Positions 1 through 64,000 of a stretch of 64,000 nt of DNA are shown here, one piece after another; positions within the stretch are counted from its first letter, which is position 1; each line of letters opens with the position of its first letter. The position numbers and the translations under genes were made by a program. The DNA is from Phascolarctobacterium sp. Lineage in GTDB: Bacteria > Bacillota > Negativicutes > Acidaminococcales > Acidaminococcaceae. A model generated the notes under the pieces. The model was not told the DNA's origin and did no database searches. It worked only from the letters and a program-made list of their open reading frames with translations. The stretch covers positions 62,001 to 126,000 of the forward strand of contig JAUNWI010000004.1 of the NCBI GenBank assembly GCA_030540395.1. The letters run 5' to 3'.

Positions 1-1239
1 CGTGTGAACTACCGTCTGCGCGACTGGCTGATCAGCCGTCAGCGTTATTGGGGCGCTCCCATTCCCATCATTTATTGCCCGCACTGCGGCGAGGTTTTGG
101 TGCCGGAGGAAGAGCTGCCGGTACGCCTGCCGGAGGATGTAAGCTTCACTGCCGGTGCAAAATCTCCCTTGGCAACCAGCGAAAACTTCGTACACTGCAA
201 GTGCCCGAAATGCGGCGCTGATGCTACCCGCGAAACCGATACCATGGACACCTTCCTGTGCTCCTCCTGGTACTATCTGCGTTATACCGACCCGAAGAAT
301 GCTGAAAAAGCCTTCGACAAGGATGCCAACATGTATTGGGGTCCTGTTGACCAATATATCGGCGGCATTGAGCATGCTATTTTGCACCTTTTGTATTCCC
401 GCTTCTTCCTGAAGGTGCTGCGTGACGCAGGCTTGGTTGATTACGACGAGCCCTTCAGCAATCTGCTGACCCAAGGCATGGTTATTAAGGATGGCGCCAA
501 GATGTCCAAATCCTTGGGCAACGTTGTATCTCCGGAAGAAATTTTGGAAAAATACGGCGCTGATACCGCACGCCTGTTCATCCTCTTTGCTGCTCCCCCT
601 GAAAGAGAGCTGGAATGGAGCGACCAGGGTGTGGAAGGTTCCTTCCGCTTCCTGAACCGTATTTGGCGCATTGTGGCTAACTTTATGCCCCAGCTGGAGC
701 AAAAGGTTACCAGCTATGATGCTGCAAGCCTGACCGAAGCAGATAAAGAGCTGCGCCGCATTCTGCACAGCAGCATTAAGAAGGTTACCAGCGATATCGA
801 AACTCGCTTCAACTTCAACACTGCTATCTCCACCATGATGGAGCTGGTTAACGCTCTGTATGCTTATAAAGACGCTAAGCAGGAGCCCAATGCAGGCCTT
901 GTTTACGAAGCTATCGTGGATTTGATCAAGATGCTGAGCCCCTTCGTGCCCCATATCACCGAAGAGCTGTGGCGTGGTGCTATTGACGAAAATACCAGCG
1001 TACACGAACAAGCTTGGCCTGAATATAGCGAAGAAGCTATGAAGGTTGACAATGTGGAAATCGTTCTTCAAGTTAACGGCAAGGTACGCGGTCGCTTGAC
1101 TGTTCCCGCTGCTGCTACCAAGGAAGAGCTGGAGCAAATCGCTTTGGCTGATGCCAATGTACAGGCTCATATCGGCGGCGCTACCGTGCGCAAGGTGATT
1201 TGCGTACCGGGTCGCCTGGTAAACATTGTAGCAAAATAA
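1..1239 (+). CDS. leuS: Leucyl-tRNA synthetase, C-terminal part (5' end outside window)
   Basis: Charges tRNA-Leu with leucine in the cytoplasm. The reading frame is open from base 1, so the gene begins upstream; the GTG at 4 is an internal codon. Visible are the class I catalytic segment around [14 protein letters not shown], a CxxC pair and a second CxxC of an inserted zinc-type module (about residues 25-75), the KMSKS loop ([14 protein letters not shown] near 165-180), the anticodon-binding helical domain, and the C-terminal extension with VNGKVRG. The CP1 editing domain should lie upstream of the window. It is followed by a terminator and then comEA. Identification is secure from motifs and architecture. 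Confidence 0.97.
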
Positions 1240-1328
1240 GCAAGGGCTGGCTTAAGCCATCCCTTTCCTTTGACAATTGCATGAGGAGTGCTTTTAGGCT
1301 AACCGCTCGACGGCTTGGCTAAGAAATT

Positions 1329-1374
1329 AAGAGTCTCTGAAAATGACTGATGTTGTTTTCGGAGGCTCTTTTTG
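1329..1374 (+). terminator. Intrinsic terminator after leuS
   Basis: Arms 1329-1343 and 1356-1370 form a 15-bp stem with two G-U pairs, followed by a T-run interrupted by one G. It separates leuS from comEA. Confidence 0.8.
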
Positions 1375-1411
1375 TTTGGAGGACAATTTAGGATAGAAAG
1401 GAGGTTGAGCC

Positions 1412-2065
1412 ATGGATAACAGGCAAAAGAAGCTGGCTTTTGTAGTGGTGCTGCTCTTAGGCTGTGTGGCCACCAGTTGGCTGCAGGATGCAGGCTTGGT
1501 AAAGCAGCCCCCGCCCAAGCCCATAATTACTAGGCAGACTGCGGGCAATAATGAAAAGCAGGCTAAGGAAAAAACTATTCAGGTATATGTGAGCGGAGCA
1601 GTGGGGGCGGCAGGAATATATGAGCTGCCTGTGGGTGCACGGGCTGTGGATGCTGTGGCAGCGGCAGGGGGCATGCGTCAGGATGCCAAAAGCGACAGAG
1701 TGAATATGGCCAAAAAGTTAAAGGATGGCAGTCATGTTTATGTACCCTTTATTAAAAACAACACCAATAATAAAAGAGTATCTGCGAATTCAAGTCAAGC
1801 TGGGAGCAAGGTCAAGGGCCAAGGCACAGGCGGCGCAGCGCAAGCTGGTGGAAACAGCTTGGGTCAGGCGCCAGACAAGGTTAACTTGAACACGGCCACC
1901 CAGGCGGAACTGATGGCCCTGCCCGGCATTGGGGAAGCAACCGCCAACAGAATTATTGCCCTGCGGCGTGTCAGAAGCTTTCGCAGGGTGGAGGATTTGT
2001 TGCAGGTGCGGGGCATTGGTCAAGCCAAGCTGGCAAAGCTGCGTCCCTATGTGCAGGTTGACTGA
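1412..2065 (+). CDS. comEA: ComEA family competence protein (SLBB + helix-hairpin-helix)
   Basis: Membrane-anchored DNA receptor for natural transformation: binds incoming double-stranded DNA outside the membrane and hands it to ComEC. The 217-aa protein has an N-terminal membrane anchor (about residues 8-25), an SLBB domain (about 55-115, IQVYVSGAVGAAGIYELP), a low-complexity linker, and a C-terminal tandem helix-hairpin-helix (about 155-217, with LPGIGEATANRIIALR and VRGIGQAKLAKLRPY). The ATG follows a good AAAGGAGG site. It lies directly upstream of comEC, the usual gene order. Whether the strain is transformable cannot be judged from sequence. Confidence 0.95.
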   Translation: MDNRQKKLAFVVVLLLGCVATSWLQDAGLVKQPPPKPIITRQTAGNNEKQAKEKTIQVYVSGAVGAAGIYELPVGARAVDAVAAAGGMRQDAKSDRVNMAKKLKDGSHVYVPFIKNNTNNKRVSANSSQAGSKVKGQGTGGAAQAGGNSLGQAPDKVNLNTATQAELMALPGIGEATANRIIALRRVRSFRRVEDLLQVRGIGQAKLAKLRPYVQVD

Positions 2066-2172
2066 TGCTTTTTGGCTAAATTGTTTGTTTTTGCACGAGT
2101 ATGAGGCAAAAATGAGGATATTTTGTGGCGTATTTGTGAATAGTTTGTAAAACAACTCAAAGGGATGAGGAT

Positions 2173-4701
2173 ATGCAGATTATATATGTAGGCACAGCGT
2201 GCTTTACATGCACGCTGTACTTGGCTTTAGAGACAGCATTTTTTGCTAATCTACCTTTGCCCATGGTAGCCTGCCTTGGGTTGGTGCTGCTTTTTGCGGC
2301 TTTACTTGTTAAAAAGGAGCGGGGCCGAAGCATGGCCTTGCTGGGCTTTTTTGTGGTATTGGGTGTGCTCTCCGGTTTGCGAATAGGTCCCAGTGCAGAG
2401 GGAAGCTTGCAGCCCTACTTTGGCCAGCAGGCTGTGGTGGCGGGCAGGGTGGAGCCCTTGAGTGTGAGACAGGGCGAGGGCTATACTAGCATCATTTTGC
2501 AGTGTGAAGGGTTGCAGCTTAAAAATCAGGTCAGTGAGCTTGTCCAGTTTAGTAAAGGAGAGCAGCTAAATGAAGGTGAGCAATCCCCGCAGGGCGCAAG
2601 CTTTGTGCCCTATCACGGGCGGCTACGTCTGTCCTTGCCTCGCTCACACAATCCTGACGCCGTTCCAGCCTTGGGCAGCCTTGTTGTATCGGGACGCTTG
2701 GAGCCCTTGGCCGGTCTGCGCAATCCTGGTGGCTTCGACAGCGAGCTCTACAATCGCATCAACAATATAGGCGGCCGCCTGGCTCAGGCACGGCTCCTTG
2801 AAAGGAGCCGCGCATCCGCCAGCGTCCTCAGCTGGCACTACTGGCAGTCACTTTTGCTCTGCTGGAATGGGGAGCTCCGCCGGGCTTTACAACGCAACAT
2901 GGGGGAAAGCACAGGTGCCTTGTTGGGTAGTATGCTCTTAGGCGGCAGCAGCACGCTGAACGAGGATACCAGGGACATCTTCGCCGCCAACGGAATCAGC
3001 CATTTGCTCTCTGTTTCCGGCACCCATGTGGTGCTTTTGGCCAACTTACTCATGCTATTCTTGCAGTCACTATCGAAGCCACTGCGTAAGCCCTGCCTGC
3101 TGGTCAGCCTCTGCCTTTACGCCGTGCTCTGCGGCCTGCGTCCACCCGTGCTACGGGCTTTACTCATGAGTGCGGTAGTACTCTTTGCACCTGGTGATGA
3201 CAAAAATACTCGGATAGAGCGGGGCATCCTGCTCTGCCTGGTGGCGCTGGTGCTGCTGGTGGTGCGACCCCTGTGGCTTTTGGATTTGGGCTTTCAGCTT
3301 TCCTTTGGGGCTGCGGCTGGACTTTTGTGGCTGGGGCCAGCCTGCAAGCGACTGCTACCTCAAAGGCTGCCGAACATAGTAAGGGAAGGCGGGGCCATGA
3401 CCATGGCCGCGCAGCTGGCTACCCTGCCCGTACTGGTGGCCAATTTTCACCAAATTTCTTTGATTTCGGTGCTTAGCAATGTGATGCTGGTGCCGGTTTT
3501 AGAGCTAGTGGCCTTGGTGGGCATTGTGAGCACGCTGCTAGCCATGGTGCCTGTGGCACCGGTACAATTTTTGGGCCAGCAGCTGGCTTATGTGGCAAAT
3601 TTTTTCCTGGAGCAGCTGCTTTTACAGGGCAGGCTTTTAGCCCGCCTGCCCTATGGCCAGCTGGTGCTGGGCAGTACGCCCACGTGGTGCGCGGTGCTCT
3701 ATTACGCCTTGCTCCTTTTGTGGGCGGATTTGCCCGCAGTGCAGTTTTGGCGCAATTATGAGCGCAGGCTGGGAATTTTTTTGTTAAGCAGTGTTTTACT
3801 TGGCACTCTGCTCTGGCAGCACTACGGGCCCCGGCCCCTGACAGTGTATTTTTTAGATGTGGGGCAGGGGGATTGTGTTGTAATGGTGACGCCCAAGGGG
3901 CGGATCATCGTTTACGACACAGGGGGCTTGCCTAGCCTGGACACAGGTAAAAAAGTGGTGGCACCCTTTGTGCGCAGCCTGGGCAGAAGCCAGGTGGATG
4001 TGCTGATTTTGAGTCACTACGATTTTGACCATGTGGGCGGAGCGGTGGGCCTTTTAGAGCAAATGCAGGTGGGGGAAATAATCCTGCCTCGGGAGCGCTT
4101 GGATGCCAAAAATGTGGCCCTTTATGAAGCAATTGCCCAAGCCGCCGGCGCCCAAGGGGCGCCCATGGGGCTGGTTCAGCAGGGGGAGCAGCGGCGCTTG
4201 GGCGCTGGGGTGGCCTTGCGCCTTGCTACGCCCGCTGCTCTTTTACAAGGTGGGGCAAGCTTCAACGGGGCCTCCGCATCACAAGCAGACTGGGCCGACG
4301 CACCCACTGGTAACGCCGCCAGTACCCTGGCGGCGCTTACCAGCCCTCATGGCAGCCTGCTTTTGACGGGGGATTTGGGCAGCGAAGAAGAAAAAATGCT
4401 GAACTTGGGCCATTTTGACGTCTTTAAGGCGGGGCACCACGGCTCCCAAAACAGCAATAGCGAGGAGCTTTTACAAAGCATCAGGCCTTTAGTAACGGTT
4501 ATTTCCTGCGGCTACCGCAATCAGTACAATCATCCCCATAGCGCAGCACTGGCCCGCCTCCTTGAGGCGGGCAGCAGGGTGCTGCGCACGGATAAAGAGG
4601 GAAGTGTACGCATCATTTTTGACGAATCGGGGATAAAATGCTATAGTTATATACATAACAGATATGAACTGACCCAGGTGATTAGCAAAAAGGAGTGGTA
4701 G
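2173..4701 (+). CDS. comEC: ComEC/Rec2 family DNA uptake channel
   Basis: Forms the inner-membrane channel that imports single-stranded DNA during transformation. At 842 aa it is near the usual length. It has an N-terminal membrane region, an OB-like soluble segment (about 80-215), the competence domain with the conserved [18 protein letters not shown] helix (about 275-300) and several further transmembrane helices, then a C-terminal metallo-beta-lactamase domain (about 555-800) with [30 protein letters not shown] and [16 protein letters not shown]. The ATG is preceded by AGGGATGAGG. Its stop is one base from the next gene's ATG, so the two are probably cotranscribed. Confidence 0.96.
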
Positions 4702-4702
4702 C

Positions 4703-6052
4703 ATGCAGGAAATAAAATGCCCCAAATGCGGCGAGGTCTTCCAGGTTGACGAGGCTGGCTATGCAGCCATCGTCAAGCAGGTGCGTGATAAAGAGTTTCA
4801 AAAGGAGCTGGCTGAAAGGCAGCAGCAGTTTTTGCTGGATAAGGAAAATTCTGTGCGCTTGGCCCAGGCGGAGGCCGATAACAAGCTGCAGGACAGCCTG
4901 CGCGCCAAGGATAATACCATCGCCAATTTATATGCCAAAATGAAGGCCCTGGAGGCCAAGGCAGAGCTGGACAAGGCAGGGCTCAATGCTCAGCTGGCCT
5001 CCAAGCAAAGCGAGCAGCTTTTGGCAGTAAAGGACGCGGTGGCAGCGAAAAATTTAGAAATTGCCCAGCTAAAGGCCGACTTGGCTGCCGGAGAGCAGGC
5101 CCTGAGCCTGGCTGTGCAGCAGGCAGTGAGCGCCAAGGAGCAGGAGCTGGCTCAAAAGGAAATGCAAATTGCACGCCTAGAGGGCGATTTGAAGGCCTCC
5201 GAAAAGGAATATCTTTTTAAGGAAAAAAGCCTGGTGGATGGTTACGAAAATAAGCTCAAGGACAAGGATGAGCAAATTGCCTATTACAAGGACTTTAAAG
5301 CCCGCCAGTCCACCAAAATGATTGGCGAAAGCCTGGAGCAGCACTGCAGCATCGAATTCAACAGGCTGCGGGCTACCGCCTTTCCCCGTGCTTATTTTGA
5401 AAAGGATAACGATGCCCGCACCGGCAGCAAGGGCGACTTCATTTTTAAGGATTATGATGAGGAGGGCATGGAATTTATCTCCATCATGTTCGAGATGAAA
5501 AATGAAGCCGATACTACCGCCACCAAGCATAAAAATGAGGACTTCTTTAAGGAGCTGGACAAGGACCGCAAGGAAAAGGGCTGCGAATACGCTGTTTTAG
5601 TATCCCTTTTGGAGGCGGATAACGAGCTTTATAATTCGGGCATTGTGGATGTGTCCTATCGTTATCCCAAAATGTACGTGATTAGGCCGCAGTTTTTCAT
5701 CCCCGTGATTACCCTGCTGCGCAACGCCTCCATGAACTCCCTGCAGTATAAAAAGGAATTGGCTACCATTAAAAATCAAAATGTTGATATTGCCCATTTT
5801 GAGGCCGATATGAACGAGTTTAAGGAAAAATTTGGCCGCAATTACCGTCTGGCCAGCGAAAAGTTCAAAAAGGCCATTGAAGAAATCGACAAAACCATTG
5901 AGCATTTGCAAAAGACCAAGGATGCGTTGCTTTCTTCCGAAAATAATTTGCGCTTGGCCAACAACAAGGCGGAGGATTTGTCCATCAAGCGGCTCACCCG
6001 CAACAACCCCACCATGGCCGCCAAATTCGCGGAGCTGCAAAATAAAGAGTAG
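4703..6052 (+). CDS. DUF2130 domain protein with long coiled coil
   Basis: A 449-aa protein of the DUF2130 family; function not established. It starts with a CxxC zinc-ribbon-like motif (KCPKCGEVF), then a long alanine/glutamate/lysine-rich coiled coil (about residues 25-190). The conserved globular domain follows (about 200-375; [39 protein letters not shown]) and then a second coiled coil. The globular domain resembles restriction-endonuclease-like folds in its D-x(n)-E-x-K pattern, but that is only an impression. The ATG lies one base after the comEC stop. A link to DNA uptake is suggested only by that adjacency. Confidence 0.85.
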
Positions 6053-6171
6053 GGCTTGGCTCGTGGCCAAAATCGCGGAAAATACGCAATTTAGCTTTAC
6101 CAGCATACGGGAATGTGATAGAATAAAATTTATCATTAATAAGGCAAATTTTGTAAAACGGAGGGGTTTGC

Positions 6172-6756
6172 ATGGAATTATTGGAGGAAAAAATTCTTAA
6201 GGACGGGGTAATCAAAAGCGGCAACGTGCTTAAGGTGGATAGCTTTTTGAATCACCAAATTGACGTGCCCTTTATTGCAGAGCTGGGCAAGGAGTTTAAG
6301 CGCCAATTTGCTGACTGTCCTATCAACAAAATTTTGACTATCGAAGCTTCTGGCATCGGCATTGCCAGCATTGCGGCCATGTTCTTTGAGGTGCCCGTGG
6401 TTTTTGCCAAAAAATCCAGCGGCAGCAATATGGATAAGGATGTTTACTTTACGCAAATTTATTCCTATACCCATAGCAAGTTCAACGATGTGGTGGTCTC
6501 CAAAAAGTATCTCAACAAAAATGACCATGTGCTGATTATTGACGACTTTTTGGCTAACGGCTGTGCCTTGGAGGGCCTCATGGACATTGTGCGCCAAGCC
6601 GGCGGCACCGTGGAGGGCATTGGCGTGGCCATCGAAAAGGGCTTCCAGGGCGGCGGCGACAAGCTGCGCCAAATGGGCGTCAACCTGCATTCCTTGGCTA
6701 TTATTGATAAAATGGATGCGGCAACCCGTACCATTCAGTTCCGCAAGGAGAATTAA
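6172..6756 (+). CDS. xpt: Xanthine phosphoribosyltransferase
   Basis: Converts xanthine plus PRPP to XMP in purine salvage. The 194-aa length is typical of Xpt. The PRPP-binding loop VLIIDDFLANGCALEG is at about 122-137; the N-terminal ASGIGIASIAAM and the FAKKSSGSN segment are also family features. The ATG has a GGAGGGG site six bases upstream. The stop is two bases from the permease start, so xpt and pbuX form an operon. In many Firmicutes this pair is led by a guanine riboswitch; none could be recognised in the 119 bases upstream. Confidence 0.95.
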   Translation: MELLEEKILKDGVIKSGNVLKVDSFLNHQIDVPFIAELGKEFKRQFADCPINKILTIEASGIGIASIAAMFFEVPVVFAKKSSGSNMDKDVYFTQIYSYTHSKFNDVVVSKKYLNKNDHVLIIDDFLANGCALEGLMDIVRQAGGTVEGIGVAIEKGFQGGGDKLRQMGVNLHSLAIIDKMDAATRTIQFRKEN

Positions 6757-6758
6757 AA

Positions 6759-8075
6759 ATGGAAAAGAAAGCTGTAGATGCGATTTATGAATTAGATGGT
6801 AAGATTTCCGTGGGTAAGGCCGTTCCCTTTGGCCTGCAGCATATTTTGGCTATGTTTGTGGCCAATATTGCTCCCATTTTGATTGTAGCCGGTGTCATTA
6901 AAATGCCTGTGGAGCAAAGCGGCGCCTTGGTGCAGTCCGCCATGCTCATTGCCGGCATTGGCACCCTGATTCAGCTGTTCCCAGTGTGGCGCATTGGTAG
7001 CGGCCTGCCCATTGTTATGGGCATCAGCTTTACCTTTGTTTCCATTGCTTGCGTTATCGGCAGCAAATACGGCTACGGCGGCATTATGGGCGCCGTGCTG
7101 GTGGGCGGCATTTTAGAGGGTATTTTGGGCTTGGGCGCAAGATATTGGCGCCGTCTGATTCCGCCCATTGTTTCTGCAACCGTAGTAACCTCCATCGGCT
7201 TTAGCCTTTTGGCTGTGGGCGCCAACTCCTTTGGCGGTGGCTTTGGTAACCCCAATTTTGGCGATGCCAAATACATTATTGTGGGCACCATCACTCTCTT
7301 CAGCTGCATTGGCTTCAATATCTTTGCCAAATCCTTCTACAAACAGCTTTCCGTACTCTTTGGCCTGGTAGTGGGCTATGTTGTGGCTGCAGCCATGGGT
7401 ATGGTTGATTTAAGTCGTCTCAGCTCCGTGGATGTGGTGGCTATTCCTAAGCTGATGCCCTTTACCATGGAGTTCCATGCGGATGCTATTTTTGCTTTCT
7501 TCTTGATTTTCATGGTATCTGCTACCGAAACCATTGGCGATACCTCTGCTATGACGGCTATGGGCTTGGGCCGCGAGGTAACCGAAAAAGAGGTTGCCGG
7601 CTCCATTACCTGCGATGGCGTAGTCAGCAGCCTGTCTTCCATTTTTGGCTGCATGCCCATCACCTCCTTTAGCCAAAACGTGGGCCTCATTGCCATGACG
7701 AAGGTTGTCAACCGCATTGCCATTGCCAGCGGTGCTGTGATTATGATTTTGGCGGGCCTGTTCCCCGCTTTGGGCGTGCTTTTGGCCTCCCTGCCCGAAT
7801 CCGTATTGGGCGGCTGCACCCTGATGATGTTTGGCTCCATCGTGGTCAGTGGCGTGCAGATGATTGCCGGCTGTGGCAATTCCCACCGCAACATCACCAT
7901 TGCTTCCTTGGCTCTTTCCATCGGCATCGGCTTTACCCAAGCACCGGCCATTTTCAAAATTGCTCCGGACTTGGTGAAGAATGTTTTTGCCGAAAACTGT
8001 GTAGCCGTTGTATTCCTGGTAGCTATGGTGCTGAATTTGATCCTGCCCAAGGATAAGGAAGACCAGGAAGCGTAG
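6759..8075 (+). CDS. pbuX: Xanthine/uracil permease (NCS2 family)
   Basis: Membrane purine importer, probably xanthine, feeding Xpt. The 438-aa protein is highly hydrophobic with about 12-14 predicted membrane segments. It carries the NCS2 signatures GLQHILAMFVANIAPILIV near the start, SATETIGDTSAMTAMG (about 250-265) and QNVGLIAMTKVVNR (about 305-318). Its ribosome site AAGGAG lies inside the end of xpt. Substrate assignment comes mainly from coupling with xpt; uric acid or uracil are alternatives. Confidence 0.92.
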   Translation: MEKKAVDAIYELDGKISVGKAVPFGLQHILAMFVANIAPILIVAGVIKMPVEQSGALVQSAMLIAGIGTLIQLFPVWRIGSGLPIVMGISFTFVSIACVIGSKYGYGGIMGAVLVGGILEGILGLGARYWRRLIPPIVSATVVTSIGFSLLAVGANSFGGGFGNPNFGDAKYIIVGTITLFSCIGFNIFAKSFYKQLSVLFGLVVGYVVAAAMGMVDLSRLSSVDVVAIPKLMPFTMEFHADAIFAFFLIFMVSATETIGDTSAMTAMGLGREVTEKEVAGSITCDGVVSSLSSIFGCMPITSFSQNVGLIAMTKVVNRIAIASGAVIMILAGLFPALGVLLASLPESVLGGCTLMMFGSIVVSGVQMIAGCGNSHRNITIASLALSIGIGFTQAPAIFKIAPDLVKNVFAENCVAVVFLVAMVLNLILPKDKEDQEA

Positions 8076-8099
8076 TTTGTTTTAAAGAAGGCGCACTGA

Positions 8100-8975
8100 A
8101 TGCAAATAATTGATGCACATATGCATTTTTACGACAAGGAGGGCTTTGTGCAGGTTGCTGCCAACGCTGGTTATACCAATACAGCTGCCTGCTGGAGCCA
8201 GATTTGTCGGGAAAATAATATTGTTTTTTCCGTGGCCATGGGTAACACCATGTACACCAGCTCCCGTTATGGGGGCGTACCACCCCGCATGATAGACCTT
8301 GCTGCGCCTTTTGATGAGGAACGCTATAACCAGCCGGCCAATATGGGCTACTGCATGGGCGTGCAAAGCGAGCTGATTACCGAAGCCAACGCCGAAGCCA
8401 CAGCCCGTGAGTTTGAGCACTATATTAAGGATAAGCACTGCCTGGGGCTAAAGCTTTATCCCGGCTATGAATCCGTTTATGTGAACGACAGGCGGCATTG
8501 GCCCCTGTTTGAGCTGGCCCGGGCCTACAAGGTGCCCGTGGTCATCCACACCGGGGAAACTGCAAGGCCCGACGGTCTCTTAAAATATTCCCATCCCTTG
8601 ACGGTGGACGAGGCTGCGGTAAATTTTCGGGACGTAAACTTTGTTATTGCCCACTGTGGCTGTCCCTGGTTTATGGATGCGGCAGAGGTGGCGGCTAAAA
8701 ATGCCAACGTGGCCATCGATGTTTCGGGTCTGATGGCGGGCAAGCCCAAGCCCCTGGTGCTGTTTGAGCAGCAGGCTGGCTTTTGGCGCCAGCTGCACAC
8801 CTGGCTCAACTACATGGGGGACTACAGCAGGGTGATGTATGGCAGTGATTGGCCTTTGGTAAATATTCCTTTATATATTCGTATGATTAGCTATGTAATT
8901 CCCAAAGCGCATTACGAAAAGGTCTTTTATGAAAATGCACTGCGGATTTTTCCCAAGATTCGCGATTTGTTATAA
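8100..8975 (+). CDS. Amidohydrolase family protein (TIM-barrel metal hydrolase)
   Basis: A 291-aa amidohydrolase-2-type protein. The N-terminal HxH metal motif is in IIDAHMHFYD (residues 6 and 8). Further ligands fit VVIHTGETA (about 141), FVIAHCGCPWF (about 183) and the terminal aspartate in MYGSDWPL (about 250). The family includes decarboxylases and hydrolases acting on ring or carboxyl substrates; the real substrate is unknown. It starts 24 bases after pbuX behind an AGAAGG site, so a role in purine or related heterocycle catabolism is possible but unproven. Confidence 0.85.
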   Translation: MQIIDAHMHFYDKEGFVQVAANAGYTNTAACWSQICRENNIVFSVAMGNTMYTSSRYGGVPPRMIDLAAPFDEERYNQPANMGYCMGVQSELITEANAEATAREFEHYIKDKHCLGLKLYPGYESVYVNDRRHWPLFELARAYKVPVVIHTGETARPDGLLKYSHPLTVDEAAVNFRDVNFVIAHCGCPWFMDAAEVAAKNANVAIDVSGLMAGKPKPLVLFEQQAGFWRQLHTWLNYMGDYSRVMYGSDWPLVNIPLYIRMISYVIPKAHYEKVFYENALRIFPKIRDLL

Positions 8976-8990
8976 TTTGAGGTGAAAGCA

Positions 8991-9683
8991 GTGGGGCAAC
9001 CAAACATAACCGAAATAGAAGCTGGCCTAAAGGATTGGGATTTCCTGACCAAGCTGCCCCCACGGGTGGGCAACTTTGAGCTGGTGCCCGGCACGGGCAT
9101 CAAGGGACAGATTTTGAATATTGCCGCCTATGTAAACGAGGCTACCCGCTGTCGGCTGGATTTGACCTATACCACCGAAACCTTTGATTATGTGCCGGTG
9201 AAGACGGTGGGGCTGCATGTGTTTCGGGATGAGCGCTTGTTTTATCGTGAGCGGGACAAGTTTGCTGCCTTGGTTTTGCAGGATTTGCCCCGTCTTCTAG
9301 ACGAAATTGATATGGAAAAGCACCACGATATGAACTGGGAGGCCCAGACGCTGGGCTTTGACAAGTGGGATTTTTGGCGCACGCTGCCCAAGCAGGTGGG
9401 GGATTTTGAGCTGTTTATCACTCCGGATAAGCCCCTGGCCTATTTGAATGGTTCCTATATTTTTTTGGACTATACGGATTTTAAGCGTGGCAACCAGATT
9501 TATTTTGCCTATAATATTTATCGCAACGAGCTTTTTGCGGAAAAGAAGCATGAATACTTTCCTTTGACCACCAATGTTTTTGATGTTTCCAAGTCCGTTA
9601 AGGACGAGCGCAAGCTGGACAGGCTGGCGGAGCTGTTGGAGGCTCATCTGCAAAGGACCATGCAGGATTTAGAAAAAAGTTGA
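8991..9683 (+). CDS. Unknown protein with internal duplication
   Basis: Not recognised. The GTG at 8991 is chosen because GAGGTG at 8979-8984 gives a six-base spacing; an in-frame GTG at 8982 would sit on top of that site. The protein (about 230 aa) contains two similar halves: WDFLTKLPPRVGNFEL in the first 30 residues and WDFWRTLPKQVGDFEL about 110 residues later. Each is followed by a beta-rich stretch rich in Tyr and Phe. No signal peptide or membrane helix is seen. It probably shares an operon with the amidohydrolase (15-base gap). Confidence 0.8.
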   Translation: MGQPNITEIEAGLKDWDFLTKLPPRVGNFELVPGTGIKGQILNIAAYVNEATRCRLDLTYTTETFDYVPVKTVGLHVFRDERLFYRERDKFAALVLQDLPRLLDEIDMEKHHDMNWEAQTLGFDKWDFWRTLPKQVGDFELFITPDKPLAYLNGSYIFLDYTDFKRGNQIYFAYNIYRNELFAEKKHEYFPLTTNVFDVSKSVKDERKLDRLAELLEAHLQRTMQDLEKS

Positions 9684-9691
9684 AATTGATG

Positions 9692-9720
9692 TTGACATAG
9701 GCACTGTTTTAGGTTATAAT
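9692..9720 (+). promoter_or_regulatory. Consensus promoter of tRNA operon
   Basis: TTGACA at 9692-9697, a 17-base spacer and TATAAT at 9715-9720: a perfect sigma-A promoter 13 bases ahead of the tRNA-Asp gene. Confidence 0.9.
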
Positions 9721-9733
9721 ATCAATGTTGATT

Positions 9734-9810
9734 GGCCCGGTGGTTCAGTTGGTTAGAATGCCGCCCTGTCACGGCGGAGGTCGTGGGTTCGAGTCCCATC
9801 CGGGTCGCCA
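9734..9810 (+). tRNA. tRNA-Asp (GTC)
   Basis: 77-base cloverleaf with acceptor stem GGCCCGG/CCGGGTC, anticodon GTC, T-arm GGTTCGAGTCC and encoded CCA. First gene of a five-tRNA operon. The copy at 57564 reads identical. Confidence 0.97.
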
Positions 9811-9815
9811 ATCTT

Positions 9816-9891
9816 GCCTCGGTAGCTCAGTTGGTAGAGCAAAGGACTGAAAATCCTTGTGTCCACAGTTCGATTCTGTGCTGAGGCACCA
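9816..9891 (+). tRNA. tRNA-Phe (GAA)
   Basis: 76-base cloverleaf, acceptor GCCTCGG/CTGAGGC with G-U pairing, anticodon GAA, CCA encoded. Confidence 0.96.
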
Positions 9892-9896
9892 TATCT

Positions 9897-9971
<75 letters not shown>

Positions 9972-9978
9972 CTTTTAA

Positions 9979-10052
9979 GGCGACATAGCCAAGCGGTAAG
10001 GCAGGGGTCTGCAAAACCTTTATCCCCAGTTCGATTCTGGGTGTCGCCTCCA
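9979..10052 (+). tRNA. tRNA-Cys (GCA)
   Basis: 74-base cloverleaf with acceptor GGCGACA/TGTCGCC, anticodon GCA, CCA encoded. Confidence 0.96.
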
Positions 10053-10078
10053 TTTTTATTTTCTTTTTTAGATTGTCT

Positions 10079-10167
10079 GCCGCGGTGGCGGAACTGGCAG
10101 ACGCAAGGGACTTAAAATCCCTCGGGTAGTGATACCCGTACCGGTTCGATTCCGGTCCGCGGCACCA
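10079..10167 (+). tRNA. tRNA-Leu (TAA)
   Basis: 89-base class II tRNA with acceptor GCCGCGG/CCGCGGC, anticodon TAA, a long variable arm (CGGGTAGTGATACCCG) and encoded CCA. Last gene of the operon; a broken fic gene abuts its 3' end. Confidence 0.97.
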
Positions 10168-10455
10168 AACAATGATATACGCTTATTATCATTTATAAAT
10201 GATTTAAGTAAAGAATACTGGTTGAATTCTCAAGGAGAGAATCAATCAGTTTTTTTATTGTGCATTGACTGGTCCACGGTTGATAAAGAGGATTATCTTT
10301 TGGCCATGGAGCGGAGCCCCATTCGTGATATCGAAATTAAGCATGTGCTGAAAAAGTCTTTGACCAAGAGCATTGACCGCCTGACCTATATGAAGGGCCT
10401 AGATGTGAGCTACCACATCGAGGGCTATAATGCTTATAAGGCTGAGGAACTGTGA
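10168..10455 (+). pseudogene. Fic family protein, C-terminal remnant
   Basis: The translation includes IDWSTVDKEDYLLAMERSP, VLKKSLTKSIDRL and YHIEGYNAYKAEEL. These match the C-terminal tail of cell-filamentation (Fic) AMP-transferases as I know the family (IDW..VDK..YL.AM, then Y..EGY). The catalytic HPFxxGNGR core is absent and there is no ribosome site. The only upstream in-frame ATG (10129) lies inside tRNA-Leu. The fragment begins directly at the tRNA 3' end, which fits recombination or a deletion there. Non-functional in all likelihood. Confidence 0.75.
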
Positions 10456-10700
10456 GAATGTGGAGTGCGGCTATATCACTATGGTGATACAAATTTATAA
10501 AGATAAAACAAGAGCTAGGAGACGGCGCAAAATCCACAGTCAATGTTTTACTAGTAATGCCGCTAGCTTTTTAATTTCCGGTTTAACTAGATAGCGTCGA
10601 TTTCTAACTACTAATAGTGGAGACTATTTTCACTAACTGTAGTATTCGGGATGTCGACACCAGACGTTCGTTAATCATTTTCCGAGGGGAAGATTTATAG
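10456..10700. other. Intergenic stretch without recognisable gene
   Basis: About 245 AT-rich bases between the fic remnant and a possible short transcription unit. Stop codons occur in all frames at short distance. Probably degraded sequence; no tRNA-like or repeat structure was found. Confidence 0.5.
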
Positions 10701-10706
10701 TATAAT
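10701..10706 (+). promoter_or_regulatory. Possible -10 box of a short transcription unit
   Basis: A perfect TATAAT with only a poor -35 (TTTTCC, 17 bases upstream). A terminator follows 35 bases later, so a transcript of about 75 bases would result. Weak evidence. Confidence 0.35.
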
Positions 10707-10740
10707 TGTAGTTCTAAAATAGACAAAAAATGAAAAATAG

Positions 10741-10788
10741 AAATGCCTTGCGGTGGCTGCTAGCTTGCAGCAGCTGCGGGGCATTTTT
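10741..10788 (+). terminator. Strong hairpin terminator
   Basis: The AAATGCC...GGCATTT outer stem continues through GC-rich pairs with wobbles, and TTTTT follows on the + strand. A-rich sequence upstream means it could act on both strands. No intact gene precedes it. Confidence 0.75.
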
Positions 10789-10875
10789 GCGTATTTCTTA
10801 TAATAAATTGAATAATATCTATTGGTACTATTATTTTGTTAGATGCTTTGGTGGGTAAAGAAAATCGGTACTTTT

Positions 10876-10903
10876 TTGTATCATTGGCTTTTTCTGCTAT
10901 AAT
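10876..10903 (+). promoter_or_regulatory. Extended -10 promoter for the GNAT gene
   Basis: TGC-TATAAT at 10895-10903 with TTGTAT 16 bases upstream. The same TTTTCTGCTATAAT string recurs at 19180 ahead of the M24 peptidase. Confidence 0.65.
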
Positions 10904-10965
10904 ATTATAGAGAGATTATTGTATGACTTAGGCAATGTTGTACAATGCTGCTTGGAGTGATGTTG

Positions 10966-11427
10966 ATGAATATAGAGCATCTTGTCTTAAAGGAGATTGC
11001 GCCTGCTGAAACGGAGCAATTACTGCCCTGCTTGGAAGCGCTGGATACGTATCATAATGCCGTTTCGGTGCACTTTTCAGGAAATTATCCTGCGAGGGCA
11101 AACAGTGTGAAATTGGCAGAGTTTAAACAGTCCTTAAATAATAGTACGAGTAAGATAGCAGGTGCTTTTCAGGAGAGCGACTTGCTGGGGTTCTGCAAAA
11201 TTGATTTTTTTGAATCCCATGGTAAGCTTGATTATTTAGTCGTTCTGCCTGGGGCGCGGGGCAGGGGCTTAGGAGGTATGCTTATGCAGTGGGCTTTAGC
11301 AGAGTTTACTAGGCATGGCCTTGGGCAAATTGAGGTCAAGGTGATTTATGGTAATGATGCTGTGGCTTTTTACGAAAAGTACGGCTTTCGGATGAACGCG
11401 CAGATAATGGTAACAAAAAGGGGGTAA
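10966..11427 (+). CDS. GNAT family N-acetyltransferase
   Basis: About 153 aa. An acetyl-CoA-dependent transferase by family; substrate unknown. The acetyl-CoA loop is LVVLPGARGRGLGGMLMQWA (R/Q-x-x-G-x-G/A type) and the C-terminal NDAVAFYEKYGFR is also typical. The ATG at 10966 is chosen because GGAG at 10954-10957 sits eight bases before it; ATGs at 10945 and 10960 are less well placed. First gene after the degraded region. Confidence 0.85.
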   Translation: MNIEHLVLKEIAPAETEQLLPCLEALDTYHNAVSVHFSGNYPARANSVKLAEFKQSLNNSTSKIAGAFQESDLLGFCKIDFFESHGKLDYLVVLPGARGRGLGGMLMQWALAEFTRHGLGQIEVKVIYGNDAVAFYEKYGFRMNAQIMVTKRG

Positions 11428-11430
11428 GCC

Positions 11431-11641
11431 ATGAATGAGAAAAATATAGCTTTGCTTGCTGCTGTTTTTGCTAAGGCAGCAGATAATAAGAAGATGACTC
11501 GCGGGAATGCGGGTATAGTTATTTATGCTAGGGATATCAAGAAGTTTTATTTATGCAAGCGTGGAGGAAATGCTGGCGATGGATGTTTTTCCGCCTACGC
11601 TGATTGCTATAAATCTGTTTTTGGAAAAATGTGAGCTGTGA
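11431..11641 (+). pseudogene. Frameshifted small gene
   Basis: An ATG at 11431 with a purine-rich upstream site opens a 67-codon frame that ends at 11634. From about 11546 the sequence reads more like protein in a different frame (FIYASVEEMLAMDVFPP then TLIAINLFLEKCEL, stop at 11641). The original gene therefore probably has a frameshift between about 11520 and 11560. Neither half is recognised. It lies between the GNAT gene and the thioredoxin fusion. A real 67-aa protein remains possible. Confidence 0.45.
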
Positions 11642-11689
11642 AAGTTTTGCTAGCTATAAAATATAATGCAGAAGAATAAGGAGAAGCTT

Positions 11690-12964
11690 ATGACTATGAT
11701 TATTAATCCTACAGCGACAGAATTTCGTGCAATGCTAAGGGAAAAGAAAACCTTTTTGGCTGATTTTTATGCAACCTGGTGTGGACCCTGCAAGATGCTG
11801 AGCTATGTGCTGGCTGATATTGAAAAAGAGATGGGGGAGCGCATCGATATTGTTAAAATAGACATTGATAAGGAGCCCGAACTGACAGAGGAGATGGATA
11901 TTACCATTATTCCGGGGTTGTTTTTCATCAAAGAGGGCAAGGTGGCGTCACAATATGCCGGCTTTTTACCCAAGGAAAGGCTGCGCGCAAGGCTGGAGAA
12001 GCTACTGGGAGCAGAACCACCTGTGGAAGCAGCTCCTGATAAGCATTATGATCTGATTATTGTAGGAGGTGGGGCTGCGGGGCTCACTGCTGCGGTTTAT
12101 GCCCGTCGTGCAGGGCTCAAAACTCTTGTGCTGGAGTCCTTTGCGCCCGGAGGCAAGCTTATCAAGACCTTTGAGCTGGAAAACTGGCCGGGAATAAAAA
12201 ATGTGAACGGCTCTGTGCTTGCCTATGATATTTATGAGCAGGCTATGGCTTTGGGAACGGTTTATTTATATGAAAAGGTGGCGGCTCTTGCTGTTGAAGG
12301 AGAGCTAAAGAAAGTCCTGTGTGAAAGCGGTGCCGAGTTTACGGCCACTGCAGTGATTGTGGCAACGGGTACGGTGGAGCGTTTGCTCAATATCCCCGGT
12401 GAGCAGGAGATGATTGGCAGAGGTATTAGCTTTTGCGCTGTATGCGATGCGGCGTTTTATCGGGATAAGCCGGTTATTATTGTGGGCGCCGGTAATGCTG
12501 CCTTCGAGGAATCACTTTATCTTGCTGAATTTGCCTCTAAGGTCACGATTTTGGCTCGCCGTGACGTGATTAGCGCAGAGCAGATTACCCAGGACAAGGT
12601 GGCTCGTCATCCCAAGATTGAGGTGCTCACTTGGCGTGTGCCCCAGGAGGTTCTTGTCGAAAATGAGCGTGTGGCAGGGCTTACGGTTTTGAATAAGGAA
12701 ACGGGTGCCATGGAGAATATGGTTGCTAATGGCGTGTTCCCTTATATCGGTGCTGACCCCGTTACCGATTTTTGTAAGGATTTAGGCATAACTAATGCTA
12801 AGGGCTATCTTGTGGTGAATAATGATATGTCCACTGCTATAGCTGGTGTTTATGGTGCTGGTGATGTTTGTGATAAAGTGTTACGACAGGTGGTGACGGC
12901 GACGAATGATGGTGCCATTGCTGCCCAAAGCGCATTACATTATATTCGTAATCGAGGAGAATAG
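11690..12964 (+). CDS. Thioredoxin-thioredoxin reductase fusion
   Basis: A self-contained disulfide-reducing protein of 424 aa. Residues 1-107 are a thioredoxin domain with WCGPC at 30-34 and a cis-proline at 75. Residues about 117-424 are a flavoprotein disulfide reductase with GGGAAG at 126-131, a redox CxxC (C249 and C252, CAVCDAAF), the second dinucleotide site VGAGNAAFEES, and the FAD-binding GVYGAGDV. The usual NADPH motif H-R-R-x-x-x-R reads ARRDVIS, so the electron donor may not be NADPH. The start at 11690 is set by AAGGAG six bases upstream; the ATG at 11666 has no site. The downstream gene begins three bases after the stop. Confidence 0.92.
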   Translation: MTMIINPTATEFRAMLREKKTFLADFYATWCGPCKMLSYVLADIEKEMGERIDIVKIDIDKEPELTEEMDITIIPGLFFIKEGKVASQYAGFLPKERLRARLEKLLGAEPPVEAAPDKHYDLIIVGGGAAGLTAAVYARRAGLKTLVLESFAPGGKLIKTFELENWPGIKNVNGSVLAYDIYEQAMALGTVYLYEKVAALAVEGELKKVLCESGAEFTATAVIVATGTVERLLNIPGEQEMIGRGISFCAVCDAAFYRDKPVIIVGAGNAAFEESLYLAEFASKVTILARRDVISAEQITQDKVARHPKIEVLTWRVPQEVLVENERVAGLTVLNKETGAMENMVANGVFPYIGADPVTDFCKDLGITNAKGYLVVNNDMSTAIAGVYGAGDVCDKVLRQVVTATNDGAIAAQSALHYIRNRGE

Positions 12965-12966
12965 GC

Positions 12967-13797
12967 ATGGAAATTAAAGCGTTGGCTGAGTTGTTTAGCG
13001 TCTGCAAGGTGGCGGATGCGGCGGAGATAGATTTAAACAAGGATTTTTGCTTTGCAGCTAAAACGGATGAGGAGCTGTCCTTGGCGTGCCCCACTAAGGA
13101 TGTGCCTGGGGTAACCAGTGAGAGGGATGATGGCTGGAGAGCCTTTCGCATTCAGGGAACACTGGATTTTAGCTTGATTGGCATTTTGGCCAAGATATCT
13201 ACCATTTTAGCTGAGCACAGGATAGGCATTTTTGCTATTTCTACCTTTAATACGGATTATATTCTTGTGAAGCAGGAAAATTTTGTCAAAGCCTTGCAGT
13301 CCTTGGCGGAACAGGGCTATAAGGTGCTTTATGAAGAAGTCAGCGAAAAAGAGGAGCAGTCTGCACCCAAAGAGGGACTGCCAGCTGAAAATGCTTTGTA
13401 TAAGCTTTTTCGTCCGGAATTGGAGGCCGGTTTGAAGAGATTTAGGGCTAGACAGCATTCTAAGTACATAGGGGGCTTTTTGCGAGCATTGGACAGTTTT
13501 GCTAAGGGCAAGAAGCTAAAGGATATTTATGCCTTTGCGATTGTGCAGGAGCTGGAGGACAATAATTACACACAGTTGAATTTTTATTTGGACAGCACTA
13601 CCTTTGATATTGACTGCTGCGGCTTTGTGGAGCAGGATGGGTTAATGGTGAATAGCTATAATAATTGGGAGCTTAGTATTGATGGCGCCGCTTGTGAAGC
13701 CCCGGATGTGTTTGATTATGATATGGTTAATGAGTTGGCCGAGATTTTAGCAGGGGACAAGGTAAGGCTGGAGGTTGAGCTGCCGGAGCTGGATTAG
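12967..13797 (+). CDS. CASTOR-type ACT domain protein with unknown C-terminal domain
   Basis: 276 aa. The N-terminal about 125 residues match the CASTOR/ACT_7 amino-acid-sensing fold seen in small Firmicutes proteins (WRAFRIQGTLDFSLIGIL, then a segment ending FNTDYILVK). A charged linker (about 125-140) leads to a roughly 130-residue alpha/beta domain not recognised (YAFAIVQELEDNNYTQLNFY). The gene is coupled to the thioredoxin fusion by a two-base gap, so the two may act together, perhaps with this protein sensing a metabolite. Function is unassigned. Confidence 0.75.
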   Translation: MEIKALAELFSVCKVADAAEIDLNKDFCFAAKTDEELSLACPTKDVPGVTSERDDGWRAFRIQGTLDFSLIGILAKISTILAEHRIGIFAISTFNTDYILVKQENFVKALQSLAEQGYKVLYEEVSEKEEQSAPKEGLPAENALYKLFRPELEAGLKRFRARQHSKYIGGFLRALDSFAKGKKLKDIYAFAIVQELEDNNYTQLNFYLDSTTFDIDCCGFVEQDGLMVNSYNNWELSIDGAACEAPDVFDYDMVNELAEILAGDKVRLEVELPELD

Positions 13798-13831
13798 TTC
13801 AAGTGTATGATTGGCGAAGGATGTGAGCATT

Positions 13832-13885
13832 GTGGCCTATAGCGAGCTTGTAAAAAATTTTGACAATATCAGAAAGGACCTCTGA
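13832..13885 (+). pseudogene. N-terminal remnant of a WYL-domain regulator
   Basis: A GTG with a good AAGGATGTGAG site encodes 17 residues (AYSELVKNFDNIRKDL after the start) and then stops. This matches the conserved N-terminus of clostridial WYL-domain transcriptional regulators (MAYSELIKNF-x-RIR). The rest of the gene is missing; the sequence after the stop does not continue it in any frame. Confidence 0.55.
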
Positions 13886-13917
13886 AGGAACCGCAAGTAG
13901 TACTGAGTAAACAGATC

Positions 13918-14400
13918 ATGCATATAAGAGATTATAAACCATCGGATTGCAAAGAAATTGCTGAACTATTTTATAATACAGTGCATTCCATTAATGCCAT
14001 TGATTACTCTACTGAGCAGTTAGATGTATGGGCATCTGGTAAAGTGAATTTGCAGGAATGGAATGACTCCTTTATTGAGCATTATACATTAGTTGCAGTT
14101 GAAAATGATACATTATTAGGTTTTGGTGATATTGATAGTACAGGTTACCTTGATAGGTTATTTGTACATAAAGATTATCAGGGACGTGGTATTGCTTCAG
14201 CATTACTAGAGGCGCTGGAAAAATCAGTTGACGGCAATTTAGTAACTGTCCATGCATCTAAAACTGCCAAGGCTTTTTTTAAGCAAAAAGGCTTTATTGT
14301 GGTCGAAGATCGTAAAGCGGTCAGAAATGGTATTGAATTGCCATATAGTTTAATGGTTAAAAAGTTTGTGATTCCAGATAATAGTAAAGAGGAAGAGTAA
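13918..14400 (+). CDS. GNAT family N-acetyltransferase (YafP-like)
   Basis: 160 aa. The acetyl-CoA site is LDRLFVHKDYQGRGIASALL (about 80-100); the C-terminal HASKTAKAFFKQKGF is the usual family beta-bulge region. Visibly more AT-rich than the core genes nearby, suggesting acquisition. No clear ribosome site precedes the ATG, and the gene sits between two gene remnants, so its expression is uncertain. Substrate unknown. Confidence 0.8.
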   Translation: MHIRDYKPSDCKEIAELFYNTVHSINAIDYSTEQLDVWASGKVNLQEWNDSFIEHYTLVAVENDTLLGFGDIDSTGYLDRLFVHKDYQGRGIASALLEALEKSVDGNLVTVHASKTAKAFFKQKGFIVVEDRKAVRNGIELPYSLMVKKFVIPDNSKEEE

Positions 14401-14709
14401 TACAAGCAATCAAGGCTATATTCTGAAAAGTATTTAGCTAAGGTTCTAGATGAAGAAGAACGTAGGTTTTGGAATGATCATTTTGAGCGGCTAGAGACAA
14501 TTAAACGTAAATATGATCCATATAGAGAGTTTGAGCCTCAAGGGTTAGATGGTGGCTTTAGAGAGGAAGAGCGCGAAAGGCATGCTGAAAACAATTTATT
14601 AAATCTATATCCAGAGCCAGTATTGGACAGACTGCCAACGTTACTCGCGGTTTTGGTTTGCTCCTTGGTTTTTACACTAAAACATCCTTCAAACTGTTGT
14701 ATATGTTAA
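14401..14709 (+). pseudogene. Startless open frame, probable gene remnant
   Basis: The frame of the GNAT gene stays open for 102 codons after its stop. The translation is protein-like and charged (YLAKVLDEEERRFWNDHFER, KYDPYREFEP). There is no start codon with a ribosome site. It is not recognised. It may be the tail of a deleted gene that was joined to the acetyltransferase. AT-rich like its neighbour. Confidence 0.45.
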
Positions 14710-14771
14710 ATGGATTCCATAATAATAAGGAGACTATTGTGCCATGGTGTGTATAAACAGAGCTGTATTCG

Positions 14772-14780
14772 TGTTATAAT
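14772..14780 (+). promoter_or_regulatory. Extended -10 promoter before DUF3795 gene
   Basis: TGT-TATAAT. Transcription from here would start near 14787, which excludes the ATG at 14710 as start of the next gene. Confidence 0.6.
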
Positions 14781-14808
14781 AGATAGTAGGATGGTGATGG
14801 ATGTGAAC

Positions 14809-15150
14809 ATGTTCATGGCATGCTGTGGCCTCGATTGTGAAAAATGTGAAGCTAGGTTGGCAACGATAAATAACGACGATAAGTTAAAGAAGAAGGTTGC
14901 TGAAGAGTGGTCTAAGCTTAATGGTATAGAAATAACAGCAGAGATGATTAATTGTGAAGGCTGTCGTGTAAATGGGGTCAAGACAGTTTACTGCGAAGCC
15001 TTGTGTCCTATCAGAAAATGTGCAATGGAAAAGCATTTTGCTACCTGTGCAGAATGCAGTAAAATGAATATTTGCGATGAACTTAGCGCAATAATTTCAA
15101 ATAGTAAGGAAGCTAGGGATAATCTTCAATCTATGGATTTAGGGAGATGA
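14809..15150 (+). CDS. DUF3795 cysteine-rich protein
   Basis: About 113 aa with ten cysteines arranged as in DUF3795: CCGLDCEKCEA near the start, NCEGCR in the middle, then CEALCPIRKCAMEK and CAECSKMNICDEL. A zinc or Fe-S binding role is plausible; function is unknown. The start is placed at 14809 because the promoter at 14772-14780 lies inside the longer frame; ATGs at 14791 and 14797 are alternatives. The stop overlaps the next ATG (ATGA). Confidence 0.75.
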   Translation: MFMACCGLDCEKCEARLATINNDDKLKKKVAEEWSKLNGIEITAEMINCEGCRVNGVKTVYCEALCPIRKCAMEKHFATCAECSKMNICDELSAIISNSKEARDNLQSMDLGR

Positions 15151-15413
15151 CTGTTTGCATGCAGGGAAAGAAGCTTGATAAGGCAGGAAAATATTTGTAT
15201 GGACTCATTGGTGGCTTTTTAGGAGCATTTTTGGGATTTATTATTATCCAAATAGGTGCCTGTTATTTTTTGGATGGACTATTAGAGGGTGAAAAGGGAC
15301 TCTGGGCAATAATTGGAGCGATTTGCTGCTTTGGGTTGCCGGGTTGCGCCGTAGGATATTATGTGTATAATGGCGACAAGGACAGCGTGCAGGACTTTCA
15401 TCATTGCTGTTAG
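15147..15413 (+). CDS. Small glycine-zipper membrane protein
   Basis: 88 aa, not recognised. Two hydrophobic segments are seen (about 17-45, with GLIGGFLGAFLGFIII; and about 52-72, with AIIGAICCFGLPGCAVGYYV). The C-terminus is short and polar, ending in HHCC. The ATG overlaps the stop of the DUF3795 gene; an ATG at 15159 is the alternative. Probably translationally coupled to the upstream cysteine-rich protein. Confidence 0.6.
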   Translation: MTVCMQGKKLDKAGKYLYGLIGGFLGAFLGFIIIQIGACYFLDGLLEGEKGLWAIIGAICCFGLPGCAVGYYVYNGDKDSVQDFHHCC

Positions 15414-15464
15414 AGTGAAAGATCAAAATCCAGTACGTTGATTCCTTCCCAGGAGTGAGGTAAC

Positions 15465-16115
15465 ATGTTATATCCGCTTCTCGAGCAGTATGACATAGAC
15501 TGTAAAAGGGCAATTGCATATGGATTTGGCAGGACAGAAGCTGGCTTTGAACTAAAAAAGGAATTGCCTGATGCGGGGCTTTATGCTGTGTTTGCTGTTG
15601 CCGGTAAACGTTTCGAGGTTAATGTATTCGATGCCTATACTGATGAGGAATATTTGCCCTTTAATGTTGCGGATAATATTACTGGCTTTGTCACCGGCAT
15701 CAGGGAACAGGTAGAGGCTTTGGTGCAAGAGATTAAGGAAAAGTGTCTACTTAAGGCTAATATGAAGCTGAGGCTGATGGAGTATTGCACTGGCAAATTT
15801 GGCACGAAGCCGGAGGCTCCGTGGGAGGATTCGCCTGATGCATACACATTCAAAACTGCCAAAAGGAACAAATGGTACGCTTTGTTTATGACGATTCCCT
15901 ATCAAAGCTTGGGACTTACGGCTAAAGGAACTTTGGATGTGGTGAATATTAAGCTGCCACCAGAAAAAGTGCAGGATCTTATCGATAGGATTCATTTTTA
16001 TCCAGCATATCACATGAATAAAAAGCACTGGATTACGATTATACTAGATAAAGAAGTGGACGAGCCTTTGGTGGAGCAGCTTTTAGAGGAGAGCTTTAGA
16101 TTGGTGGAGAAATAG
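15465..16115 (+). CDS. MmcQ/YjbR family protein
   Basis: 216 aa. The C-terminal half is a YjbR domain (FGTKPEAPW, YALFMTIPYQSLGL, VVNIKLPPEKVQDLID, YPAYHMNKKHWITIIL), a fold resembling the double-wing DNA-binding motif. The N-terminal half (YDIDCKRAIAYGF, GFELKKELPDAGLYAVF) is a family extension. Molecular role not established. GAGG precedes the ATG. No obvious operon partner; the neighbours are accessory. Confidence 0.82.
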   Translation: MLYPLLEQYDIDCKRAIAYGFGRTEAGFELKKELPDAGLYAVFAVAGKRFEVNVFDAYTDEEYLPFNVADNITGFVTGIREQVEALVQEIKEKCLLKANMKLRLMEYCTGKFGTKPEAPWEDSPDAYTFKTAKRNKWYALFMTIPYQSLGLTAKGTLDVVNIKLPPEKVQDLIDRIHFYPAYHMNKKHWITIILDKEVDEPLVEQLLEESFRLVEK

Positions 16116-16219
16116 GAAATAAAAGCACTTCGAAAAACTGTAGTTTTAATTCGGATAAAACCGACTCGGACAAAGTAGAATTAAATTATTAAATAAGAAT
16201 GCAGGAGGATGATGTTTGA

Positions 16220-16597
16220 ATGAGTAAATATTTAGTTATTGCTGCGCTTGCGGTTGCAGGCCTGTTCATTTTTGGTTTTGGTGGCGGTAAAAGCAGTTTG
16301 GTTAGCTATGAGGAGCTGCAGGCTAAACTATCTAAGAAAGAAAATTTTGTGCTGTTGGATGTGCGTACTCCGGAAGAATTTGCTGAAGGTCATATTGGAG
16401 GGGCAGTACTTTTGTCTTACGATCAGGTGGAGCAAAAGGCAGCTAGTTTATTGCCCGATAAAGATAAACCCATTATTGTTTATTGTCGCAGTGGTCGCCG
16501 TAGTGCCATTGCTGCAGAAAGCTTAAGGGGATTGGGCTATAAGGATGTAAAGGACTTTGGCGGTATTTCCCGTTGGCAGGGAGAACTGGAAAGGTAA
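16220..16597 (+). CDS. Membrane-anchored rhodanese-like protein
   Basis: 125 aa. A hydrophobic N-terminus (about 3-22) acts as a signal anchor, followed by a single rhodanese domain with VLLDVRTPEEFAEGHI and the active-site loop YCRSGRRS. It probably transfers sulfur or reacts with thiols on the outer face of the membrane; the partner is unknown. AGGAGG lies 11 bases before the ATG. Confidence 0.88.
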   Translation: MSKYLVIAALAVAGLFIFGFGGGKSSLVSYEELQAKLSKKENFVLLDVRTPEEFAEGHIGGAVLLSYDQVEQKAASLLPDKDKPIIVYCRSGRRSAIAAESLRGLGYKDVKDFGGISRWQGELER

Positions 16598-16610
16598 TTT
16601 GTAAAATAAA

Positions 16611-17303
16611 ATGATAACGGAAAAATTTTCTATAGAAGGCATTCCTGCGGTGCTGTGGGGAGTGCCTTCTGATAAAATTTATATTTATGTACATGGCAAG
16701 CAGGGGTATAAAGAGTATGCTGAAGCTTTTGCCAAAGTAGCCGAGACCAAGGGCTATCAAATCTTGAGCTTTGATTTGCCGAGGCATGGCGAGAGAAAGG
16801 ACGAACCAGAGTCTTGTGATGTTTGGCAGGGGATAAAGGATTTGGAGAAGATCGCTGCCTTTACTTTCGGAAAATGGACGGAGGTTAATCTTTTCGCCTG
16901 CAGCATTGGCGCTTTCTTTGCCCTTCACGCCTATCCTGATAAGCCTTTTAAAAAATGCCTATTGCAATCGCCTATTATTGACATGCCCTGGCTGATAAGG
17001 CAGATGCTGCTATGGTTTGATGTTTCTGAGGCAAGATTGGAGCAAGAAAAAAAGGTGGCTACACCTTTTGAAACCTTGGATTGGGATTATTACCAGTACG
17101 TGCTGCAGCATCCCATAAATAAGTGGCCCTTTCCTACGGAAATTTTGTATGCGGGTAAGGATAATTTGCAGCCTGTGGAAGTAATGGAAGCTTTTGCCAA
17201 GCGCTTTGGTGCAGGGTTAACCATTTCTCCCGATAGTGAGCATCCCTTTATGGGGCCAGAAGATGAAGCCATCGTGGAGAAGTGGCTAGCGAGAGTAGTT
17301 TAA
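16611..17303 (+). CDS. Alpha/beta hydrolase
   Basis: 230 aa. An alpha/beta-hydrolase fold with IYIYVHGKQGYKEYAE (oxyanion region), SFDLPRHGER, the nucleophile elbow LFACSIGAFFA (Ser in A-C-S-I-G), an acid candidate near YAGKDN, and the histidine in SPDSEHPFMGP. The family covers esterases and lipases; the substrate is unknown. The gap of 13 bases to the rhodanese gene suggests cotranscription. Confidence 0.85.
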   Translation: MITEKFSIEGIPAVLWGVPSDKIYIYVHGKQGYKEYAEAFAKVAETKGYQILSFDLPRHGERKDEPESCDVWQGIKDLEKIAAFTFGKWTEVNLFACSIGAFFALHAYPDKPFKKCLLQSPIIDMPWLIRQMLLWFDVSEARLEQEKKVATPFETLDWDYYQYVLQHPINKWPFPTEILYAGKDNLQPVEVMEAFAKRFGAGLTISPDSEHPFMGPEDEAIVEKWLARVV

Positions 17304-17321
17304 TGTCATGGAGGTTTGGAA

Positions 17322-17825
17322 GTGGATATTAGAAAAGCAAGACCTTCTGAAGCAGAAATTTGTTATAGCTTTATAAATGATGCCAGAGCGTACCATGCCA
17401 AGCTTGGCTTCGTGCAGTGGCATGAGGGGTACCCTGTTTTGCAGACAATTATGGACGACATTAATGCAGGAATCGGTTATGCCCTGGTGAATAAAAGTGA
17501 TGAACCTTTAGGTTATTGCTGTTTCGTTGTTGGGGAAGAGCCGGCTTATAAGGTTATCGATGGGAAATGGCTTAATGATGCTCCTTATGCAGTTGTCCAT
17601 AGGATGGCTTTTAGTAAAAATATCAGGGGTAAAGGGGCTTCAGGTGAGGCTATGGATTTGCTTAAAAAGCTAGCTCTTTCTTTGGGTATAAAAACCATAA
17701 GGGTGGATACCCAAGCAGAAAATAAAGTCATGCAGCATATTTTGGAGCGTGAAGGTTTCGTGCACTGCGGTTATGTGCAGTTTGATGGTGGTCCCAAGCT
17801 GGCCTACCAGTGGGAAGAAGAATAA
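17322..17825 (+). CDS. GNAT family N-acetyltransferase
   Basis: About 167 aa. The acetyl-CoA region is VVHRMAFSKNIRGKGASGEA and the C-terminal part reads RVDTQAENKVMQHILEREGF, typical of ribosomal-protein-type GNATs. The GTG at 17322 is preferred because GGAGG (17310-17314) is seven bases upstream; the TTG at 17316 is too close. Substrate unknown. Confidence 0.85.
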   Translation: MDIRKARPSEAEICYSFINDARAYHAKLGFVQWHEGYPVLQTIMDDINAGIGYALVNKSDEPLGYCCFVVGEEPAYKVIDGKWLNDAPYAVVHRMAFSKNIRGKGASGEAMDLLKKLALSLGIKTIRVDTQAENKVMQHILEREGFVHCGYVQFDGGPKLAYQWEEE

Positions 17826-17836
17826 ATTTTTTGCAC

Positions 17837-17873
17837 AAAAAAGCTGCCACAGTAGCTTTGTACTGTGACAGCT
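17837..17873 (-). terminator. Terminator of mscS
   Basis: Arms AGCTGTCACAGTA / TACTGTGGCAGCT (one mismatch) followed by TTTTTT on the minus strand. May also stop + strand transcripts from the GNAT gene. Confidence 0.75.
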
Positions 17874-17897
17874 AGATTGTATGTGCAGGGTTGGCGA

Positions 17898-18707
17898 TTA
17901 TTTGTCCTGCATGTAAACGTTCATGCCAGGAACGCCGCCCTTGATGCCATGGGTTGCATAGGCGCGTCCGATGTTTTCCATCAGGTCAAAATATACATCC
18001 CAATAGTTGGCGCTTTCGGTCCAAACACGCAGGGTATATTCTACAGCGTACTCCTTGTAGCCGGACAGGCGCACAAAGGGTGCGGGAGTTTGCAGGGTTT
18101 TGGGTGTAGCGGCTACTGCGTCCTTCAGGGCCCGCAGAACCTCAGTGGTTTCGTTGTTATAGCCTGCGCGTACAACAATATCCACGCGGCGCAGCTCTTC
18201 AGAGGAGAAATTGGTGATTTTATTAGCTGCCACCTCGCTGTTAGGAATAAAGATTTCCTTATTGTCGACGGTGACAATTTTCGTGCAGAGCATGGTGATT
18301 TCTTTTACTACACCTTCAACACCGGCAACGGAAATGTAGTGACCGGCTTTAAAGGGCTTGGTGATGAGGAGCATGATGCCATTGGCCAGATTGGACAGTG
18401 CACCCTGTACGGACAGGGAAACAGCTAAACCAAACATACCTAAAACAGCAAGCAAAGAGGAGATGGGGATGCCCACACTTTCGGCCACGATGCAGACAGC
18501 GACGAAGTTGAGGATTACTCTGATGGCAGCTTGCAAAAATGTGCGCAGAGTTTTATCAAAGCTGAGCTTGTCGAGAACCTTGTTAATGGGACCCATAAGT
18601 GCTTTAATAACCATGTGGCAAACGATAAAGATGGCGATGGCAAAAATAATATTGCCTACGGTGAGCTTGCCCACGGAGAAATTAAGGATTTCTTGAATTG
18701 TTTGCAT
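17898..18707 (-). CDS. mscS: MscS family small-conductance mechanosensitive channel
   Basis: 269 aa; opens under membrane tension to release solutes on hypo-osmotic shock. Three transmembrane helices are seen (about 15-40, 60-82, 88-118). The pore-lining TM3 reads LGMFGLAVSLSVQGALSNLA, then the beta domain (GVEGVVKEITMLCTKIVT, DNKEIFIPNSEV) and an alpha/beta C-terminal region. The ATG at 18707 follows AAAGGAGG; the longer frame to 18743 has no site. It has its own promoter and terminator. Confidence 0.95.
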   Translation of the reverse strand: MQTIQEILNFSVGKLTVGNIIFAIAIFIVCHMVIKALMGPINKVLDKLSFDKTLRTFLQAAIRVILNFVAVCIVAESVGIPISSLLAVLGMFGLAVSLSVQGALSNLANGIMLLITKPFKAGHYISVAGVEGVVKEITMLCTKIVTVDNKEIFIPNSEVAANKITNFSSEELRRVDIVVRAGYNNETTEVLRALKDAVAATPKTLQTPAPFVRLSGYKEYAVEYTLRVWTESANYWDVYFDLMENIGRAYATHGIKGGVPGMNVYMQDK

Positions 18708-18747
18708 TAATGATGCCTCCTTTGGTTTATAAAATACTATCAATCTA

Positions 18748-18756
18748 ATTATAGCA
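18748..18756 (-). promoter_or_regulatory. Extended -10 promoter of mscS
   Basis: Minus strand TGC-TATAAT, about 40 bases upstream of the start; no good -35. Confidence 0.6.
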
Positions 18757-18871
18757 TAAGTGTTAATCCTTTGACGAGGGGCGTTAGAAATTTTTATAAG
18801 TATTGCAAAAAGTCATAAGTAAAACTCTGTGAAAAATTTGTAAAATTATTTTTTATGCAATTGTTCGTTGC

Positions 18872-18994
18872 ATTTTTCAGGAAGTGTTTTGGGGGGGTTG
18901 TCATGTGTACTTTTCAGATTTAGATGGGTATTATTGGGAAGTAGCCTGGGGACCCGATTTTAAGTATGACGAGAAAGGGTTATTGGTGTTTTGA
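18872..18994 (+). pseudogene. C-terminal remnant of a VOC (glyoxalase/bleomycin-resistance) protein
   Basis: One frame reads FWGGCHVYFSDLDGYYWEVA then WGPDFKYDEKGLLVF and stops. This is the characteristic last 30-odd residues of VOC proteins (FWGGY..YF.DPDGY.WEVAW.P). No N-terminal half or start is present. A terminator follows at 19041, so the 3' end of the original unit is preserved. Confidence 0.75.
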
Positions 18995-19040
18995 TATGTA
19001 AGATTGGCATAAATAGCGGCACCATACATTTGTTACAACT

Positions 19041-19069
19041 ATCCCTACCTAATTTGGTGGGGATTTTTT
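19041..19069 (+). terminator. Terminator left from the VOC gene
   Basis: ATCCCTACC / GGTGGGGAT stem with one G-U pair, followed by TTTTTT. Confidence 0.75.
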
Positions 19070-19184
19070 ATTAGGAAAAATCGAGATATGCCCGTTAAGA
19101 TGTGTTAAAGAAGCGAGGGAGAATTTTATGACCATTCTTCGCTGTGCTAGAGCGCTATTTTCTTCTTTAAATCAGTATTTTTTC

Positions 19185-19193
19185 TGCTATAAT
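19185..19193 (+). promoter_or_regulatory. Extended -10 promoter of the M24 peptidase gene
   Basis: TGC-TATAAT with no good -35. It shares the string TTTTCTGCTATAAT with the promoter at 10891. Confidence 0.6.
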
Positions 19194-19285
19194 TATAGAA
19201 GAGAGTTTAGAGATGCTCGTTAAAAGGGCTTATTAGTGTTTTGATGCAAATTTTTGCATGGCAAATATTAAAGGGGTGACTAAAG

Positions 19286-20512
19286 ATGGCGATTTTAGAA
19301 AAGGAAACAGTGTTTACTGATAATATTAGACCGGTTCCGGCAAGTGAGCTGGAGGCGCGGCTGGAGCGCTTTCGTACTGCTATGGAGGAGAGGTATCCTG
19401 GTTGGGAAATGGTAGCGCTTAACCACAAGGTAGCAATGTATTATTTTACCGGCACCATGCAGGAGGGCGTGTTGATTATTCGTCCACAGGATGCAATTTT
19501 GTGGGTGCGCCGCAGCTACGACAGAGCCTGCAAGGAATCGCATTTTGATGATATCCGCCCTATGCACAGCTTTAGGGAAGCGGCAGCCTTTTACGGGCAT
19601 GCGCCTAAGGTAATGTATATGGAAACCAAAAGGGCTACTGTGGATTGGGAAAGAATGCTGCGTAAATATTTTGCTTTTGAAGAAATCGTTGGCATAGATG
19701 CAGTTTTGCAGGATTTGCGGATGATTAAGAGCAAGTACGAGCTGGAAATGATGGAAACCAGTGGCGCCATTCACGAAACAGTGCTGGATGTGATTGCACC
19801 GACGATGATTAAGGGTGGCATTAGCGAAGCCCAACTGGCTATTAATTTATATGGCGAGATGGTGGCCCGTGGCTCCCATGGTGTGGCTCGCTTTAACCTG
19901 CCCATGGGTGAAGAGGTTATCGGCATTGCGGCCTTCGGCAAAAGCGGCTTGGTGCGCACGGCCTTTGACGGTCCTGGCGGTACCAACGGCACTTGTATTG
20001 CTGTGCAGTCCATCGGCAATGCTTTTCGCAAGCTCAAGCCGGGACGTTTGGTTTATCTGGACATTCCCTGCGGCTTTGATGGCTACCATACCGACAAAAC
20101 TGTGGTTTATTACTATGGTGATATTAAAAAGGATGAGCAGGGTGCCAAAATTTTGGCTGCTCAGGAGCGTTGCTTGGAGCTGGAGCAGGAGGTTGTTGCT
20201 ATGATGGCTCCGGGCGTGGCTATAGAAAGCCTGTATTTGCGTACCATGGCCCGCTTTAACAATGTGTATGGGGACAGCTTTATGAACGGGGGCAAGTTCT
20301 TGGGGCACAGCATTGGCCTAGTAATGGACGAGGCTCCGGCTATAGCCAAGGGCTTTAAGCAGCAGCTTGAGCCAGGCATGACCTTTGCCGTGGAGCCTAA
20401 AATTGCCCTGCCGGGTTTAGGCATGGTGGGAACAGAAAACACCTATGTTATTACCGAGCGCGGAGCCCGTTCCCTTACCGGTCGCAGTCACAGCCTGAGA
20501 GTGATAGAGTAG
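19286..20512 (+). CDS. M24 family metallopeptidase (Xaa-Pro aminopeptidase-like)
   Basis: 408 aa with a creatinase-type N-terminal domain (about 1-155) and a pita-bread catalytic domain. Metal ligands fit the aspartates in YLDIPCGFDGYHTDKT, the histidine in GHSIGLVMDE, and the glutamates in TFAVEPKI and GTENTYVI. It probably removes N-terminal residues ahead of proline, or acts on a related small substrate. An AAAGGGGTGA site precedes the ATG. Monocistronic between a promoter and a terminator. Confidence 0.9.
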   Translation: MAILEKETVFTDNIRPVPASELEARLERFRTAMEERYPGWEMVALNHKVAMYYFTGTMQEGVLIIRPQDAILWVRRSYDRACKESHFDDIRPMHSFREAAAFYGHAPKVMYMETKRATVDWERMLRKYFAFEEIVGIDAVLQDLRMIKSKYELEMMETSGAIHETVLDVIAPTMIKGGISEAQLAINLYGEMVARGSHGVARFNLPMGEEVIGIAAFGKSGLVRTAFDGPGGTNGTCIAVQSIGNAFRKLKPGRLVYLDIPCGFDGYHTDKTVVYYYGDIKKDEQGAKILAAQERCLELEQEVVAMMAPGVAIESLYLRTMARFNNVYGDSFMNGGKFLGHSIGLVMDEAPAIAKGFKQQLEPGMTFAVEPKIALPGLGMVGTENTYVITERGARSLTGRSHSLRVIE

Positions 20513-20540
20513 GCTTATGAGAGTTCGGAAAAAATGGCAG

Positions 20541-20588
20541 TTTTAGGGTGAATATTGATAGAATTATAGCTAGCTTTGCACCCTAAAA
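20541..20588. repeat. Inverted repeat
   Basis: Ten-base arms TTTTAGGGTG and CACCCTAAAA with a 28-base AT-rich loop, directly before the terminator at 20598. Role unknown. Confidence 0.5.
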
Positions 20589-20597
20589 AGCATAGAA

Positions 20598-20643
20598 AAA
20601 CAGGACCTTAGAGATTTGATGATGATACTCTAAGGTCCTGTTT
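20598..20643. terminator. Bidirectional terminator between convergent genes
   Basis: A perfect 16-bp stem (AAACAGGACCTTAGAG and its complement) with a 14-base loop and T-rich sequence on both sides. Confidence 0.85.
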
Positions 20644-20648
20644 GTTTT

Positions 20649-21701
20649 CTATTGTAGCGCTTTTTGCAGGGGTGGCACAATCTGTTTTTTTCTTGATACT
20701 GCATTAGGCAGAATAATGGTGTCACTTTCTTGACCAAAGGCCTTTTGGGCAGTAGCTAATGAGCTGTCGCCAAAGCAAAGCAGCTTGGTAGCAAAGCTAT
20801 CCAGATTCGTGAGCATCATAAAGTACATATCCACGTCAAAGCTAGCAAAATTCTTCTGCATGTAGGCAAGTAGCTCTTTTTCTAAAGCTGCCAGCTGCTC
20901 AGAATTGGTGGATTGCAGCTGACCGATGCCTATGCGTTTTGTGCCAATGGTATAGACCTTGTAATCATAGTGGGCGAGCTCTTCAGGACTGAGGCTGGAA
21001 TAGATATTGCCGGCTTCTAGCAGCTCGTTGCTATAGGCTCGCAAATTCTTCACCTTGCTCAGCTTCAGGAGCTTTTTGACAGCAAGCCTGTCGTAGTCCG
21101 TGGTTGTGGGGGATTTTAGGCCAATAGTGTCCGAGCAGATAGCGGATAAAAGCAGTCCGGCCATGGGCCTAGAAATCTTTACCCTTTGGGCTTCAAATTC
21201 ATAAAAAACAACGGAAGCAGTGGCACCGATGGGCTTAGCAATATAGGTGATGGGGTTGGCGTTTTTGATATCCCCCATGGTATGGTGATCCAGCACAGCT
21301 AAAACCTTGGCTTGAGGCATGCCAGCAATGGATTGGCTGTAAAGGCTGTGGTCAACGAGGACGAACTGCTTGCCTTGGGCATGCTCCATGCTATTTGGAA
21401 CAGGCACGCCAAATTTTTGTAAAGCATATCTTGTTTCTGCGTTGAGCTTGCCCGGCAGCACTGCTTTGGCGTCATAATTTAAAGCTTGCAGCAGGCTGGC
21501 ATAAGCAATGGCGGAACAAACAGTATCGGTATCCGGTTCCTTGTGGCCTACAACGTAAATGGGTTCGTTAGCATTATAGTCAGTTTCAGCACTAATGTAA
21601 TAGAAAGAAGTGTTGGCGGCTTGTGCTGAAGGTAGCGGTGACCAAAGCATCATTCCGGCAAGAGTTAGCACGCAAAGGGCTTTTGAGATTGTCTTAAGCA
21701 T
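20649..21701 (-). CDS. Secreted manganese-type (family II) inorganic pyrophosphatase
   Basis: 350 aa. A clear signal peptide (positively charged start, hydrophobic core, cleavage after SAQA near residue 29) precedes a complete DHH/DHHA2 family II pyrophosphatase. Motifs: GHKEPDTDTVCSAIAYA, LVDHS, LDHHTMGD, PIGATASVVFYEF and the C-terminal SRKKQIVPPLQKAL. The cytoplasmic enzyme has no leader and no CBS insert is present here. All metal-binding histidines and aspartates appear retained, so an active extracytoplasmic phosphohydrolase is likely. Its substrate outside the cell is unknown. Confidence 0.88.
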   Translation of the reverse strand: MLKTISKALCVLTLAGMMLWSPLPSAQAANTSFYYISAETDYNANEPIYVVGHKEPDTDTVCSAIAYASLLQALNYDAKAVLPGKLNAETRYALQKFGVPVPNSMEHAQGKQFVLVDHSLYSQSIAGMPQAKVLAVLDHHTMGDIKNANPITYIAKPIGATASVVFYEFEAQRVKISRPMAGLLLSAICSDTIGLKSPTTTDYDRLAVKKLLKLSKVKNLRAYSNELLEAGNIYSSLSPEELAHYDYKVYTIGTKRIGIGQLQSTNSEQLAALEKELLAYMQKNFASFDVDMYFMMLTNLDSFATKLLCFGDSSLATAQKAFGQESDTIILPNAVSRKKQIVPPLQKALQ

Positions 21702-21746
21702 GTAAACGCCTCCTTGAAGGATTATGGTGACTTTCTTTTTGTTTAT

Positions 21747-21755
21747 ATTATATCA
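21747..21755 (-). promoter_or_regulatory. Extended -10 promoter of the pyrophosphatase gene
   Basis: Minus strand TGA-TATAAT, 46 bases before the ATG. Confidence 0.55.
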
Positions 21756-21962
21756 CAACTTACAGTAGGAAATGCTATGGAAGTCTCAGCTTGTAAGCTT
21801 ACAGGTATACCCACGATGCTTCCGAACGGAGGCAGTGAGAATGCTAAAAAGTATATTGCTGATATGCGCAAATTTAGTGCTACAATAGAGAAGGTGTAAA
21901 CTTGTAAGCGGCCACCATGGTTTAATTACAAAGATGTCATGCAAAAGCTTTTGTTTTTGTGA

Positions 21963-21968
21963 TATAAT
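21963..21968 (+). promoter_or_regulatory. -10 box of broken Rpn gene
   Basis: TATAAT 17 bases before the ATG at 21985; a GGAGG site follows it. The transcription start would lie very close to the ribosome site. Confidence 0.45.
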
Positions 21969-21984
21969 GGAGGCAGAAAAGAAT

Positions 21985-22397
21985 ATGGATGAAACGACCA
22001 AATTTGAAGATTTGACTTTTTGGAATATGTGAGGACACAGGTGCCTAACGATGAATACACTCATGAGCTGGAAGCGGAGGTTACGCGCTTAAAGCAGGAT
22101 AAGGAAGTGAGGAGAAAGTATATGGTACTGCAGGCTGAATTAAGAGATACACAGATACTTGCCTTTGAAGCTGGCGAAGCAAAGGGGCTAGCAGAAGGCC
22201 ATGCAGCCGGACTTGCAGAGGGCGAAGCTAAGGGTCGTGAAGCTGGCCTTGCAGAGGGCGAAGTAAACAAATTCGTGGCAATGGTTGAGAGAAAAATGAA
22301 GCGTAGAAATATGACCTGCGAAGAAGCTATGGAGGATTTAGATTGTACTCCTGAAGAACGGCAGGCGTATTATGACTATGTTGCTAAAAACAAATAA
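21985..22397 (+). pseudogene. Rpn/PD-(D/E)XK transposase-family gene with internal deletion
   Basis: The start (MDETTKFEDLTFWNM, then stop) matches the conserved N-terminus of this family (KFEDLT.....F). After a frame change at about 22018 the sequence continues as its C-terminal part: FLEYVRTQVPNDEYTHELE, a coiled coil, the repeated GLAEGEAKGREAGLAEGE, and a terminal helical region. The whole nuclease core is missing. An internal deletion therefore joined the first 11 or so codons to the last 125. Non-functional as a nuclease. A related intact gene lies 370 bases downstream. Confidence 0.75.
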
Positions 22398-22422
22398 GAT
22401 TAGATAATATGCGACCTCAACG

Positions 22423-22457
22423 ACAGCGTTCCGGTGTATCATACACTTGGGACGCTG
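22423..22457. repeat. Hairpin-forming inverted repeat
   Basis: CAGCGTTCCGGTGTAT pairs with ATACACTTGGGACGCTG with a single bulge. Not followed by T's, so not a standard terminator. Confidence 0.5.
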
Positions 22458-22474
22458 TAATGTTTATCATCGTA

Positions 22475-22512
22475 AAACAAATCCCTCGACTGCGGTTGGG
22501 GGATTTGTTTGT
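22475..22512 (+). terminator. Probable terminator after the broken Rpn gene
   Basis: AAACAAATCCC / GGGATTTGTTT stem, extendable with wobble pairs. The T-tract is short. Confidence 0.55.
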
Positions 22513-22653
22513 AGGGGAGAGCAAGTCTTATTACTATATAATTGTGAACACTTGTTCCGGCAACAGTTTTACCCATAAAATTTCAGTACTTTTGTTGTTG
22601 TATAATGTACATAAAAACAGATAAAAAAGACTAGAAGAAATTTTGCAATTAAC

Positions 22654-22682
22654 TTGAAAAGTCAGATAATTAGTGCTATAAT
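22654..22682 (+). promoter_or_regulatory. Promoter of the Rpn-family gene
   Basis: TTGAAA, 17-base spacer, TATAAT with extended TG. It sits 85 bases before the TTG start. Confidence 0.75.
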
Positions 22683-22767
22683 AGAGCTGGTGAGAAAACT
22701 TGCAAGCGAACACCACCAAATCTAGCCAAAAGCACAGAAATGTGCTAAGATTGGGGTGAGAAATTAA

Positions 22768-23748
22768 TTGGAACAACAAAATTCACTGGCTCATGATATC
22801 AAAAGCAGCGCCGATGCCAAGTATGACGCGGCCTGCAAAAGGCTGCTGGCCTACAAGGAGTTTTTGGCCAGAATCATGCAGCGCTGTGTTGTGGAGTTTA
22901 AGGATTGCAGCATTGATGACATAATCAATAAGTACATCGAGGGCGAGCCCCATGTTGCGGAAATCGGCGTTCATCCGAATACCAGCAATGCTAAGTTGAT
23001 TACGGGCATGAATTCGGAAGACAAAAGCCTAAATGAGGGCTGGGTAACATATGACATCATCTTTTATGCTTTGGCTCCGAAGGATGGCTCGCTAATCAAG
23101 CTGATTTTGAATGTGGAAGCCCAAAATGATGCGAGTCCTGGGTATCCGTTGACCAAAAGAGCGCTGTACTACTGCGGGCGTATGCTTTCGGCGCAGTACG
23201 GCAGGGAGTTTGTCAATGCGGAATACGAAAATCTCAAGAAGGTGTATAGTATTTGGATTTGCACCGATGGGCCTTTGTATAAGCAAAACACGATTAATAT
23301 TTATTCTGTGAAAGAGGACAGCTTCATCGGCGAGCATACTGAGCCTGTAAATAATTATGACTTGCTGACCGTGGTGATGATTTATACGGCGGTTGATTTC
23401 ATGGATTTGCAGGACGATGTAATTAAGATGCTTTCGGTGCTTTTGAGCAGGAATTTGAATGCCCAAGAGCGAATGAATATCTTAGAAGATAGTTTTGGCA
23501 TTGCGATGACCGAGGAAGTCAAGCAGGAGGTGGACCATATGTGCAATTTGAGTAAAGGTATAAGGGAAGAGGGCGAAGCCATCGGTATCGCAAAAGGCGA
23601 AGCGATAGGCGTTGCAAAAGGCGAATTGAAAGAGCGCCTAAAGAATGTTAAGGCATTAATGGATAGTTTAAAGGTGAGTGCTTTAGATGCGATGGAGATT
23701 TTGAAATTTTCTCCTGAAGAGCAGCAGAAGCTGTTGCCCTTACTATAG
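22768..23748 (+). CDS. Rpn family PD-(D/E)XK nuclease / putative transposase
   Basis: 326 aa. Belongs to the PD-(D/E)XK family annotated as transposase or recombination-promoting nuclease. The nuclease core spans about 45-180: an acidic residue in WVTYDIIFYAL, then LNVEAQND as the ExQ-type catalytic pair, then PLTKRALYYCGRM. The C-terminal region carries the typical imperfect repeat GIAKGEAIGVAKGE. The TTG start is preceded by GGGGTGAG, and an in-frame stop lies just upstream. These genes often occur in multiple copies per genome; the broken one upstream fits that. Confidence 0.85.
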   Translation: MEQQNSLAHDIKSSADAKYDAACKRLLAYKEFLARIMQRCVVEFKDCSIDDIINKYIEGEPHVAEIGVHPNTSNAKLITGMNSEDKSLNEGWVTYDIIFYALAPKDGSLIKLILNVEAQNDASPGYPLTKRALYYCGRMLSAQYGREFVNAEYENLKKVYSIWICTDGPLYKQNTINIYSVKEDSFIGEHTEPVNNYDLLTVVMIYTAVDFMDLQDDVIKMLSVLLSRNLNAQERMNILEDSFGIAMTEEVKQEVDHMCNLSKGIREEGEAIGIAKGEAIGVAKGELKERLKNVKALMDSLKVSALDAMEILKFSPEEQQKLLPLL

Positions 23749-23940
23749 ATTGTTGCCTTTGTAATGGTGTAATATTGTAAAATTTTAGCGCCTCAGTGCG
23801 GTGAAGGATGAGGATTTTGAGTCACGTCTTTCGCTGCGCTGGGGCACTGTAGTTATACTAGAACACCTGTTTCGAGTAACGTTTCGTTACGGGAGCGTAA
23901 ATCGAACCGATTGTGCAGTGACAGTGGAGGGAGTAAGGCT

Positions 23941-24744
23941 ATGAAGCTTGTAGTGCTTGTGGATAACAACACCTATATTGACCAGTATTATTTGGGGGAG
24001 CCGGCATTAAGCATTTATCTGGAAAATGCAGGTAAAAAATATCTTTTTGATACTGGCTACAGCGATGTATATGTAAAAAATGCCGCTGCTATGCAGCTGG
24101 AGCTTGCTAGCCTTGATGCGGTTATTATTTCCCATGGGCACAATGACCATACGGGAGGCCTTGCCTATTTTCCTGCTACCAAGGCACGCCCTAAGCTTAT
24201 TGCCCATCCGGGGATTATGGATAATAAGCGGGCGGAAGGGCTGAATATTTCGATTCCCGTTTCCGAAGACTATCTAAAAACAAGGTTCACGCCAGTGTTC
24301 ACCAAAGAGCCCTATTGGCTGGACGAAAGCCTAGTATTTTTGGGCGAAATTCCTCGCACCAATGCTTTTGAAAACAAGGAGGCCGTGGGCGAGCTTTGCT
24401 GCGGAGCTTGTTGGCAGGGAGATTACGTGCTGGATGATTCGGCACTGACCTACTGCGCCAGCGATGGTATATATATCATTACCGGCTGCTCCCATGCGGG
24501 CATTTGCAACATTGTGGAATATGCCAAAAAGGTTACGGGCAAGAAGCAGGTAAAGGGGATAATTGGTGGCTTGCACCTTTTCAGCGGCTGCTCCGAGCAG
24601 GCTGTGCAAACCATTGCCTACCTAAAGGCTAATGTGAGGGGAACAATTTATCCCTGCCATTGTACCAATTTGGCGGCCAAGGCTGCCCTGTATGGCAGCT
24701 TGCCACTGGGCGAGGTGGGTGTAGGCCTTGCGCTTGAGTGGTAA
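23941..24744 (+). CDS. MBL-fold hydrolase, dihydropterin-phosphate-synthase-like (COG1237 type)
   Basis: 267 aa. Metallo-beta-lactamase fold with metal ligands in IISHGHNDHTGGLAYF, ITGCSHAGICNIVEYA and the terminal histidine in GTIYPCHCTN. This arrangement matches proteins annotated as 7,8-dihydropterin-6-yl-methyl-4-(beta-D-ribofuranosyl)aminobenzene phosphate synthase-like; the actual bacterial substrate is not known. The ATG at 23941 follows GGAGGGAG; the in-frame ATG at 23911 does not have a site. Confidence 0.85.
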   Translation: MKLVVLVDNNTYIDQYYLGEPALSIYLENAGKKYLFDTGYSDVYVKNAAAMQLELASLDAVIISHGHNDHTGGLAYFPATKARPKLIAHPGIMDNKRAEGLNISIPVSEDYLKTRFTPVFTKEPYWLDESLVFLGEIPRTNAFENKEAVGELCCGACWQGDYVLDDSALTYCASDGIYIITGCSHAGICNIVEYAKKVTGKKQVKGIIGGLHLFSGCSEQAVQTIAYLKANVRGTIYPCHCTNLAAKAALYGSLPLGEVGVGLALEW

Positions 24745-24762
24745 TAACTGCATAAAAAGTTA

Positions 24763-24804
24763 ATCCCCGTATAGGCTAGCACGCTAGCTTATGCGGGGAG
24801 TTTT
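24763..24804. terminator. Bidirectional terminator between convergent genes
   Basis: TCCCCGTATAGGCTAGC / GCTAGCTTATGCGGGGA stem with two wobble positions; TTTT follows on +, A-rich sequence precedes. Confidence 0.75.
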
Positions 24805-24814
24805 GCGTTTAAAA

Positions 24815-26332
24815 TTATGCATCCAGCTTGGCCTCGAACTCATCCAGGGGCAGGGGCTTGGAGAAGTAATAGCCCTGGATAAAATCACAGTGATGGGCAC
24901 GCAGAAAATCAAGCTGCTTGAGGGTTTCCACACCCTCGGCTACTAATTTGACGCCGAGCTCTTTGCCCAGTGCCATGGCGTAATCCAAAATCAGGTTGCC
25001 ATTTTTTTGGCCAATAAAGTCGATAAGACTTTTATCCAGCTTGACCACAGTAAAGTGCATCATGTTGAGGCCGTTGAGGGCGGATTCGCCGGAGCCAAAA
25101 TCATCCATCTGCAGCTCAAAGCCAACACTGATAAACTTATCAGCAATGGGCTTAATCTGCTTGTTGGCAAGGGCAAGGCTTTCCGTAATTTCGATGGGAA
25201 TATATTTGGTGTCGATGCCGTAGGAGTCTGCAATATCCTTATAGGTTTCCACGATGTCCGGGGTAAACAGGCTCTTGCGGGACATATTTACCGAAATAGG
25301 AATCAGCGGCAGGTTTTTGTCGAGACGGCGGCGCTGTAGCTGGCAGACCTGACGGAAGACATATTTATCAAGGATTTGGATGAGGCCATCACCCTCAAAA
25401 ACATCAAGAAAATCCCCCGGGGGAATCATGCCGTTAGGCGTTTGCCAACGAAGCAAAGCCTCTGCGCCCACTATTTTTTCAGTAACGGCATCAAATTTAG
25501 GCTGGTACCAAACCACAAATTCATTATTTTCCAGCGCTTCAGCAAATCTTTCTTCGTATATGCGTGATACGCGCTGATTTTGACTCATATGGTTGTGGGA
25601 TTTAACTGCATTATGAAGCTTAACGGAATAATCCTCCAGGGCAAAGGCCATGATAACCTTGTCAAAGCTGCTTGCGCTGCCATTTCTGGCGCATTTCATG
25701 TAGCAGTAGCTGATTTTGTTATCACGCAATATTCTGAAATGATAGGTAAAGCTGGACTTTTCCTTTAAGGCTGCACACATGGCAGAAAAGGTTGCCACGG
25801 CCTTAAATTCCTCCCTGTCATCGGGATGTACATTATGCTCGATATAAATATCTGTGATTTCGTCAATATCCAGCTCGTTTTCGATGGGATTAGCAATAGC
25901 CTTGGCGTTATGGGTAAAGCTCAAAATCTTGACCTTGCGGGTTTGAACATCAATTTCGTAGATGTCCTTGATATCGCCGGAGAGGGAATTGATGATGCTT
26001 TGAATATATAGGGATTCGGATGAAGCTGCCGCGTAAGCAGCCGCTGTGGCAGCGTTAGGCGCACCCTTAAAGGAAAGCATATAAAGCTTGTTTTCCGGGG
26101 TGAGGGATACCTCGGCAATATCGGTATAGGGACATTTATCATTATTGGCACAGCTATGCACATCCTTGGCCGCAATGGGGCAAGCAGCACAGGGCTTGTG
26201 GCCTTCAGCCAACACCTCGTAGCACTTTTCCCCAGCACTGATTGCAGGGTAAAGTGCTTCCATATCCTTGTTGAAGCCGACAATATTCAGTTCGTGGTCC
26301 ACAATTAACGAGCCGAACAAAGCTTTATTCAT
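24815..26332 (-). CDS. EAL-domain cyclic-di-GMP phosphodiesterase with cysteine-rich PAS-like sensor
   Basis: 505 aa. Degrades cyclic-di-GMP. The C-terminal EAL domain (about 260-505) keeps the catalytic set: GAEALLRW (ExLxR), SVNMSRKSL, IEITES, MDDFGSGESALN, VKLDKSLID, EGVETLKQL and IQGYYFSKPL. No GGDEF domain is present. The N-terminal part has a PAS-like segment (LIVDHELNIVGFN) with six cysteines between about 36 and 70 (CYEV..., CAACP, C, CP), then a second PAS-like region with HPDDREEF. The cysteines may bind a metal or sense redox state. The ATG at 26332 has AGAGAGG upstream. Confidence 0.9.
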   Translation of the reverse strand: MNKALFGSLIVDHELNIVGFNKDMEALYPAISAGEKCYEVLAEGHKPCAACPIAAKDVHSCANNDKCPYTDIAEVSLTPENKLYMLSFKGAPNAATAAAYAAASSESLYIQSIINSLSGDIKDIYEIDVQTRKVKILSFTHNAKAIANPIENELDIDEITDIYIEHNVHPDDREEFKAVATFSAMCAALKEKSSFTYHFRILRDNKISYCYMKCARNGSASSFDKVIMAFALEDYSVKLHNAVKSHNHMSQNQRVSRIYEERFAEALENNEFVVWYQPKFDAVTEKIVGAEALLRWQTPNGMIPPGDFLDVFEGDGLIQILDKYVFRQVCQLQRRRLDKNLPLIPISVNMSRKSLFTPDIVETYKDIADSYGIDTKYIPIEITESLALANKQIKPIADKFISVGFELQMDDFGSGESALNGLNMMHFTVVKLDKSLIDFIGQKNGNLILDYAMALGKELGVKLVAEGVETLKQLDFLRAHHCDFIQGYYFSKPLPLDEFEAKLDA

Positions 26333-26391
26333 GATGATCCTCTCTAACTTTACAGTCATAATGCTTGTAAGCGGACATACTAATTTCTCCT

Positions 26392-26400
26392 ATTATACCA
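26392..26400 (-). promoter_or_regulatory. Extended -10 promoter of the EAL gene
   Basis: Minus strand TGG-TATAAT, 60 bases before the start; no good -35. Confidence 0.55.
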
Positions 26401-26662
26401 CATCAATGGAAAAATTGCTAGAAAATTAATAAAAGGCAAGTAAAAATTACAATATTTGCATAGAAATTAGATTAAGCGGCATGGTGATTGATTATATTGA
26501 TTAATTATGGATATACCTTTGTGAAACAAATATATTTTCCTGAAGCTTTGAACGCTTTAAGGAAAAGGTTTGTTATTTTTTTTCGCTGTGCTACAAAGCA
26601 TGTAGGACATTTCCTTGGGCAGACCTTCTGCTAGAAAATTCCTAGCGTGGGACCTAGAGAAA
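26401..26662. other. Intergenic stretch with an orphan terminator
   Basis: About 260 AT-rich bases between divergent promoters. The only clear structure is the hairpin at 26524-26583. No protein-like frame was found. Confidence 0.5.
26524..26583 (+). terminator. Orphan intrinsic terminator
   Basis: Outer stem AACAAA/TTTGTT, then TTTTCCT/AGGAAAA and AAGC/GCTT with small internal loops, followed by TTATTTTTTTT. No + strand gene lies within 1.7 kb upstream, so it may end an unannotated short transcript. Confidence 0.6.
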
Positions 26663-26671
26663 TGGTATAAT
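26663..26671 (+). promoter_or_regulatory. Extended -10 promoter of the nfeD-floA operon
   Basis: TGG-TATAAT, 33 bases before the nfeD ATG. Confidence 0.6.
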
Positions 26672-26703
26672 AAAGTGAATACTTGTCAGTTAGGAGGTAT
26701 GCT

Positions 26704-27177
26704 ATGCCTATAGAATATTATCTTTTAATCGCTGGCGTGATTTTGCTGAGTGTGGAGCTGGCAGTGCCGGGCTTTGGTATCTTTGGCATTGGTGGCCTGA
26801 TTTGTCTTACCGGCGGTGGCTATTTCCTTTTGGGCGGTGGCTTTCCTGCGTTGGCCGTGCTCTTGGGCTTTTACCTGGTGGCCGCGCTGGTGCTGGCTTT
26901 TTTGTGCGTGTATTTGCCTAAGGAGAGCAAATGGAACCCCTTTGTGCTGTGGGACAAGCAGCAAAACAGTGCAGGCTACACCGGTGGCAGCGATTTTTCG
27001 GCGCTCTTGGGCAAGCAGGGCGTGGCCTTGACCACACTGCGGCCTGCAGGAACGGCCCTCATTGAGGGCAAGCGCTACGATGTGAGCAGCTTGGGCGATT
27101 TTTTACCCAAGGATAGCCAAATCGTGGTGGCCAAGGTGGAAGGCAGCAAGCTTTTTGTGGATTTAGTAAAGGAGTGA
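26704..27177 (+). CDS. NfeD-like membrane protein (short form)
   Basis: 157 aa. Two or three transmembrane helices (about 3-65, rich in Gly and Leu: VPGFGIFGIGGLICLTGGGY) are followed by a C-terminal OB-fold NfeD domain (GKQGVALTTLRPAGTALIEG, then KRYDVSS and QIVVAKVEGSKL). NfeD proteins pair with flotillins or stomatins in membrane microdomains, and floA follows six bases after. The ATG at 26704 has TTAGGAGG; the longer frame from 26683 has no site. Confidence 0.88.
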   Translation: MPIEYYLLIAGVILLSVELAVPGFGIFGIGGLICLTGGGYFLLGGGFPALAVLLGFYLVAALVLAFLCVYLPKESKWNPFVLWDKQQNSAGYTGGSDFSALLGKQGVALTTLRPAGTALIEGKRYDVSSLGDFLPKDSQIVVAKVEGSKLFVDLVKE

Positions 27178-27183
27178 TTATTT

Positions 27184-28203
27184 GTGGATTTGTTAATTAG
27201 TGCTATTTTTGGCAGTGGCTTTATGTTTATTGTGGCCATTGTGGGTATTGCTATTTTCTTGAATTTTGTGCCCCTGGGACTGTGGATTAGTGCCATTGCC
27301 GCAGGCGTAAATGTGGGCATCTTTAATTTAATTGGTATGCGTCTGCGCCGGGTGCCGGCATCCCAAATCGTGCTGCCCTTGATTAAGGCCAATAAGGCTG
27401 GCTTGGATGTGAATGTTAACCAGCTGGAGGCCCATTATCTGGCAGGCGGCAATGTGGACAGAGTTATCGACGCCCTGATTGCTGCTCACAGAGCACAAAT
27501 TGATTTGAGCTTTGAGCGTGGCTGTGCCATTGATTTGGCAGGTCGTAACGTGCTGGAGGCAGTGCAGATGAGCGTTAACCCCGAGGTTATCGAAACCCCC
27601 GTGGTCAGCGCCGTGGCGAAGGATGGCATCGAGCTGAAGGTTAAAGCCCGTGTAACTGTGCGCGCCAATATTGACCGCCTGGTGGGCGGTGCCGGCGAAG
27701 CAACCATTATTGCCCGCGTTGGCGAAGGTATCGTTACCAATGTTGGCTCCAGCGACGACCACAGCAAGGTGCTGGAGAATCCCGACTTTATTTCTAAAAC
27801 CGTACTGGACAAGGGCCTGGATGCAGGCACTGCCTTTGAGATTTTGTCCATTGATATTGCGGACGTGGATGTAGGACGCAACATTGGCGCTGCGCTGATG
27901 ACCGACCAAGCTGAGGCCGATAAGCGTATTGCCCAGGCACGTGCCGAGGAGCGTCGTGCCATGGCCGTGGCCAAGGAGCAGGAAATGAAGGCTTATACCC
28001 AAGAGATGCAGGCCAAGGTTGTGGAGGCACAGGCCAAGGTGCCTGCAGCTATGGCAGCTGCTTTGGAAAGCGGTCGTTTGGGCGTGATGGACTACTACCG
28101 CCTGAACAATATCCAAGCCGATACCCAAATGCGTCGTACTATTGCGGAGGTTAGCCCGGAGGGCGTAACTGGCGAAGGAGCTGACAAGCCCGCCAATAAA
28201 TAA
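27184..28203 (+). CDS. floA: Flotillin-like protein FloA
   Basis: 339 aa. Scaffold of functional membrane microdomains. An N-terminal hydrophobic hairpin (about 5-45) leads to the SPFH-like core ([20 protein letters not shown], then [38 protein letters not shown]). A coiled coil rich in Ala, Glu and Lys follows (about 235-295), and the conserved [16 protein letters not shown] end. Length matches the family. The GTG follows AAAGGAGTG. Operon with nfeD and the next gene. Confidence 0.95.
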
Positions 28204-28214
28204 GAGGTAGCACT

Positions 28215-28871
28215 ATGTTTGATTTATTAGACAATCTGGTGCCCATGCTGATCTTTTTCATGCTGCTAAGGGGCATCTTGGACGTGCTCTTTGGCAAGAA
28301 AAAGCGCCGCCAGGAGGGGGAGGAGGCTCCGCCCGACTACGAGGAGGAGCAGCAGCCCGATTATGACACAACACCTGCGCCCCAGCCGGAGCGCAAGGCC
28401 GAGCCTGATTTGGCGTCCGAGTTCGAGCGGCGGCTAAAAAAGCGCCAGCAGGAGCAGGCTGAGCGGGAAGCAGCCAAGGAGCGCCAAAGAGTTTATGTGG
28501 ATAAAGCTCAGCAGCAAAAGCAGGAGCGTGTCTACATGGACAAGGAGCAGCAGCGGGTGCGCCAGGACAGACAACGGGTGCATCACGAGGGTGAGTCCCA
28601 CCATGAGGGCAAGGGACGCATTCATCGCGATAACGAGGCCCTTAAGCATGATAAGAGTAAGCTTTACCGTGACCCCAGGGGTGACTATAGCTATAACGAG
28701 GAGCTTTTTAACAAGCAGGCTGCTGCCTTTAGCGCACGCTATGCACAAAAGCAGGAGCAGCCTAAGCCCAAGGTGAAGCTGAAGCATGCCGCTTTAGTCA
28801 ATGGCTTCATTATGGCTCAGGTGCTGGACAAGCCCCGCAGCCTGAAGCCCTATGGCACTGAGGAAATATAA
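28215..28871 (+). CDS. Unknown single-pass membrane protein with disordered charged tail
   Basis: 218 aa, not recognised. One N-terminal hydrophobic helix (about 3-25, LVPMLIFFMLLRGILDVLF) is followed by a highly charged, Gln/Glu/Arg-rich region (about 28-150) containing short repeats such as RVYVDKAQQQKQ and RVYMDKEQQRVRQ. A more ordered end follows (ALVNGFIMAQVLDKPRSLKP). It begins 11 bases after floA, so it is a candidate partner or cargo of the FloA microdomain. The end segment resembles tails of other Negativicutes/Clostridia flotillin-operon proteins only in general character. Confidence 0.7.
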   Translation: MFDLLDNLVPMLIFFMLLRGILDVLFGKKKRRQEGEEAPPDYEEEQQPDYDTTPAPQPERKAEPDLASEFERRLKKRQQEQAEREAAKERQRVYVDKAQQQKQERVYMDKEQQRVRQDRQRVHHEGESHHEGKGRIHRDNEALKHDKSKLYRDPRGDYSYNEELFNKQAAAFSARYAQKQEQPKPKVKLKHAALVNGFIMAQVLDKPRSLKPYGTEEI

Positions 28872-28908
28872 AATTTGGTTAGTTTTACAGGGAGATACAA
28901 TGCTTTAA

Positions 28909-28942
28909 GCTAGCTCCTTTTTGGCAAGAAGAAGGAGCTAGC
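28909..28942. promoter_or_regulatory. Hairpin upstream of the PPK2 gene
   Basis: GCTAGCTCCTTTTT pairs with AAGAAGGAGCTAGC (one wobble). No T-tract follows on +. It ends about nine bases before the ribosome site AAGGAG, so it could affect translation or mark an RNA 3' end. Confidence 0.5.
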
Positions 28943-28967
28943 CCCAATTTAAGGAGATGGATTTAGT

Positions 28968-30440
28968 ATGCTGGAAAAGCTGGATATGAAGAAAAAGCTG
29001 TCCAAGAGCGACTATAATGACGTGATGGACGTGCTGGGTGAGCGTTTGGGCCAGGTGCAGCGCATGGCCAGGGAGGCCAAAAAGCCCATTATTATTGTCT
29101 TTGAGGGCTGGCGTGGTGCTCGGCGCAGCGCTATTATCAACACCATGATGCAGCAGATGGACGCCCGTGGCTTTGATGTTTATTCCACTGTGCGCATGAG
29201 CGAGGAGGAGCATAAGCAGCCCTTCTTCACCTTCTTTTGGCAGCATCTGCCAGCCTTGGGCAATATTGCGGTTTATCACCGCAGCTGGTACTATTTGAAA
29301 ACTGCCAACGAAGTGGCCTGCAAGGAGGGAAATGCCAGCTGCTGTCAATTCATTTCCTACGACCACATCAACACCTTTGAAAAAATGCTCACCGATGATA
29401 ATTACATCATCTTAAAATATTTTCTGCATTTATCCAAGGACCAGCAAAAGGAAAATATCGCCAAAAATGCCAAAACCTTGGGCAAGGCATGGCGGGATGT
29501 GAGCCCCGCCATTGACGAAAGCGACAAATATGACGAGTATTTGGAGCGTTATGAAAAAATGCTGGAGGCCACCGACAAGGTGAACGCTCCCTGGCATTTG
29601 ATTTGCGCGGACGACCGCCGCAGTGCGGAAATCGAAATCATTACCTCCATTGTGGAGACCGTGGAAAAGGCCATCAATACCCCTGTGAGTGCTCCTGCGG
29701 CAGTGATTCGCCCCAACACCAAATATGATGTTTTGGGCAAAATTAATGCCAACCAAGAGCTGAGCAAGGAGGACTATAAGAAGGAGCTGGATAAGTACCA
29801 AAAACGCCTGAAGCAGCTGCAAATTGAGATGTTCAAGGCGCAGATCCCCACAGTCATCTGCTTTGAGGGCTGGGACGCAGCTGGCAAGGGTGGCGCTATC
29901 CGCCGCCTGACGGCGGCTCTGGACCCCTTGGGCTTTAGTGTGCATCCTGTGTCCGCTCCCAACGTGGTGGAGCGCCAGTTCCACTATTTGTGGCGCTTTT
30001 GGGTGCATCTGCCGGAGGCGGGCAATATTGCCATTTTCGACCGCACCTGGTACGGACGTGTTATGGTGGAGCGCATAGAGGGCTTTGCCAAGGATTATGA
30101 ATGGCAGCGTGCCTACGACGAAATCAAGGATATGGAGCAGCAGTGGGCTGAGCATGGCTTTGCTATTGCCAAATTCTGGCTGCAAATTGACAAGGATGAA
30201 CAGCTGCGTCGCTTTACGGACCGCCAAAACGACCCCATGAAGCAATGGAAGATTACCGATGAGGATTGGCGCAATCGCGACAAATGGGATGCCTACGAGG
30301 AGGCAGTCAACGAAATGCTGGTGCGCACGGATACCTCCTTTGCACCCTGGACTGTGGTTGAGGGCAATAACAAATATTATGCACGCCTCAAGGTTTTGAA
30401 GACCATTGTGGAGCTGTTTGAAAAGAAGCTAGGAAAATAA
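28968..30440 (+). CDS. Tandem-domain polyphosphate kinase 2 (polyphosphate:AMP phosphotransferase type)
   Basis: 490 aa with two PPK2 domains. The C-terminal one (about 255-490) is intact: Walker A FEGWDAAGKGGAIRRL, lid and Walker B region IFDRTWYGRVMVERIEG, and FTDRQNDPMKQWK. The N-terminal one (about 10-240) has degenerate equivalents (FEGWRGARRSAII, VYHRSWYY). This two-domain layout is that of class II PPK2, which phosphorylates AMP to ADP with polyphosphate. The start has AAGGAG. Cotranscription with the next gene is possible (24-base gap). Confidence 0.92.
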   Translation: MLEKLDMKKKLSKSDYNDVMDVLGERLGQVQRMAREAKKPIIIVFEGWRGARRSAIINTMMQQMDARGFDVYSTVRMSEEEHKQPFFTFFWQHLPALGNIAVYHRSWYYLKTANEVACKEGNASCCQFISYDHINTFEKMLTDDNYIILKYFLHLSKDQQKENIAKNAKTLGKAWRDVSPAIDESDKYDEYLERYEKMLEATDKVNAPWHLICADDRRSAEIEIITSIVETVEKAINTPVSAPAAVIRPNTKYDVLGKINANQELSKEDYKKELDKYQKRLKQLQIEMFKAQIPTVICFEGWDAAGKGGAIRRLTAALDPLGFSVHPVSAPNVVERQFHYLWRFWVHLPEAGNIAIFDRTWYGRVMVERIEGFAKDYEWQRAYDEIKDMEQQWAEHGFAIAKFWLQIDKDEQLRRFTDRQNDPMKQWKITDEDWRNRDKWDAYEEAVNEMLVRTDTSFAPWTVVEGNNKYYARLKVLKTIVELFEKKLGK

Positions 30441-30464
30441 GAGTGACTAAACGAGGTACAAGCT

Positions 30465-32189
30465 TTGTCCTGGAAGATTAAAAATTATTTACAAGAATTG
30501 CGTGCCATGGAGGAGGGAGCCCAGGTTTATCCGCCGGGGCTCCGCCATCCGGTGGCTTTTATCTATCCCAATGTGTATCATTTGGGAATGTCTAATTTGG
30601 GCATGCATATTTTATATCAAATGATCAACGCCCGGGGAGACAGCGCCTGCGAGCGTTTCTTTTTGCCTGAGCGTCGCCTTATTGAGGAGCATATCAAGAG
30701 TAAAACCCCGCTGCTGAGCGTGGAAACCGGCAGACCTTTAGCGGATTTTGCGGTGCTTTTTGTGATGCTTTCCTTTGAAATGGATTATGACAATTTGCTG
30801 ACGGTGCTGGATTTGGGCAATATCAAGCTGCGGGCGGCGGAGCGCAACGAGCGCGAGCCCCTGGTAATCATTGGCGGGCCCTGCGCAACCTTTAACCCAG
30901 AGCCCCTGGCCGCCGTAGCCGATGCCTTCGTCATCGGCGAGGGCGAGGATACGGTGCAGAGTATTTTGGACGTTATCTACGCCGCTAGCAGCAAGGCGGA
31001 GCGCTTGGCTAAGCTTGCGCAGCTGCCGGGCGTGTATGTGCCGTCGTTTTACGAGGCACATTACCAGGAGGACGGCAGCTTTGCGCATTTAACAGTGCGG
31101 GAGGGCTGCGCCGCTCCCGCAACCATCAGGCGCCAGTGGGTGCGGGAAATTGACAACTATCCCCATACCACAGCGGTGATGACCAGTGGCACTGAATTTG
31201 AGGATATGTACATTGTAGAGGTCGCCCGCGGCTGCGGGCGACACTGCCGCTTTTGCATGGCCGGCTACTGTTTCCGCAAGCCGCGCCCGCGGCAGCTGGC
31301 GCGGATTATTGCGGATATCGAAGGCCGGCCGGCGCGCACGAAAAAGGTTGGGCTGATGGGCGCCGCGGTCAGCGACCATCCCCAGATGGCCGAGCTGACC
31401 GCATACTTAAGCGAGCACGGCATTCCCTTTAGTGTGGCCAGCATGCGGGCGGATATGCTGACGGAGCAGATCGCGGAGGCCTTGGCCGCCAGCGGGCTGC
31501 GGACCATGACGGTGGCACCGGAGGCGGGCAGCGCGCGGCTGCGCGCTGCGATTAATAAGGGCATCACGGAAGAGCACGTAAATGGCGCTATTGCCCTGGC
31601 GGCAGCCAAGGGCATGCGCCATATCAAGCTGTACTACATGATTGGTCTGCCGGGAGAAACGGATGAGGATATCACAGAGACCATCGAGATGATTTTGCGG
31701 ATGCGTGCACAAATGGATGCGGTGGGCTCCAAGGGTGAGCTCATTATCAGCGTCAATGGCTTTGTACCCAAGCCCTTTACCCCATATCAGTGGGCACCAC
31801 TGTGTGCTGTGCGTACCCTCAAGAAGCGCTTTAAAATGCTCAATGATGGCCTGAAAAAGAGCAAGCATATTAAGCTGATTACGGAATCCTTAAAGGAAAC
31901 AGTGATTCAAGCTGTTTTGGCTCGCGGTGACAGGCGCTTGGGTGAGCTGCTTTTGGAGGCTCATGAGTCGGAACAGAATTTGAAGTCCGTGCTGAAGCAG
32001 CATGGCCTGGATGCGGAGGAAATGGCGGAGCAGGCCTTGGCGCTGGATGCATCATTGCCCTGGCAGCATCTGGATATGGGCGTGACCATGGATTATTTGC
32101 GTCAAGAGTTAGCCAGGAGCGAGCAGGGGAAATTTACGCCCATGTGCTTTGATAACTGCAAGCGCTGCGGCGTCTGCCGTGAGGCGTAA
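30465..32189 (+). CDS. B12-binding-type radical SAM protein
   Basis: 574 aa. An N-terminal cobalamin-binding-like Rossmann region (about 25-180: VAFIYPNVYHLGMSNLGMHI, then VIIGGPCATFNPEPLA and VIGEGEDTV) precedes a radical SAM core with the Fe-S motif ARGCGRHCRFCMAGY (CxxxCxxC, about 262-270) and LYYMIGLPGETDEDI. The C-terminus carries another cysteine cluster (CFDNCKRCGVC) that may hold an extra Fe-S site. Reaction unknown; similar proteins are widespread in anaerobic Firmicutes. The TTG start follows GAGG. Confidence 0.85.
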   Translation: MSWKIKNYLQELRAMEEGAQVYPPGLRHPVAFIYPNVYHLGMSNLGMHILYQMINARGDSACERFFLPERRLIEEHIKSKTPLLSVETGRPLADFAVLFVMLSFEMDYDNLLTVLDLGNIKLRAAERNEREPLVIIGGPCATFNPEPLAAVADAFVIGEGEDTVQSILDVIYAASSKAERLAKLAQLPGVYVPSFYEAHYQEDGSFAHLTVREGCAAPATIRRQWVREIDNYPHTTAVMTSGTEFEDMYIVEVARGCGRHCRFCMAGYCFRKPRPRQLARIIADIEGRPARTKKVGLMGAAVSDHPQMAELTAYLSEHGIPFSVASMRADMLTEQIAEALAASGLRTMTVAPEAGSARLRAAINKGITEEHVNGAIALAAAKGMRHIKLYYMIGLPGETDEDITETIEMILRMRAQMDAVGSKGELIISVNGFVPKPFTPYQWAPLCAVRTLKKRFKMLNDGLKKSKHIKLITESLKETVIQAVLARGDRRLGELLLEAHESEQNLKSVLKQHGLDAEEMAEQALALDASLPWQHLDMGVTMDYLRQELARSEQGKFTPMCFDNCKRCGVCREA

Positions 32190-32272
32190 GTATTCAGCGA
32201 GAGATTGTATTTAATATGTCGTCTGGCTTATACGCCTTACTTTCGCTCAAGGTAAGTGATAGTTGATAAATT

Positions 32273-33520
32273 ATGAGAACAATAGACAGTGACTTTTTGC
32301 ATCGTGCTTTGAAGCATTATTATGGCTATGACGCTTTTCGCACGGGGCAGGAGGAAATTATTTCCCACATTTTGCAGGGGCAGCCGGTGCTGGCTGTGCT
32401 GCCTACAGGTGCAGGCAAGAGCATTTGCTTTCAGCTGCCTTCACTTTTGCTCAAGGGTGTGACTCTGGTGGTGTCACCCTTGATTTCCCTCATGAAGGAC
32501 CAAGCGGAGGCGCTTACGGCCCGGGGGATTCCGGCGGCATATTTGGACAGCAGTATGACCGGCAGTGAGTATGGCAAGGTGCTGCATGCAGCCTTAAATA
32601 AGCAGTGCAAATTTTTGTACGTGGCGCCGGAGCGTTTGCTAAACCCACAGTTTTTGCGCTTTGCTCAGTCCGCCTATATCACCATGGTAGCAGTGGACGA
32701 GGCTCACTGTGTGTCCCAATGGGGTCACAGCTTTCGCAAGGATTATTACAATATTCCCCGGTTTATGGAGCAGCTGAGCCCCAGGCCGCTCATCGCGGCC
32801 TTTACGGCCACGGCTACGCCCCAGGTGCGGGAGGATATTTGTGAGCGCCTCGAAATGCGTGGGGCGAAAATTGTGGTGTCTGGCTTTGACAGACCCAATC
32901 TGCATTTTGCCGTGGAGCGCACCCAGGACAAGGACCGCGCCCTTTTAGGCTTCTTGGAGAAGCATGAGCATCAATGTGGCGTCATTTACTGTGCTACACG
33001 CCAAAGAGTGGAGCAGGTGACGCAGCTTTTGCTGCGGCAAGGCTACAGCGCTTTACGCTACCATGCGGGGCTGACGGCGGAAGAAAGGCGTGAGAACCAA
33101 AATCTTTTCGTCAGTGGGCAGGTGCCCTTGATTGTGGCCACCAATGCCTTTGGCATGGGCATTGACAAGGCGGATGTGCGCTTTGTGGTGCATTATAATA
33201 TGCCCAAGGATATGGAAAGCTACTATCAGGAGGCGGGGCGTGCCGGTAGGGATGGACTGCCCTCGGAGTGCCTTGTGCTTTATAACAAGCAGGATGTGGC
33301 GGTGAATACCTACCTCATCGGCCACGACCAGCCGGATTTGGCCTGGAAGGAGCACGAGCTGCGGCTGTTGGACAAAATGATTCACTATTGCAATACCAGC
33401 AGCTGCCTAAGGCGGGAGCTTTTGGAATACTTCGGGGAGAAGGCGCCCCTGCGCTGCCATAATTGTGGCAATTGCAGTGCGACAAGTAAGGCTAGCTGGC
33501 GCAAATATTTTGGCATCTAA
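32273..33520 (+). CDS. recQ: RecQ family ATP-dependent DNA helicase, short form
   Basis: 415 aa. Unwinds DNA 3' to 5'. Helicase motifs: FRTGQEEII (motif 0), LPTGAGKS (Walker A), VDEAHCVSQWGHSFR (Walker B and aromatic loop), AFTATATP, and the second RecA domain with IYCATR, VATNAFGMGIDKADVRFV and YYQEAGRAGRDG (arginine finger). The zinc module is present (CNTSSCLRRELL, then CHNCGNC), but the protein stops just after it. The winged-helix and HRDC domains of full-length RecQ are missing. A terminator follows within 30 bases, so this looks like a natural short form rather than a truncation. Confidence 0.9.
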   Translation: MRTIDSDFLHRALKHYYGYDAFRTGQEEIISHILQGQPVLAVLPTGAGKSICFQLPSLLLKGVTLVVSPLISLMKDQAEALTARGIPAAYLDSSMTGSEYGKVLHAALNKQCKFLYVAPERLLNPQFLRFAQSAYITMVAVDEAHCVSQWGHSFRKDYYNIPRFMEQLSPRPLIAAFTATATPQVREDICERLEMRGAKIVVSGFDRPNLHFAVERTQDKDRALLGFLEKHEHQCGVIYCATRQRVEQVTQLLLRQGYSALRYHAGLTAEERRENQNLFVSGQVPLIVATNAFGMGIDKADVRFVVHYNMPKDMESYYQEAGRAGRDGLPSECLVLYNKQDVAVNTYLIGHDQPDLAWKEHELRLLDKMIHYCNTSSCLRRELLEYFGEKAPLRCHNCGNCSATSKASWRKYFGI

Positions 33521-33548
33521 TTTTTGATGTTAAATGGCGTTTCATAAA

Positions 33549-33614
33549 AAATAAAAGGACTTAGCTCCTTGCGTGCCGTTAGGCAGGGCAAGAAGGGCTA
33601 AGTCCTTATTTTTT
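33549..33614. terminator. Bidirectional terminator between convergent genes
   Basis: AAATAAAAGGACTTAGC pairs with GCTAAGTCCTTATTTTTT around an inner stem-loop; T-tract on both strands. Confidence 0.85.
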
Positions 33615-33677
33615 ATGCTATGCTGGTGCTAACACTCTTCCTTAGTTGGTTAAGCTACGCATAGTCAAGCGCTAATG

Positions 33678-34349
33678 TTATGCTAAATCTACAACCTCAC
33701 CCGGTTTTACAATCAAAACCTTGCTGGCGGTGTTGGCTTCCACATCGGCCTTGAAGGCGTTGACGTCTTGGGCGATAGGCGGCCAGGTGTTGTAGTGGAT
33801 GGGGATAACAGTGGGAGCCTTTAAGAAGTCGGCAGCGATGGCTGCGTCCTTGGGGTCCATGGTGAAGTTGCCGCCAATGGGCAATACTGCGTAATCGAAG
33901 GGGTCCAGCTTTGGCAACAGCTGCATGTCGCTAAAGAGAGCGGTGTCACCGGCGAAGTATAGCTTGGTGCCGTAAAAATCAACGACGAAGCCACAGGCGT
34001 GGCCGCCGGCCACGCCGGAGCCATGGAAGGCTAAGGTTACGCGTACCTTGCCAAAGGGGAACATATAGGTGCCGCCAAGGTGCATGGTGTGAGCCTTGCA
34101 GCCAGCTTCACCGGCCATACCGGCGATTTCCGCAGTGGAAATAATGGTAGCATCACATTTTTTTGCAATTTCAAAGGCACTGCCCAAATGGTCAAAATGG
34201 GCATGGCTGATGAAAATATAATCAACCTTGATATCGTCGGCAGTGAGTCCTTCGGGATTTCCATCCAGATAGGGGTCAAAAATAATGGCAGAATCGTTTT
34301 TGGCAACTACGAAGCAAGCATGATTAATATAATGGAATTTTGCAGTCAT
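33678..34349 (-). CDS. Metal-dependent hydrolase, UPF0173/MBL fold
   Basis: 223 aa. Compact metallo-beta-lactamase protein with FISHAHFDHLGSA (HxHxDH), GVAGGHACGFVVD, FAGDTALFSDM and IPIHYNTWP. This layout matches the UPF0173 (UlaG-like) group; substrate unknown. The ATG at 34349 has AAAGGAGGA upstream; the longer frame to 34376 lacks a site. Single-gene unit with its own promoter and terminator. Confidence 0.9.
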   Translation of the reverse strand: MTAKFHYINHACFVVAKNDSAIIFDPYLDGNPEGLTADDIKVDYIFISHAHFDHLGSAFEIAKKCDATIISTAEIAGMAGEAGCKAHTMHLGGTYMFPFGKVRVTLAFHGSGVAGGHACGFVVDFYGTKLYFAGDTALFSDMQLLPKLDPFDYAVLPIGGNFTMDPKDAAIAADFLKAPTVIPIHYNTWPPIAQDVNAFKADVEANTASKVLIVKPGEVVDLA

Positions 34350-34398
34350 AAGCGTTCCTCCTTTTGCAAACAGCACGGGACTGTCGTTTCTTACCTAT

Positions 34399-34427
34399 AT
34401 TATACTAAAAAATTACGTCTTTGTGAA
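34399..34427 (-). promoter_or_regulatory. Promoter of the UPF0173 gene
   Basis: Minus strand TTCACA, 17-base spacer, TATAAT; 50 bases before the ATG. Confidence 0.7.
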
Positions 34428-34528
34428 TTATCTAGAAGAATAGTGGGAAAAACTTTACAAGCACTCTGTTTTTGGGGTAAAATTGTAGCTATAGATTGCC
34501 AAAGTAAGGAAATTGGGAGTTGCGATTC

Positions 34529-35557
34529 ATGAATTTTAAAAGCATTACGGCGCTCGGTTTGGTGTTAAGCCTGCTGGTGGGCGTGCAATTGGCAGATGCT
34601 GCTAGCAAGAAAACCAGCACGATTAGCAAAAAACAACTGGAACGCCTATTGAAGAAAAGCAAAAGCAATAAAAATGCGCCTACCATGGTGGTCAAGGATG
34701 GCTCCAAGGGTGGCGTGCAGGTGGTGACAGAGGCTCAAGGGAAGGACAAGATAAATTCCCCGGCTAAGGCACCAAAGTCTGATAATAAAGTATCCGAGCC
34801 AAAGGTTATTAAGCTGGCAGACAAAAAGGATGCCCAAGCTCAAAAGAATACTAAAGCAAAGACCAACAGTATGCTGATGGAAAAGGATGGCAAAAGCTAC
34901 TTTTTGGGCACGGAATTGCCTGCAGATTATAAAACCATCAGCATTTATGGCGAGGCCGAGGTAAGCAAAAAGCAAGCCGTGGCCTATATTAAGCAAACCA
35001 ATCCCAAGGTGCGCCTGGCCTGCAGCGTGGAAGAGCTGGTTGATTTTTATTGGCAGGAGGCCGAACGGGAGGAGGTTCGTCCCGATTTGGCCTTGGCTCA
35101 ATCCTTGGTAGAGACGGGCACCTATGCCTATGGCGGTGACGTGCACCACAACCAAAATAATTTCTGCGGCTTGGGTACCACCGGTGGCGGCGTGAAGGGT
35201 GCCACCTTCAAAACACCGGAGCTGGGTGTGCGTGCTCATATCCAGCATCTTTTGGCTTATACGCAAAAGAAGCGCCCCCAAACAAAAATTGTGGACCCAC
35301 GCTATGAGCTGGCCCATAATATTCGTATGGAGCGGGGCATGGTGGATACCTGGTATGGCTTAAATGGCACCTGGGCCATGGGCTCCATGTATTGCGAAAA
35401 AATCATGGCTACTTACCAAAAAATGCTGGCCATGCCCGGTGGTAAGGATAAGAAGCACGATGCCGCCAAGAACAAGCAGAATAAAAAGGATAAGAAGGAT
35501 AAAAAGAAGCAAAAAAGCATGCGGGAGCGCGTGCAAGAGGTCTTAAAGGAGAAATAA
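34529..35557 (+). CDS. Secreted glucosaminidase (GH73-type cell-wall hydrolase)
   Basis: 342 aa. A signal peptide (cleavage near ADAA, residue 25) is followed by a lysine-rich linker region (about 26-150). The glucosaminidase domain comes next (about 165-305: ELVDFYWQEAEREEVRPDLA, then LVETGTYAYGGDV, NNFCGLGTTGG, and GLNGTWAMGSMYCEKI). The C-terminus is a run of lysines that may bind wall polymers. The predicted catalytic glutamate is the E in SLVETG. It probably cuts peptidoglycan glycan strands during growth or division. The ATG follows GGGAG at nine bases. Confidence 0.88.
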   Translation: MNFKSITALGLVLSLLVGVQLADAASKKTSTISKKQLERLLKKSKSNKNAPTMVVKDGSKGGVQVVTEAQGKDKINSPAKAPKSDNKVSEPKVIKLADKKDAQAQKNTKAKTNSMLMEKDGKSYFLGTELPADYKTISIYGEAEVSKKQAVAYIKQTNPKVRLACSVEELVDFYWQEAEREEVRPDLALAQSLVETGTYAYGGDVHHNQNNFCGLGTTGGGVKGATFKTPELGVRAHIQHLLAYTQKKRPQTKIVDPRYELAHNIRMERGMVDTWYGLNGTWAMGSMYCEKIMATYQKMLAMPGGKDKKHDAAKNKQNKKDKKDKKKQKSMRERVQEVLKEK

Positions 35558-35559
35558 TC

Positions 35560-36042
35560 ATGCATATTGTTTTAGTTGAACCCGAAATTCCCGGTAATAC
35601 CGGCAATATTGCCCGTTTATGTGCGGCCACCGGCTGTCATTTGCATTTGGTGCGTCCCTTGGGCTTTTCGGTGGAGGATAAATATTTAAAGCGTGCCGGT
35701 CTTGATTATTGGCATTTGGTGGATATTCATTATTATGACAGCGTTTACGAGGTGTTGGAAAAATATAAGGACAACTCCAAGTTTTTGTTGACCACTAAAG
35801 CTCACAAGTCCTACGCAGATGTAAAATATGATGCGGACAGCCTGCTGATTTTTGGCAAGGAAACTGCGGGATTGCCTGAAAAGCTGCGCCTTGAATATGA
35901 GGATTGCTGTGTGCGTATTCCCATGATTGAGGAGGCGCGCTCCTTGAATCTGTCTAATTCCGTGGCGATTGTGGCCTATGAGGCACTGCGTCAGGTGGAT
36001 AATTTTGCCGGCCTGACATTATATGGAGGGGAATATAAGTGA
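35560..36042 (+). CDS. trmL: tRNA (cytidine/uridine-34 2'-O)-methyltransferase TrmL
   Basis: 160 aa SPOUT methyltransferase that methylates the wobble nucleotide of certain tRNA-Leu species. Motifs: VEPEIPGNTGNIARLCAATG (motif 1), LLIFGKETAGLPE (motif 2) and CVRIPMIEEARSLNLSNSVA (motif 3, knot). It begins two bases after the glucosaminidase stop and overlaps queD by four bases, so it heads or joins the folate cluster. Confidence 0.95.
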   Translation: MHIVLVEPEIPGNTGNIARLCAATGCHLHLVRPLGFSVEDKYLKRAGLDYWHLVDIHYYDSVYEVLEKYKDNSKFLLTTKAHKSYADVKYDADSLLIFGKETAGLPEKLRLEYEDCCVRIPMIEEARSLNLSNSVAIVAYEALRQVDNFAGLTLYGGEYK

Positions 36043-36395
36043 TTATTATTAAAGAGTTTGATTTTGATGCGGCCCATTATCTGCCTGCTTATAATGGCAA
36101 ATGCGAGCATTTACATGGACACACCTATAAGCTGGTGGTGAAGGTGGAGGGCACGCCGGACCACGAGGGTATGGTTATCGATTTTATTAAGCTGAAAAAG
36201 CTTGTTAAGGAAGAGGTTTTGGTGCATCTGGACCACGCCTGCCTAAATGATGTTATTCCTGTGCCTTCTGCAGAAAACATTAGCGTGTGGATTTGGAAGA
36301 AGCTGGAACAGCTGCTTACCAGTGACCATTACCATTTATATGAAGTAGAGGTTTGGGAAACCCGCACCAGTGGCTGCGTATATCGAGGTGAATAA
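36039..36395 (+). CDS. queD: 6-pyruvoyl/6-carboxytetrahydropterin synthase family protein (QueD/PTPS-I/III type)
   Basis: 118 aa. Zinc ligands are H13 (AAH) and H26/H28 in KCEHLHGH. The motif has both C22 (CxxxHGH, the QueD catalytic cysteine) and E23 (ExxHGH, the mark of PTPS-III enzymes that make 6-hydroxymethyldihydropterin). Family knowledge links this double motif to bifunctional members serving both queuosine and folate synthesis. It is translated from a GTG overlapping trmL and is followed immediately by folE2, folP and folK with no folB. A role in folate synthesis, bypassing FolB, is therefore likely. Confidence 0.88.
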   Translation: MIIIKEFDFDAAHYLPAYNGKCEHLHGHTYKLVVKVEGTPDHEGMVIDFIKLKKLVKEEVLVHLDHACLNDVIPVPSAENISVWIWKKLEQLLTSDHYHLYEVEVWETRTSGCVYRGE

Positions 36396-36396
36396 G

Positions 36397-37173
36397 TTGA
36401 AGGACGTACAGAGTGAAAAGGATTTACGCCGCATTCCCTTGAAGCACGTGGGCATTAAGGATTTGCGTTGGCCCATTGAACTGCGGGACAGGGAGCATGG
36501 CACTCAGCACAGCGTGGCCAAGGTGCTTTTGGCGGTGGATTTGCCCCATGATATGCGCGGTACCCATATGAGCCGTTTTGTGGAATGCATGCGGGAGCTG
36601 GGTCCCGTGGGCTTGGGCGAAATCGAAGGTGTTTTGGATAAGCTGAAGGAGCATTTGCAGGCAGAAAAGGCCTTTCTTCAGCTGGAATTTCCTTATTTTA
36701 TCACAAAGCAAGCGCCGGTTAGCGGGATGACGGCACCCATGGATATTGATTGTGTATATAAGGCGGAAAAGGGAGCCAAGTTTAAGCTGCGCATTAAGGC
36801 AGTGGTGCCCATGCAGACACTGTGTCCCTGCTCCAAGGAGATTTCTGATTACGGTGCGCACAATCAAAGAGCATGGGCTAAGCTGGAAATTGAAGCTAGC
36901 GAGCTGGTGTGGCTGGAGGAGCTGGCTGCCATTGCCGATGCTGCCGCCAGTGCACCGGTGTACGGACTGCTCAAGCGTCCGGACGAAAAGTTTGTGACGG
37001 AGCATGCCTACGAAAATCCTCGTTTTGTGGAGGATGCAGTGCGGGAAATAGCGTTGCGCCTTGAGGCTGACAAGCGTATTACCTGGTATCGGGCCGAGGT
37101 GGAGAGTGTGGAAAGCATCCACAATCACAATGCCTTTGCTGTTGTAGAAAAGAGTGAGGAAGCATGTTATTAA
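36397..37173 (+). CDS. folE2: GTP cyclohydrolase FolE2 (type IB)
   Basis: About 258 aa. Makes 7,8-dihydroneopterin triphosphate from GTP, the first step of folate and queuosine synthesis; this type uses metals other than zinc. Markers: DLRWPIELRD, FVECMREL, and the catalytic TLCPCSKEISDYGAHNQRA. The TTG at 36397 is preferred: it lies one base after the queD stop with GAGG nine bases upstream. In-frame GTGs at 36370 and 36388 would overlap queD and lack good sites. Confidence 0.93.
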   Translation: MKDVQSEKDLRRIPLKHVGIKDLRWPIELRDREHGTQHSVAKVLLAVDLPHDMRGTHMSRFVECMRELGPVGLGEIEGVLDKLKEHLQAEKAFLQLEFPYFITKQAPVSGMTAPMDIDCVYKAEKGAKFKLRIKAVVPMQTLCPCSKEISDYGAHNQRAWAKLEIEASELVWLEELAAIADAAASAPVYGLLKRPDEKFVTEHAYENPRFVEDAVREIALRLEADKRITWYRAEVESVESIHNHNAFAVVEKSEEACY

Positions 37174-38369
37174 AAATTAATAAGGAGCTAGTGGGAGAGG
37201 CCATGGCCAGCATTGGCGCTCATCCTGCCAGCCTGCCTATATTTGCTCATAAAGCTGCAATATTGCCGTTTAAGCTGCTGGAGGTGCGCACTCCGGCGGC
37301 TAATATTTTGAAGCAGGAAATGCTGGCTGCCGGTGGCGACGCTGTGGTGCCAACCGGTTGCATTGTGAATGCGGATAAATATGTGGATGTTTTGCTTTTG
37401 GGCACCTTGAAGCAGTATAAGGTTTTGCTGAAAAAGCTGGAGCAGATGCAATACTTTGGCTTGAAGCAGGTGGCGGGGGAGCTACAAGCAGCTGTTGATT
37501 CTGAATTAGCGCCGCAGCTTCTTAAGACTACGCTGGCTGATGGTCGCGTGTTGACCTACGATAAGATGTGCGTTATGGGCATTTTAAATATTACGCCGGA
37601 CTCCTTTTATGAGGGCAGTAGGGTGCCGGGTTTGGCAGATGTGGTGGCCCGTGCAGGGCAAATGCTCGAGCACGGGGCGCAGATTTTGGATATTGGTGGC
37701 GAGTCCACCCGTCCGGGCAGCGATAGCGTGGACGGCAAGGAGGAGCGGCGGCGGGTGCTGCCGGTCATCGCGGCTTTGCGCAAGGAGTATCCTACAGCGG
37801 TGCTTTCTGTGGATACCTATCGGGCGGATACGGCGGAGGCAGCACTGGCAGCCGGCGCAGATATTATTAACGACATCAGTGCCATGGAAGCGGATAATAA
37901 GATGCTGGACGTGGTAGTGCGCTCTAAGGCTCCGATTATTTTGATGCATATGCGGGGAACACCGAAAAATATGCAGCAAAATTGTCAGTATCAGGACGTG
38001 GTGCAGGAGGTTGCCGTGTATTTGGCGCAAAGGGCCCAGCTGTTGCGTGAGCAAGGCGTGGGCGCTGATAAGATTATTTTGGACCCGGGCATTTGCTTTG
38101 CGAAGGATGTGGAGCAGAATTTGCGCTTAATGCGTGATTTGCATGTGCTCACGAGCTTTGGGTACCCGGTGCTGCTGGCAGCGTCCCGCAAGAGCACCAT
38201 TGGTGCGGTGCTGGGCGGGGTGCCGGCTAGTGAGCGTTTAGAGGGGACTATTGCCACTAGCTTACAGGCTGTGTACGCGGGGGCGCAGATGGTGCGCGTG
38301 CATGATGTGCAGGCCAATGTAAGGGCGATTAGAATGTTAGAGGGTATATTATGTCCCAAGCAGTTTTAG
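37164..38369 (+). CDS. folP: Dihydropteroate synthase with N-terminal extension
   Basis: 401 aa, longer than the usual 270-280. The DHPS barrel occupies about 130-400: CVMGILNITPDSFYEG, ILDIGGESTRPGS, SVDTYRADTAEAAL, INDISAM, IILMHMRGTP, ILDPGICFAKDVEQN and LAASRKSTIG. The first about 125 residues form a separate small domain (KLLEVRTPAANILKQEMLAA, then DAVVPTGCIVNADKYVDVLL), a known feature of some Firmicutes DHPS proteins; its role is unclear. The ATG overlaps folE2 by 10 bases. Confidence 0.94.
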   Translation: MLLKINKELVGEAMASIGAHPASLPIFAHKAAILPFKLLEVRTPAANILKQEMLAAGGDAVVPTGCIVNADKYVDVLLLGTLKQYKVLLKKLEQMQYFGLKQVAGELQAAVDSELAPQLLKTTLADGRVLTYDKMCVMGILNITPDSFYEGSRVPGLADVVARAGQMLEHGAQILDIGGESTRPGSDSVDGKEERRRVLPVIAALRKEYPTAVLSVDTYRADTAEAALAAGADIINDISAMEADNKMLDVVVRSKAPIILMHMRGTPKNMQQNCQYQDVVQEVAVYLAQRAQLLREQGVGADKIILDPGICFAKDVEQNLRLMRDLHVLTSFGYPVLLAASRKSTIGAVLGGVPASERLEGTIATSLQAVYAGAQMVRVHDVQANVRAIRMLEGILCPKQF

Positions 38370-38839
38370 AGAAGCATACAGCCTACGTAGCGTTAGGCAG
38401 TAATTTGGGTGATAAGGAAGGCAATTTGCGCAGGGCGTTGGAGCTTTTAGAGGAGCGCGGGGTGGAGGTTGTGAGGGTCTCCAGCTTTATTTGCACGGAG
38501 CCCTATGGTGTGACGGACCAGCCGAAGTTTTTGAATGGGGTGTGTCAGGTGCGCACTAGCTTGGCGCCACTAGCGCTTTTGCATATTTTGCTTGCTATTG
38601 AGCAGGAGATGGGCAGGGTGCGTTTGCGCCATTGGGGCGAGCGCAATATCGACCTCGATTTGCTTTTGTACGAGGATGTGGTGATGGATACGCCAGAGCT
38701 TACATTGCCTCACCCAGATATGCAGAATAGGGATTTTGTTTTGCTTCCGCTGGCTGAAATTGCACCTGAAATAATACATCCAACTTTGCAAAAGACCATA
38801 CATGAACTAGTAATTTGTTTATCAGCAAGAGAGCTGTGA
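38351..38839 (+). CDS. folK: 6-hydroxymethyl-7,8-dihydropterin pyrophosphokinase
   Basis: 162 aa. Activates hydroxymethyldihydropterin with ATP, the step before FolP. Motifs: YVALGSNLGDKEGNL, SSFICTEPYG, FLNGVCQV, RVRLRHWGERNIDLDLLLY and LTLPHPDMQNRDFVLLPLAE. It overlaps folP by 19 bases, indicating translational coupling. Last gene of the cluster. Confidence 0.95.
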   Translation: MSQAVLEKHTAYVALGSNLGDKEGNLRRALELLEERGVEVVRVSSFICTEPYGVTDQPKFLNGVCQVRTSLAPLALLHILLAIEQEMGRVRLRHWGERNIDLDLLLYEDVVMDTPELTLPHPDMQNRDFVLLPLAEIAPEIIHPTLQKTIHELVICLSAREL

Positions 38840-39008
38840 TTTTTAGCAAATGAGTGGTCTGGTACAATGGCCTCAAGGGTTCGAAAACCTATATTCTTCT
38901 GCGAGACAAATAGTACCCCGCGGAGGCCAATTGAACCCCACGAAATTTGCGTTAAGAAAATCACCGCGAACGCGCTGATAACAAATTACTACGCATGCAA
39001 ATAAAAAA

Positions 39009-39036
39009 GGACAGCTTTGCGGCTGTCCTCTTATTT
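39009..39036. terminator. Terminator between folK and the small minus-strand gene
   Basis: GGACAGC/GCTGTCC stem. T-tract is moderate on + (TTATTTT) and strong on - (TTTTTT). Confidence 0.75.
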
Positions 39037-39047
39037 TGTGCAAAAAA

Positions 39048-39263
39048 TCAATCCCAACGCTTGAGCATGTCCTCAATAATTTCCTTATTGGTTTTGCGGC
39101 GCTTCTTTTCGTAATTGCGGAAATTATTATCGCGATGGTCCGTGGAATAATCTGCATAGTCAAAATCATCATAGCCCCTGTCGTAGCTACGATTGTAATC
39201 CCCATGACCATCGTCGAACAGGATAATATTAGTTGAAATAAAATTAGAACAATAGATATTCAT
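39048..39263 (-). CDS. Small Asp/Tyr-rich unknown protein
   Basis: 71 aa, not recognised. The hydrophobic N-terminal 17 residues (MNIYCSNFISTNIILF) lead to a tract rich in Asp, Tyr, Arg and Asn (DYNRSYDRGYDDFDYADYST) and a basic helical end (EKKRRKTNKEIIEDMLKRWD). AGAAAGGA lies eight bases before the ATG. A terminator follows. The gene lies downstream of the short transcript at 39298-39381, which may be its leader. Confidence 0.6.
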   Translation of the reverse strand: MNIYCSNFISTNIILFDDGHGDYNRSYDRGYDDFDYADYSTDHRDNNFRNYEKKRRKTNKEIIEDMLKRWD

Positions 39264-39297
39264 GTGAAAATCCTTTCTGAAGCAATAGAAAAACAAG

Positions 39298-39321
39298 AAA
39301 AACCGCCTAGCGGTTAGGCGG
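39298..39321 (-). terminator. Terminator of the candidate small RNA
   Basis: Minus strand CCGCCTA / TAGGCGG stem with a five-base loop, then TTTTT. Confidence 0.8.
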
Positions 39322-39381
39322 CTTCCTTCAAAAACAGATTTGAAAAGAGGAGAGCCGGCCTACCACAACCAGCTATCTCCT
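39298..39381 (-). ncRNA. Candidate small RNA or attenuated leader (about 84 nt)
   Basis: Bounded by a perfect promoter (39388-39416) and an intrinsic terminator. Three hairpins can be drawn: a 5' stem around GGAGA/TCTCC with GC/GC and GG/CC above a bulge, a weak TTCAAA/TTTGAA stem, and the terminator. No ORF is inside. It does not match a known RNA family that I can recognise. It may be a stand-alone sRNA, or a leader that sometimes reads through into the 71-aa gene. Confidence 0.6.
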
Positions 39382-39387
39382 GCCTTT

Positions 39388-39416
39388 ATTATAAACGCAG
39401 TAGTGCTTTTTGTCAA
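39388..39416 (-). promoter_or_regulatory. Perfect consensus promoter (minus strand)
   Basis: Minus strand TTGACA, 17-base spacer, TATAAT. Such a complete match in this window is otherwise seen only for the tRNA operon at 9692. Confidence 0.9.
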
Positions 39417-39461
39417 ATGCAAAAGAGAAAAGAAAAATTTGTAAAATTTGAGTTAACGGGC

Positions 39462-39490
39462 TTGAATATGCTTCGTGAATGTGATATAGT
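39462..39490 (+). promoter_or_regulatory. ppsA promoter
   Basis: TTGAAT, 17-base spacer, TATAGT. The -10 lies inside the inverted repeat at 39484-39501. Confidence 0.7.
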
Positions 39491-39501
39491 ATACACTATA
39501 T
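39484..39501. promoter_or_regulatory. Candidate operator over the ppsA -10 box
   Basis: Perfect 7-base inverted repeat ATATAGT-ATAC-ACTATAT overlapping the -10. A related half-site, TATAGTATATT, lies at about 39525-39535. A repressor binding here would block ppsA transcription. The protein is unknown. Confidence 0.55.
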
Positions 39502-39567
39502 TAAGAAATGACCTCTAAATCAAGTATAGTATATTGAAAAGTATAATTGAAAAGGAGCTAAGAAAAA

Positions 39568-41949
39568 ATGGAAAAAGACAAAGCATTCTTACTGTGGTTT
39601 GACCAACTGGAAAGAAAAGATGTGGCCATTGCCGGCGGTAAATCCTCCTCCTTGGGCGAATTGACCTCCCATGTGGATGTACCCGTACCCTACGGCTTTG
39701 CAACCACCGCCTGCGCTTACAGATACTTCTTCGAAAAAACCGGCCTCTATGACGAAATTAAAAATCTCATTGCTGGCCTTGATGTAGATAATAGTGCTCA
39801 ACTGCGTGAGGTTTGCGCTAAGATTCGTCAAGCCATCATGGACAAGGAAATGCCCCAGGACCTGCAGGACCTGATTGCTGAAGCTTATGAAGAGCTGGGC
39901 AAAAAAGTAGGCCAAGCAGATCCCTTTGTAGCAGTTCGCTCCAGCGCTACCGCTGAAGACCTGCCGGATGCTTCCTTTGCTGGCCAACAGGATACCTACC
40001 TGAACGTTAAAGGCGCTGCTACCATCGTAGCTAAGGTTAAAGAGTGCTATGCTTCCTGCTTTACCGACCGCGCTGTATACTATCGCGAAAAACAAGGCTT
40101 TGATCATTTGGATGTTGCTCTGTCCGCAGCAGTACAAATGATGGTTTTCTCCAAGGCAGCAGGCGTAATGTTTACCGTTAACGTTGCTACCGGCGACGAC
40201 AAGAACATTCTCATCGAAGGCGCTTGGGGCTTGGGAGAATACGTTGTGCAAGGCACTGTAACTCCTGATAATTATACCATCAACAAGGCAACCGGCGAAA
40301 TCATCGAGAAGAATGTTAATGGCCAAGATGTTAAGCTTGTTCGTAAAGCTACCGGCGACTGCGAAGAGGTAATGGTACCGCTGGATGAGCAAAACGAGCA
40401 AAAGCTCACCGATGCACAAATTAAAGAATTGGCTGAATGCGCAAAGAAAATCGAAGCTCACTATGGCTGCTACATGGATATGGAATGGGGCGTTGACGAG
40501 CGCGACAACAAGGTTTACATTCTGCAAGCTCGCCCTGAAACCGTATGGAGCCGTCGCAATAAAGAAAATGGTGGCGCACCGAAAGAGGAGAAGAAAGTGA
40601 CTACTGACCGCAAAGTAATTGTTAAAGGCTTGCCTGCTAGCCCTGGTAATGTGGCTGGCCGCGTACACGTAATTTTGGATCCTTCCCGCATTGACGAGTT
40701 CAAGGAAGGCGAAATCCTGGTAACCGAAATGACCGCTCCCGACTGGGTACCGGCTATGAAGAAGGCGAAGGCTATTGTAACCGATAGCGGCGGCATGACC
40801 TGCCATGCTTCCATCGTATCCCGCGAGCTGGGCATCCCCTGCATCGTAGGCACTAAGAGCCGTGGCGAAGCTGCTACCACCACTATTCCTGATGGCATTG
40901 ATGTAACCATCGATGCAACTCATGGCGTTGTTTATGAAGGCATCATTGAAGAGCCCAAGGCTGAACAACCGGCTGCTCAACAAGTTGTTGCTGCTGCAGA
41001 ATATTTCCCGCCCACCGGCACCAAGATTTATATGAACCTGGGCGACCCTGAGCTGGCTGAAAAATACAGCACTCTTCCCTGCGATGGTATCGGCCTGATG
41101 CGTGAAGAGTTTATTTGGACTACTTATATCCACGAGCATCCCCTGTACCTGATTAAGATTGGTCAACCGGAAAAGGTTGTGGACCAGCTGGCTGAGGGCA
41201 TCCGCCAAGTTTGCCAAGCTATGGCTCCGAGACCGGTAACCCTGCGCTTCTCTGACTTCAAATCCAGCGAATATCGCGATTTGAAGGGCGGCGACGAATT
41301 CGAGCCCTATGAACCCTCCGCTCTCTTGGGCTGGCGCGGTGCTTCCCGTTACTATGACCCCAAATATATTGAGGCCTTCAAGCTGGAATGCCTGGCTGTC
41401 CGCAAGGTACGCGAAGAGTTTGGTCTGAAGAACCTGAACGTTATGATTCCCTTCTGCCGCAACGTAGAGGAATGCGAAAAGGTTGTTGCTATTATGGCTG
41501 ACTGCGGTCTGCGCCGTGGCAAGGACTTTAAGGTTTGGCTGATGGCTGAAATCCCCTCCAACATTATTTTGGCAGACCAATTCAACAACTATGTTGATGG
41601 CTACTCGATTGGCTCCAACGATTTGACCATGCTGGTACTGGGCTGCGACCGTGATAACGACACCGTATCCCATATTTATGACGAGCGCAATCTGGCTGTT
41701 CGCCGCGCTATCCGTCATCTGATTGAGGTTGCTCACAAGGGCGGCAAGACCGTATCCATCTGCGGCCAAGCTCCTAGCGTATATCCTGAATTCTGCGAAT
41801 TCCTGATTAAGAGCGGCATCGACAGCATGTCCGTAAACCCCGACACCGTGAAGTTCACCAAGAAGCTGGCTGCCCAAATCGAGCAACGCATCATGTTGGA
41901 CGCTCTCACCGGTCGTGGTCGCCAAGAGGTTGAGGACTTGAACTGGTAA
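39568..41949 (+). CDS. ppsA: Phosphoenolpyruvate synthase (pyruvate, water dikinase)
   Basis: 793 aa, the usual length. Converts pyruvate, ATP and water to PEP, AMP and phosphate for gluconeogenesis. The N-terminal ATP-grasp domain (about 1-345; SSATAEDLPDASFAGQQDTY) precedes the swivelling phosphohistidine domain with TDSGGMTCHASIVSRELGIP (about 405-425). The C-terminal PEP/pyruvate barrel follows (about 475-780; IGLMREEFIW, MIPFCRNVEECEKV, SIGSNDLTM, CGQAPSVYPEF). AAAAGGAG lies before the ATG. Codon use is strongly biased, as in highly expressed genes. It is a single-gene unit, as expected for an organism growing on organic acids. Confidence 0.96.
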   Translation: MEKDKAFLLWFDQLERKDVAIAGGKSSSLGELTSHVDVPVPYGFATTACAYRYFFEKTGLYDEIKNLIAGLDVDNSAQLREVCAKIRQAIMDKEMPQDLQDLIAEAYEELGKKVGQADPFVAVRSSATAEDLPDASFAGQQDTYLNVKGAATIVAKVKECYASCFTDRAVYYREKQGFDHLDVALSAAVQMMVFSKAAGVMFTVNVATGDDKNILIEGAWGLGEYVVQGTVTPDNYTINKATGEIIEKNVNGQDVKLVRKATGDCEEVMVPLDEQNEQKLTDAQIKELAECAKKIEAHYGCYMDMEWGVDERDNKVYILQARPETVWSRRNKENGGAPKEEKKVTTDRKVIVKGLPASPGNVAGRVHVILDPSRIDEFKEGEILVTEMTAPDWVPAMKKAKAIVTDSGGMTCHASIVSRELGIPCIVGTKSRGEAATTTIPDGIDVTIDATHGVVYEGIIEEPKAEQPAAQQVVAAAEYFPPTGTKIYMNLGDPELAEKYSTLPCDGIGLMREEFIWTTYIHEHPLYLIKIGQPEKVVDQLAEGIRQVCQAMAPRPVTLRFSDFKSSEYRDLKGGDEFEPYEPSALLGWRGASRYYDPKYIEAFKLECLAVRKVREEFGLKNLNVMIPFCRNVEECEKVVAIMADCGLRRGKDFKVWLMAEIPSNIILADQFNNYVDGYSIGSNDLTMLVLGCDRDNDTVSHIYDERNLAVRRAIRHLIEVAHKGGKTVSICGQAPSVYPEFCEFLIKSGIDSMSVNPDTVKFTKKLAAQIEQRIMLDALTGRGRQEVEDLNW

Positions 41950-41974
41950 TCAAATAAGAATTTTCTAAAAACTA

Positions 41975-42003
41975 TTGACAAATTGGCTTCCTAGGTCTAT
42001 ACT
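41975..42003 (+). promoter_or_regulatory. Strong promoter after ppsA
   Basis: TTGACA, 17-base spacer, TATACT. Drives a short unit ending at 42075. Confidence 0.8.
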
Positions 42004-42009
42004 GAAGTC

Positions 42010-42075
42010 AACACAAGAGAATAGTGAAGAGCTTTAAGGCTCCTGTATTGCAGTTTGTAGTACAGGAGCCTTTTT
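42010..42075 (+). ncRNA. Candidate small RNA or attenuated leader (about 66 nt)
   Basis: The predicted transcript starts a few bases after the promoter at 41975-42003 and ends at the GGCTCCTGTA/TACAGGAGCC terminator (42038-42070) with TTTTT. No ORF is inside. It may be a small RNA or a leader for the pilus cluster that begins at 42101. Confidence 0.55.
42038..42075 (+). terminator. Strong intrinsic terminator upstream of the pilus cluster
   Basis: Perfect 10-bp stem with a 13-base loop and a T-run. Confidence 0.85.
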
Positions 42076-42100
42076 GTTTCTAGCACAGCAGAAGGAGTTG

Positions 42101-42562
42101 ATGGTTTTGGATTTTTATGGACTGGCATTCGCCTTGGGGCTGGGTCGCCATTGCTACACGGATATGCGTTTTAGGCTGCTTTATGACAGCACCAATTGTT
42201 ATTTGCTTGTGTTTGGCCTAGTGCGGGCGTGGCAGCTGATGCTATGGGAGCAGGCCTGGCAAGGCATGGTGGTGCTTGGTGCACTCATGCTGCTCATTTA
42301 TTATGCCAGCAGAGGTGGTATGGGGGAGGGCGATGTGAAGCTGGCCCTGGTTTTAGGTCTGTGGCTAGGGGTGGAGCAGGGCTTGCTGTGCCTGCTTTTG
42401 GCCTTTACTAGTGGTGCCTTGCTGGGCGGGCTGTTGCTGCTTTTAAGGAGGGTACAGCGACGAACAGAGCTACCCTTTGGACCCTTTTTGTGTGGCAGTG
42501 GACTCTTTAGCTATGTGTATGGCAAGGAAATATTGGCTTGGTACTACCAATTTTGCTTTTAA
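42101..42562 (+). CDS. Type IV prepilin peptidase, short form (A24 family)
   Basis: 153 aa integral membrane aspartic protease that cleaves prepilin leaders. The two catalytic aspartates fit CYTDMRFR and GGMGEGDVKLAL. About five hydrophobic helices are seen. The N-terminal methyltransferase part of full PilD is absent. The ATG at 42101 follows AAGGAG at four bases. It heads a small pilus/competence cluster, just after a terminator that may control it. Confidence 0.88.
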   Translation: MVLDFYGLAFALGLGRHCYTDMRFRLLYDSTNCYLLVFGLVRAWQLMLWEQAWQGMVVLGALMLLIYYASRGGMGEGDVKLALVLGLWLGVEQGLLCLLLAFTSGALLGGLLLLLRRVQRRTELPFGPFLCGSGLFSYVYGKEILAWYYQFCF

Positions 42563-42622
42563 AAGAGCAGGAAATTGTTTGTTTTTGACAAGGTCTAAAA
42601 AATTTTTTTGGGAGGTTTTACG

Positions 42623-43738
42623 ATGGAGGAGCAGGAAAAGACTGGAAGAATTATTCGGCGCTTGCGTTGTCATTGGCAGCATGAGGGTCGTAAAAATAAG
42701 CAGCTGGTGCTGCTTGAGATAGGTAAAGGTGGTATTCACTGCAGTTGTTGGCAGGCAGATTGTTGTCTGTGGCAAAAGGAGAAGCTCTTGGAAAGTGCTT
42801 GGTTAGATGGAGGTGCCGACTGGTGGCAGGAGCTGCGGGAGGTGTTGCAGGATATATTTATTTGGGCACGGGTGCCGGAAATGGTGGATGCCATTTGGAT
42901 TTTAGAGGAGGAGCTGGTTATGAGCGAGCAGCTTGAGTTTCCGCCCCTCAAGGAAACGGAGCTGGCCCAGGCTGTTGCCTGGGAGACGGAGCAGCTGCTT
43001 CCGGGAAATAGTGCTGAATACAATACTGCCTATGCTATTTCCGATACTGGTTCAGCACAGGTATTGGTACATTTGTGGGCTTGGCCCAAGGAGCAGGTGC
43101 AGCTTGCTGCCAGCTTATCTTTAACATTACATTTTAGGTTAAGAGCTATTTTGGTAGGCATGAGCACAGAAAAGGTGCAGCGTGCCTGGTATAAGGGCTA
43201 CAGCTTTAATAATTGGAGCCTGCAGGAGGAGCATCCATGGAGCTTGGTGCAGGCCAAGCAGCTTTTAAATTCCTCTTACCCCAGACGCTTTTTGCTGTAT
43301 TGTTTGGCCTTGAGCATGGGGCTTTACGGCGTTACGCAGGGGGCCTTGTTTGTGGCGGGCAAGGGGCTTGAGCGTGGTGAGCAGGAGCTTGCTCAATACA
43401 TAGTGTGGCAGGAGCGCATGGCTCAAAGCCAAAGATTGGAACAGACCTTGGCAAGGTATCGCCAGCTTGACAAAAGAGTGAGGGAGGAAACAACCCAGGT
43501 AAGTGGCAGTGTGCAGCGTTTGGGGAAAAGCATCAGTGCGGGCTGTTGGCTGGAGCTGTTAAAGGGCGATGCTAAAAGCAAGGAATGGCTGCTGGAAGGT
43601 GCTTGTCACCAGCCGGAGCTTTTAAGCCGGCTGGTGGATGATTTGCAGCAGGACCCTAAGCTGGTGCAGGTGCGCTTGCAGGGGAGTCAGCAGCAGGGCG
43701 AAAGCTTTACCTTCAGTCTGCTAGTAAAGGAAAAGTAA
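42623..43738 (+). CDS. Type IV pilus assembly-like protein (PilM/PilN or GspL-like)
   Basis: 371 aa, only distantly related to known proteins. The N-terminal about 200 residues look like a divergent PilM/GspL cytoplasmic domain (LVLLEIGKGGIHCSCWQ, then ELAQAVAWETEQLLP as in PilM). One transmembrane helix at about 225-245 (FLLYCLALSMGLYGVTQGAL) is followed by a coiled coil and a small PilN-like domain with SAGCWLELLKGDAKSKEWLL. This suggests a PilM-PilN fusion. GGGAGG precedes the ATG. Cotranscribed with the next gene (one-base gap). Confidence 0.65.
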   Translation: MEEQEKTGRIIRRLRCHWQHEGRKNKQLVLLEIGKGGIHCSCWQADCCLWQKEKLLESAWLDGGADWWQELREVLQDIFIWARVPEMVDAIWILEEELVMSEQLEFPPLKETELAQAVAWETEQLLPGNSAEYNTAYAISDTGSAQVLVHLWAWPKEQVQLAASLSLTLHFRLRAILVGMSTEKVQRAWYKGYSFNNWSLQEEHPWSLVQAKQLLNSSYPRRFLLYCLALSMGLYGVTQGALFVAGKGLERGEQELAQYIVWQERMAQSQRLEQTLARYRQLDKRVREETTQVSGSVQRLGKSISAGCWLELLKGDAKSKEWLLEGACHQPELLSRLVDDLQQDPKLVQVRLQGSQQQGESFTFSLLVKEK

Positions 43739-43739
43739 A

Positions 43740-44372
43740 ATGCAGAGCATAAAAGAGTATTTTCAAAAGCAGGGAGTTGGCTTGGCACAGCTGTGCAAGT
43801 CAGGAGCTCTGGCAGCGGGAGTGCTAGTACTGCTTGTCACCATAATCAAGGTGGCCGTGCCAAGCTATGGGGAGCTGCGGCAAATGTGGCAGGAGTACAA
43901 GCAGCAAAGAGCGGAGCTGGAGAAGCTAGAGGAGTTCGCAGCCCTGCATGCTGATTACAGTGCTTATGAGGAAGCAAAATATAAAGAGCTGGTGCAGCTT
44001 AAGCAAAGACTGCAGCGGTTGAGGGATATTAATCAGCTGCAGGGCCAGCTACAGCTTTTGGCCGCTAAGCAGGGGGTGGTGTTGAAAAACATGCAGGTGC
44101 TTACGGAGCTTAAGCAGCAAAAATCTGTTAAGGATGAGAATACGATGAACGCTAAAAATACCTCAAAGTCTGAGCAGGGTGAGGGAAATAAAGTAGCTTT
44201 GCGCACTATGCAGCTGAAGCTGGAGCTGACGGGTGATTATTTTGCTGTCCTACGCTGGCTGCGCCAGGTGGAAAAGCTGCAGCTAGCGGTGCAGACAATA
44301 CAAATTAAGGGGCAGGGAACTGGCATCGTGGCCGCAAGCATTGTCTTGGGGTGTCCTGTTATGGCCTTCTAA
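43740..44372 (+). CDS. PilO-like pilus assembly protein
   Basis: 210 aa. One N-terminal transmembrane helix (about 22-42, LAAGVLVLLVTIIKVAVPSY), a coiled coil rich in Gln, Leu and Lys (about 45-115), then a ferredoxin-like end (LKLELTGDYFAVLRWLRQVE) typical of PilO/GspM. It would pair with the PilN-like domain of the upstream protein. No pilin, ATPase or platform gene is in the window, so the rest of the machine lies elsewhere. Confidence 0.7.
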   Translation: MQSIKEYFQKQGVGLAQLCKSGALAAGVLVLLVTIIKVAVPSYGELRQMWQEYKQQRAELEKLEEFAALHADYSAYEEAKYKELVQLKQRLQRLRDINQLQGQLQLLAAKQGVVLKNMQVLTELKQQKSVKDENTMNAKNTSKSEQGEGNKVALRTMQLKLELTGDYFAVLRWLRQVEKLQLAVQTIQIKGQGTGIVAASIVLGCPVMAF

Positions 44373-44380
44373 GGGCAAAA

Positions 44381-44405
44381 GAAAAACGCCACCGTGAGGT
44401 GGCGT
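44381..44405 (-). terminator. Terminator of the pentapeptide gene
   Basis: ACGCCACC/GGTGGCGT stem, then TTTTTC on the minus strand. Confidence 0.8.
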
Positions 44406-44413
44406 GAAGGGTT

Positions 44414-45175
44414 TTATTTATCTAGCTTGGCATGCTCCTTGAAGGCAGTACCGAATTGTGTATATTCTAGCTCTGCTCCCCGCAGGTCCGCATAATCCAG
44501 TACAGCTCTGTCCAGCAAAGCTCGATTGAGCTTTGCGTGCTGTAGATCACTGTGACTCAGTTTGGCACTGCGTAAATCAGCATTATTTAAATTGGCCTTG
44601 GCCATGTGGGTGCTGTACATGTTAGCGCCGTAAAAGCAGGCGTTGGGCAGACTGGCATTGCGCAGCCAGCTGTAGGGCAGGCTGGCGTGGCTAAAGTCTG
44701 CGAAATCGCCCTGCACACCGTCCAGCACGGCTTCTTGAATTTGGGCGTAGGCAAGGCTCACATTGAGCAGCTTGCTCCCTTGGAGCTGGCTGCGAAAAAG
44801 CTGAGCTCTGTCCATTTTGGCGTTGGTAAAGTCCGCATCCGTAGCCTGGGCATAGCTAAAATCAGCATCGGTTAAATCCGCATCCCGCAGGCGGCTGCGG
44901 TGCAGAATGGCACTGCGAAAAACAGCATTGTGCAGCTGTGCTTTATCCAGGTTAGTCCCATCCAGGCGTGCTTCGGTAAAATCCGTGCCTGCAAAATCTC
45001 GTCCGGAAAGGTTGTAGCCCGACAGGTCGGCACCGGAAAGGTCACCGCCGGGGCAGCTGGCCCCCTTTTGCACAGCGACTAAATCAGCATTGTTATAGGC
45101 TTGGGCAGTGGGAGACTCTAGAAGCACTATAAGACTTGCGGCAACGCTCAAAAGTAATAATTTTTTGCTAAGCAT
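44414..45175 (-). CDS. Secreted pentapeptide-repeat protein
   Basis: 253 aa. A signal peptide (cleavage near TAQA, about residue 26) is followed by about 40 pentapeptide repeats of the A(D/N)LXX type (DLSGADLSGYNLSG, ADLTDADFSYAQATDADFTN, KANLNNADLRSAKLSHSDL). These fold into a right-handed quadrilateral beta-helix. Function outside the cell is unknown. Two cysteines are retained (about 41 and 182). Probably cotranscribed with the HAD gene upstream (20-base gap). Confidence 0.88.
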   Translation of the reverse strand: MLSKKLLLLSVAASLIVLLESPTAQAYNNADLVAVQKGASCPGGDLSGADLSGYNLSGRDFAGTDFTEARLDGTNLDKAQLHNAVFRSAILHRSRLRDADLTDADFSYAQATDADFTNAKMDRAQLFRSQLQGSKLLNVSLAYAQIQEAVLDGVQGDFADFSHASLPYSWLRNASLPNACFYGANMYSTHMAKANLNNADLRSAKLSHSDLQHAKLNRALLDRAVLDYADLRGAELEYTQFGTAFKEHAKLDK

Positions 45176-45195
45176 ATGTTATACCTGCTTTCACA

Positions 45196-45891
45196 TTAAG
45201 CTTCATAAAAAAGCTTTTCCAATTCCTGGGGATCCTCGGGCAAAAAGTCGATGATTTTCCAGGGCTTGCATTCGTCAAAATCCTCCCGCTTGTAGCCGGA
45301 GCCATCCAGTACAATTAAGCAAGGAGAGCCAATGGAATGGGCACATTTGACATCATTGGGGGTATCGCCAATGAACAGCATTTGCTTGGGGTCAAAGCTT
45401 TGGTTATGGAGCAGGAAAAAACGGGAGAAGGCAATGCGTGCTAGCTCCTCACGCTTTTCACTGACCTCGCCAAAAACGCTGTGGTCGAAGGAAAAATATT
45501 TATCCAGTCCGTAATAGGCCAGCTTTTCCTGAGCCCCACTGCGGGTGTTGCCCGTTAAAAGGCAGTTTAGGTATTTGCTGCCTGGCTGGCTAAAATATTG
45601 GAGCGTTTTTTCTACGTTTTTTAATACCCGACCCTTGTGCAAGGGCAATTGCTTGGGCAGCTCCATGTGATAACGAATAAGCAGACCTGCCGCTTCTGCA
45701 CTGCTGCAACGACCTCTGAGCCTTGTAACTACAGATTTAATAATGTCAGAATCAGTGCGTCCGGCAAGGCTTTGGGTAAAATCAAAGGCATCTAAAAAGT
45801 AATAATCCTTAATTACATTAATCATGGCATCCTTGCCGGCGCCGCCGGTGAGAATCAAGGTGCCATCCACATCCCACATGAGATATTTCAT
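45196..45891 (-). CDS. HAD family phosphatase
   Basis: 231 aa. Haloacid-dehalogenase fold with motif I DVDGTLI, an alpha-helical cap (about 20-85), motif II LLTGNT, motif III lysine near KREEL, and motif IV FIGDTPNDVKCA. Closest in layout to phosphoglycolate phosphatase-like enzymes. Substrate unknown. First gene of a two-gene minus-strand unit. Confidence 0.88.
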   Translation of the reverse strand: MKYLMWDVDGTLILTGGAGKDAMINVIKDYYFLDAFDFTQSLAGRTDSDIIKSVVTRLRGRCSSAEAAGLLIRYHMELPKQLPLHKGRVLKNVEKTLQYFSQPGSKYLNCLLTGNTRSGAQEKLAYYGLDKYFSFDHSVFGEVSEKREELARIAFSRFFLLHNQSFDPKQMLFIGDTPNDVKCAHSIGSPCLIVLDGSGYKREDFDECKPWKIIDFLPEDPQELEKLFYEA

Positions 45892-45934
45892 GAAGTAAAC
45901 CTCCCTTAAATTGGGGAATTATAGCAATACATAG

Positions 45935-45958
45935 AAAAAAGCTGCCACAAGGGGCAGC
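45935..45958 (-). terminator. Terminator of the SpeD-like gene
   Basis: GCTGCC/GGCAGC stem with a six-base loop, then TTTTTT on the minus strand. Confidence 0.8.
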
Positions 45959-45978
45959 CTTATCCTTTTACAACGCAA

Positions 45979-46461
45979 TTAGATAGAGCGGGGCTTCATC
46001 ATCATTTTTTTCAGCTTACTGCCCATGCTGCTGGTAACATTCTTGGTACGGCGGATTAATTTGATTTTAGAGCGATGGGTGGGCTTCATATCATTTTTGC
46101 TACCAAAATCACCGCGGTCCAAAAGGGTGATTTTAGACTTGTCAGCATCGAAGGCTTCCCGCAGATTGCGTGCCAAGGCGGCAGGGTCAGCATCAGCGGA
46201 GCAGGTGAAGATATCACAGGTCATAAAACCCATTTCCGGATACACGTGCAGCGTTACATGTCCCTGTTGGCAAATAGCAAAGAGGGAATACTCCTTGGCA
46301 CCCTCCTCCTGATTGCAAACAATCTGTTGGCAATGCATGGAAAATTGCTCGCAGCCCTTGCGAAGCAATTCTTCGGCTACAGTAGAAACGGAAATCTCCT
46401 CCGTGCCGCAATTATACATATCAATGGCAATTAATTTACCAAGAAAATTCTTCTGTTTCAC
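45979..46461 (-). CDS. SpeD-like protein (S-adenosylmethionine decarboxylase fold) lacking the processing serine
   Basis: 160 aa. The first 120 residues align with prokaryotic S-adenosylmethionine decarboxylase along their whole length: LGKLIAIDMYNC at the start and HVTLHVYPEMGF, CDIFTCSADADPAA later. In SpeD the E-S bond of SESH is self-cleaved and the Ser becomes the pyruvoyl cofactor. Here the equivalent residues are Q66-G67 before H68. The other catalytic residues, H72 and C87, remain. The C-terminal 40 residues are a basic tail (HRSKIKLIRRTK, KLKKMMMKPRS). Translated from a GTG with AGGGG. No spermidine synthase is adjacent. It is unlikely to be a normal decarboxylase. Confidence 0.85.
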   Translation of the reverse strand: MKQKNFLGKLIAIDMYNCGTEEISVSTVAEELLRKGCEQFSMHCQQIVCNQEEGAKEYSLFAICQQGHVTLHVYPEMGFMTCDIFTCSADADPAALARNLREAFDADKSKITLLDRGDFGSKNDMKPTHRSKIKLIRRTKNVTSSMGSKLKKMMMKPRSI

Positions 46462-46545
46462 GTTTACACCCCTAAAAATAAAATAAGCAAATAGTGGCCC
46501 TCCCGGCTGTCATTTTTTAGACCTAGGAAGCTCGCTTACTCTTAT

Positions 46546-46574
46546 ATTATAGCTAAATTTTTAAAGGCTGTAAA
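46546..46574 (-). promoter_or_regulatory. Promoter of the SpeD-like gene
   Basis: Minus strand TTTACA, 17-base spacer, TATAAT. Confidence 0.7.
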
Positions 46575-46604
46575 GCTAAATGCTCCCCGGAAAGTGCTTT
46601 TTCG

Positions 46605-46613
46605 TGCTATAAT
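46605..46613 (+). promoter_or_regulatory. Extended -10 promoter of recD2
   Basis: TGC-TATAAT. Transcription would begin near 46620, excluding the ATG at 46614 as start. Confidence 0.6.
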
Positions 46614-46679
46614 ATGTATATGTTAGAAAAAACACTTGTTTCGTTCGCTAGACAAAAAGTTTTTATTGGTGGTGAAGCT

Positions 46680-48845
46680 ATGGAAAAGCAGGAGGGCGTT
46701 GTTGCTGACATCGTTTTTCAAAGTGATGATGGCATGTACAGCGTACTGCGGATAGAGAATAAAGCCTTGGGCAAATTCACAGTGGTCTATCGGGGACCGG
46801 CGCCGTATTTAGGGGAGCAAATCAGCCTTGAGGGTGATTGGGTGGAGCATGCCCGTTTTGGGCAACAGTTTAATGCTACCTCCTTACAGGTGATGCAACC
46901 TACTTCTGCGGCGGGTATGGAGCGCTTTTTGGCATCCGGAGCTTTGCCAGGAGTGGGGCCGGTGATGGCAGCACGCATTGTGGAAATGTTTGGTACGGAC
47001 ACGCTGGAGGTGCTGGAGCTTTATCCAGAGCGCCTGGCCAAGGTCAAGGGCATCAGTGCCAAGAAGGCTGCTGCCATTGGGGAGGCCTATCAGGCCTTGT
47101 CCGGCCTCAGGGAGCTGATGCTGTTTTTGGAGTCCAACGGTGTTTCCAGCGGTTATGCGGCGAAGCTGCAGGCTGTGTATGGTAACACTGCCATTACACG
47201 TCTTAAAGAAAATCCCTACAGCCTTGCTCATGATGTGGTGGGTATTGGCTTCAAAACTGCGGATAGAATTGCCATGGCTATGGGCATGGAGCATGATTGC
47301 CCAGAAAGGCTCATGGCCGGCATTAGCTACGCTTTGATTTCGGCAGCCAGCGCCGGGCACACCTGTGTGCCCGAGGAGCTTTTGGTGCGGGAAACGGCCC
47401 GCGTGCTGGTGGTGGAGCGTGAGGCAGTGCAACAGGTCTTCAACGAGCTACTGCAAAAGGACAGGCTGCGCATGGAAGAGGTGGGCGGCGTGCGCTTTAT
47501 TTATCCCGAATATTTATATCGGGCGGAGGTGCAGACAGCACGCCGCCTGCTGTATTTGCGGGATCTGGCCAAGCCCATTACAAGGGTGAATGCGGATGCG
47601 GTAATTGCTGCTTGGGAGCATGAGGCAGGCATTAAGCTGGCCGAGGCGCAAAGGCAGGCTATATATACAAGCCTTGAGCATGGTGTTTTTGTACTTACAG
47701 GCGGCCCTGGCACCGGTAAAACCACTGTTGTTAAGGGTATTTTGAACGTGCTGGAAAAGGCTGGCTGCCGCATCCTGTTGGCAGCGCCAACAGGCAGAGC
47801 GGCACGTCGCCTTGCTGATTCGGCAGGGCATCCAGCGCTGACGGTGCACCGACTTTTGGAGTATCAGCCATCAGGCGATGGCTTGCTTTTTGGAAAAAAT
47901 GATGAGGACCCGCTGGATGCGGAGGCTATTATTATTGACGAAGCCTCCATGCTGGACATTAATTTGACCTATCATTTGCTGAAGGCTGTTCCTGGTGGCT
48001 GTCGGTTGATTTTTGTGGGTGACGTGGACCAGCTGCCCTCCGTGGGGGCAGGGGCCGTTTTGCAGGATATGATTCGCTCTGGCAAAATGCCCGTAGTACG
48101 CTTGGAGAATGTCTTCCGCCAGGCGGAGGTGAGCCCCATTGTGCGCAACGCGCACAAGATAAATCATGGCCAGATGCCGGAATTTATTGCCGGCTTTAAC
48201 AGCGAGTTTGCTCTGCAGGAGTTTACTGATGAACAGGCCGCGGCGGAATTTGTGGCCCGCACCTATGCGGACATGACGCGGGACGGCGATTGGCGGCGGG
48301 TGCAGGTGCTGACCCCCATGCATAAGAGCCCCTGCGGCGTGCAGAATCTGAATAAATTGCTGCAGCAGTATATCAATCCTCCCAGTGCGACGAAGCCCGA
48401 GGTTAATATTCCCGGCAATGTGCTGCGAGTGGGGGACAAGGTGATGCAGATTCGCAATAATTACGAAAAGGATGTTTTCAACGGGGATATCGGTCGCATT
48501 TATAAAATCGAAGGCAAAACCGTGACTGTGGCCTATCCGGAGCGTCCTGAGGGTGATTATGTTTCCTATAGCCAGGGTGAATGCGACGAGCTGCAGCTGG
48601 CTTATGCCATGAGCGTGCACAAGTCCCAGGGCAGCGAATATCCCTGCGTTATCTTGCTCATGGTACCCAGTCACTATGTCATGCTGCAGCGCAATTTGCT
48701 CTATACTGCCGTGACCAGAGCCAAGCAAAGAGTGCTGGTGGTGGGCAGCAAGCGGGCTGTTTTGACGGCGGTGGAGAACGACAAAACACGGCGACGTCAC
48801 AGCCTGCTGGCAGAACGACTGCAGGAGGATACGGAGGTCTTTTAA
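46680..48845 (+). CDS. recD2: RecD2 family ATP-dependent DNA helicase
   Basis: 721 aa. A 5'-3' helicase acting outside RecBCD. An N-terminal OB fold (about 1-75), helix-hairpin-helix elements (SGALPGVGPVMAARIVEMF, VKGISAKKAAAIGEAY), and a central helical domain precede two RecA-like domains. Motifs: LTGGPGTGKTTVVKG (Walker A), IIIDEASMLD (Walker B), FVGDVDQLPSVGAGAVLQDM, LENVFRQAE and AYAMSVHKSQGSEYPCVI. The ATG at 46680 has GGTGGTGAAG upstream and matches the family N-terminus. The stop overlaps comF by one base. Confidence 0.94.
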   Translation: MEKQEGVVADIVFQSDDGMYSVLRIENKALGKFTVVYRGPAPYLGEQISLEGDWVEHARFGQQFNATSLQVMQPTSAAGMERFLASGALPGVGPVMAARIVEMFGTDTLEVLELYPERLAKVKGISAKKAAAIGEAYQALSGLRELMLFLESNGVSSGYAAKLQAVYGNTAITRLKENPYSLAHDVVGIGFKTADRIAMAMGMEHDCPERLMAGISYALISAASAGHTCVPEELLVRETARVLVVEREAVQQVFNELLQKDRLRMEEVGGVRFIYPEYLYRAEVQTARRLLYLRDLAKPITRVNADAVIAAWEHEAGIKLAEAQRQAIYTSLEHGVFVLTGGPGTGKTTVVKGILNVLEKAGCRILLAAPTGRAARRLADSAGHPALTVHRLLEYQPSGDGLLFGKNDEDPLDAEAIIIDEASMLDINLTYHLLKAVPGGCRLIFVGDVDQLPSVGAGAVLQDMIRSGKMPVVRLENVFRQAEVSPIVRNAHKINHGQMPEFIAGFNSEFALQEFTDEQAAAEFVARTYADMTRDGDWRRVQVLTPMHKSPCGVQNLNKLLQQYINPPSATKPEVNIPGNVLRVGDKVMQIRNNYEKDVFNGDIGRIYKIEGKTVTVAYPERPEGDYVSYSQGECDELQLAYAMSVHKSQGSEYPCVILLMVPSHYVMLQRNLLYTAVTRAKQRVLVVGSKRAVLTAVENDKTRRRHSLLAERLQEDTEVF

Positions 48846-49579
48846 TGCTCAAGGAATATGGACGCGCACTGTCATATTATATGCGGGTGGTACGGGAGCT
48901 GATTTTTCCGCGCCGTTGTGCTGTGTGCGGCAACGTCATTGACACAGGTTATCTGTGCCCTGTGTGTCGCAAGGGCTTTTTGCTACAAAAATATGTGCAG
49001 TACAAGCCCAGAGAAGAATATTTGGCAGGGCAGGCGGAGCCCTTGGCCTGCGATGTGCTGCACAGCGTGCTTTTACTCTACAAATATGACGGCATTCTGA
49101 AGGATGCTTTGCACTCTATAAAATTTAATGCAAATGCCGCTTTATTGCCGCTGTTTATGGAGGAGGCAGAAGCAGCTTTGCCGCAGGCAAAGCTGCGTTG
49201 GCTAGGGCAGTACGATGTTATCACCTGCATCCCCACCAGCCCCGAGCGCAGAGCGCGTAGGGGCTTTGACCTGCCTGAAGCCCTCTTTGCACCGCTACTA
49301 GAGCAGCGTGGCGGCGAATTTCAGGCGCAGCTATTGGAGCGGGTGCGCCCCACGGCGCCCCTCTTTGAGCTGGCGCCCCAGGAGCGGCGCAACGAGCTCG
49401 CTGGCTGCTTCGCGCTGAGCCGGTCGGCTCAGCGGCTCGTAGCAGGCAAGCGCGTGCTCCTGTGCGACGACATTTACACCACCGGCAGCACCATGGCGGA
49501 GGCCGCCGGGGTGCTGCTGGGAGCGGGGGCCAGCGAGGTGCATGGGTTGGCGCTCTGCGCAGCAAGCCACAATTGGTAA
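48845..49579 (+). CDS. comF: ComF family competence protein
   Basis: 244 aa. Phosphoribosyltransferase-like protein needed for DNA uptake in model species. A four-cysteine zinc finger (CAVCG, then CPVC, about 26-44) precedes the PRTase fold with LLCDDIYTTGSTMAEAA near the end and CIPTSPERRARRGFD in the middle. The ATG overlaps the recD2 stop; an upstream open frame from 48581 only shadows recD2. Confidence 0.94.
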   Translation: MLKEYGRALSYYMRVVRELIFPRRCAVCGNVIDTGYLCPVCRKGFLLQKYVQYKPREEYLAGQAEPLACDVLHSVLLLYKYDGILKDALHSIKFNANAALLPLFMEEAEAALPQAKLRWLGQYDVITCIPTSPERRARRGFDLPEALFAPLLEQRGGEFQAQLLERVRPTAPLFELAPQERRNELAGCFALSRSAQRLVAGKRVLLCDDIYTTGSTMAEAAGVLLGAGASEVHGLALCAASHNW

Positions 49580-49664
49580 TGTGCGTAATGTGCGCCATAA
49601 AGTACCATCTACTTCGTTGCGGCTCCTAGAAATGTTATGCAATCTTTTTATTATGAGGAGAGAA

Positions 49665-50768
49665 ATGCTACTTAAGCTGAAACAATTTTTAAAGCAAGAG
49701 ACTGTGCTGTGTGTGGCGCTGGCCTTGGCTGCTGTAAGCAGCCTGTTCCAGCGTCCCAAGCTTGAATATATCGATTTTGCCGTGCTCAGCATTCTGCTGA
49801 GCCTGATGCTGGTGGTGGCCGGACTAAAAAGCGTCAGCTTTTTGGACTGGACGGCGCGGGAGCTTTTAAAGCGCTGCGCCAGCTGGCGCAGCGTGGTGCT
49901 GGCGCTGGTGGGGGTCACTTATGTGTCCAGCATGTTTGTCACCAACGATGTGGCACTGATTACCTTTGTGCCCTTGGCCCTCATTATCGGCAGAGCGCTC
50001 AAACGGGACGTGGCCCGGGTCATCATCCTGCAAACGCTGGCTGCCAATTTGGGCTCCATGGTGACGCCTCCTGGTAACCCTCAAAACTTGTTTTTGTATG
50101 CACATTATCATTACACAGCAGCCAGCTTTTTTGCCGTGATGGCTGTGCCGGGACTGCTGTCCATCATCTATCTTGGTCTCCTCATTTGGCGGGGACGCAA
50201 TGAAGCCTTAACGCTGGAGCTGCCCCAGCAGGCAAAGCCTGCTTTTTGGCAAACCGTGCTGCTTTTGGCTTTGCTGGCTCTGAATATTGCTGCTGTGCTC
50301 CATTGGGTGGATAAAACTCTGGCCTTGGGTATCACTGTAGCCTATGTGCTGCTCAAGCAGCGTCGCTTGCTCCTAGAGGTGGATTACAGCCTTTTGGTCA
50401 CCTTCGTGGGCTTTTTTATCTTCATCGGCAATATTAGCCACACTAGCTTGGCACTCTACCTAAAGCAGTCCCTTTTGGGGACCGCAGCAGGCACCTATGC
50501 AGCTGGCGTGCTCGCCAGCCAGTTCATCAGCAATGTGCCAGCAGCTATGCTGCTGGCGGGGCTGACGACGGAAGCGGATGCCCTGCTTTTAGGTGTCAAC
50601 ATTGGTGGCTTGGGCACCTTGATTGCTTCCATGGCCAGCGTCATCTCCTATAAGCTCTTCGTGGCGGAGCATCCTTATCAAGCTGGCACTTATCTGCGGA
50701 CTTTTTTATACTATAATTTTGCCGGATTGGTGCTTTTAGGTGCCCTAACTTATGTCTTTGTTTTGTAA
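49665..50768 (+). CDS. Anion permease of the ArsB/NhaD/CitM superfamily
   Basis: 367 aa, about 9-11 transmembrane helices. Two pseudo-symmetric signature loops are seen: FVTNDVALITFVPLALI with NLGSMVTPPGNPQNLFLY, and SQFISNVPAAMLLAGLT with NIGGLGTLIASMASVISY. These are typical of ion-transporter-superfamily carriers of arsenite, citrate or dicarboxylates. The substrate is unknown. The start at 49665 follows GAGGAG; an ATG at 49653 is the alternative. Possibly cotranscribed with comF. Confidence 0.82.
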   Translation: MLLKLKQFLKQETVLCVALALAAVSSLFQRPKLEYIDFAVLSILLSLMLVVAGLKSVSFLDWTARELLKRCASWRSVVLALVGVTYVSSMFVTNDVALITFVPLALIIGRALKRDVARVIILQTLAANLGSMVTPPGNPQNLFLYAHYHYTAASFFAVMAVPGLLSIIYLGLLIWRGRNEALTLELPQQAKPAFWQTVLLLALLALNIAAVLHWVDKTLALGITVAYVLLKQRRLLLEVDYSLLVTFVGFFIFIGNISHTSLALYLKQSLLGTAAGTYAAGVLASQFISNVPAAMLLAGLTTEADALLLGVNIGGLGTLIASMASVISYKLFVAEHPYQAGTYLRTFLYYNFAGLVLLGALTYVFVL

Positions 50769-50820
50769 GAAATATTACACTATTTGTTTACAATTCTGCC
50801 ATCCTTTCTTGGGAGACGTA

Positions 50821-50829
50821 TGTTATAAT
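50821..50829 (+). promoter_or_regulatory. Extended -10 promoter
   Basis: TGT-TATAAT, 51 bases before the ATG at 50881. Confidence 0.55.
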
Positions 50830-50880
50830 ATGGATAACAAAAGCAAGTGAATGTAGAAGCTAAACAAGGAGTGAGTGCCC

Positions 50881-51327
50881 ATGAGTTATGCTTATGACAG
50901 GGTGTATTTGGACAAGGCTCGCATTGCTTTAGGCCGCATGCTTGATTTTGCGGTGTACAATTTGAAGTACGAGATTAGCGAGTTCTTTGATTTGTTTGTC
51001 AAGTCCCGGGTGGCCAAGTGCTTTTGCAAGCGGGAAATAGAAAAGATTACCTCCAAATCTGGCGAGGAGCTGGCTTATGAGGTGCTGGATAGCAATGGCA
51101 TCAACATGCTGCGCATCAAGCCTAATTATGTAAGCTCCAACAGTGAGGAGTATTGGACGGGCTGGGCTGTGGCCTTTTATCAATGGCAAAGGGGCATGAG
51201 CTTTGACGATTTGGTGAGCCATGTACCCATCAGCAAAATCACCAAGCTTTATAGCTCCTATCACGAAATGGATATTCGCCAGTTTTGCGATAAGGTGGAT
51301 AGTATGTATCAGCTGAGTGCTGGCTGA
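50881..51327 (+). CDS. Unknown protein resembling the N-terminal domain of HTH regulators
   Basis: 148 aa. It resembles the N-terminal domain found fused to a C-terminal Xre-type helix-turn-helix in many clostridial proteins, with the conserved EEYWTGWAVAFYQW and YHEMDIRQFCDKVD. The HTH part is missing; the protein ends just after this domain. That comparison is from memory of the family. GTG at 50875 is an alternative start. The unit ends at a terminator, so it seems a natural short form. Function unknown. Confidence 0.7.
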   Translation: MSYAYDRVYLDKARIALGRMLDFAVYNLKYEISEFFDLFVKSRVAKCFCKREIEKITSKSGEELAYEVLDSNGINMLRIKPNYVSSNSEEYWTGWAVAFYQWQRGMSFDDLVSHVPISKITKLYSSYHEMDIRQFCDKVDSMYQLSAG

Positions 51328-51353
51328 TAAGAAACCAAAATTACAGATTGTAG

Positions 51354-51400
51354 TACCCTAGAGTTGCATATCATAATGGCTTCTCTAGGGTGTTTTGTTT
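51354..51400 (+). terminator. Intrinsic terminator
   Basis: ACCCTAGAG/CTCTAGGGT stem with a 19-base loop, then TTTTGTTTTT. Confidence 0.75.
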
Positions 51401-51494
51401 TTCAAGGGAGGATTTTTCTCTATAATGTAGAATTAAATAAATAAAGTTAGTATTTGTAAAGCTGAAAACGCAAGGAAATAAAGGAGGCATATCC

Positions 51495-53102
51495 ATGAAA
51501 ATTACTTTCTTAGGCGCAGCGCGTACTGTTACCGGCTCCTGCTACCTAATCGAGGTGGGTGCAAAAAAAATGCTGGTGGACTGCGGCATGTTCCAAGGCT
51601 CCAAGCTGGTCAAAGCATTTAACGAAAAAGAATTCCTCTTTAACCCCGGCGACATTGACGCCGTAGTTTTGACCCACGCCCATGTGGACCACAGTGGCCT
51701 GCTGCCCAAGCTCGTAAAAGAAGGCTATAATGGACCCATTTACTGCACCAAATCCACGGAAGAGCTGTGCTCCATCCTGCTGCCAGACAGCGCTCACATC
51801 CAGGAAAGCGATGCAGAATTTGCCAATCGTAAAGGCATGCGTGCTGGCAAAAAATTCGTGGAGCCCCTGTTTACAGTGGATGATGCTAACAGGGCACTGA
51901 AGCTTTTCAGAGTCAAAGACTTTGGCAAAGAATTCACCGTTATTCCTGGTGTTCGAGTTGTTCTGCGCGTGGCTGGCCATATTTTGGGCTCCGCCTTTAT
52001 TGAAATGACTGTTACCGAGGGCGACAAGCAAACCCGCCTTATTTTTACTGGCGATATTGGCCAACCAAACCAGCCCATTATCGACGACCCCTCCAAGCTG
52101 CCGCCGGCAGATTTTGTTGTGACCGAATCCACCTATGGCAATCGTGTGCACGAGGCCTATGACAAGGAGGGAGAGCTTGCTGAAATTGTCAACGATACCA
52201 TGGAGCGGGGTGGCAATTTAATCATTCCTGCCTTCGCCGTAGGTCGTACCCAAGTGCTTTTGTACTATTTCCAAAAGCTCATCAGCGAGGGGAAAATTCC
52301 CGAGGTGCCCATTTATGTGGATAGCCCCATGGCTAACAGGGCCACGGCCATCACTTTGACTAATCCGGAAGAATATGATGAAGAGGCGAGAGCGCTGTAC
52401 GAAATGCAGGGCCGCCGTCTTGTTGCTATGCACAACCTGCGCTTTACGGCTACTGCCCAGGAATCCATGGCCATTAATGATACCCCTGGTCCCAAGATTA
52501 TTTTGTCCGCCAGCGGCATGGCCGATGCGGGTCGCATTTTGCACCATTTGAAGCATAACCTGTGGCGCAAGGAATGCAGTGTGGTTTTCGCCGGCTTCCA
52601 GGCCGAGGGCTCCTTGGGGCGCCAAATTATCGAGGGTGCCAAAAAGGTAAAGATTATGGGCGAAACCATTAGCGTTTGCGCTAAGATTTACAACATGAAG
52701 GGCTTTTCCGCCCATGCAGATAAGGAACAGCTCATGGCCTGGTACAGCGGCATGCAGACCAGTCCCAAGGCCTTTTTTGTAACCCATGGTGAAATCGATG
52801 CCTCCCTGGCCCTAGCCGACGAGCTGGGCCGCAAGCTGGGCACTGCTACCTATGTACCGCATTTTGGTGATACTGTGGAAATCACTGGCACCGAGTGGCA
52901 GGTGCATGCTTCCGAGGTTGTGCAGGCAGAGCCTGCTGCATTGGAGCTGCGCTCTTACCTGCAGGGCATGGAAAGAGATTACCTCTTGCAGCGTAGCAAA
53001 ATCGAGCAGATTGTTACTCGCGATGCCGCCAAGGTGGACCTGGTACGCAAGAAGATGGAGAAGCTGCGTAAGTACATGGATGATTTGCTGAAGGATATTT
53101 AA
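51495..53102 (+). CDS. Metallo-beta-lactamase/beta-CASP RNase-like protein
   Basis: 535 aa. MBL motifs: TGSCYLIEVG, LTHAHVDHSGLLP, AGHILGSA and FTGDIGQ. The beta-CASP and RMMBL regions carry IIPAFAVGRTQVLLYY, VDSPMANRAT, IILSASGMADAGRILHHL and the terminal GFSAHADKEQLM with VTHGE. This set belongs to COG1236-type RNA-processing nucleases. The C-terminal helical extension (about 470-535) includes a charged coiled coil. AAGGAGG precedes the ATG. Confidence 0.92.
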   Translation: MKITFLGAARTVTGSCYLIEVGAKKMLVDCGMFQGSKLVKAFNEKEFLFNPGDIDAVVLTHAHVDHSGLLPKLVKEGYNGPIYCTKSTEELCSILLPDSAHIQESDAEFANRKGMRAGKKFVEPLFTVDDANRALKLFRVKDFGKEFTVIPGVRVVLRVAGHILGSAFIEMTVTEGDKQTRLIFTGDIGQPNQPIIDDPSKLPPADFVVTESTYGNRVHEAYDKEGELAEIVNDTMERGGNLIIPAFAVGRTQVLLYYFQKLISEGKIPEVPIYVDSPMANRATAITLTNPEEYDEEARALYEMQGRRLVAMHNLRFTATAQESMAINDTPGPKIILSASGMADAGRILHHLKHNLWRKECSVVFAGFQAEGSLGRQIIEGAKKVKIMGETISVCAKIYNMKGFSAHADKEQLMAWYSGMQTSPKAFFVTHGEIDASLALADELGRKLGTATYVPHFGDTVEITGTEWQVHASEVVQAEPAALELRSYLQGMERDYLLQRSKIEQIVTRDAAKVDLVRKKMEKLRKYMDDLLKDI

Positions 53103-53263
53103 GCTGGTGCGCAAGACTAGCTTGCCTGCACTTATATAAGGGATGCTGTTTGCGATGAAGGGAGCACACTTAGGCGTTGTGCGTTTACAGTGAATAGATT
53201 CCTCTTGTGGTGGTACTTGTGTTAAATCTTGCAAAAAAATAAGAAAAAAATACGCCAAAAAGC

Positions 53264-53292
53264 TTGACAGATACAAAGTGTGTTGTTATACT
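53264..53292 (+). promoter_or_regulatory. Promoter of the T-box transcript
   Basis: TTGACA, 17-base spacer, TATACT. Confidence 0.85.
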
Positions 53293-53298
53293 ATCTAT

Positions 53299-53552
53299 AA
53301 TTTACACCGAAGTGAATTACACATTATCCATCGGCTGTGAACAGGAATAAAATGACAACAGGCTTTAGAGAGTCAGCGGTTGGTGCAAGCTGACGAAATG
53401 GCGTTATTTTTCTCACCTGGGAGCCCTTGCTACGAGTTCGTCGTGAGATGATGTAGGAGCAAGCGTCAGCTGCGTTAAAGCTCAAGAGTATAATGTAGGG
53501 TGGTACCGCGTTAACGACGCCCCTACCGGCAGTGCCGGTAGGGGCTTTTCTT
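53299..53552 (+). promoter_or_regulatory. T-box leader (tRNA-sensing riboswitch)
   Basis: Contains the T-box sequence AGGGTGGTACCGCG at 53497-53510, the AGAGAG and GGTTGGTGCAA elements of Stem I, and a terminator GCCCCTACCGGCA/TGCCGGTAGGGGC (53519-53545) with TTTTCTT. The 5' half of the terminator can pair alternatively with the T-box as antiterminator. The lower Stem I helix is AAAATGAC (53349-53356) with GTTATTTT (53403-53410). The specifier lies in GAAATGGCG (53395-53403); AUG, UGG or GGC are all possible, so the amino acid is unresolved. Uncharged tRNA should turn on the downstream lyase gene. Confidence 0.93.
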
Positions 53553-53575
53553 ATGTCAGAGGAGGAATTAACTAT

Positions 53576-54442
53576 ATGCTTAATCCTGGTAAAAAATTGC
53601 GCGAGCGACTGGCTCGACCGGACATTTTGGTGCTGCCCGGTGTTTATGATGCACTATCTGCCAAGGTAGCTGTGCAGGCCGGCTTCGACGGCCTGGTAAT
53701 GGGGGGCTACGCCATCGCGGCTTCCCGCTTGGCGGAGCCCGATGTGGGCTATCTTTCCATGACAGAAATGGCAGCTGCCTTGCGCGTAATTACTAACGCT
53801 GTGGACGTTCCCGTTTTGGCAGACGGGGACACGGGTTATGGCAATGCGCTCAGCGTGCAGCGCACGCTGCGTGAATATGAGCACGCCGGCGCCGCCGGCG
53901 TGCTGTTCGAGGACCAGGTGTGGCCCAAGCGTTGCGGCCACATGGCGGGTAAGCAGGTCATTGAGGCCGCCGAGCACGCGCGTAAGCTGCGGGCGGCGGC
54001 GGACGCGAAGACCAACCCCGACACGTTGCTCATCGCCCGCACGGACTCCCGCGCTGTGTATGGCTTAGATGCAGCTATTGAGCGCGGCAAGCTGTACCTC
54101 GATAGCGGTGCTGAGGCGCTCTTTATCGAAGCGCCCCAAAACGAATGGGAGCTGGAGGAAATTGCCAAGGCCTTCCCGGACACTATTCTTCTTGCTAACA
54201 TGATTGAGGGCGGACGTACGCCGAACCTGACCAGCAAGGATTTGGAAAATCTGGGCTTTGACATCGTCTTTTGGCCCTGTACCCTGGTTTACACCGTAAC
54301 CAAGGCGCTAGGCGAAGTGCTGCGTACCCTGCGTGACGAGGGTACTACTAATAGTGTCCACGATAAAATGCTCAGCTTTAGTCAATTTAACAGCTTCATT
54401 GGTCTTGATGACTACAATGAACTGGATAAAAAATACAAATAA
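53576..54442 (+). CDS. Isocitrate lyase/PEP mutase family lyase
   Basis: 288 aa. Alpha/beta barrel with LVLPGVYDALSAKVAVQAG, metal-binding LADGDTGYGNAL, the catalytic loop VWPKRCGHMAGK (K-R-C-G-H) and LIARTDSRAVYGLDAAI. The cysteine in the loop points to C-C bond lyases such as 2-methylisocitrate or 2,3-dimethylmalate lyase rather than PEP mutase. The exact substrate is unknown. It is expressed from a T-box and followed by a TRAP transporter, suggesting that an imported carboxylate is cleaved or made. GGAGGAA precedes the ATG. Confidence 0.9.
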   Translation: MLNPGKKLRERLARPDILVLPGVYDALSAKVAVQAGFDGLVMGGYAIAASRLAEPDVGYLSMTEMAAALRVITNAVDVPVLADGDTGYGNALSVQRTLREYEHAGAAGVLFEDQVWPKRCGHMAGKQVIEAAEHARKLRAAADAKTNPDTLLIARTDSRAVYGLDAAIERGKLYLDSGAEALFIEAPQNEWELEEIAKAFPDTILLANMIEGGRTPNLTSKDLENLGFDIVFWPCTLVYTVTKALGEVLRTLRDEGTTNSVHDKMLSFSQFNSFIGLDDYNELDKKYK

Positions 54443-54502
54443 TAAATTTTTTTACAAACAAAAAATAAGCGAAGCTGCTTATGAAGAAAGGAAGTTGTGT
54501 TT

Positions 54503-55525
54503 ATGAAAATCTCCAAGAAGTTTACCGCTGTTGCTTTAATTGCTGCTATGGCTCTCATCGCTGGTTGTGGCGGTGGCGAAAAGAAGGCTGATGCTCCCAA
54601 AGGTGCTGACAAGAAGATCACCCTGAAATTGGCTGCTCAATTGCCCGCTTCTCACTGGCTAGTAAAAAATATGGATAACCTGAAAACCAAGGTTGCTGCT
54701 AAGACCAATAACACTGTAGAAATCCAAATTTCTGCTGCTGGCGCTACCTTTAAGGATAAAAACATGAACGATGCTATCGTATCCGGTGCTTTGGATATGG
54801 GCCTGAACACTGTTGGCCGTTGGGCACAGGTTATTCCCGCTATGAACGTATTTGACGTTCCCTTCCTGTTCCCCTCCTATGAACAAATTGACAAGGCTAT
54901 CGATGGTGGCGTTGGCAAGATGCTGGGCGACGAGCTGCAAAAGAAGGGCGTTCGTCCTTTGATTTGGGCTGACTATGGCTTTGTACAATTCGCTAACAAC
55001 AAAAAGCTCTGCAAGACTCCTGCTGACTTCGAAGGCATGAAGATTCGTGGCTATTCCAAATATTCCTCCGAAACCATTAAAGCTATCGGCGCTTCTTCTA
55101 CTACCATGAGCTCCGGTGAAGTTTACATGGCGATCAAGAACGGTACTCTGGATGGCCAAATCTCCGGTACTCCTGCTATGATCAGCCGCAAAATGTACGA
55201 GGTTCATAAATATCTGACCATTACCAACAATGCTTCTCCTGAATTCATCGTTGCTATGAACGAAAAATCCTTCCAAAAACTGAGCGCTAACCAACAGAAG
55301 GCTTTGCTGGAGGCTGCCCAAGAGGTTCGTGACGACATTCGTAAGCAAGCTAAGTCCGAAGATTTGAAGGCTAATGAAGAAATGAAGAAGAACGGCTGCG
55401 AGCTGTACTACATGACTCCGGAAGATATCAAGGTATGGCAAGCTAAGACCAAACCGGTTTGGGATCTGTTCATTAAAGAAAACGGTGAGGTTGGTAAGAA
55501 GCTCATCGAAATGTGCTCCAAATAA
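54503..55525 (+). CDS. dctP: TRAP transporter solute-binding lipoprotein (DctP family)
   Basis: 340 aa. Binds a carboxylate outside the membrane and delivers it to DctQM. Lipoprotein signal with lipobox LIAGC (cysteine near residue 24). DctP features: LKLAAQLPASHWLVKNMDNL, VFDVPFLFPSYEQID, GMKIRGYSKYSSETIKAIGA (with the substrate-binding arginine) and GEVYMAIKNGTLDGQISG. Codon use is strongly biased, suggesting high expression. The ATG follows AAAGGAAG; the GTG at 54497 is unlikely. Confidence 0.94.
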   Translation: MKISKKFTAVALIAAMALIAGCGGGEKKADAPKGADKKITLKLAAQLPASHWLVKNMDNLKTKVAAKTNNTVEIQISAAGATFKDKNMNDAIVSGALDMGLNTVGRWAQVIPAMNVFDVPFLFPSYEQIDKAIDGGVGKMLGDELQKKGVRPLIWADYGFVQFANNKKLCKTPADFEGMKIRGYSKYSSETIKAIGASSTTMSSGEVYMAIKNGTLDGQISGTPAMISRKMYEVHKYLTITNNASPEFIVAMNEKSFQKLSANQQKALLEAAQEVRDDIRKQAKSEDLKANEEMKKNGCELYYMTPEDIKVWQAKTKPVWDLFIKENGEVGKKLIEMCSK

Positions 55526-55559
55526 TAGTTCCGATTTTATTTGATTTGAATTTGCTTTG

Positions 55560-55589
55560 AAAAGGAGTCGCTTATAAGTGGCTCCTTTT
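55560..55589 (+). terminator. Intercistronic hairpin between dctP and dctQ
   Basis: AAAAGGAGTCGCTTATAAGT pairs with itself and the following GGCTCCTTTT in a nearly perfect palindrome. It is followed by TTTTAG, so it may act as a partial terminator or protect the dctP mRNA, lowering dctQM expression. Confidence 0.65.
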
Positions 55590-55607
55590 AGAATTGAGAG
55601 GTTATCT

Positions 55608-56126
55608 GTGAAAAGTTTTCTTGATGCAATGAAAAGCTTTTTGGATAAGGTTACCTATATTGTAGGCTGCTTTGCCGGATTGCTGATTTTTTGCTGTGGC
55701 ATGATGATTGCTTATGAGGTTGTGTGCCGCAGCGTCTTCAATGCCCCTACAGAGTGGGTTATGGAGCTGGCTACCTATTGCGTGACTGTTGCCGGCTTCT
55801 TGGGCATGAGCGTTACCTATGCTGCCAAAAAGCATATCCATGTTGACTTGCTTTTGACCCAGCTGAGCAAATCCACCTGCGATAAGCTGGAAATCGTGAC
55901 CACCTTAGTAGGCGCATTCTATAGCTTTATCTTCATGGTAAAGGGCGCTCAAATGGTTATGCTGTCCCATGAGCTGAACAACTGCGCTCCTACTACTTTG
56001 CAAACACCGCTGTGGATTCCTCAGTCCGCTATGCCGATTGGTATGGGCATTTTGTTCCTGTATTTAGTACATGACTTTTTAGAAAAGGTATATGTAACTT
56101 TTTGTAGCAAGGAGGTAAACGAATAA
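55608..56126 (+). CDS. dctQ: TRAP transporter small permease (DctQ family)
   Basis: About 172 aa with four transmembrane helices (about 20-40, 50-75, 95-115, 135-155). DctQ features: YEVVCRSVFNAPTEWVMELA, FLGMSVTYAAKKHIHVDLL and the end TPLWIPQSAMPIGMGILF. The GTG at 55608 follows AGAGG; the in-frame GTG at 55578 lies inside the hairpin and is not used. Overlaps dctM by one base. Confidence 0.92.
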   Translation: MKSFLDAMKSFLDKVTYIVGCFAGLLIFCCGMMIAYEVVCRSVFNAPTEWVMELATYCVTVAGFLGMSVTYAAKKHIHVDLLLTQLSKSTCDKLEIVTTLVGAFYSFIFMVKGAQMVMLSHELNNCAPTTLQTPLWIPQSAMPIGMGILFLYLVHDFLEKVYVTFCSKEVNE

Positions 56127-57406
56127 TGATTGCAACCTTTACCATTATTTTGTTTTTCCTGCTGCTGATTGGTCTGCCCGTAGCCTTTTCCTTAGGCATG
56201 GGCGGCATTGCCGGTATCTTTGCCTTTATGGGCGGTACCAGCGAGGCTCTCTCCCAGGTTCCCATTATTGGCTACCAATCCATTGATGACTTTGTTTTGA
56301 CTGCTGTGCCCCTGTATATCCTTATGAGCCAAATCCTTTTGGAGGGCAAGGTGGGCAGCAACCTGTTCGAGCTGGCTAATAAATGGCTGCGTCATTTGCC
56401 TGGCGGTTTGGGCATTGCTACCGTTATTGCCTGCGCTATTTTTGCGGCGATTACAGGCTCTTCCGTAGCCTGCGCTGTAACCATCGGCGCCATTGCCATT
56501 CCGGAAATGCTGTCCCGTGGCTATGACCGTGCTACCGTTTTGGGATCCGTAGCTGCTGGCGGTACCTTGGGTATTTTGATTCCTCCGTCCATTCCCATGA
56601 TTCTTTACAGCGCTATTACTGATGAATCCGTGGGCAAGCTGTTTATGTCCGGCGTTTTCCCCGGCGTAATCATGACCTTGATGTTCACTGCCATCGTAGT
56701 AATGCGTTCCCGCCATTTGAAGCGTGAGGCTCCGGCTACTTGGCAGGAGCGCATAGACGAGCTGAAGAAGTCCTTCTGGGGCCTGCTGCTGCCGGTTATT
56801 GTTGTTGGCGGTATCTACACCGGTATCTTTACTCCCACCGAAGCCGCTGCCATCGGCACTGTTTACAGCATTATCATCACCATGCTGATCTACAGAACCT
56901 TGACTCCCATGGATATGCCGAAAATCCTGAAGGACACTGTTAAGACCACCTGCATGATTTTTGCGATTATGATTGGTGCTAACCTGTTTGGCTTTGTATT
57001 GACCATTTTGGAAGCTCCGCAGGCTCTGACCGAGTCCGTGGTTGGCATTACCAACAACAAGTGGTTTGTTTTCTTAGCTATCAACATTCTGCTTTTGTTC
57101 CTGGGCACCATTTTGGAATCTGTTTCCATTATCTTTATCGCCCTGCCGATTATTTTCCCGCTTATTTGTAGCGTTGGCTTTGACCCCATTTGGTTCAACG
57201 TTGTTATGCTGTTGAATCTGGAGCTGGCCCTGATTACTCCGCCTGTAGGCATGAACCTGTTTGTATTGAAGGGCATCAGCCCGGATAGCTCTATGACTGA
57301 TATCGTAAAGGGCGTTATTCCCTTTGGCTTAGCCATGGCTCTTTTGATTCTCATTTTGTGCTTCTTCCCCGAGCTGGCCACCTGGCTGCCCTCTGTAGTT
57401 AAATAA
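56126..57406 (+). CDS. dctM: TRAP transporter large permease (DctM family)
   Basis: 426 aa, about 12 transmembrane helices; the channel subunit of the sodium-driven TRAP system. Features: FFLLLIGLPVAFSLGMGGIA, AAITGSSVACAVTIGAIAIP, GGTLGILIPPSIPMILYSAI, and ITPPVGMNLFVLKGIS at the end. Overlapping start and stop show coupling to dctQ. Typical imports are C4-dicarboxylates or related acids; the pairing with the lyase gene suggests a branched or 2-methyl carboxylate. A terminator follows. Confidence 0.95.
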   Translation: MIATFTIILFFLLLIGLPVAFSLGMGGIAGIFAFMGGTSEALSQVPIIGYQSIDDFVLTAVPLYILMSQILLEGKVGSNLFELANKWLRHLPGGLGIATVIACAIFAAITGSSVACAVTIGAIAIPEMLSRGYDRATVLGSVAAGGTLGILIPPSIPMILYSAITDESVGKLFMSGVFPGVIMTLMFTAIVVMRSRHLKREAPATWQERIDELKKSFWGLLLPVIVVGGIYTGIFTPTEAAAIGTVYSIIITMLIYRTLTPMDMPKILKDTVKTTCMIFAIMIGANLFGFVLTILEAPQALTESVVGITNNKWFVFLAINILLLFLGTILESVSIIFIALPIIFPLICSVGFDPIWFNVVMLLNLELALITPPVGMNLFVLKGISPDSSMTDIVKGVIPFGLAMALLILILCFFPELATWLPSVVK

Positions 57407-57426
57407 TTCAACTCCTCTCACTGTAT

Positions 57427-57462
57427 TGACCCGAGCCTGAATGATAGGCTCGGGTATTTTTT
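57427..57462 (+). terminator. Terminator of the TRAP operon
   Basis: ACCCGAGCCT/AGGCTCGGGT perfect stem, then ATTTTTT. Confidence 0.9.
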
Positions 57463-57509
57463 GTGCTTCTAAAGAGCTTGCATGGCAGGATTTTTTTGCT
57501 AAAAAATAC

Positions 57510-57538
57510 TTGCCAAATTCTTTAATCTATGGTATTAT
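57510..57538 (+). promoter_or_regulatory. Promoter of second tRNA operon
   Basis: TTGCCA, 17-base spacer, TATTAT with TGG extension, 26 bases before tRNA-Asp. Confidence 0.75.
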
Positions 57539-57563
57539 ATATACCTGTCAGACACCTGACATT

Positions 57564-57640
57564 GGCCCGGTGGTTCAGTTGGTTAGAATGCCGCCCTGTC
57601 ACGGCGGAGGTCGTGGGTTCGAGTCCCATCCGGGTCGCCA
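57564..57640 (+). tRNA. tRNA-Asp (GTC)
   Basis: Reads identical to the copy at 9734 over all 77 bases, including the encoded CCA. Confidence 0.97.
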
Positions 57641-57642
57641 AT

Positions 57643-57717
<75 letters not shown>

Positions 57718-57718
57718 T

Positions 57719-57792
57719 AGGGGTATAGTTCAATGGTAGAGCACCGGTCTCCAAAACCGTCGATCTGGGTTCGAGTCCTAGTACCCCTGCCA
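57719..57792 (+). tRNA. tRNA-Trp (CCA)
   Basis: 74-base cloverleaf with acceptor AGGGGTA/TACCCCT, anticodon CCA, CCA end encoded; one base after tRNA-Gly. Confidence 0.96.
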
Positions 57793-57802
57793 TTAAAAAA
57801 TT

Positions 57803-57844
57803 AGCCTAAGAACATTAATCTTGTTCTTGGGCTTTTATTTTTTT
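57803..57844 (+). terminator. Terminator of second tRNA operon
   Basis: GCCTAAGAAC/GTTCTTGGGC stem, then TTTTATTTTTTT. Confidence 0.88.
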
Positions 57845-57966
57845 GCAAGTCTTGCCTTTTGACTACCTTTTCTGCGGAAAAAGTGCTATAATTTTAAAAG
57901 ACAAATTGTTATTGAATTGTCATTTTGTTATGTACTAAATTGCAATAGAAATGAAGGAGTTTTCAC

Positions 57967-59091
57967 ATGATTAATGAAGCTAGACTGTTAAATGAATTTA
58001 TTGAGCTGGTTAGCGTTCCCTGCCCCAGCAAGGACGAAAAGGCGGAAGCCGAGCTGATTATGGCTAAGCTGCGGGAGCTGGGCTTGGAGCCTGTTATGGA
58101 CAAGGCCAACGAAAAAACTGGCGGTACCTGCGGCAATGTGTGGGCCTATGTAAAGGGCACTGTGGCCGATGCACCTACGTTACTTTTTGAAGCGCACATG
58201 GATTCTGTAGCACCCACCACTGGCACCAAGGTTGTGCGCAAGGATGGTGTGCTCTATAGCGATGGCACCACTACCTTGGGCGGTGACGATAAAGTGGGTG
58301 TAGCCGGTATGCTGGAGGCAGTGCGTGCGCTGAAGGAGGATGGCGTGGCTCATGGCGATATCCAGCTGCTTTTTACCATCAGCGAAGAAATTGGCTGCCT
58401 TGGCGTTGTCAATCTGGATAAATCCTGGATTAAGGCTGATTACGGTTATTGCATGGATATTGGTGGCAATATGGGCGAAATCACCTATGCTGCTCCCAAG
58501 CTTTACGATATTTACGTTACGGTAAAGGGCAAGGCTGCCCATGCAGGCATTGCTCCGGAAGAAGGCGTAAACGCTATTATGCTTGCTGCGGAGGCACTGA
58601 GCAAGCTGCCTGCCTATGGCCGTATTGATGAAGAAACCACCTTTAATATTGGCGTTTTCAATGCTGGCATTGGCACTAACATCGTTTGCCCCGAGGCTAA
58701 ATTTGTTATCGATATGCGCTCTTTAAATGTACCGAAGCTGGAAAAGCTCAAGGACGACACCATTGCCCTGATTAAAGAGACAGTTGAGACTGGCAATGGT
58801 CAGGTAGAATTTGAAGTTGTGGAGGGCTGCCCCGCAGTGGAGCTTTCCAAGGACCATCCCTGCATCGAGCTGGCTAAGCGTTCTGCGGAGCGCTTGGGCT
58901 TTAAGGTGGAGCTCAAGACTACCGGTGGCTGCAGTGATGGCAACTATCTTTGCGGCTACGGCCTGCCCTGCGGCCTTTTGGCAACGGGCATGAGCAATGT
59001 GCATACTACGGAAGAATATTTGAAGGAAAGCGATTTGTACGACACTGCCCGCTGGATTTATGAAACCGTGAAGGTGGCAGCGGAAAAATAA
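57967..59091 (+). CDS. M20 family peptidase (tripeptidase T-like)
   Basis: 374 aa. Zinc exopeptidase probably removing N-terminal residues from small peptides. Metal ligands fit FEAHMDSVAP (His, with catalytic Asp), LGGDDKVGVAG (bridging Asp), TISEEIGCLG (catalytic and binding Glu), YCMDIGG and VHTTEEYL. The dimerisation domain is in the middle (about 180-290). Named PepT-like by layout; true substrate range unknown. GAAGGAG precedes the ATG. Xth follows ten bases after. Confidence 0.9.
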   Translation: MINEARLLNEFIELVSVPCPSKDEKAEAELIMAKLRELGLEPVMDKANEKTGGTCGNVWAYVKGTVADAPTLLFEAHMDSVAPTTGTKVVRKDGVLYSDGTTTLGGDDKVGVAGMLEAVRALKEDGVAHGDIQLLFTISEEIGCLGVVNLDKSWIKADYGYCMDIGGNMGEITYAAPKLYDIYVTVKGKAAHAGIAPEEGVNAIMLAAEALSKLPAYGRIDEETTFNIGVFNAGIGTNIVCPEAKFVIDMRSLNVPKLEKLKDDTIALIKETVETGNGQVEFEVVEGCPAVELSKDHPCIELAKRSAERLGFKVELKTTGGCSDGNYLCGYGLPCGLLATGMSNVHTTEEYLKESDLYDTARWIYETVKVAAEK

Positions 59092-59101
59092 GAGGTGACT
59101 T

Positions 59102-59854
59102 ATGAAATTATATTCTTGGAATGTGAACGGCCTCAGGGCTTGCATGAATAAGGGCTTTGCGGACTTTTTGGCAGCTGCGGACCCGGATGTGATTTGCTTG
59201 CAGGAAACGAAAATGCAAAGAGAGCAGGCGACCTTTGATTTCCCGGGCTACGAGGAGTATTGGAACAGCGCTGAGAAAAAGGGTTACAGCGGCACTGCTA
59301 TTTTTACCAAGCAAGTGCCCTTAAATGTGACTTATGATTTGGGCATCGAGGAGCATGACAAGGAGGGTCGCGTGATTACCGCGGAATATCCCGACTTTTT
59401 CCTCGTGACCGTTTATACTCCTAACTCTCAAAGGGAGCTGGCTCGTTTGGATTATCGCATGGTGTGGGAGGAGGTTTTCTTAGCTTATTTGCAAAAGCTG
59501 GATGCCATTAAGCCCGTGGTTGTGTGTGGCGACCTTAACGTAGCAGCGGAGGAAATCGACCTCAAGAATCCAAAAACCAATCGCATGAACGCTGGCTTTA
59601 CGGACCAGGAGCGCGAAAAATTCCGCATTTTGAAGGCGGCAGGCTTTGTGGATACCTTCCGCTATCTGCATCCGGAGGAAGTAAAATACAGCTGGTGGAG
59701 CTATATGTTTAAAGCCCGCGAAAAGAATGCTGGTTGGCGTATTGACTACTTTGTTGTTTCCGAACGCATTAAAGACAAGGTGAAGAGTGCCGAGATTCAT
59801 AATGATGTTTTTGGCAGTGACCATTGCCCGGTGAGCATCGAATTAGAGTTTTAA
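59102..59854 (+). CDS. xth: Exodeoxyribonuclease III
   Basis: 250 aa. AP endonuclease and 3' exonuclease for base-excision repair. Motifs: [78 protein letters not shown] and [11 protein letters not shown]. Length and motif order match the family. Follows the M20 peptidase closely behind AGAGGTG and is probably cotranscribed. Confidence 0.96.
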
Positions 59855-59874
59855 AAATCGCCACATTCTGGTGC

Positions 59875-59903
59875 TTGACGAATCCCTACTAAAGCTCTAT
59901 AAT
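59875..59903 (+). promoter_or_regulatory. Promoter of the riboflavin operon
   Basis: TTGACG, 17-base spacer, TATAAT, just upstream of the FMN riboswitch. Confidence 0.85.
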
Positions 59904-59925
59904 TAAAATAACTTCATAAGGTGAA

Positions 59926-60030
59926 CCTTTGGGGCAGGGTGCAATTCCCTACCGGCGGTAAAGTCCGCGAGCCTTCGGGCACGAGCAGGCGCAATTCCTG
60001 CACCGACAGTATAGTCTGGATGAGAAAAGG
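59926..60030 (+). promoter_or_regulatory. FMN riboswitch (RFN element)
   Basis: Contains the conserved RFN blocks GGGGCAGGGTG, TTCCCTACCGGCGGTAAAGT, CCGCGAGCC, and GACAGTATAGTCTGGATGAG with GAAAAGG at the end. It binds FMN and controls the terminator at 60047-60085, lowering riboflavin gene expression when FMN is plentiful. Confidence 0.96.
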
Positions 60031-60046
60031 TGGCTAATTTGTATCT

Positions 60047-60085
60047 AACCGCACGGGCTCCCTAGGTCTGGTGCGGTTTTCTTTT
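60047..60085 (+). terminator. FMN-riboswitch-controlled terminator
   Basis: AACCGCAC/GTGCGGTT stem, then TTTTCTTTT. Confidence 0.88.
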
Positions 60086-60116
60086 AGCTTCCTAAGTTGA
60101 AGTGAAGGTGATTAGT

Positions 60117-61217
60117 TTGACTGATGAACAATATATGCAGCGCGCGCTAGCCCTAGCGCTGGAGGCCGAGGGCAACACCAGCCCCAACCCCATGGTGGGC
60201 TGCGTCATCGTGGATGACGAGGGCAACATTGTGGGTGAGGGCTATCACCACAAGGCTGGCGAGCCCCATGCGGAGGTTAACGCGCTGGCCGAGGCCAAGC
60301 ATTTGGCTCGTGGCGCCACCGCCTACGTAACCCTTGAACCTTGTGCACATTTCGGTCGCACTGGCCCCTGCTGTGTGGCCTTGGCTAGAGCTGGCATCAA
60401 AAAGGTTGTGGTGGCCTGCACGGACCCCAATCCCAAGGTGGCGGGTCAAGGCTTGGAGTATCTGCGCTTGCAGGGCATTGAGGTGATTACTGGCGTGTGC
60501 GAACAAGAAGCGCTGCGCCTTAACGAGCGTTTCTTTACGTGGATTAGCAAGGAGCGCCCCTTTATTACGCTCAAATATGCCATGACGTTGGATGGCAAAA
60601 TTGCTGCTCGCACCGGCGACAGCAAATGGATAACTGGGGAGGAGGCCAGAACCTTTGCCCACAGGCTGCGGCGGCAGCATGACGCCATTTTAGTGGGCAT
60701 AGGCACGGTGCTGGCCGACGACCCGGAGCTGACCTGTCGCATGGTGCAGGGTAAGAACCCTGTGCGGGTAGTGCTGGATAGCCAGCTGCGTATTTCCCTA
60801 ATGGCCACAGTGCTCAATCCCGCAGCGAATACAATTATCATTACGAGTCTCGAAGCCGACGCCGTGAAGGCGGAGGCGCTTAACGCTCTGCCCAATGTGG
60901 AGGTAGTACGCTTGCCCCTGGAAAAGGGACGTCTGCCCATCGATTTAGTAGTAACCGTGCTGGCCCAGCGTGGCATTACCAGCCTTTTGGTAGAAGGTGG
61001 CAGTGCGATGCTAGGCGCCTTCAAGGATGCAGGCTTTGGGGACAGAGTGTATGCGTTTATCGCTCCCAAGCTTGTTGGCGGCAGCCAAGGCTTTACGCCC
61101 ATCGGTGGCGTGGGCTGCGACTATATCGAGGATAGCTGGAAGCTGGACGAGGTAGAATACAAGCTGCTAGGCCAAGATTTAATGATTACAGGCTTAGTGC
61201 GGAAGGAGGATGCCTGA
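60117..61217 (+). CDS. ribD: Bifunctional riboflavin deaminase/reductase RibD
   Basis: 366 aa. Performs the second and third steps of riboflavin synthesis. The N-terminal zinc deaminase (about 1-145) has GEPHAEVNAL and VTLEPCAHFGRTGPC; the C-terminal reductase has PFITLKYAMTLDGKIA, DSKWITGEEA and LLVEGGSAMLGAF. The TTG at 60117 is preferred because AAGGTG lies six bases upstream; the GTG at 60102 has no site. Confidence 0.94.
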   Translation: MTDEQYMQRALALALEAEGNTSPNPMVGCVIVDDEGNIVGEGYHHKAGEPHAEVNALAEAKHLARGATAYVTLEPCAHFGRTGPCCVALARAGIKKVVVACTDPNPKVAGQGLEYLRLQGIEVITGVCEQEALRLNERFFTWISKERPFITLKYAMTLDGKIAARTGDSKWITGEEARTFAHRLRRQHDAILVGIGTVLADDPELTCRMVQGKNPVRVVLDSQLRISLMATVLNPAANTIIITSLEADAVKAEALNALPNVEVVRLPLEKGRLPIDLVVTVLAQRGITSLLVEGGSAMLGAFKDAGFGDRVYAFIAPKLVGGSQGFTPIGGVGCDYIEDSWKLDEVEYKLLGQDLMITGLVRKEDA

Positions 61218-61870
61218 TGTTTACTGGTTTGGTGGCCGAGCTGGGGACTGTGCAGCGACTGGCGCGGCAGGGCAGCTCCTATCACCTGACTGTGGGTGCA
61301 AAAAAGGTGCTGGAAAATCTCAAGATTGGCGACAGTGTAGCCGTTAATGGGGCCTGCCTTACGGTGGTACGCATGGATGACAGCGGCTTTACCGCCGACG
61401 TGATGCCGGAAACCGTGCGCCTTACGAATATTGGCAGCCTGCAGCCGGGCTCCCGTGTTAATTTGGAGCGCACCTTAAGGCTCTGTGACGGCCTTGACGG
61501 GCATATCGTCAGCGGTCACGTGGAAGGCTTGGGCACCATTGCGGAGCAGCGCCCTGATGGTATAGCGGTTGTCGTGACAATCGACACGCCCCCGGAGCTT
61601 TTAAAATATATCATCAAAAAGGGCAGTATTGCCATTGACGGCATCAGCCTGACCGTGACGGAGGTTACGGATTCCAGCTTTTCTGTTTCGCTGATTCCCC
61701 ACACCGCTAAGGAAACGACCTTGGGCTTTAAAAGGGTGGGTGACAGCGTTAATCTGGAAACGGATATTCTTGGGAAATATGTGGAGCGCATGCTGACTTG
61801 GAATAGGAAGCAAGAGAGCACAGCGGACACTTTAAATATGAATACGCTGTTGGAAAACGGCTTTGTGTGA
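61217..61870 (+). CDS. ribE: Riboflavin synthase alpha subunit
   Basis: 217 aa. Dismutates two 6,7-dimethyl-8-ribityllumazine molecules to riboflavin. The two internally repeated lumazine-binding barrels each show the pattern [10 protein letters not shown]...[13 protein letters not shown] and [13 protein letters not shown]...[13 protein letters not shown]. Starts on the last base of the ribD stop. Confidence 0.95.
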
Positions 61871-61880
61871 GGTGAAGCAA

Positions 61881-63101
61881 ATGGATTTTAAATATAACAC
61901 TATTGAAGAGGCTATTGCGGCTATTAAAGCCGGCAAAATGGTGCTGGTTACTGATGACGAGGATCGCGAAAATGAAGGCGATTTAATTATGGCAGCGGAG
62001 CTGTGCACGCCGGAGGCTATCAACTTTATGGCCAAGGAAGCTCGCGGCCTGATTTGTATGCCCGCTTCCGGAGAGATTATGGATAAGCTGCAATTTGGTG
62101 CCATGGTTAGCAAAAATACTGATAACCACGAAACTGCCTTTTCTGTCTCCATCGACCATGTGGATACCACCACCGGTATTTCCGCCTATGAACGTGCTTA
62201 TACCATGCAAAAATGCGCTGATGAGGGCGCTCAGCCCGGCGACTTCCGTCGCCCTGGCCACGTGTTCCCACTGCGCGCCCGCGAGGGAGGCGTTTTAGTG
62301 CGTACCGGTCATACCGAAACCACTGTAGATTTGTGCAAGCTGGCAGGCCTGAAGCCCGTGGGCATTTGCTGCGAGATTATGAATGATGATGGTCATATGG
62401 CACGCACTCCGGACCTGATTGCCTTCGCGCAAAAGCATGATTTGGTGTTCATCACGGTGGCTGATTTGGTGGCTTATCGCAAGTCCCACGAGAAGATGGT
62501 GCACCGTGTGGCGGAGGCTGCGTTGCCCTCTAAGTACGGTACCTTCCGCATTATCGCCTACGAAAATGACCTTGATGACCTGTGCCATGTGGCCGTTGTG
62601 AAGGGTGAGGTGGCAGGCAAAAAGGACGTGCTGGTACGCGTGCACAGCGAGTGTCTCACCGGTGACGCCTTTGGCAGCTTGCGTTGTGACTGTGGCGACC
62701 AGCTGGCCACTGCCCTGCGCATGATTGAAAAGGAAGGCTGTGGCGCTGTTGTTTATATGCGTCAGGAGGGCCGTGGCATTGGCCTTGCCAACAAGATTCG
62801 TGCTTATGCGTTGCAGGATACGGGCCTTGATACTGTAGAGGCTAATGTGCGCTTGGGCTTTGCACCGGATTTGCGTGACTATGGACTGGGAGCGCAAATT
62901 TTGTCCGACCTTGGACTGACCAGCATTCGTCTCATTACTAATAATCCGGCGAAGCGCATTGGCTTAAGCGGTTATGGCATCACCATTACGGACCGCGTGC
63001 CAATTATCATGGAGCCTAATGAGTTCAACGAGCATTATTTAGACGTTAAAGAAGAGAAGATGGGCCACAAGCTACATGATTGCGGCTGTGGCTGCCACTA
63101 A
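61881..63101 (+). CDS. ribBA: Bifunctional DHBP synthase/GTP cyclohydrolase II
   Basis: 406 aa. The N-terminal half makes 3,4-dihydroxy-2-butanone phosphate ([37 protein letters not shown]). The C-terminal half opens GTP ([20 protein letters not shown] with the zinc cysteines; [30 protein letters not shown]). A short Cys/His tail (HDCGCGCH) may bind a metal. The ATG at 61881 follows GAGGTG; the GTG at 61863 is unlikely. Confidence 0.95.
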
Positions 63102-63116
63102 GAGGAGGTATATAAA

Positions 63117-63578
63117 ATGAACGTATTAGAAGGTAAATTAAATGCTAGGGGTATGAAGATTGGTATTGTAGTGGCTCGTTTTAATGAGTTTATCACTAGC
63201 AAATTGTTGAGCGGCTGTGTGGACTGCCTGCTGCGCCACGAGGCTGCTGATGAAGATTTAACTGTGGCCTGGGTTCCGGGTGCTTTTGAGATTCCTATGG
63301 CTGCGAAAAAAATGGCTGAAAGCGGCAAATATGACGCTGTAATCTGCCTGGGTACTGTTATTCGTGGTGCTACTCCGCATTTTGACTATGTTTGTGCTGA
63401 AGCTTCTAAGGGCATTGCCCAAGTGAGCATGCAAACCGGTGTGCCCGTAGCCTTTGGCGTGCTGACCACTGAAACCATTCAACAGGCTGTGGAGCGTGCT
63501 GGCACCAAGGCTGGTAACAAGGGCGTGGATTGCGCTATGGCTGCCATGGAAATGGTAAATCTGTTCAAGGAAATGTAA
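63117..63578 (+). CDS. ribH: 6,7-dimethyl-8-ribityllumazine synthase
   Basis: 153 aa. Condenses the products of RibD/phosphatase and RibB. Features: [80 protein letters not shown] precedes the ATG. Completes the riboflavin set ribD-ribE-ribBA-ribH. Confidence 0.96.
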
Positions 63579-63591
63579 GAAGGCGAGCACA

Positions 63592-64000
63592 ATGGAAGAT
63601 GTTTTGACTAAAGCTACCGCTGACGGTGTGCGTATTTATGCTTTGTGTACTACAAATTTGGTAAGGGAGGCAGCTCAAAAGCACGGCTGCTCTCATCTCG
63701 CTAGTGCCTCCCTGGGCCGCGCCATGAACGGCGCACTGCTCCTGGCCGCCACTATGAAGGATGGCGAGCGCATCAGCCTGCGTCTGAAGGGCGATGGCCC
63801 CTTGGGTGATGTAGTGGCCGATGCTGAAGGTACTGATGTGCGGGGCTATGTGGAAAATCCCGATGCTTTTGTGCCCCTGCGGGAGGACGGCAAGCTCAAT
63901 GTGGGCGCAGGTATTGGTCAGGGAAATATTATTGTTACCCGTTACCTGCAAAACGCAGAGCCCTTCACTGGCTACTGTGAGCTGGCGGATGGCGAAATTG
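63592..64000 (+). CDS. hslO: Hsp33 redox chaperone, N-terminal part (3' end outside window)
   Basis: 136 codons visible. Oxidation-activated holdase chaperone. The N-terminal domain is recognisable from LTKATADGVRIYALCTTNLV, SLGRAMNGALLLAATMKDGE, RISLRLKGDGPLGDVVADAE and GRGYVENP-type sequence (here VRGYVENPDAFVPL). The zinc-binding C-terminal cysteines lie beyond the window. Starts 13 bases after ribH, so it may be read from the rib operon. Confidence 0.92.
   Translation, partial: MEDVLTKATADGVRIYALCTTNLVREAAQKHGCSHLASASLGRAMNGALLLAATMKDGERISLRLKGDGPLGDVVADAEGTDVRGYVENPDAFVPLREDGKLNVGAGIGQGNIIVTRYLQNAEPFTGYCELADGEI

Follow-up and report, generated by a model that had tools for sequence, protein, structure and literature searches.

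The 64,000-nucleotide stretch of a Phascolarctobacterium sp. contig analysed here (JAUNWI010000004.1; hereafter the window) carries a gene (45979..46461, minus strand; 160 amino acids, GTG start, stop codon included) whose product combines the fold of the S-adenosylmethionine (AdoMet) decarboxylase SpeD with a basic C-terminal tail, and lacks the serine from which SpeD makes its pyruvoyl cofactor. More than 90% of the Negativicutes species sampled have the tailed protein, which matches the NCBI AdoMet decarboxylase model but mostly lacks the cofactor-making residue, and we conclude that the protein labelled as AdoMet decarboxylase probably has some other job in most members of this class. The reading that we favor is that of a class-wide pseudoenzyme acting through its basic tail, with probable binding to RNA, the ribosome or DNA and perhaps with a pocket that senses AdoMet or polyamines; we give this reading an even chance of being correct.

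Homology to prokaryotic SpeD, which the original prediction had claimed from the sequence, was recovered by profile and structure searches alike. The window protein matched Pfam PF02675 over residues 12-117 with 71.8 bits (cut-off 25), and phmmer against the PDB retrieved T. maritima SpeD (1tlu; E = 4e-9), with Q66-G67 aligned on E62-S63. The match to TIGR03330 (residues 6-117) scored 62.9 bits and is thus under the equivalog cut-off of 75.65; this model matched each of the 54 proteins in the class-wide alignment. Two AF2 runs modelled the core (residues 6-118; 46108..46446, minus strand) with pLDDT mostly above 90, and the tail with low confidence (pLDDT about 50-62). With the predicted structure as query, Foldseek ranked T. 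maritima SpeD first (1tlu: E = 2.9e-10, TM 0.87 on target), followed by Aquifex SpeD, eukaryotic AdoMetDC and the trypanosome AdoMetDC/prozyme complex. The top four matches include 1tmi, the non-processing S63A mutant of T. maritima SpeD, a structure indicating that the SpeD fold stands without processing. Structure prediction and homology together establish the SpeD fold for the window protein.

Where the pyruvoyl-forming E-S-H belongs, the window protein has Q66-G67-H68 (CAG GGA CAT; 46258..46266, minus strand), codons 65-68 reading CAA CAG GGA CAT. The serine is therefore missing as predicted, with Gly67 (GGA) at its site and Q66-G67 in place of E-S, and the two catalytic residues said to be kept, His72 and Cys87, are both present. 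His72 (46246..46248, minus strand), the equivalent of T. maritima His68, is retained in 74 of the 79 serine-less members of the family described below, and Cys87 (46201..46203, minus strand), the equivalent of catalytic Cys83, in 50 of them. Glycine cannot give a pyruvoyl group. By established chemistry, absence of the serine means no pyruvoyl and hence no known SpeD reaction, from which we infer that the window protein should neither self-cleave nor decarboxylate by the known pyruvoyl mechanism. Extraction and alignment of the approximately 155-residue versions from Acidaminococcales revealed G-H at the site in every case, preceded by a variable residue, and serine in none of the aligned members of this order. 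Of 97 distinct tailed sequences, 79 are without serine and carry G (67), A (5), C (3), F (2), H or T instead. On this alignment, loss of the cofactor site in the window protein is evident.

The gene appears intact and has its own control signals, as had been proposed. A sigma-70-type promoter-like site, TTTACA-17-TATAAT (46546..46574, minus strand), matches the consensus at 11 of 12 positions and has counterparts in relatives: among those printed, a matching promoter lies at a shared position upstream of the tailed gene. On the 3' side, an intrinsic-terminator-like hairpin is followed by a T run (45938..45961, minus strand). A short upstream ORF in the leader, MTAGRATICLFYF, was spotted by eye and discarded, as it was not evident in the relatives printed. 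The predicted absence of decay is consistent with the open reading frame and with a dN/dS of 0.064 to the closest relative. Close pairs of tailed proteins gave dN/dS values of 0.05-0.08 and more distant pairs 0.18-0.23, and in 9 of 11 pairs the pN of the tail did not exceed the pN of the core. Judged by these substitution rates, the serine-less tailed protein is clearly under purifying selection. Conservation across the order and the class, together with the low dN/dS, rules out a one-off or decaying copy.

PF02675 was detected in 53 of the 63 genomes of the order Acidaminococcales, and all of the approximately 155-residue versions share the RGDFG-x3-DMKP junction and the basic tail. Order and class names of the genome groups used here follow from the position of Phascolarctobacterium in the NCBI taxonomy (Acidaminococcales, Negativicutes). 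More than 50 genomes of the order share the G-H site and the tail, so the observation made in the window is not due to chance. A profile built from the proteins of the order matched 357 of 380 Negativicutes genomes, and 228 of the 234 of high quality; as the gene is missing from the remaining 6 of 234, it is not essential everywhere. The class-wide profile was then run on 398 genomes of the phylum, 14 in the class and 384 outside. Members of the class were covered over profile positions 1-152. For the matches listed outside the class, coverage stops at about position 114-127, the end of canonical SpeD, and the few extending to about 140 get that far solely by passing through a stop codon. Since the listed matches outside the class are tail-less, the tail is class-specific at the sampling used.

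In a maximum-likelihood tree, calculated from the core only and thus from few columns, with many open forks, the tailed proteins formed one clade separate from canonical class 1b SpeD (support 99/88). The sole tail-less row within this clade, L162 (genome G125), is a split gene in two overlapping frames, possibly owing to a frameshift, a duplication or an assembly error; these same causes may apply to L110 (genome G189), in which a partial copy of the 3' half of the tailed gene directly follows the gene. Basal tailed members retain E-S-H and the catalytic cysteine. By parsimony, the serine/no-serine label requires 7 changes on this tree, and for the group labels the starred branches force 5-6 changes. 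The simplest history would thus be that the tail was gained first and that the serine was lost later, more than once. The original prediction had suggested to look for the Q-G pair and the basic tail as a conserved clade: the tailed family does form a clade, but its serine-less members arose several times. It had also named homologues with E-S in an identical context as evidence to the contrary, and such homologues exist in part, in that relatives located beside ctsR-mcsA-mcsB-clpC-radA keep E-S-H and the cysteine, the same block also neighbouring the gene in some serine-less Acidaminococcales. E-S-H relatives in a shared context mark the loss of serine as derived; they do not make the window protein an enzyme. 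The idea of a repurposed fold is supported by loss of the serine while fold and tail were kept under selection.

No polyamine gene is adjacent to the gene in the window, in agreement with the prediction; its neighbours are recD2, a comF-like gene, and genes for a HAD hydrolase and a pentapeptide-repeat protein. In Acidaminococcales, recD2 and comF are usually transcribed divergently from the tailed gene, and the HAD and pentapeptide genes lie downstream of it, while in other lineages and some Acidaminococcales the ctsR-mcsA-mcsB-clpC-radA block lies a few kb off, also divergent. The pair that follows the gene in the window (44414-45891, minus strand) encodes a HAD-type hydrolase and a pentapeptide-repeat protein whose N-terminus is signal-like; about 16 Acidaminococcales loci show such a pair after the tailed gene, in the same orientation. 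Recent transfer or a phage origin was rejected, as the phage and plasmid matches are distant SpeD relatives and synteny with recD2/comF or ctsR-clpC is found in many lineages. Outside Acidaminococcales, rRNA genes were located within about 7 kb of the tailed gene in 10 of 19 loci tested (5S, 23S and some 16S, 3' of the gene and convergent; L170, L177, L180, L181, L185, L178, L168, L171, L173 and L127), and in several other genomes the contig stops just past the tailed gene, as expected at rRNA repeats. No rRNA was found near the gene in the window or in four Acidaminococcales loci tested; the linkage may be plain synteny and was rejected as functional evidence. Elsewhere in the window, two tRNA clusters about 47 kb apart (9734-10164 and 57564-57789) have equal or nearly equal Rfam scores (66.1, 73.4, 63), which suggests a duplicated tRNA block, and an FMN riboswitch (59921-60035) precedes riboflavin-type genes (ORFs from 60102 on).

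The basic tail of 40 residues noticed initially comprises the residues after RGDFG (121-160; 45982..46101, minus strand), carries a net charge of +12 and is conserved in relatives. Across the tailed family, tail length is 33-55 residues; tail net charge ranges from +6 to +20 in all 54 sampled class members, and that of the core from -12 to +5. The junction motif R116-GDFG-x3-DMK-P127 (46081..46116, minus strand) lies in the best-conserved stretch of the family, information content peaking around the junction (residues 105-128) at 2.74 bits, compared with a mean of 2.02 and with 2.44 for the cleavage strand. A PDB search for relatives of the tail returned none, the best match, ribosomal protein S3 at E = 1.4, being not significant.

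We propose that an ancestor with intact catalytic residues would have acquired the basic tail, and that the cofactor serine would then have disappeared in many lineages, often along with the catalytic cysteine, whereas the fold and the tail persisted. The retained function would be exerted by the folded core and the basic tail jointly, through binding of an anionic partner; from the charge of the tail, RNA or the ribosome would be the most plausible partner and DNA a less likely one. As a further guess, based on the fold, the former active-site pocket might be free to serve as a sensor of AdoMet or polyamines. We put forward only tentatively the more specific scenario in which an AdoMet decarboxylase turned into a ligand-sensing regulator that binds RNA or the ribosome, the tail preceding the loss and catalysis being repeatedly discarded as selection kept the function of the tail.

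That the tail instead targets a membrane or an acidic protein partner, and not nucleic acid, seems rather unlikely to us. The second AF2 model places one helix at tail residues 134-153, with low confidence, and the tail ends in hydrophobic-basic stretches such as KLKKMMMKPRS; the predicted helix could equally lie on a membrane or a protein, which counts against nucleic-acid binding. It is, however, the extended RGDFG-DMKP region preceding the helix that is conserved best, and this speaks against such targeting.

Genome content bears on any link of the tailed protein to polyamine synthesis. The window's genome has a single PF02675 protein, i.e. no second SpeD, and no PF01564 protein (SpeE) was found in its assembly, which is 92.65% complete; it has one PF01276 match and three PF02784 matches (basic amino-acid decarboxylase homologues), and the two PF02784 matches examined resemble LysA-type decarboxylases. 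By hand count from the tables, SpeE is present in 19 and absent in 34 of the 53 tail-bearing Acidaminococcales, and a second PF02675 protein is present in 6 and absent in 47. Outside Acidaminococcales, a second PF02675 match is found in most genomes of the class. In the six relatives, the tailed protein without serine is accompanied elsewhere in the genome by an E. coli-type class 1a SpeD with an intact site (LDKSH), encoded in a polyamine operon; the copy in genome G028 scored 411 bits against TIGR03331. By eye, PLP-decarboxylase-like and speE-like ORFs directly follow this second SpeD in five of the six, and a speB-like ORF is also near it in several. The working SpeD, where present, is therefore a different gene. 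Together, genome content speaks against the window protein acting as a decarboxylase, in the spermidine pathway or as a prozyme-like partner.

A polyamine-related or cell-envelope role appears unlikely. In such a role, the fold would bind putrescine or cadaverine and help to control or supply diamines for the polyaminated peptidoglycan by which Negativicutes anchor their outer membrane. Eukaryotic AdoMetDC has a putrescine site, and human AdoMetDC structures with putrescine are among the Foldseek matches; the presence of PF01276 and PF02784 homologues in a genome without detected SpeE is also in line with this role, as is the distribution of the tailed protein in a class whose studied members have diamine-modified peptidoglycan (PMC10628300). 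It is opposed by the window protein sequence, which shows no apparent signal peptide or membrane segment, by a conserved neighbourhood that shows no linkage to decarboxylase or peptidoglycan genes, and by the strongly basic tail, which would be odd for a diamine binder.

We regard it as very unlikely that the protein is still an enzyme, either making its cofactor in another way or using a different chemistry at the kept histidine and cysteine. The two site histidines are nearly invariant in the tailed family, the cysteine persists in the 50 serine-less sequences mentioned above, and the full catalytic set (E-S-H, both histidines and the cysteine) is found in 10 of the 97 distinct tailed sequences, so an enzymatic role is possible in those lineages. 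However, a site occupied by glycine yields no pyruvoyl, the cysteine is also gone in 29 of the 79 serine-less sequences (with F, L, M, Q, V, I, A, R, Y or G in its place), and conservation is highest at the C-terminal junction rather than at the active site, which counts against retained enzyme chemistry. A prozyme-like role, in which the serine-less protein would heterodimerise with a true SpeD and activate it, can invoke the dead AdoMetDC paralogue of trypanosomes as precedent (PMC5201418, PMC6221367), the Foldseek matches to AdoMetDC/prozyme structures (5tvm, 5tvf) and the second PF02675 protein of most class genomes outside Acidaminococcales, but it is highly improbable, and rejected for genomes without SpeD, i.e. 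most of the order, because the window's genome and 47 of the 53 tail-bearing Acidaminococcales have no other PF02675 partner, 34 of the 53 also miss SpeE, and the SpeD of the six exceptions is of the E. coli type and within its own operon.

Presence of the tailed gene does not equal spermidine synthesis, and it can mislead the reconstruction of polyamine pathways in common gut and oral bacteria. With its tail constant, the family also offers a natural gradation between intact and dead enzyme, in which one can ask which function survives the loss of catalysis. A literature search confined mainly to open-access papers, so that absence is not proof, did not turn up any account of a bacterial family of stand-alone SpeD proteins lacking the serine. 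In Veillonella parvula, Vpar_0438, which is annotated as AdoMetDC proenzyme and is either the tailed protein or a true SpeD, is listed at -18 fold on coaggregation (PMC6529473).

Compared with known systems, the tailed family shares with canonical class 1b SpeD (TIGR03330, PF02675, 1tlu) the fold, the core length, the histidine pair and often the catalytic cysteine; it differs by the missing serine (79 of 97), the class-specific basic tail and the lack of a link to speE, and the window protein scores under the TIGR03330 equivalog cut-off. SpeDA and SpeDC, pyruvoyl-dependent arginine and ornithine decarboxylases derived from SpeD, are likewise SpeD homologues, encountered alongside a true SpeD or in genomes that lack SpeE (PMC10407285). 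They form pyruvoyl, and the described ones are located in polyamine clusters (PMC10407285), neither of which holds for the tailed window protein; their intact self-cleavage serine corresponds to Gly67 in the window protein. The SpeD-SpeDC fusions of Victivallis vadensis contain a degraded C-terminal SpeD domain, which resembles the tailed family as a prokaryotic SpeD domain that has lost active-site residues and does not self-cleave (PMC10407285). That domain and an active SpeD form a single fused chain, whereas the tailed family is stand-alone, class-wide and equipped with a basic tail. The trypanosomatid AdoMetDC prozyme is, similarly, a catalytically dead AdoMetDC paralogue kept by selection (PMC5201418, PMC6221367), but it is eukaryotic and must pair with AdoMetDC, and the window's assembly has none to pair with. 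As a precedent, a non-catalytic regulatory role on translation has been described for an AdoMetDC protein in T. brucei (PMC6221367).
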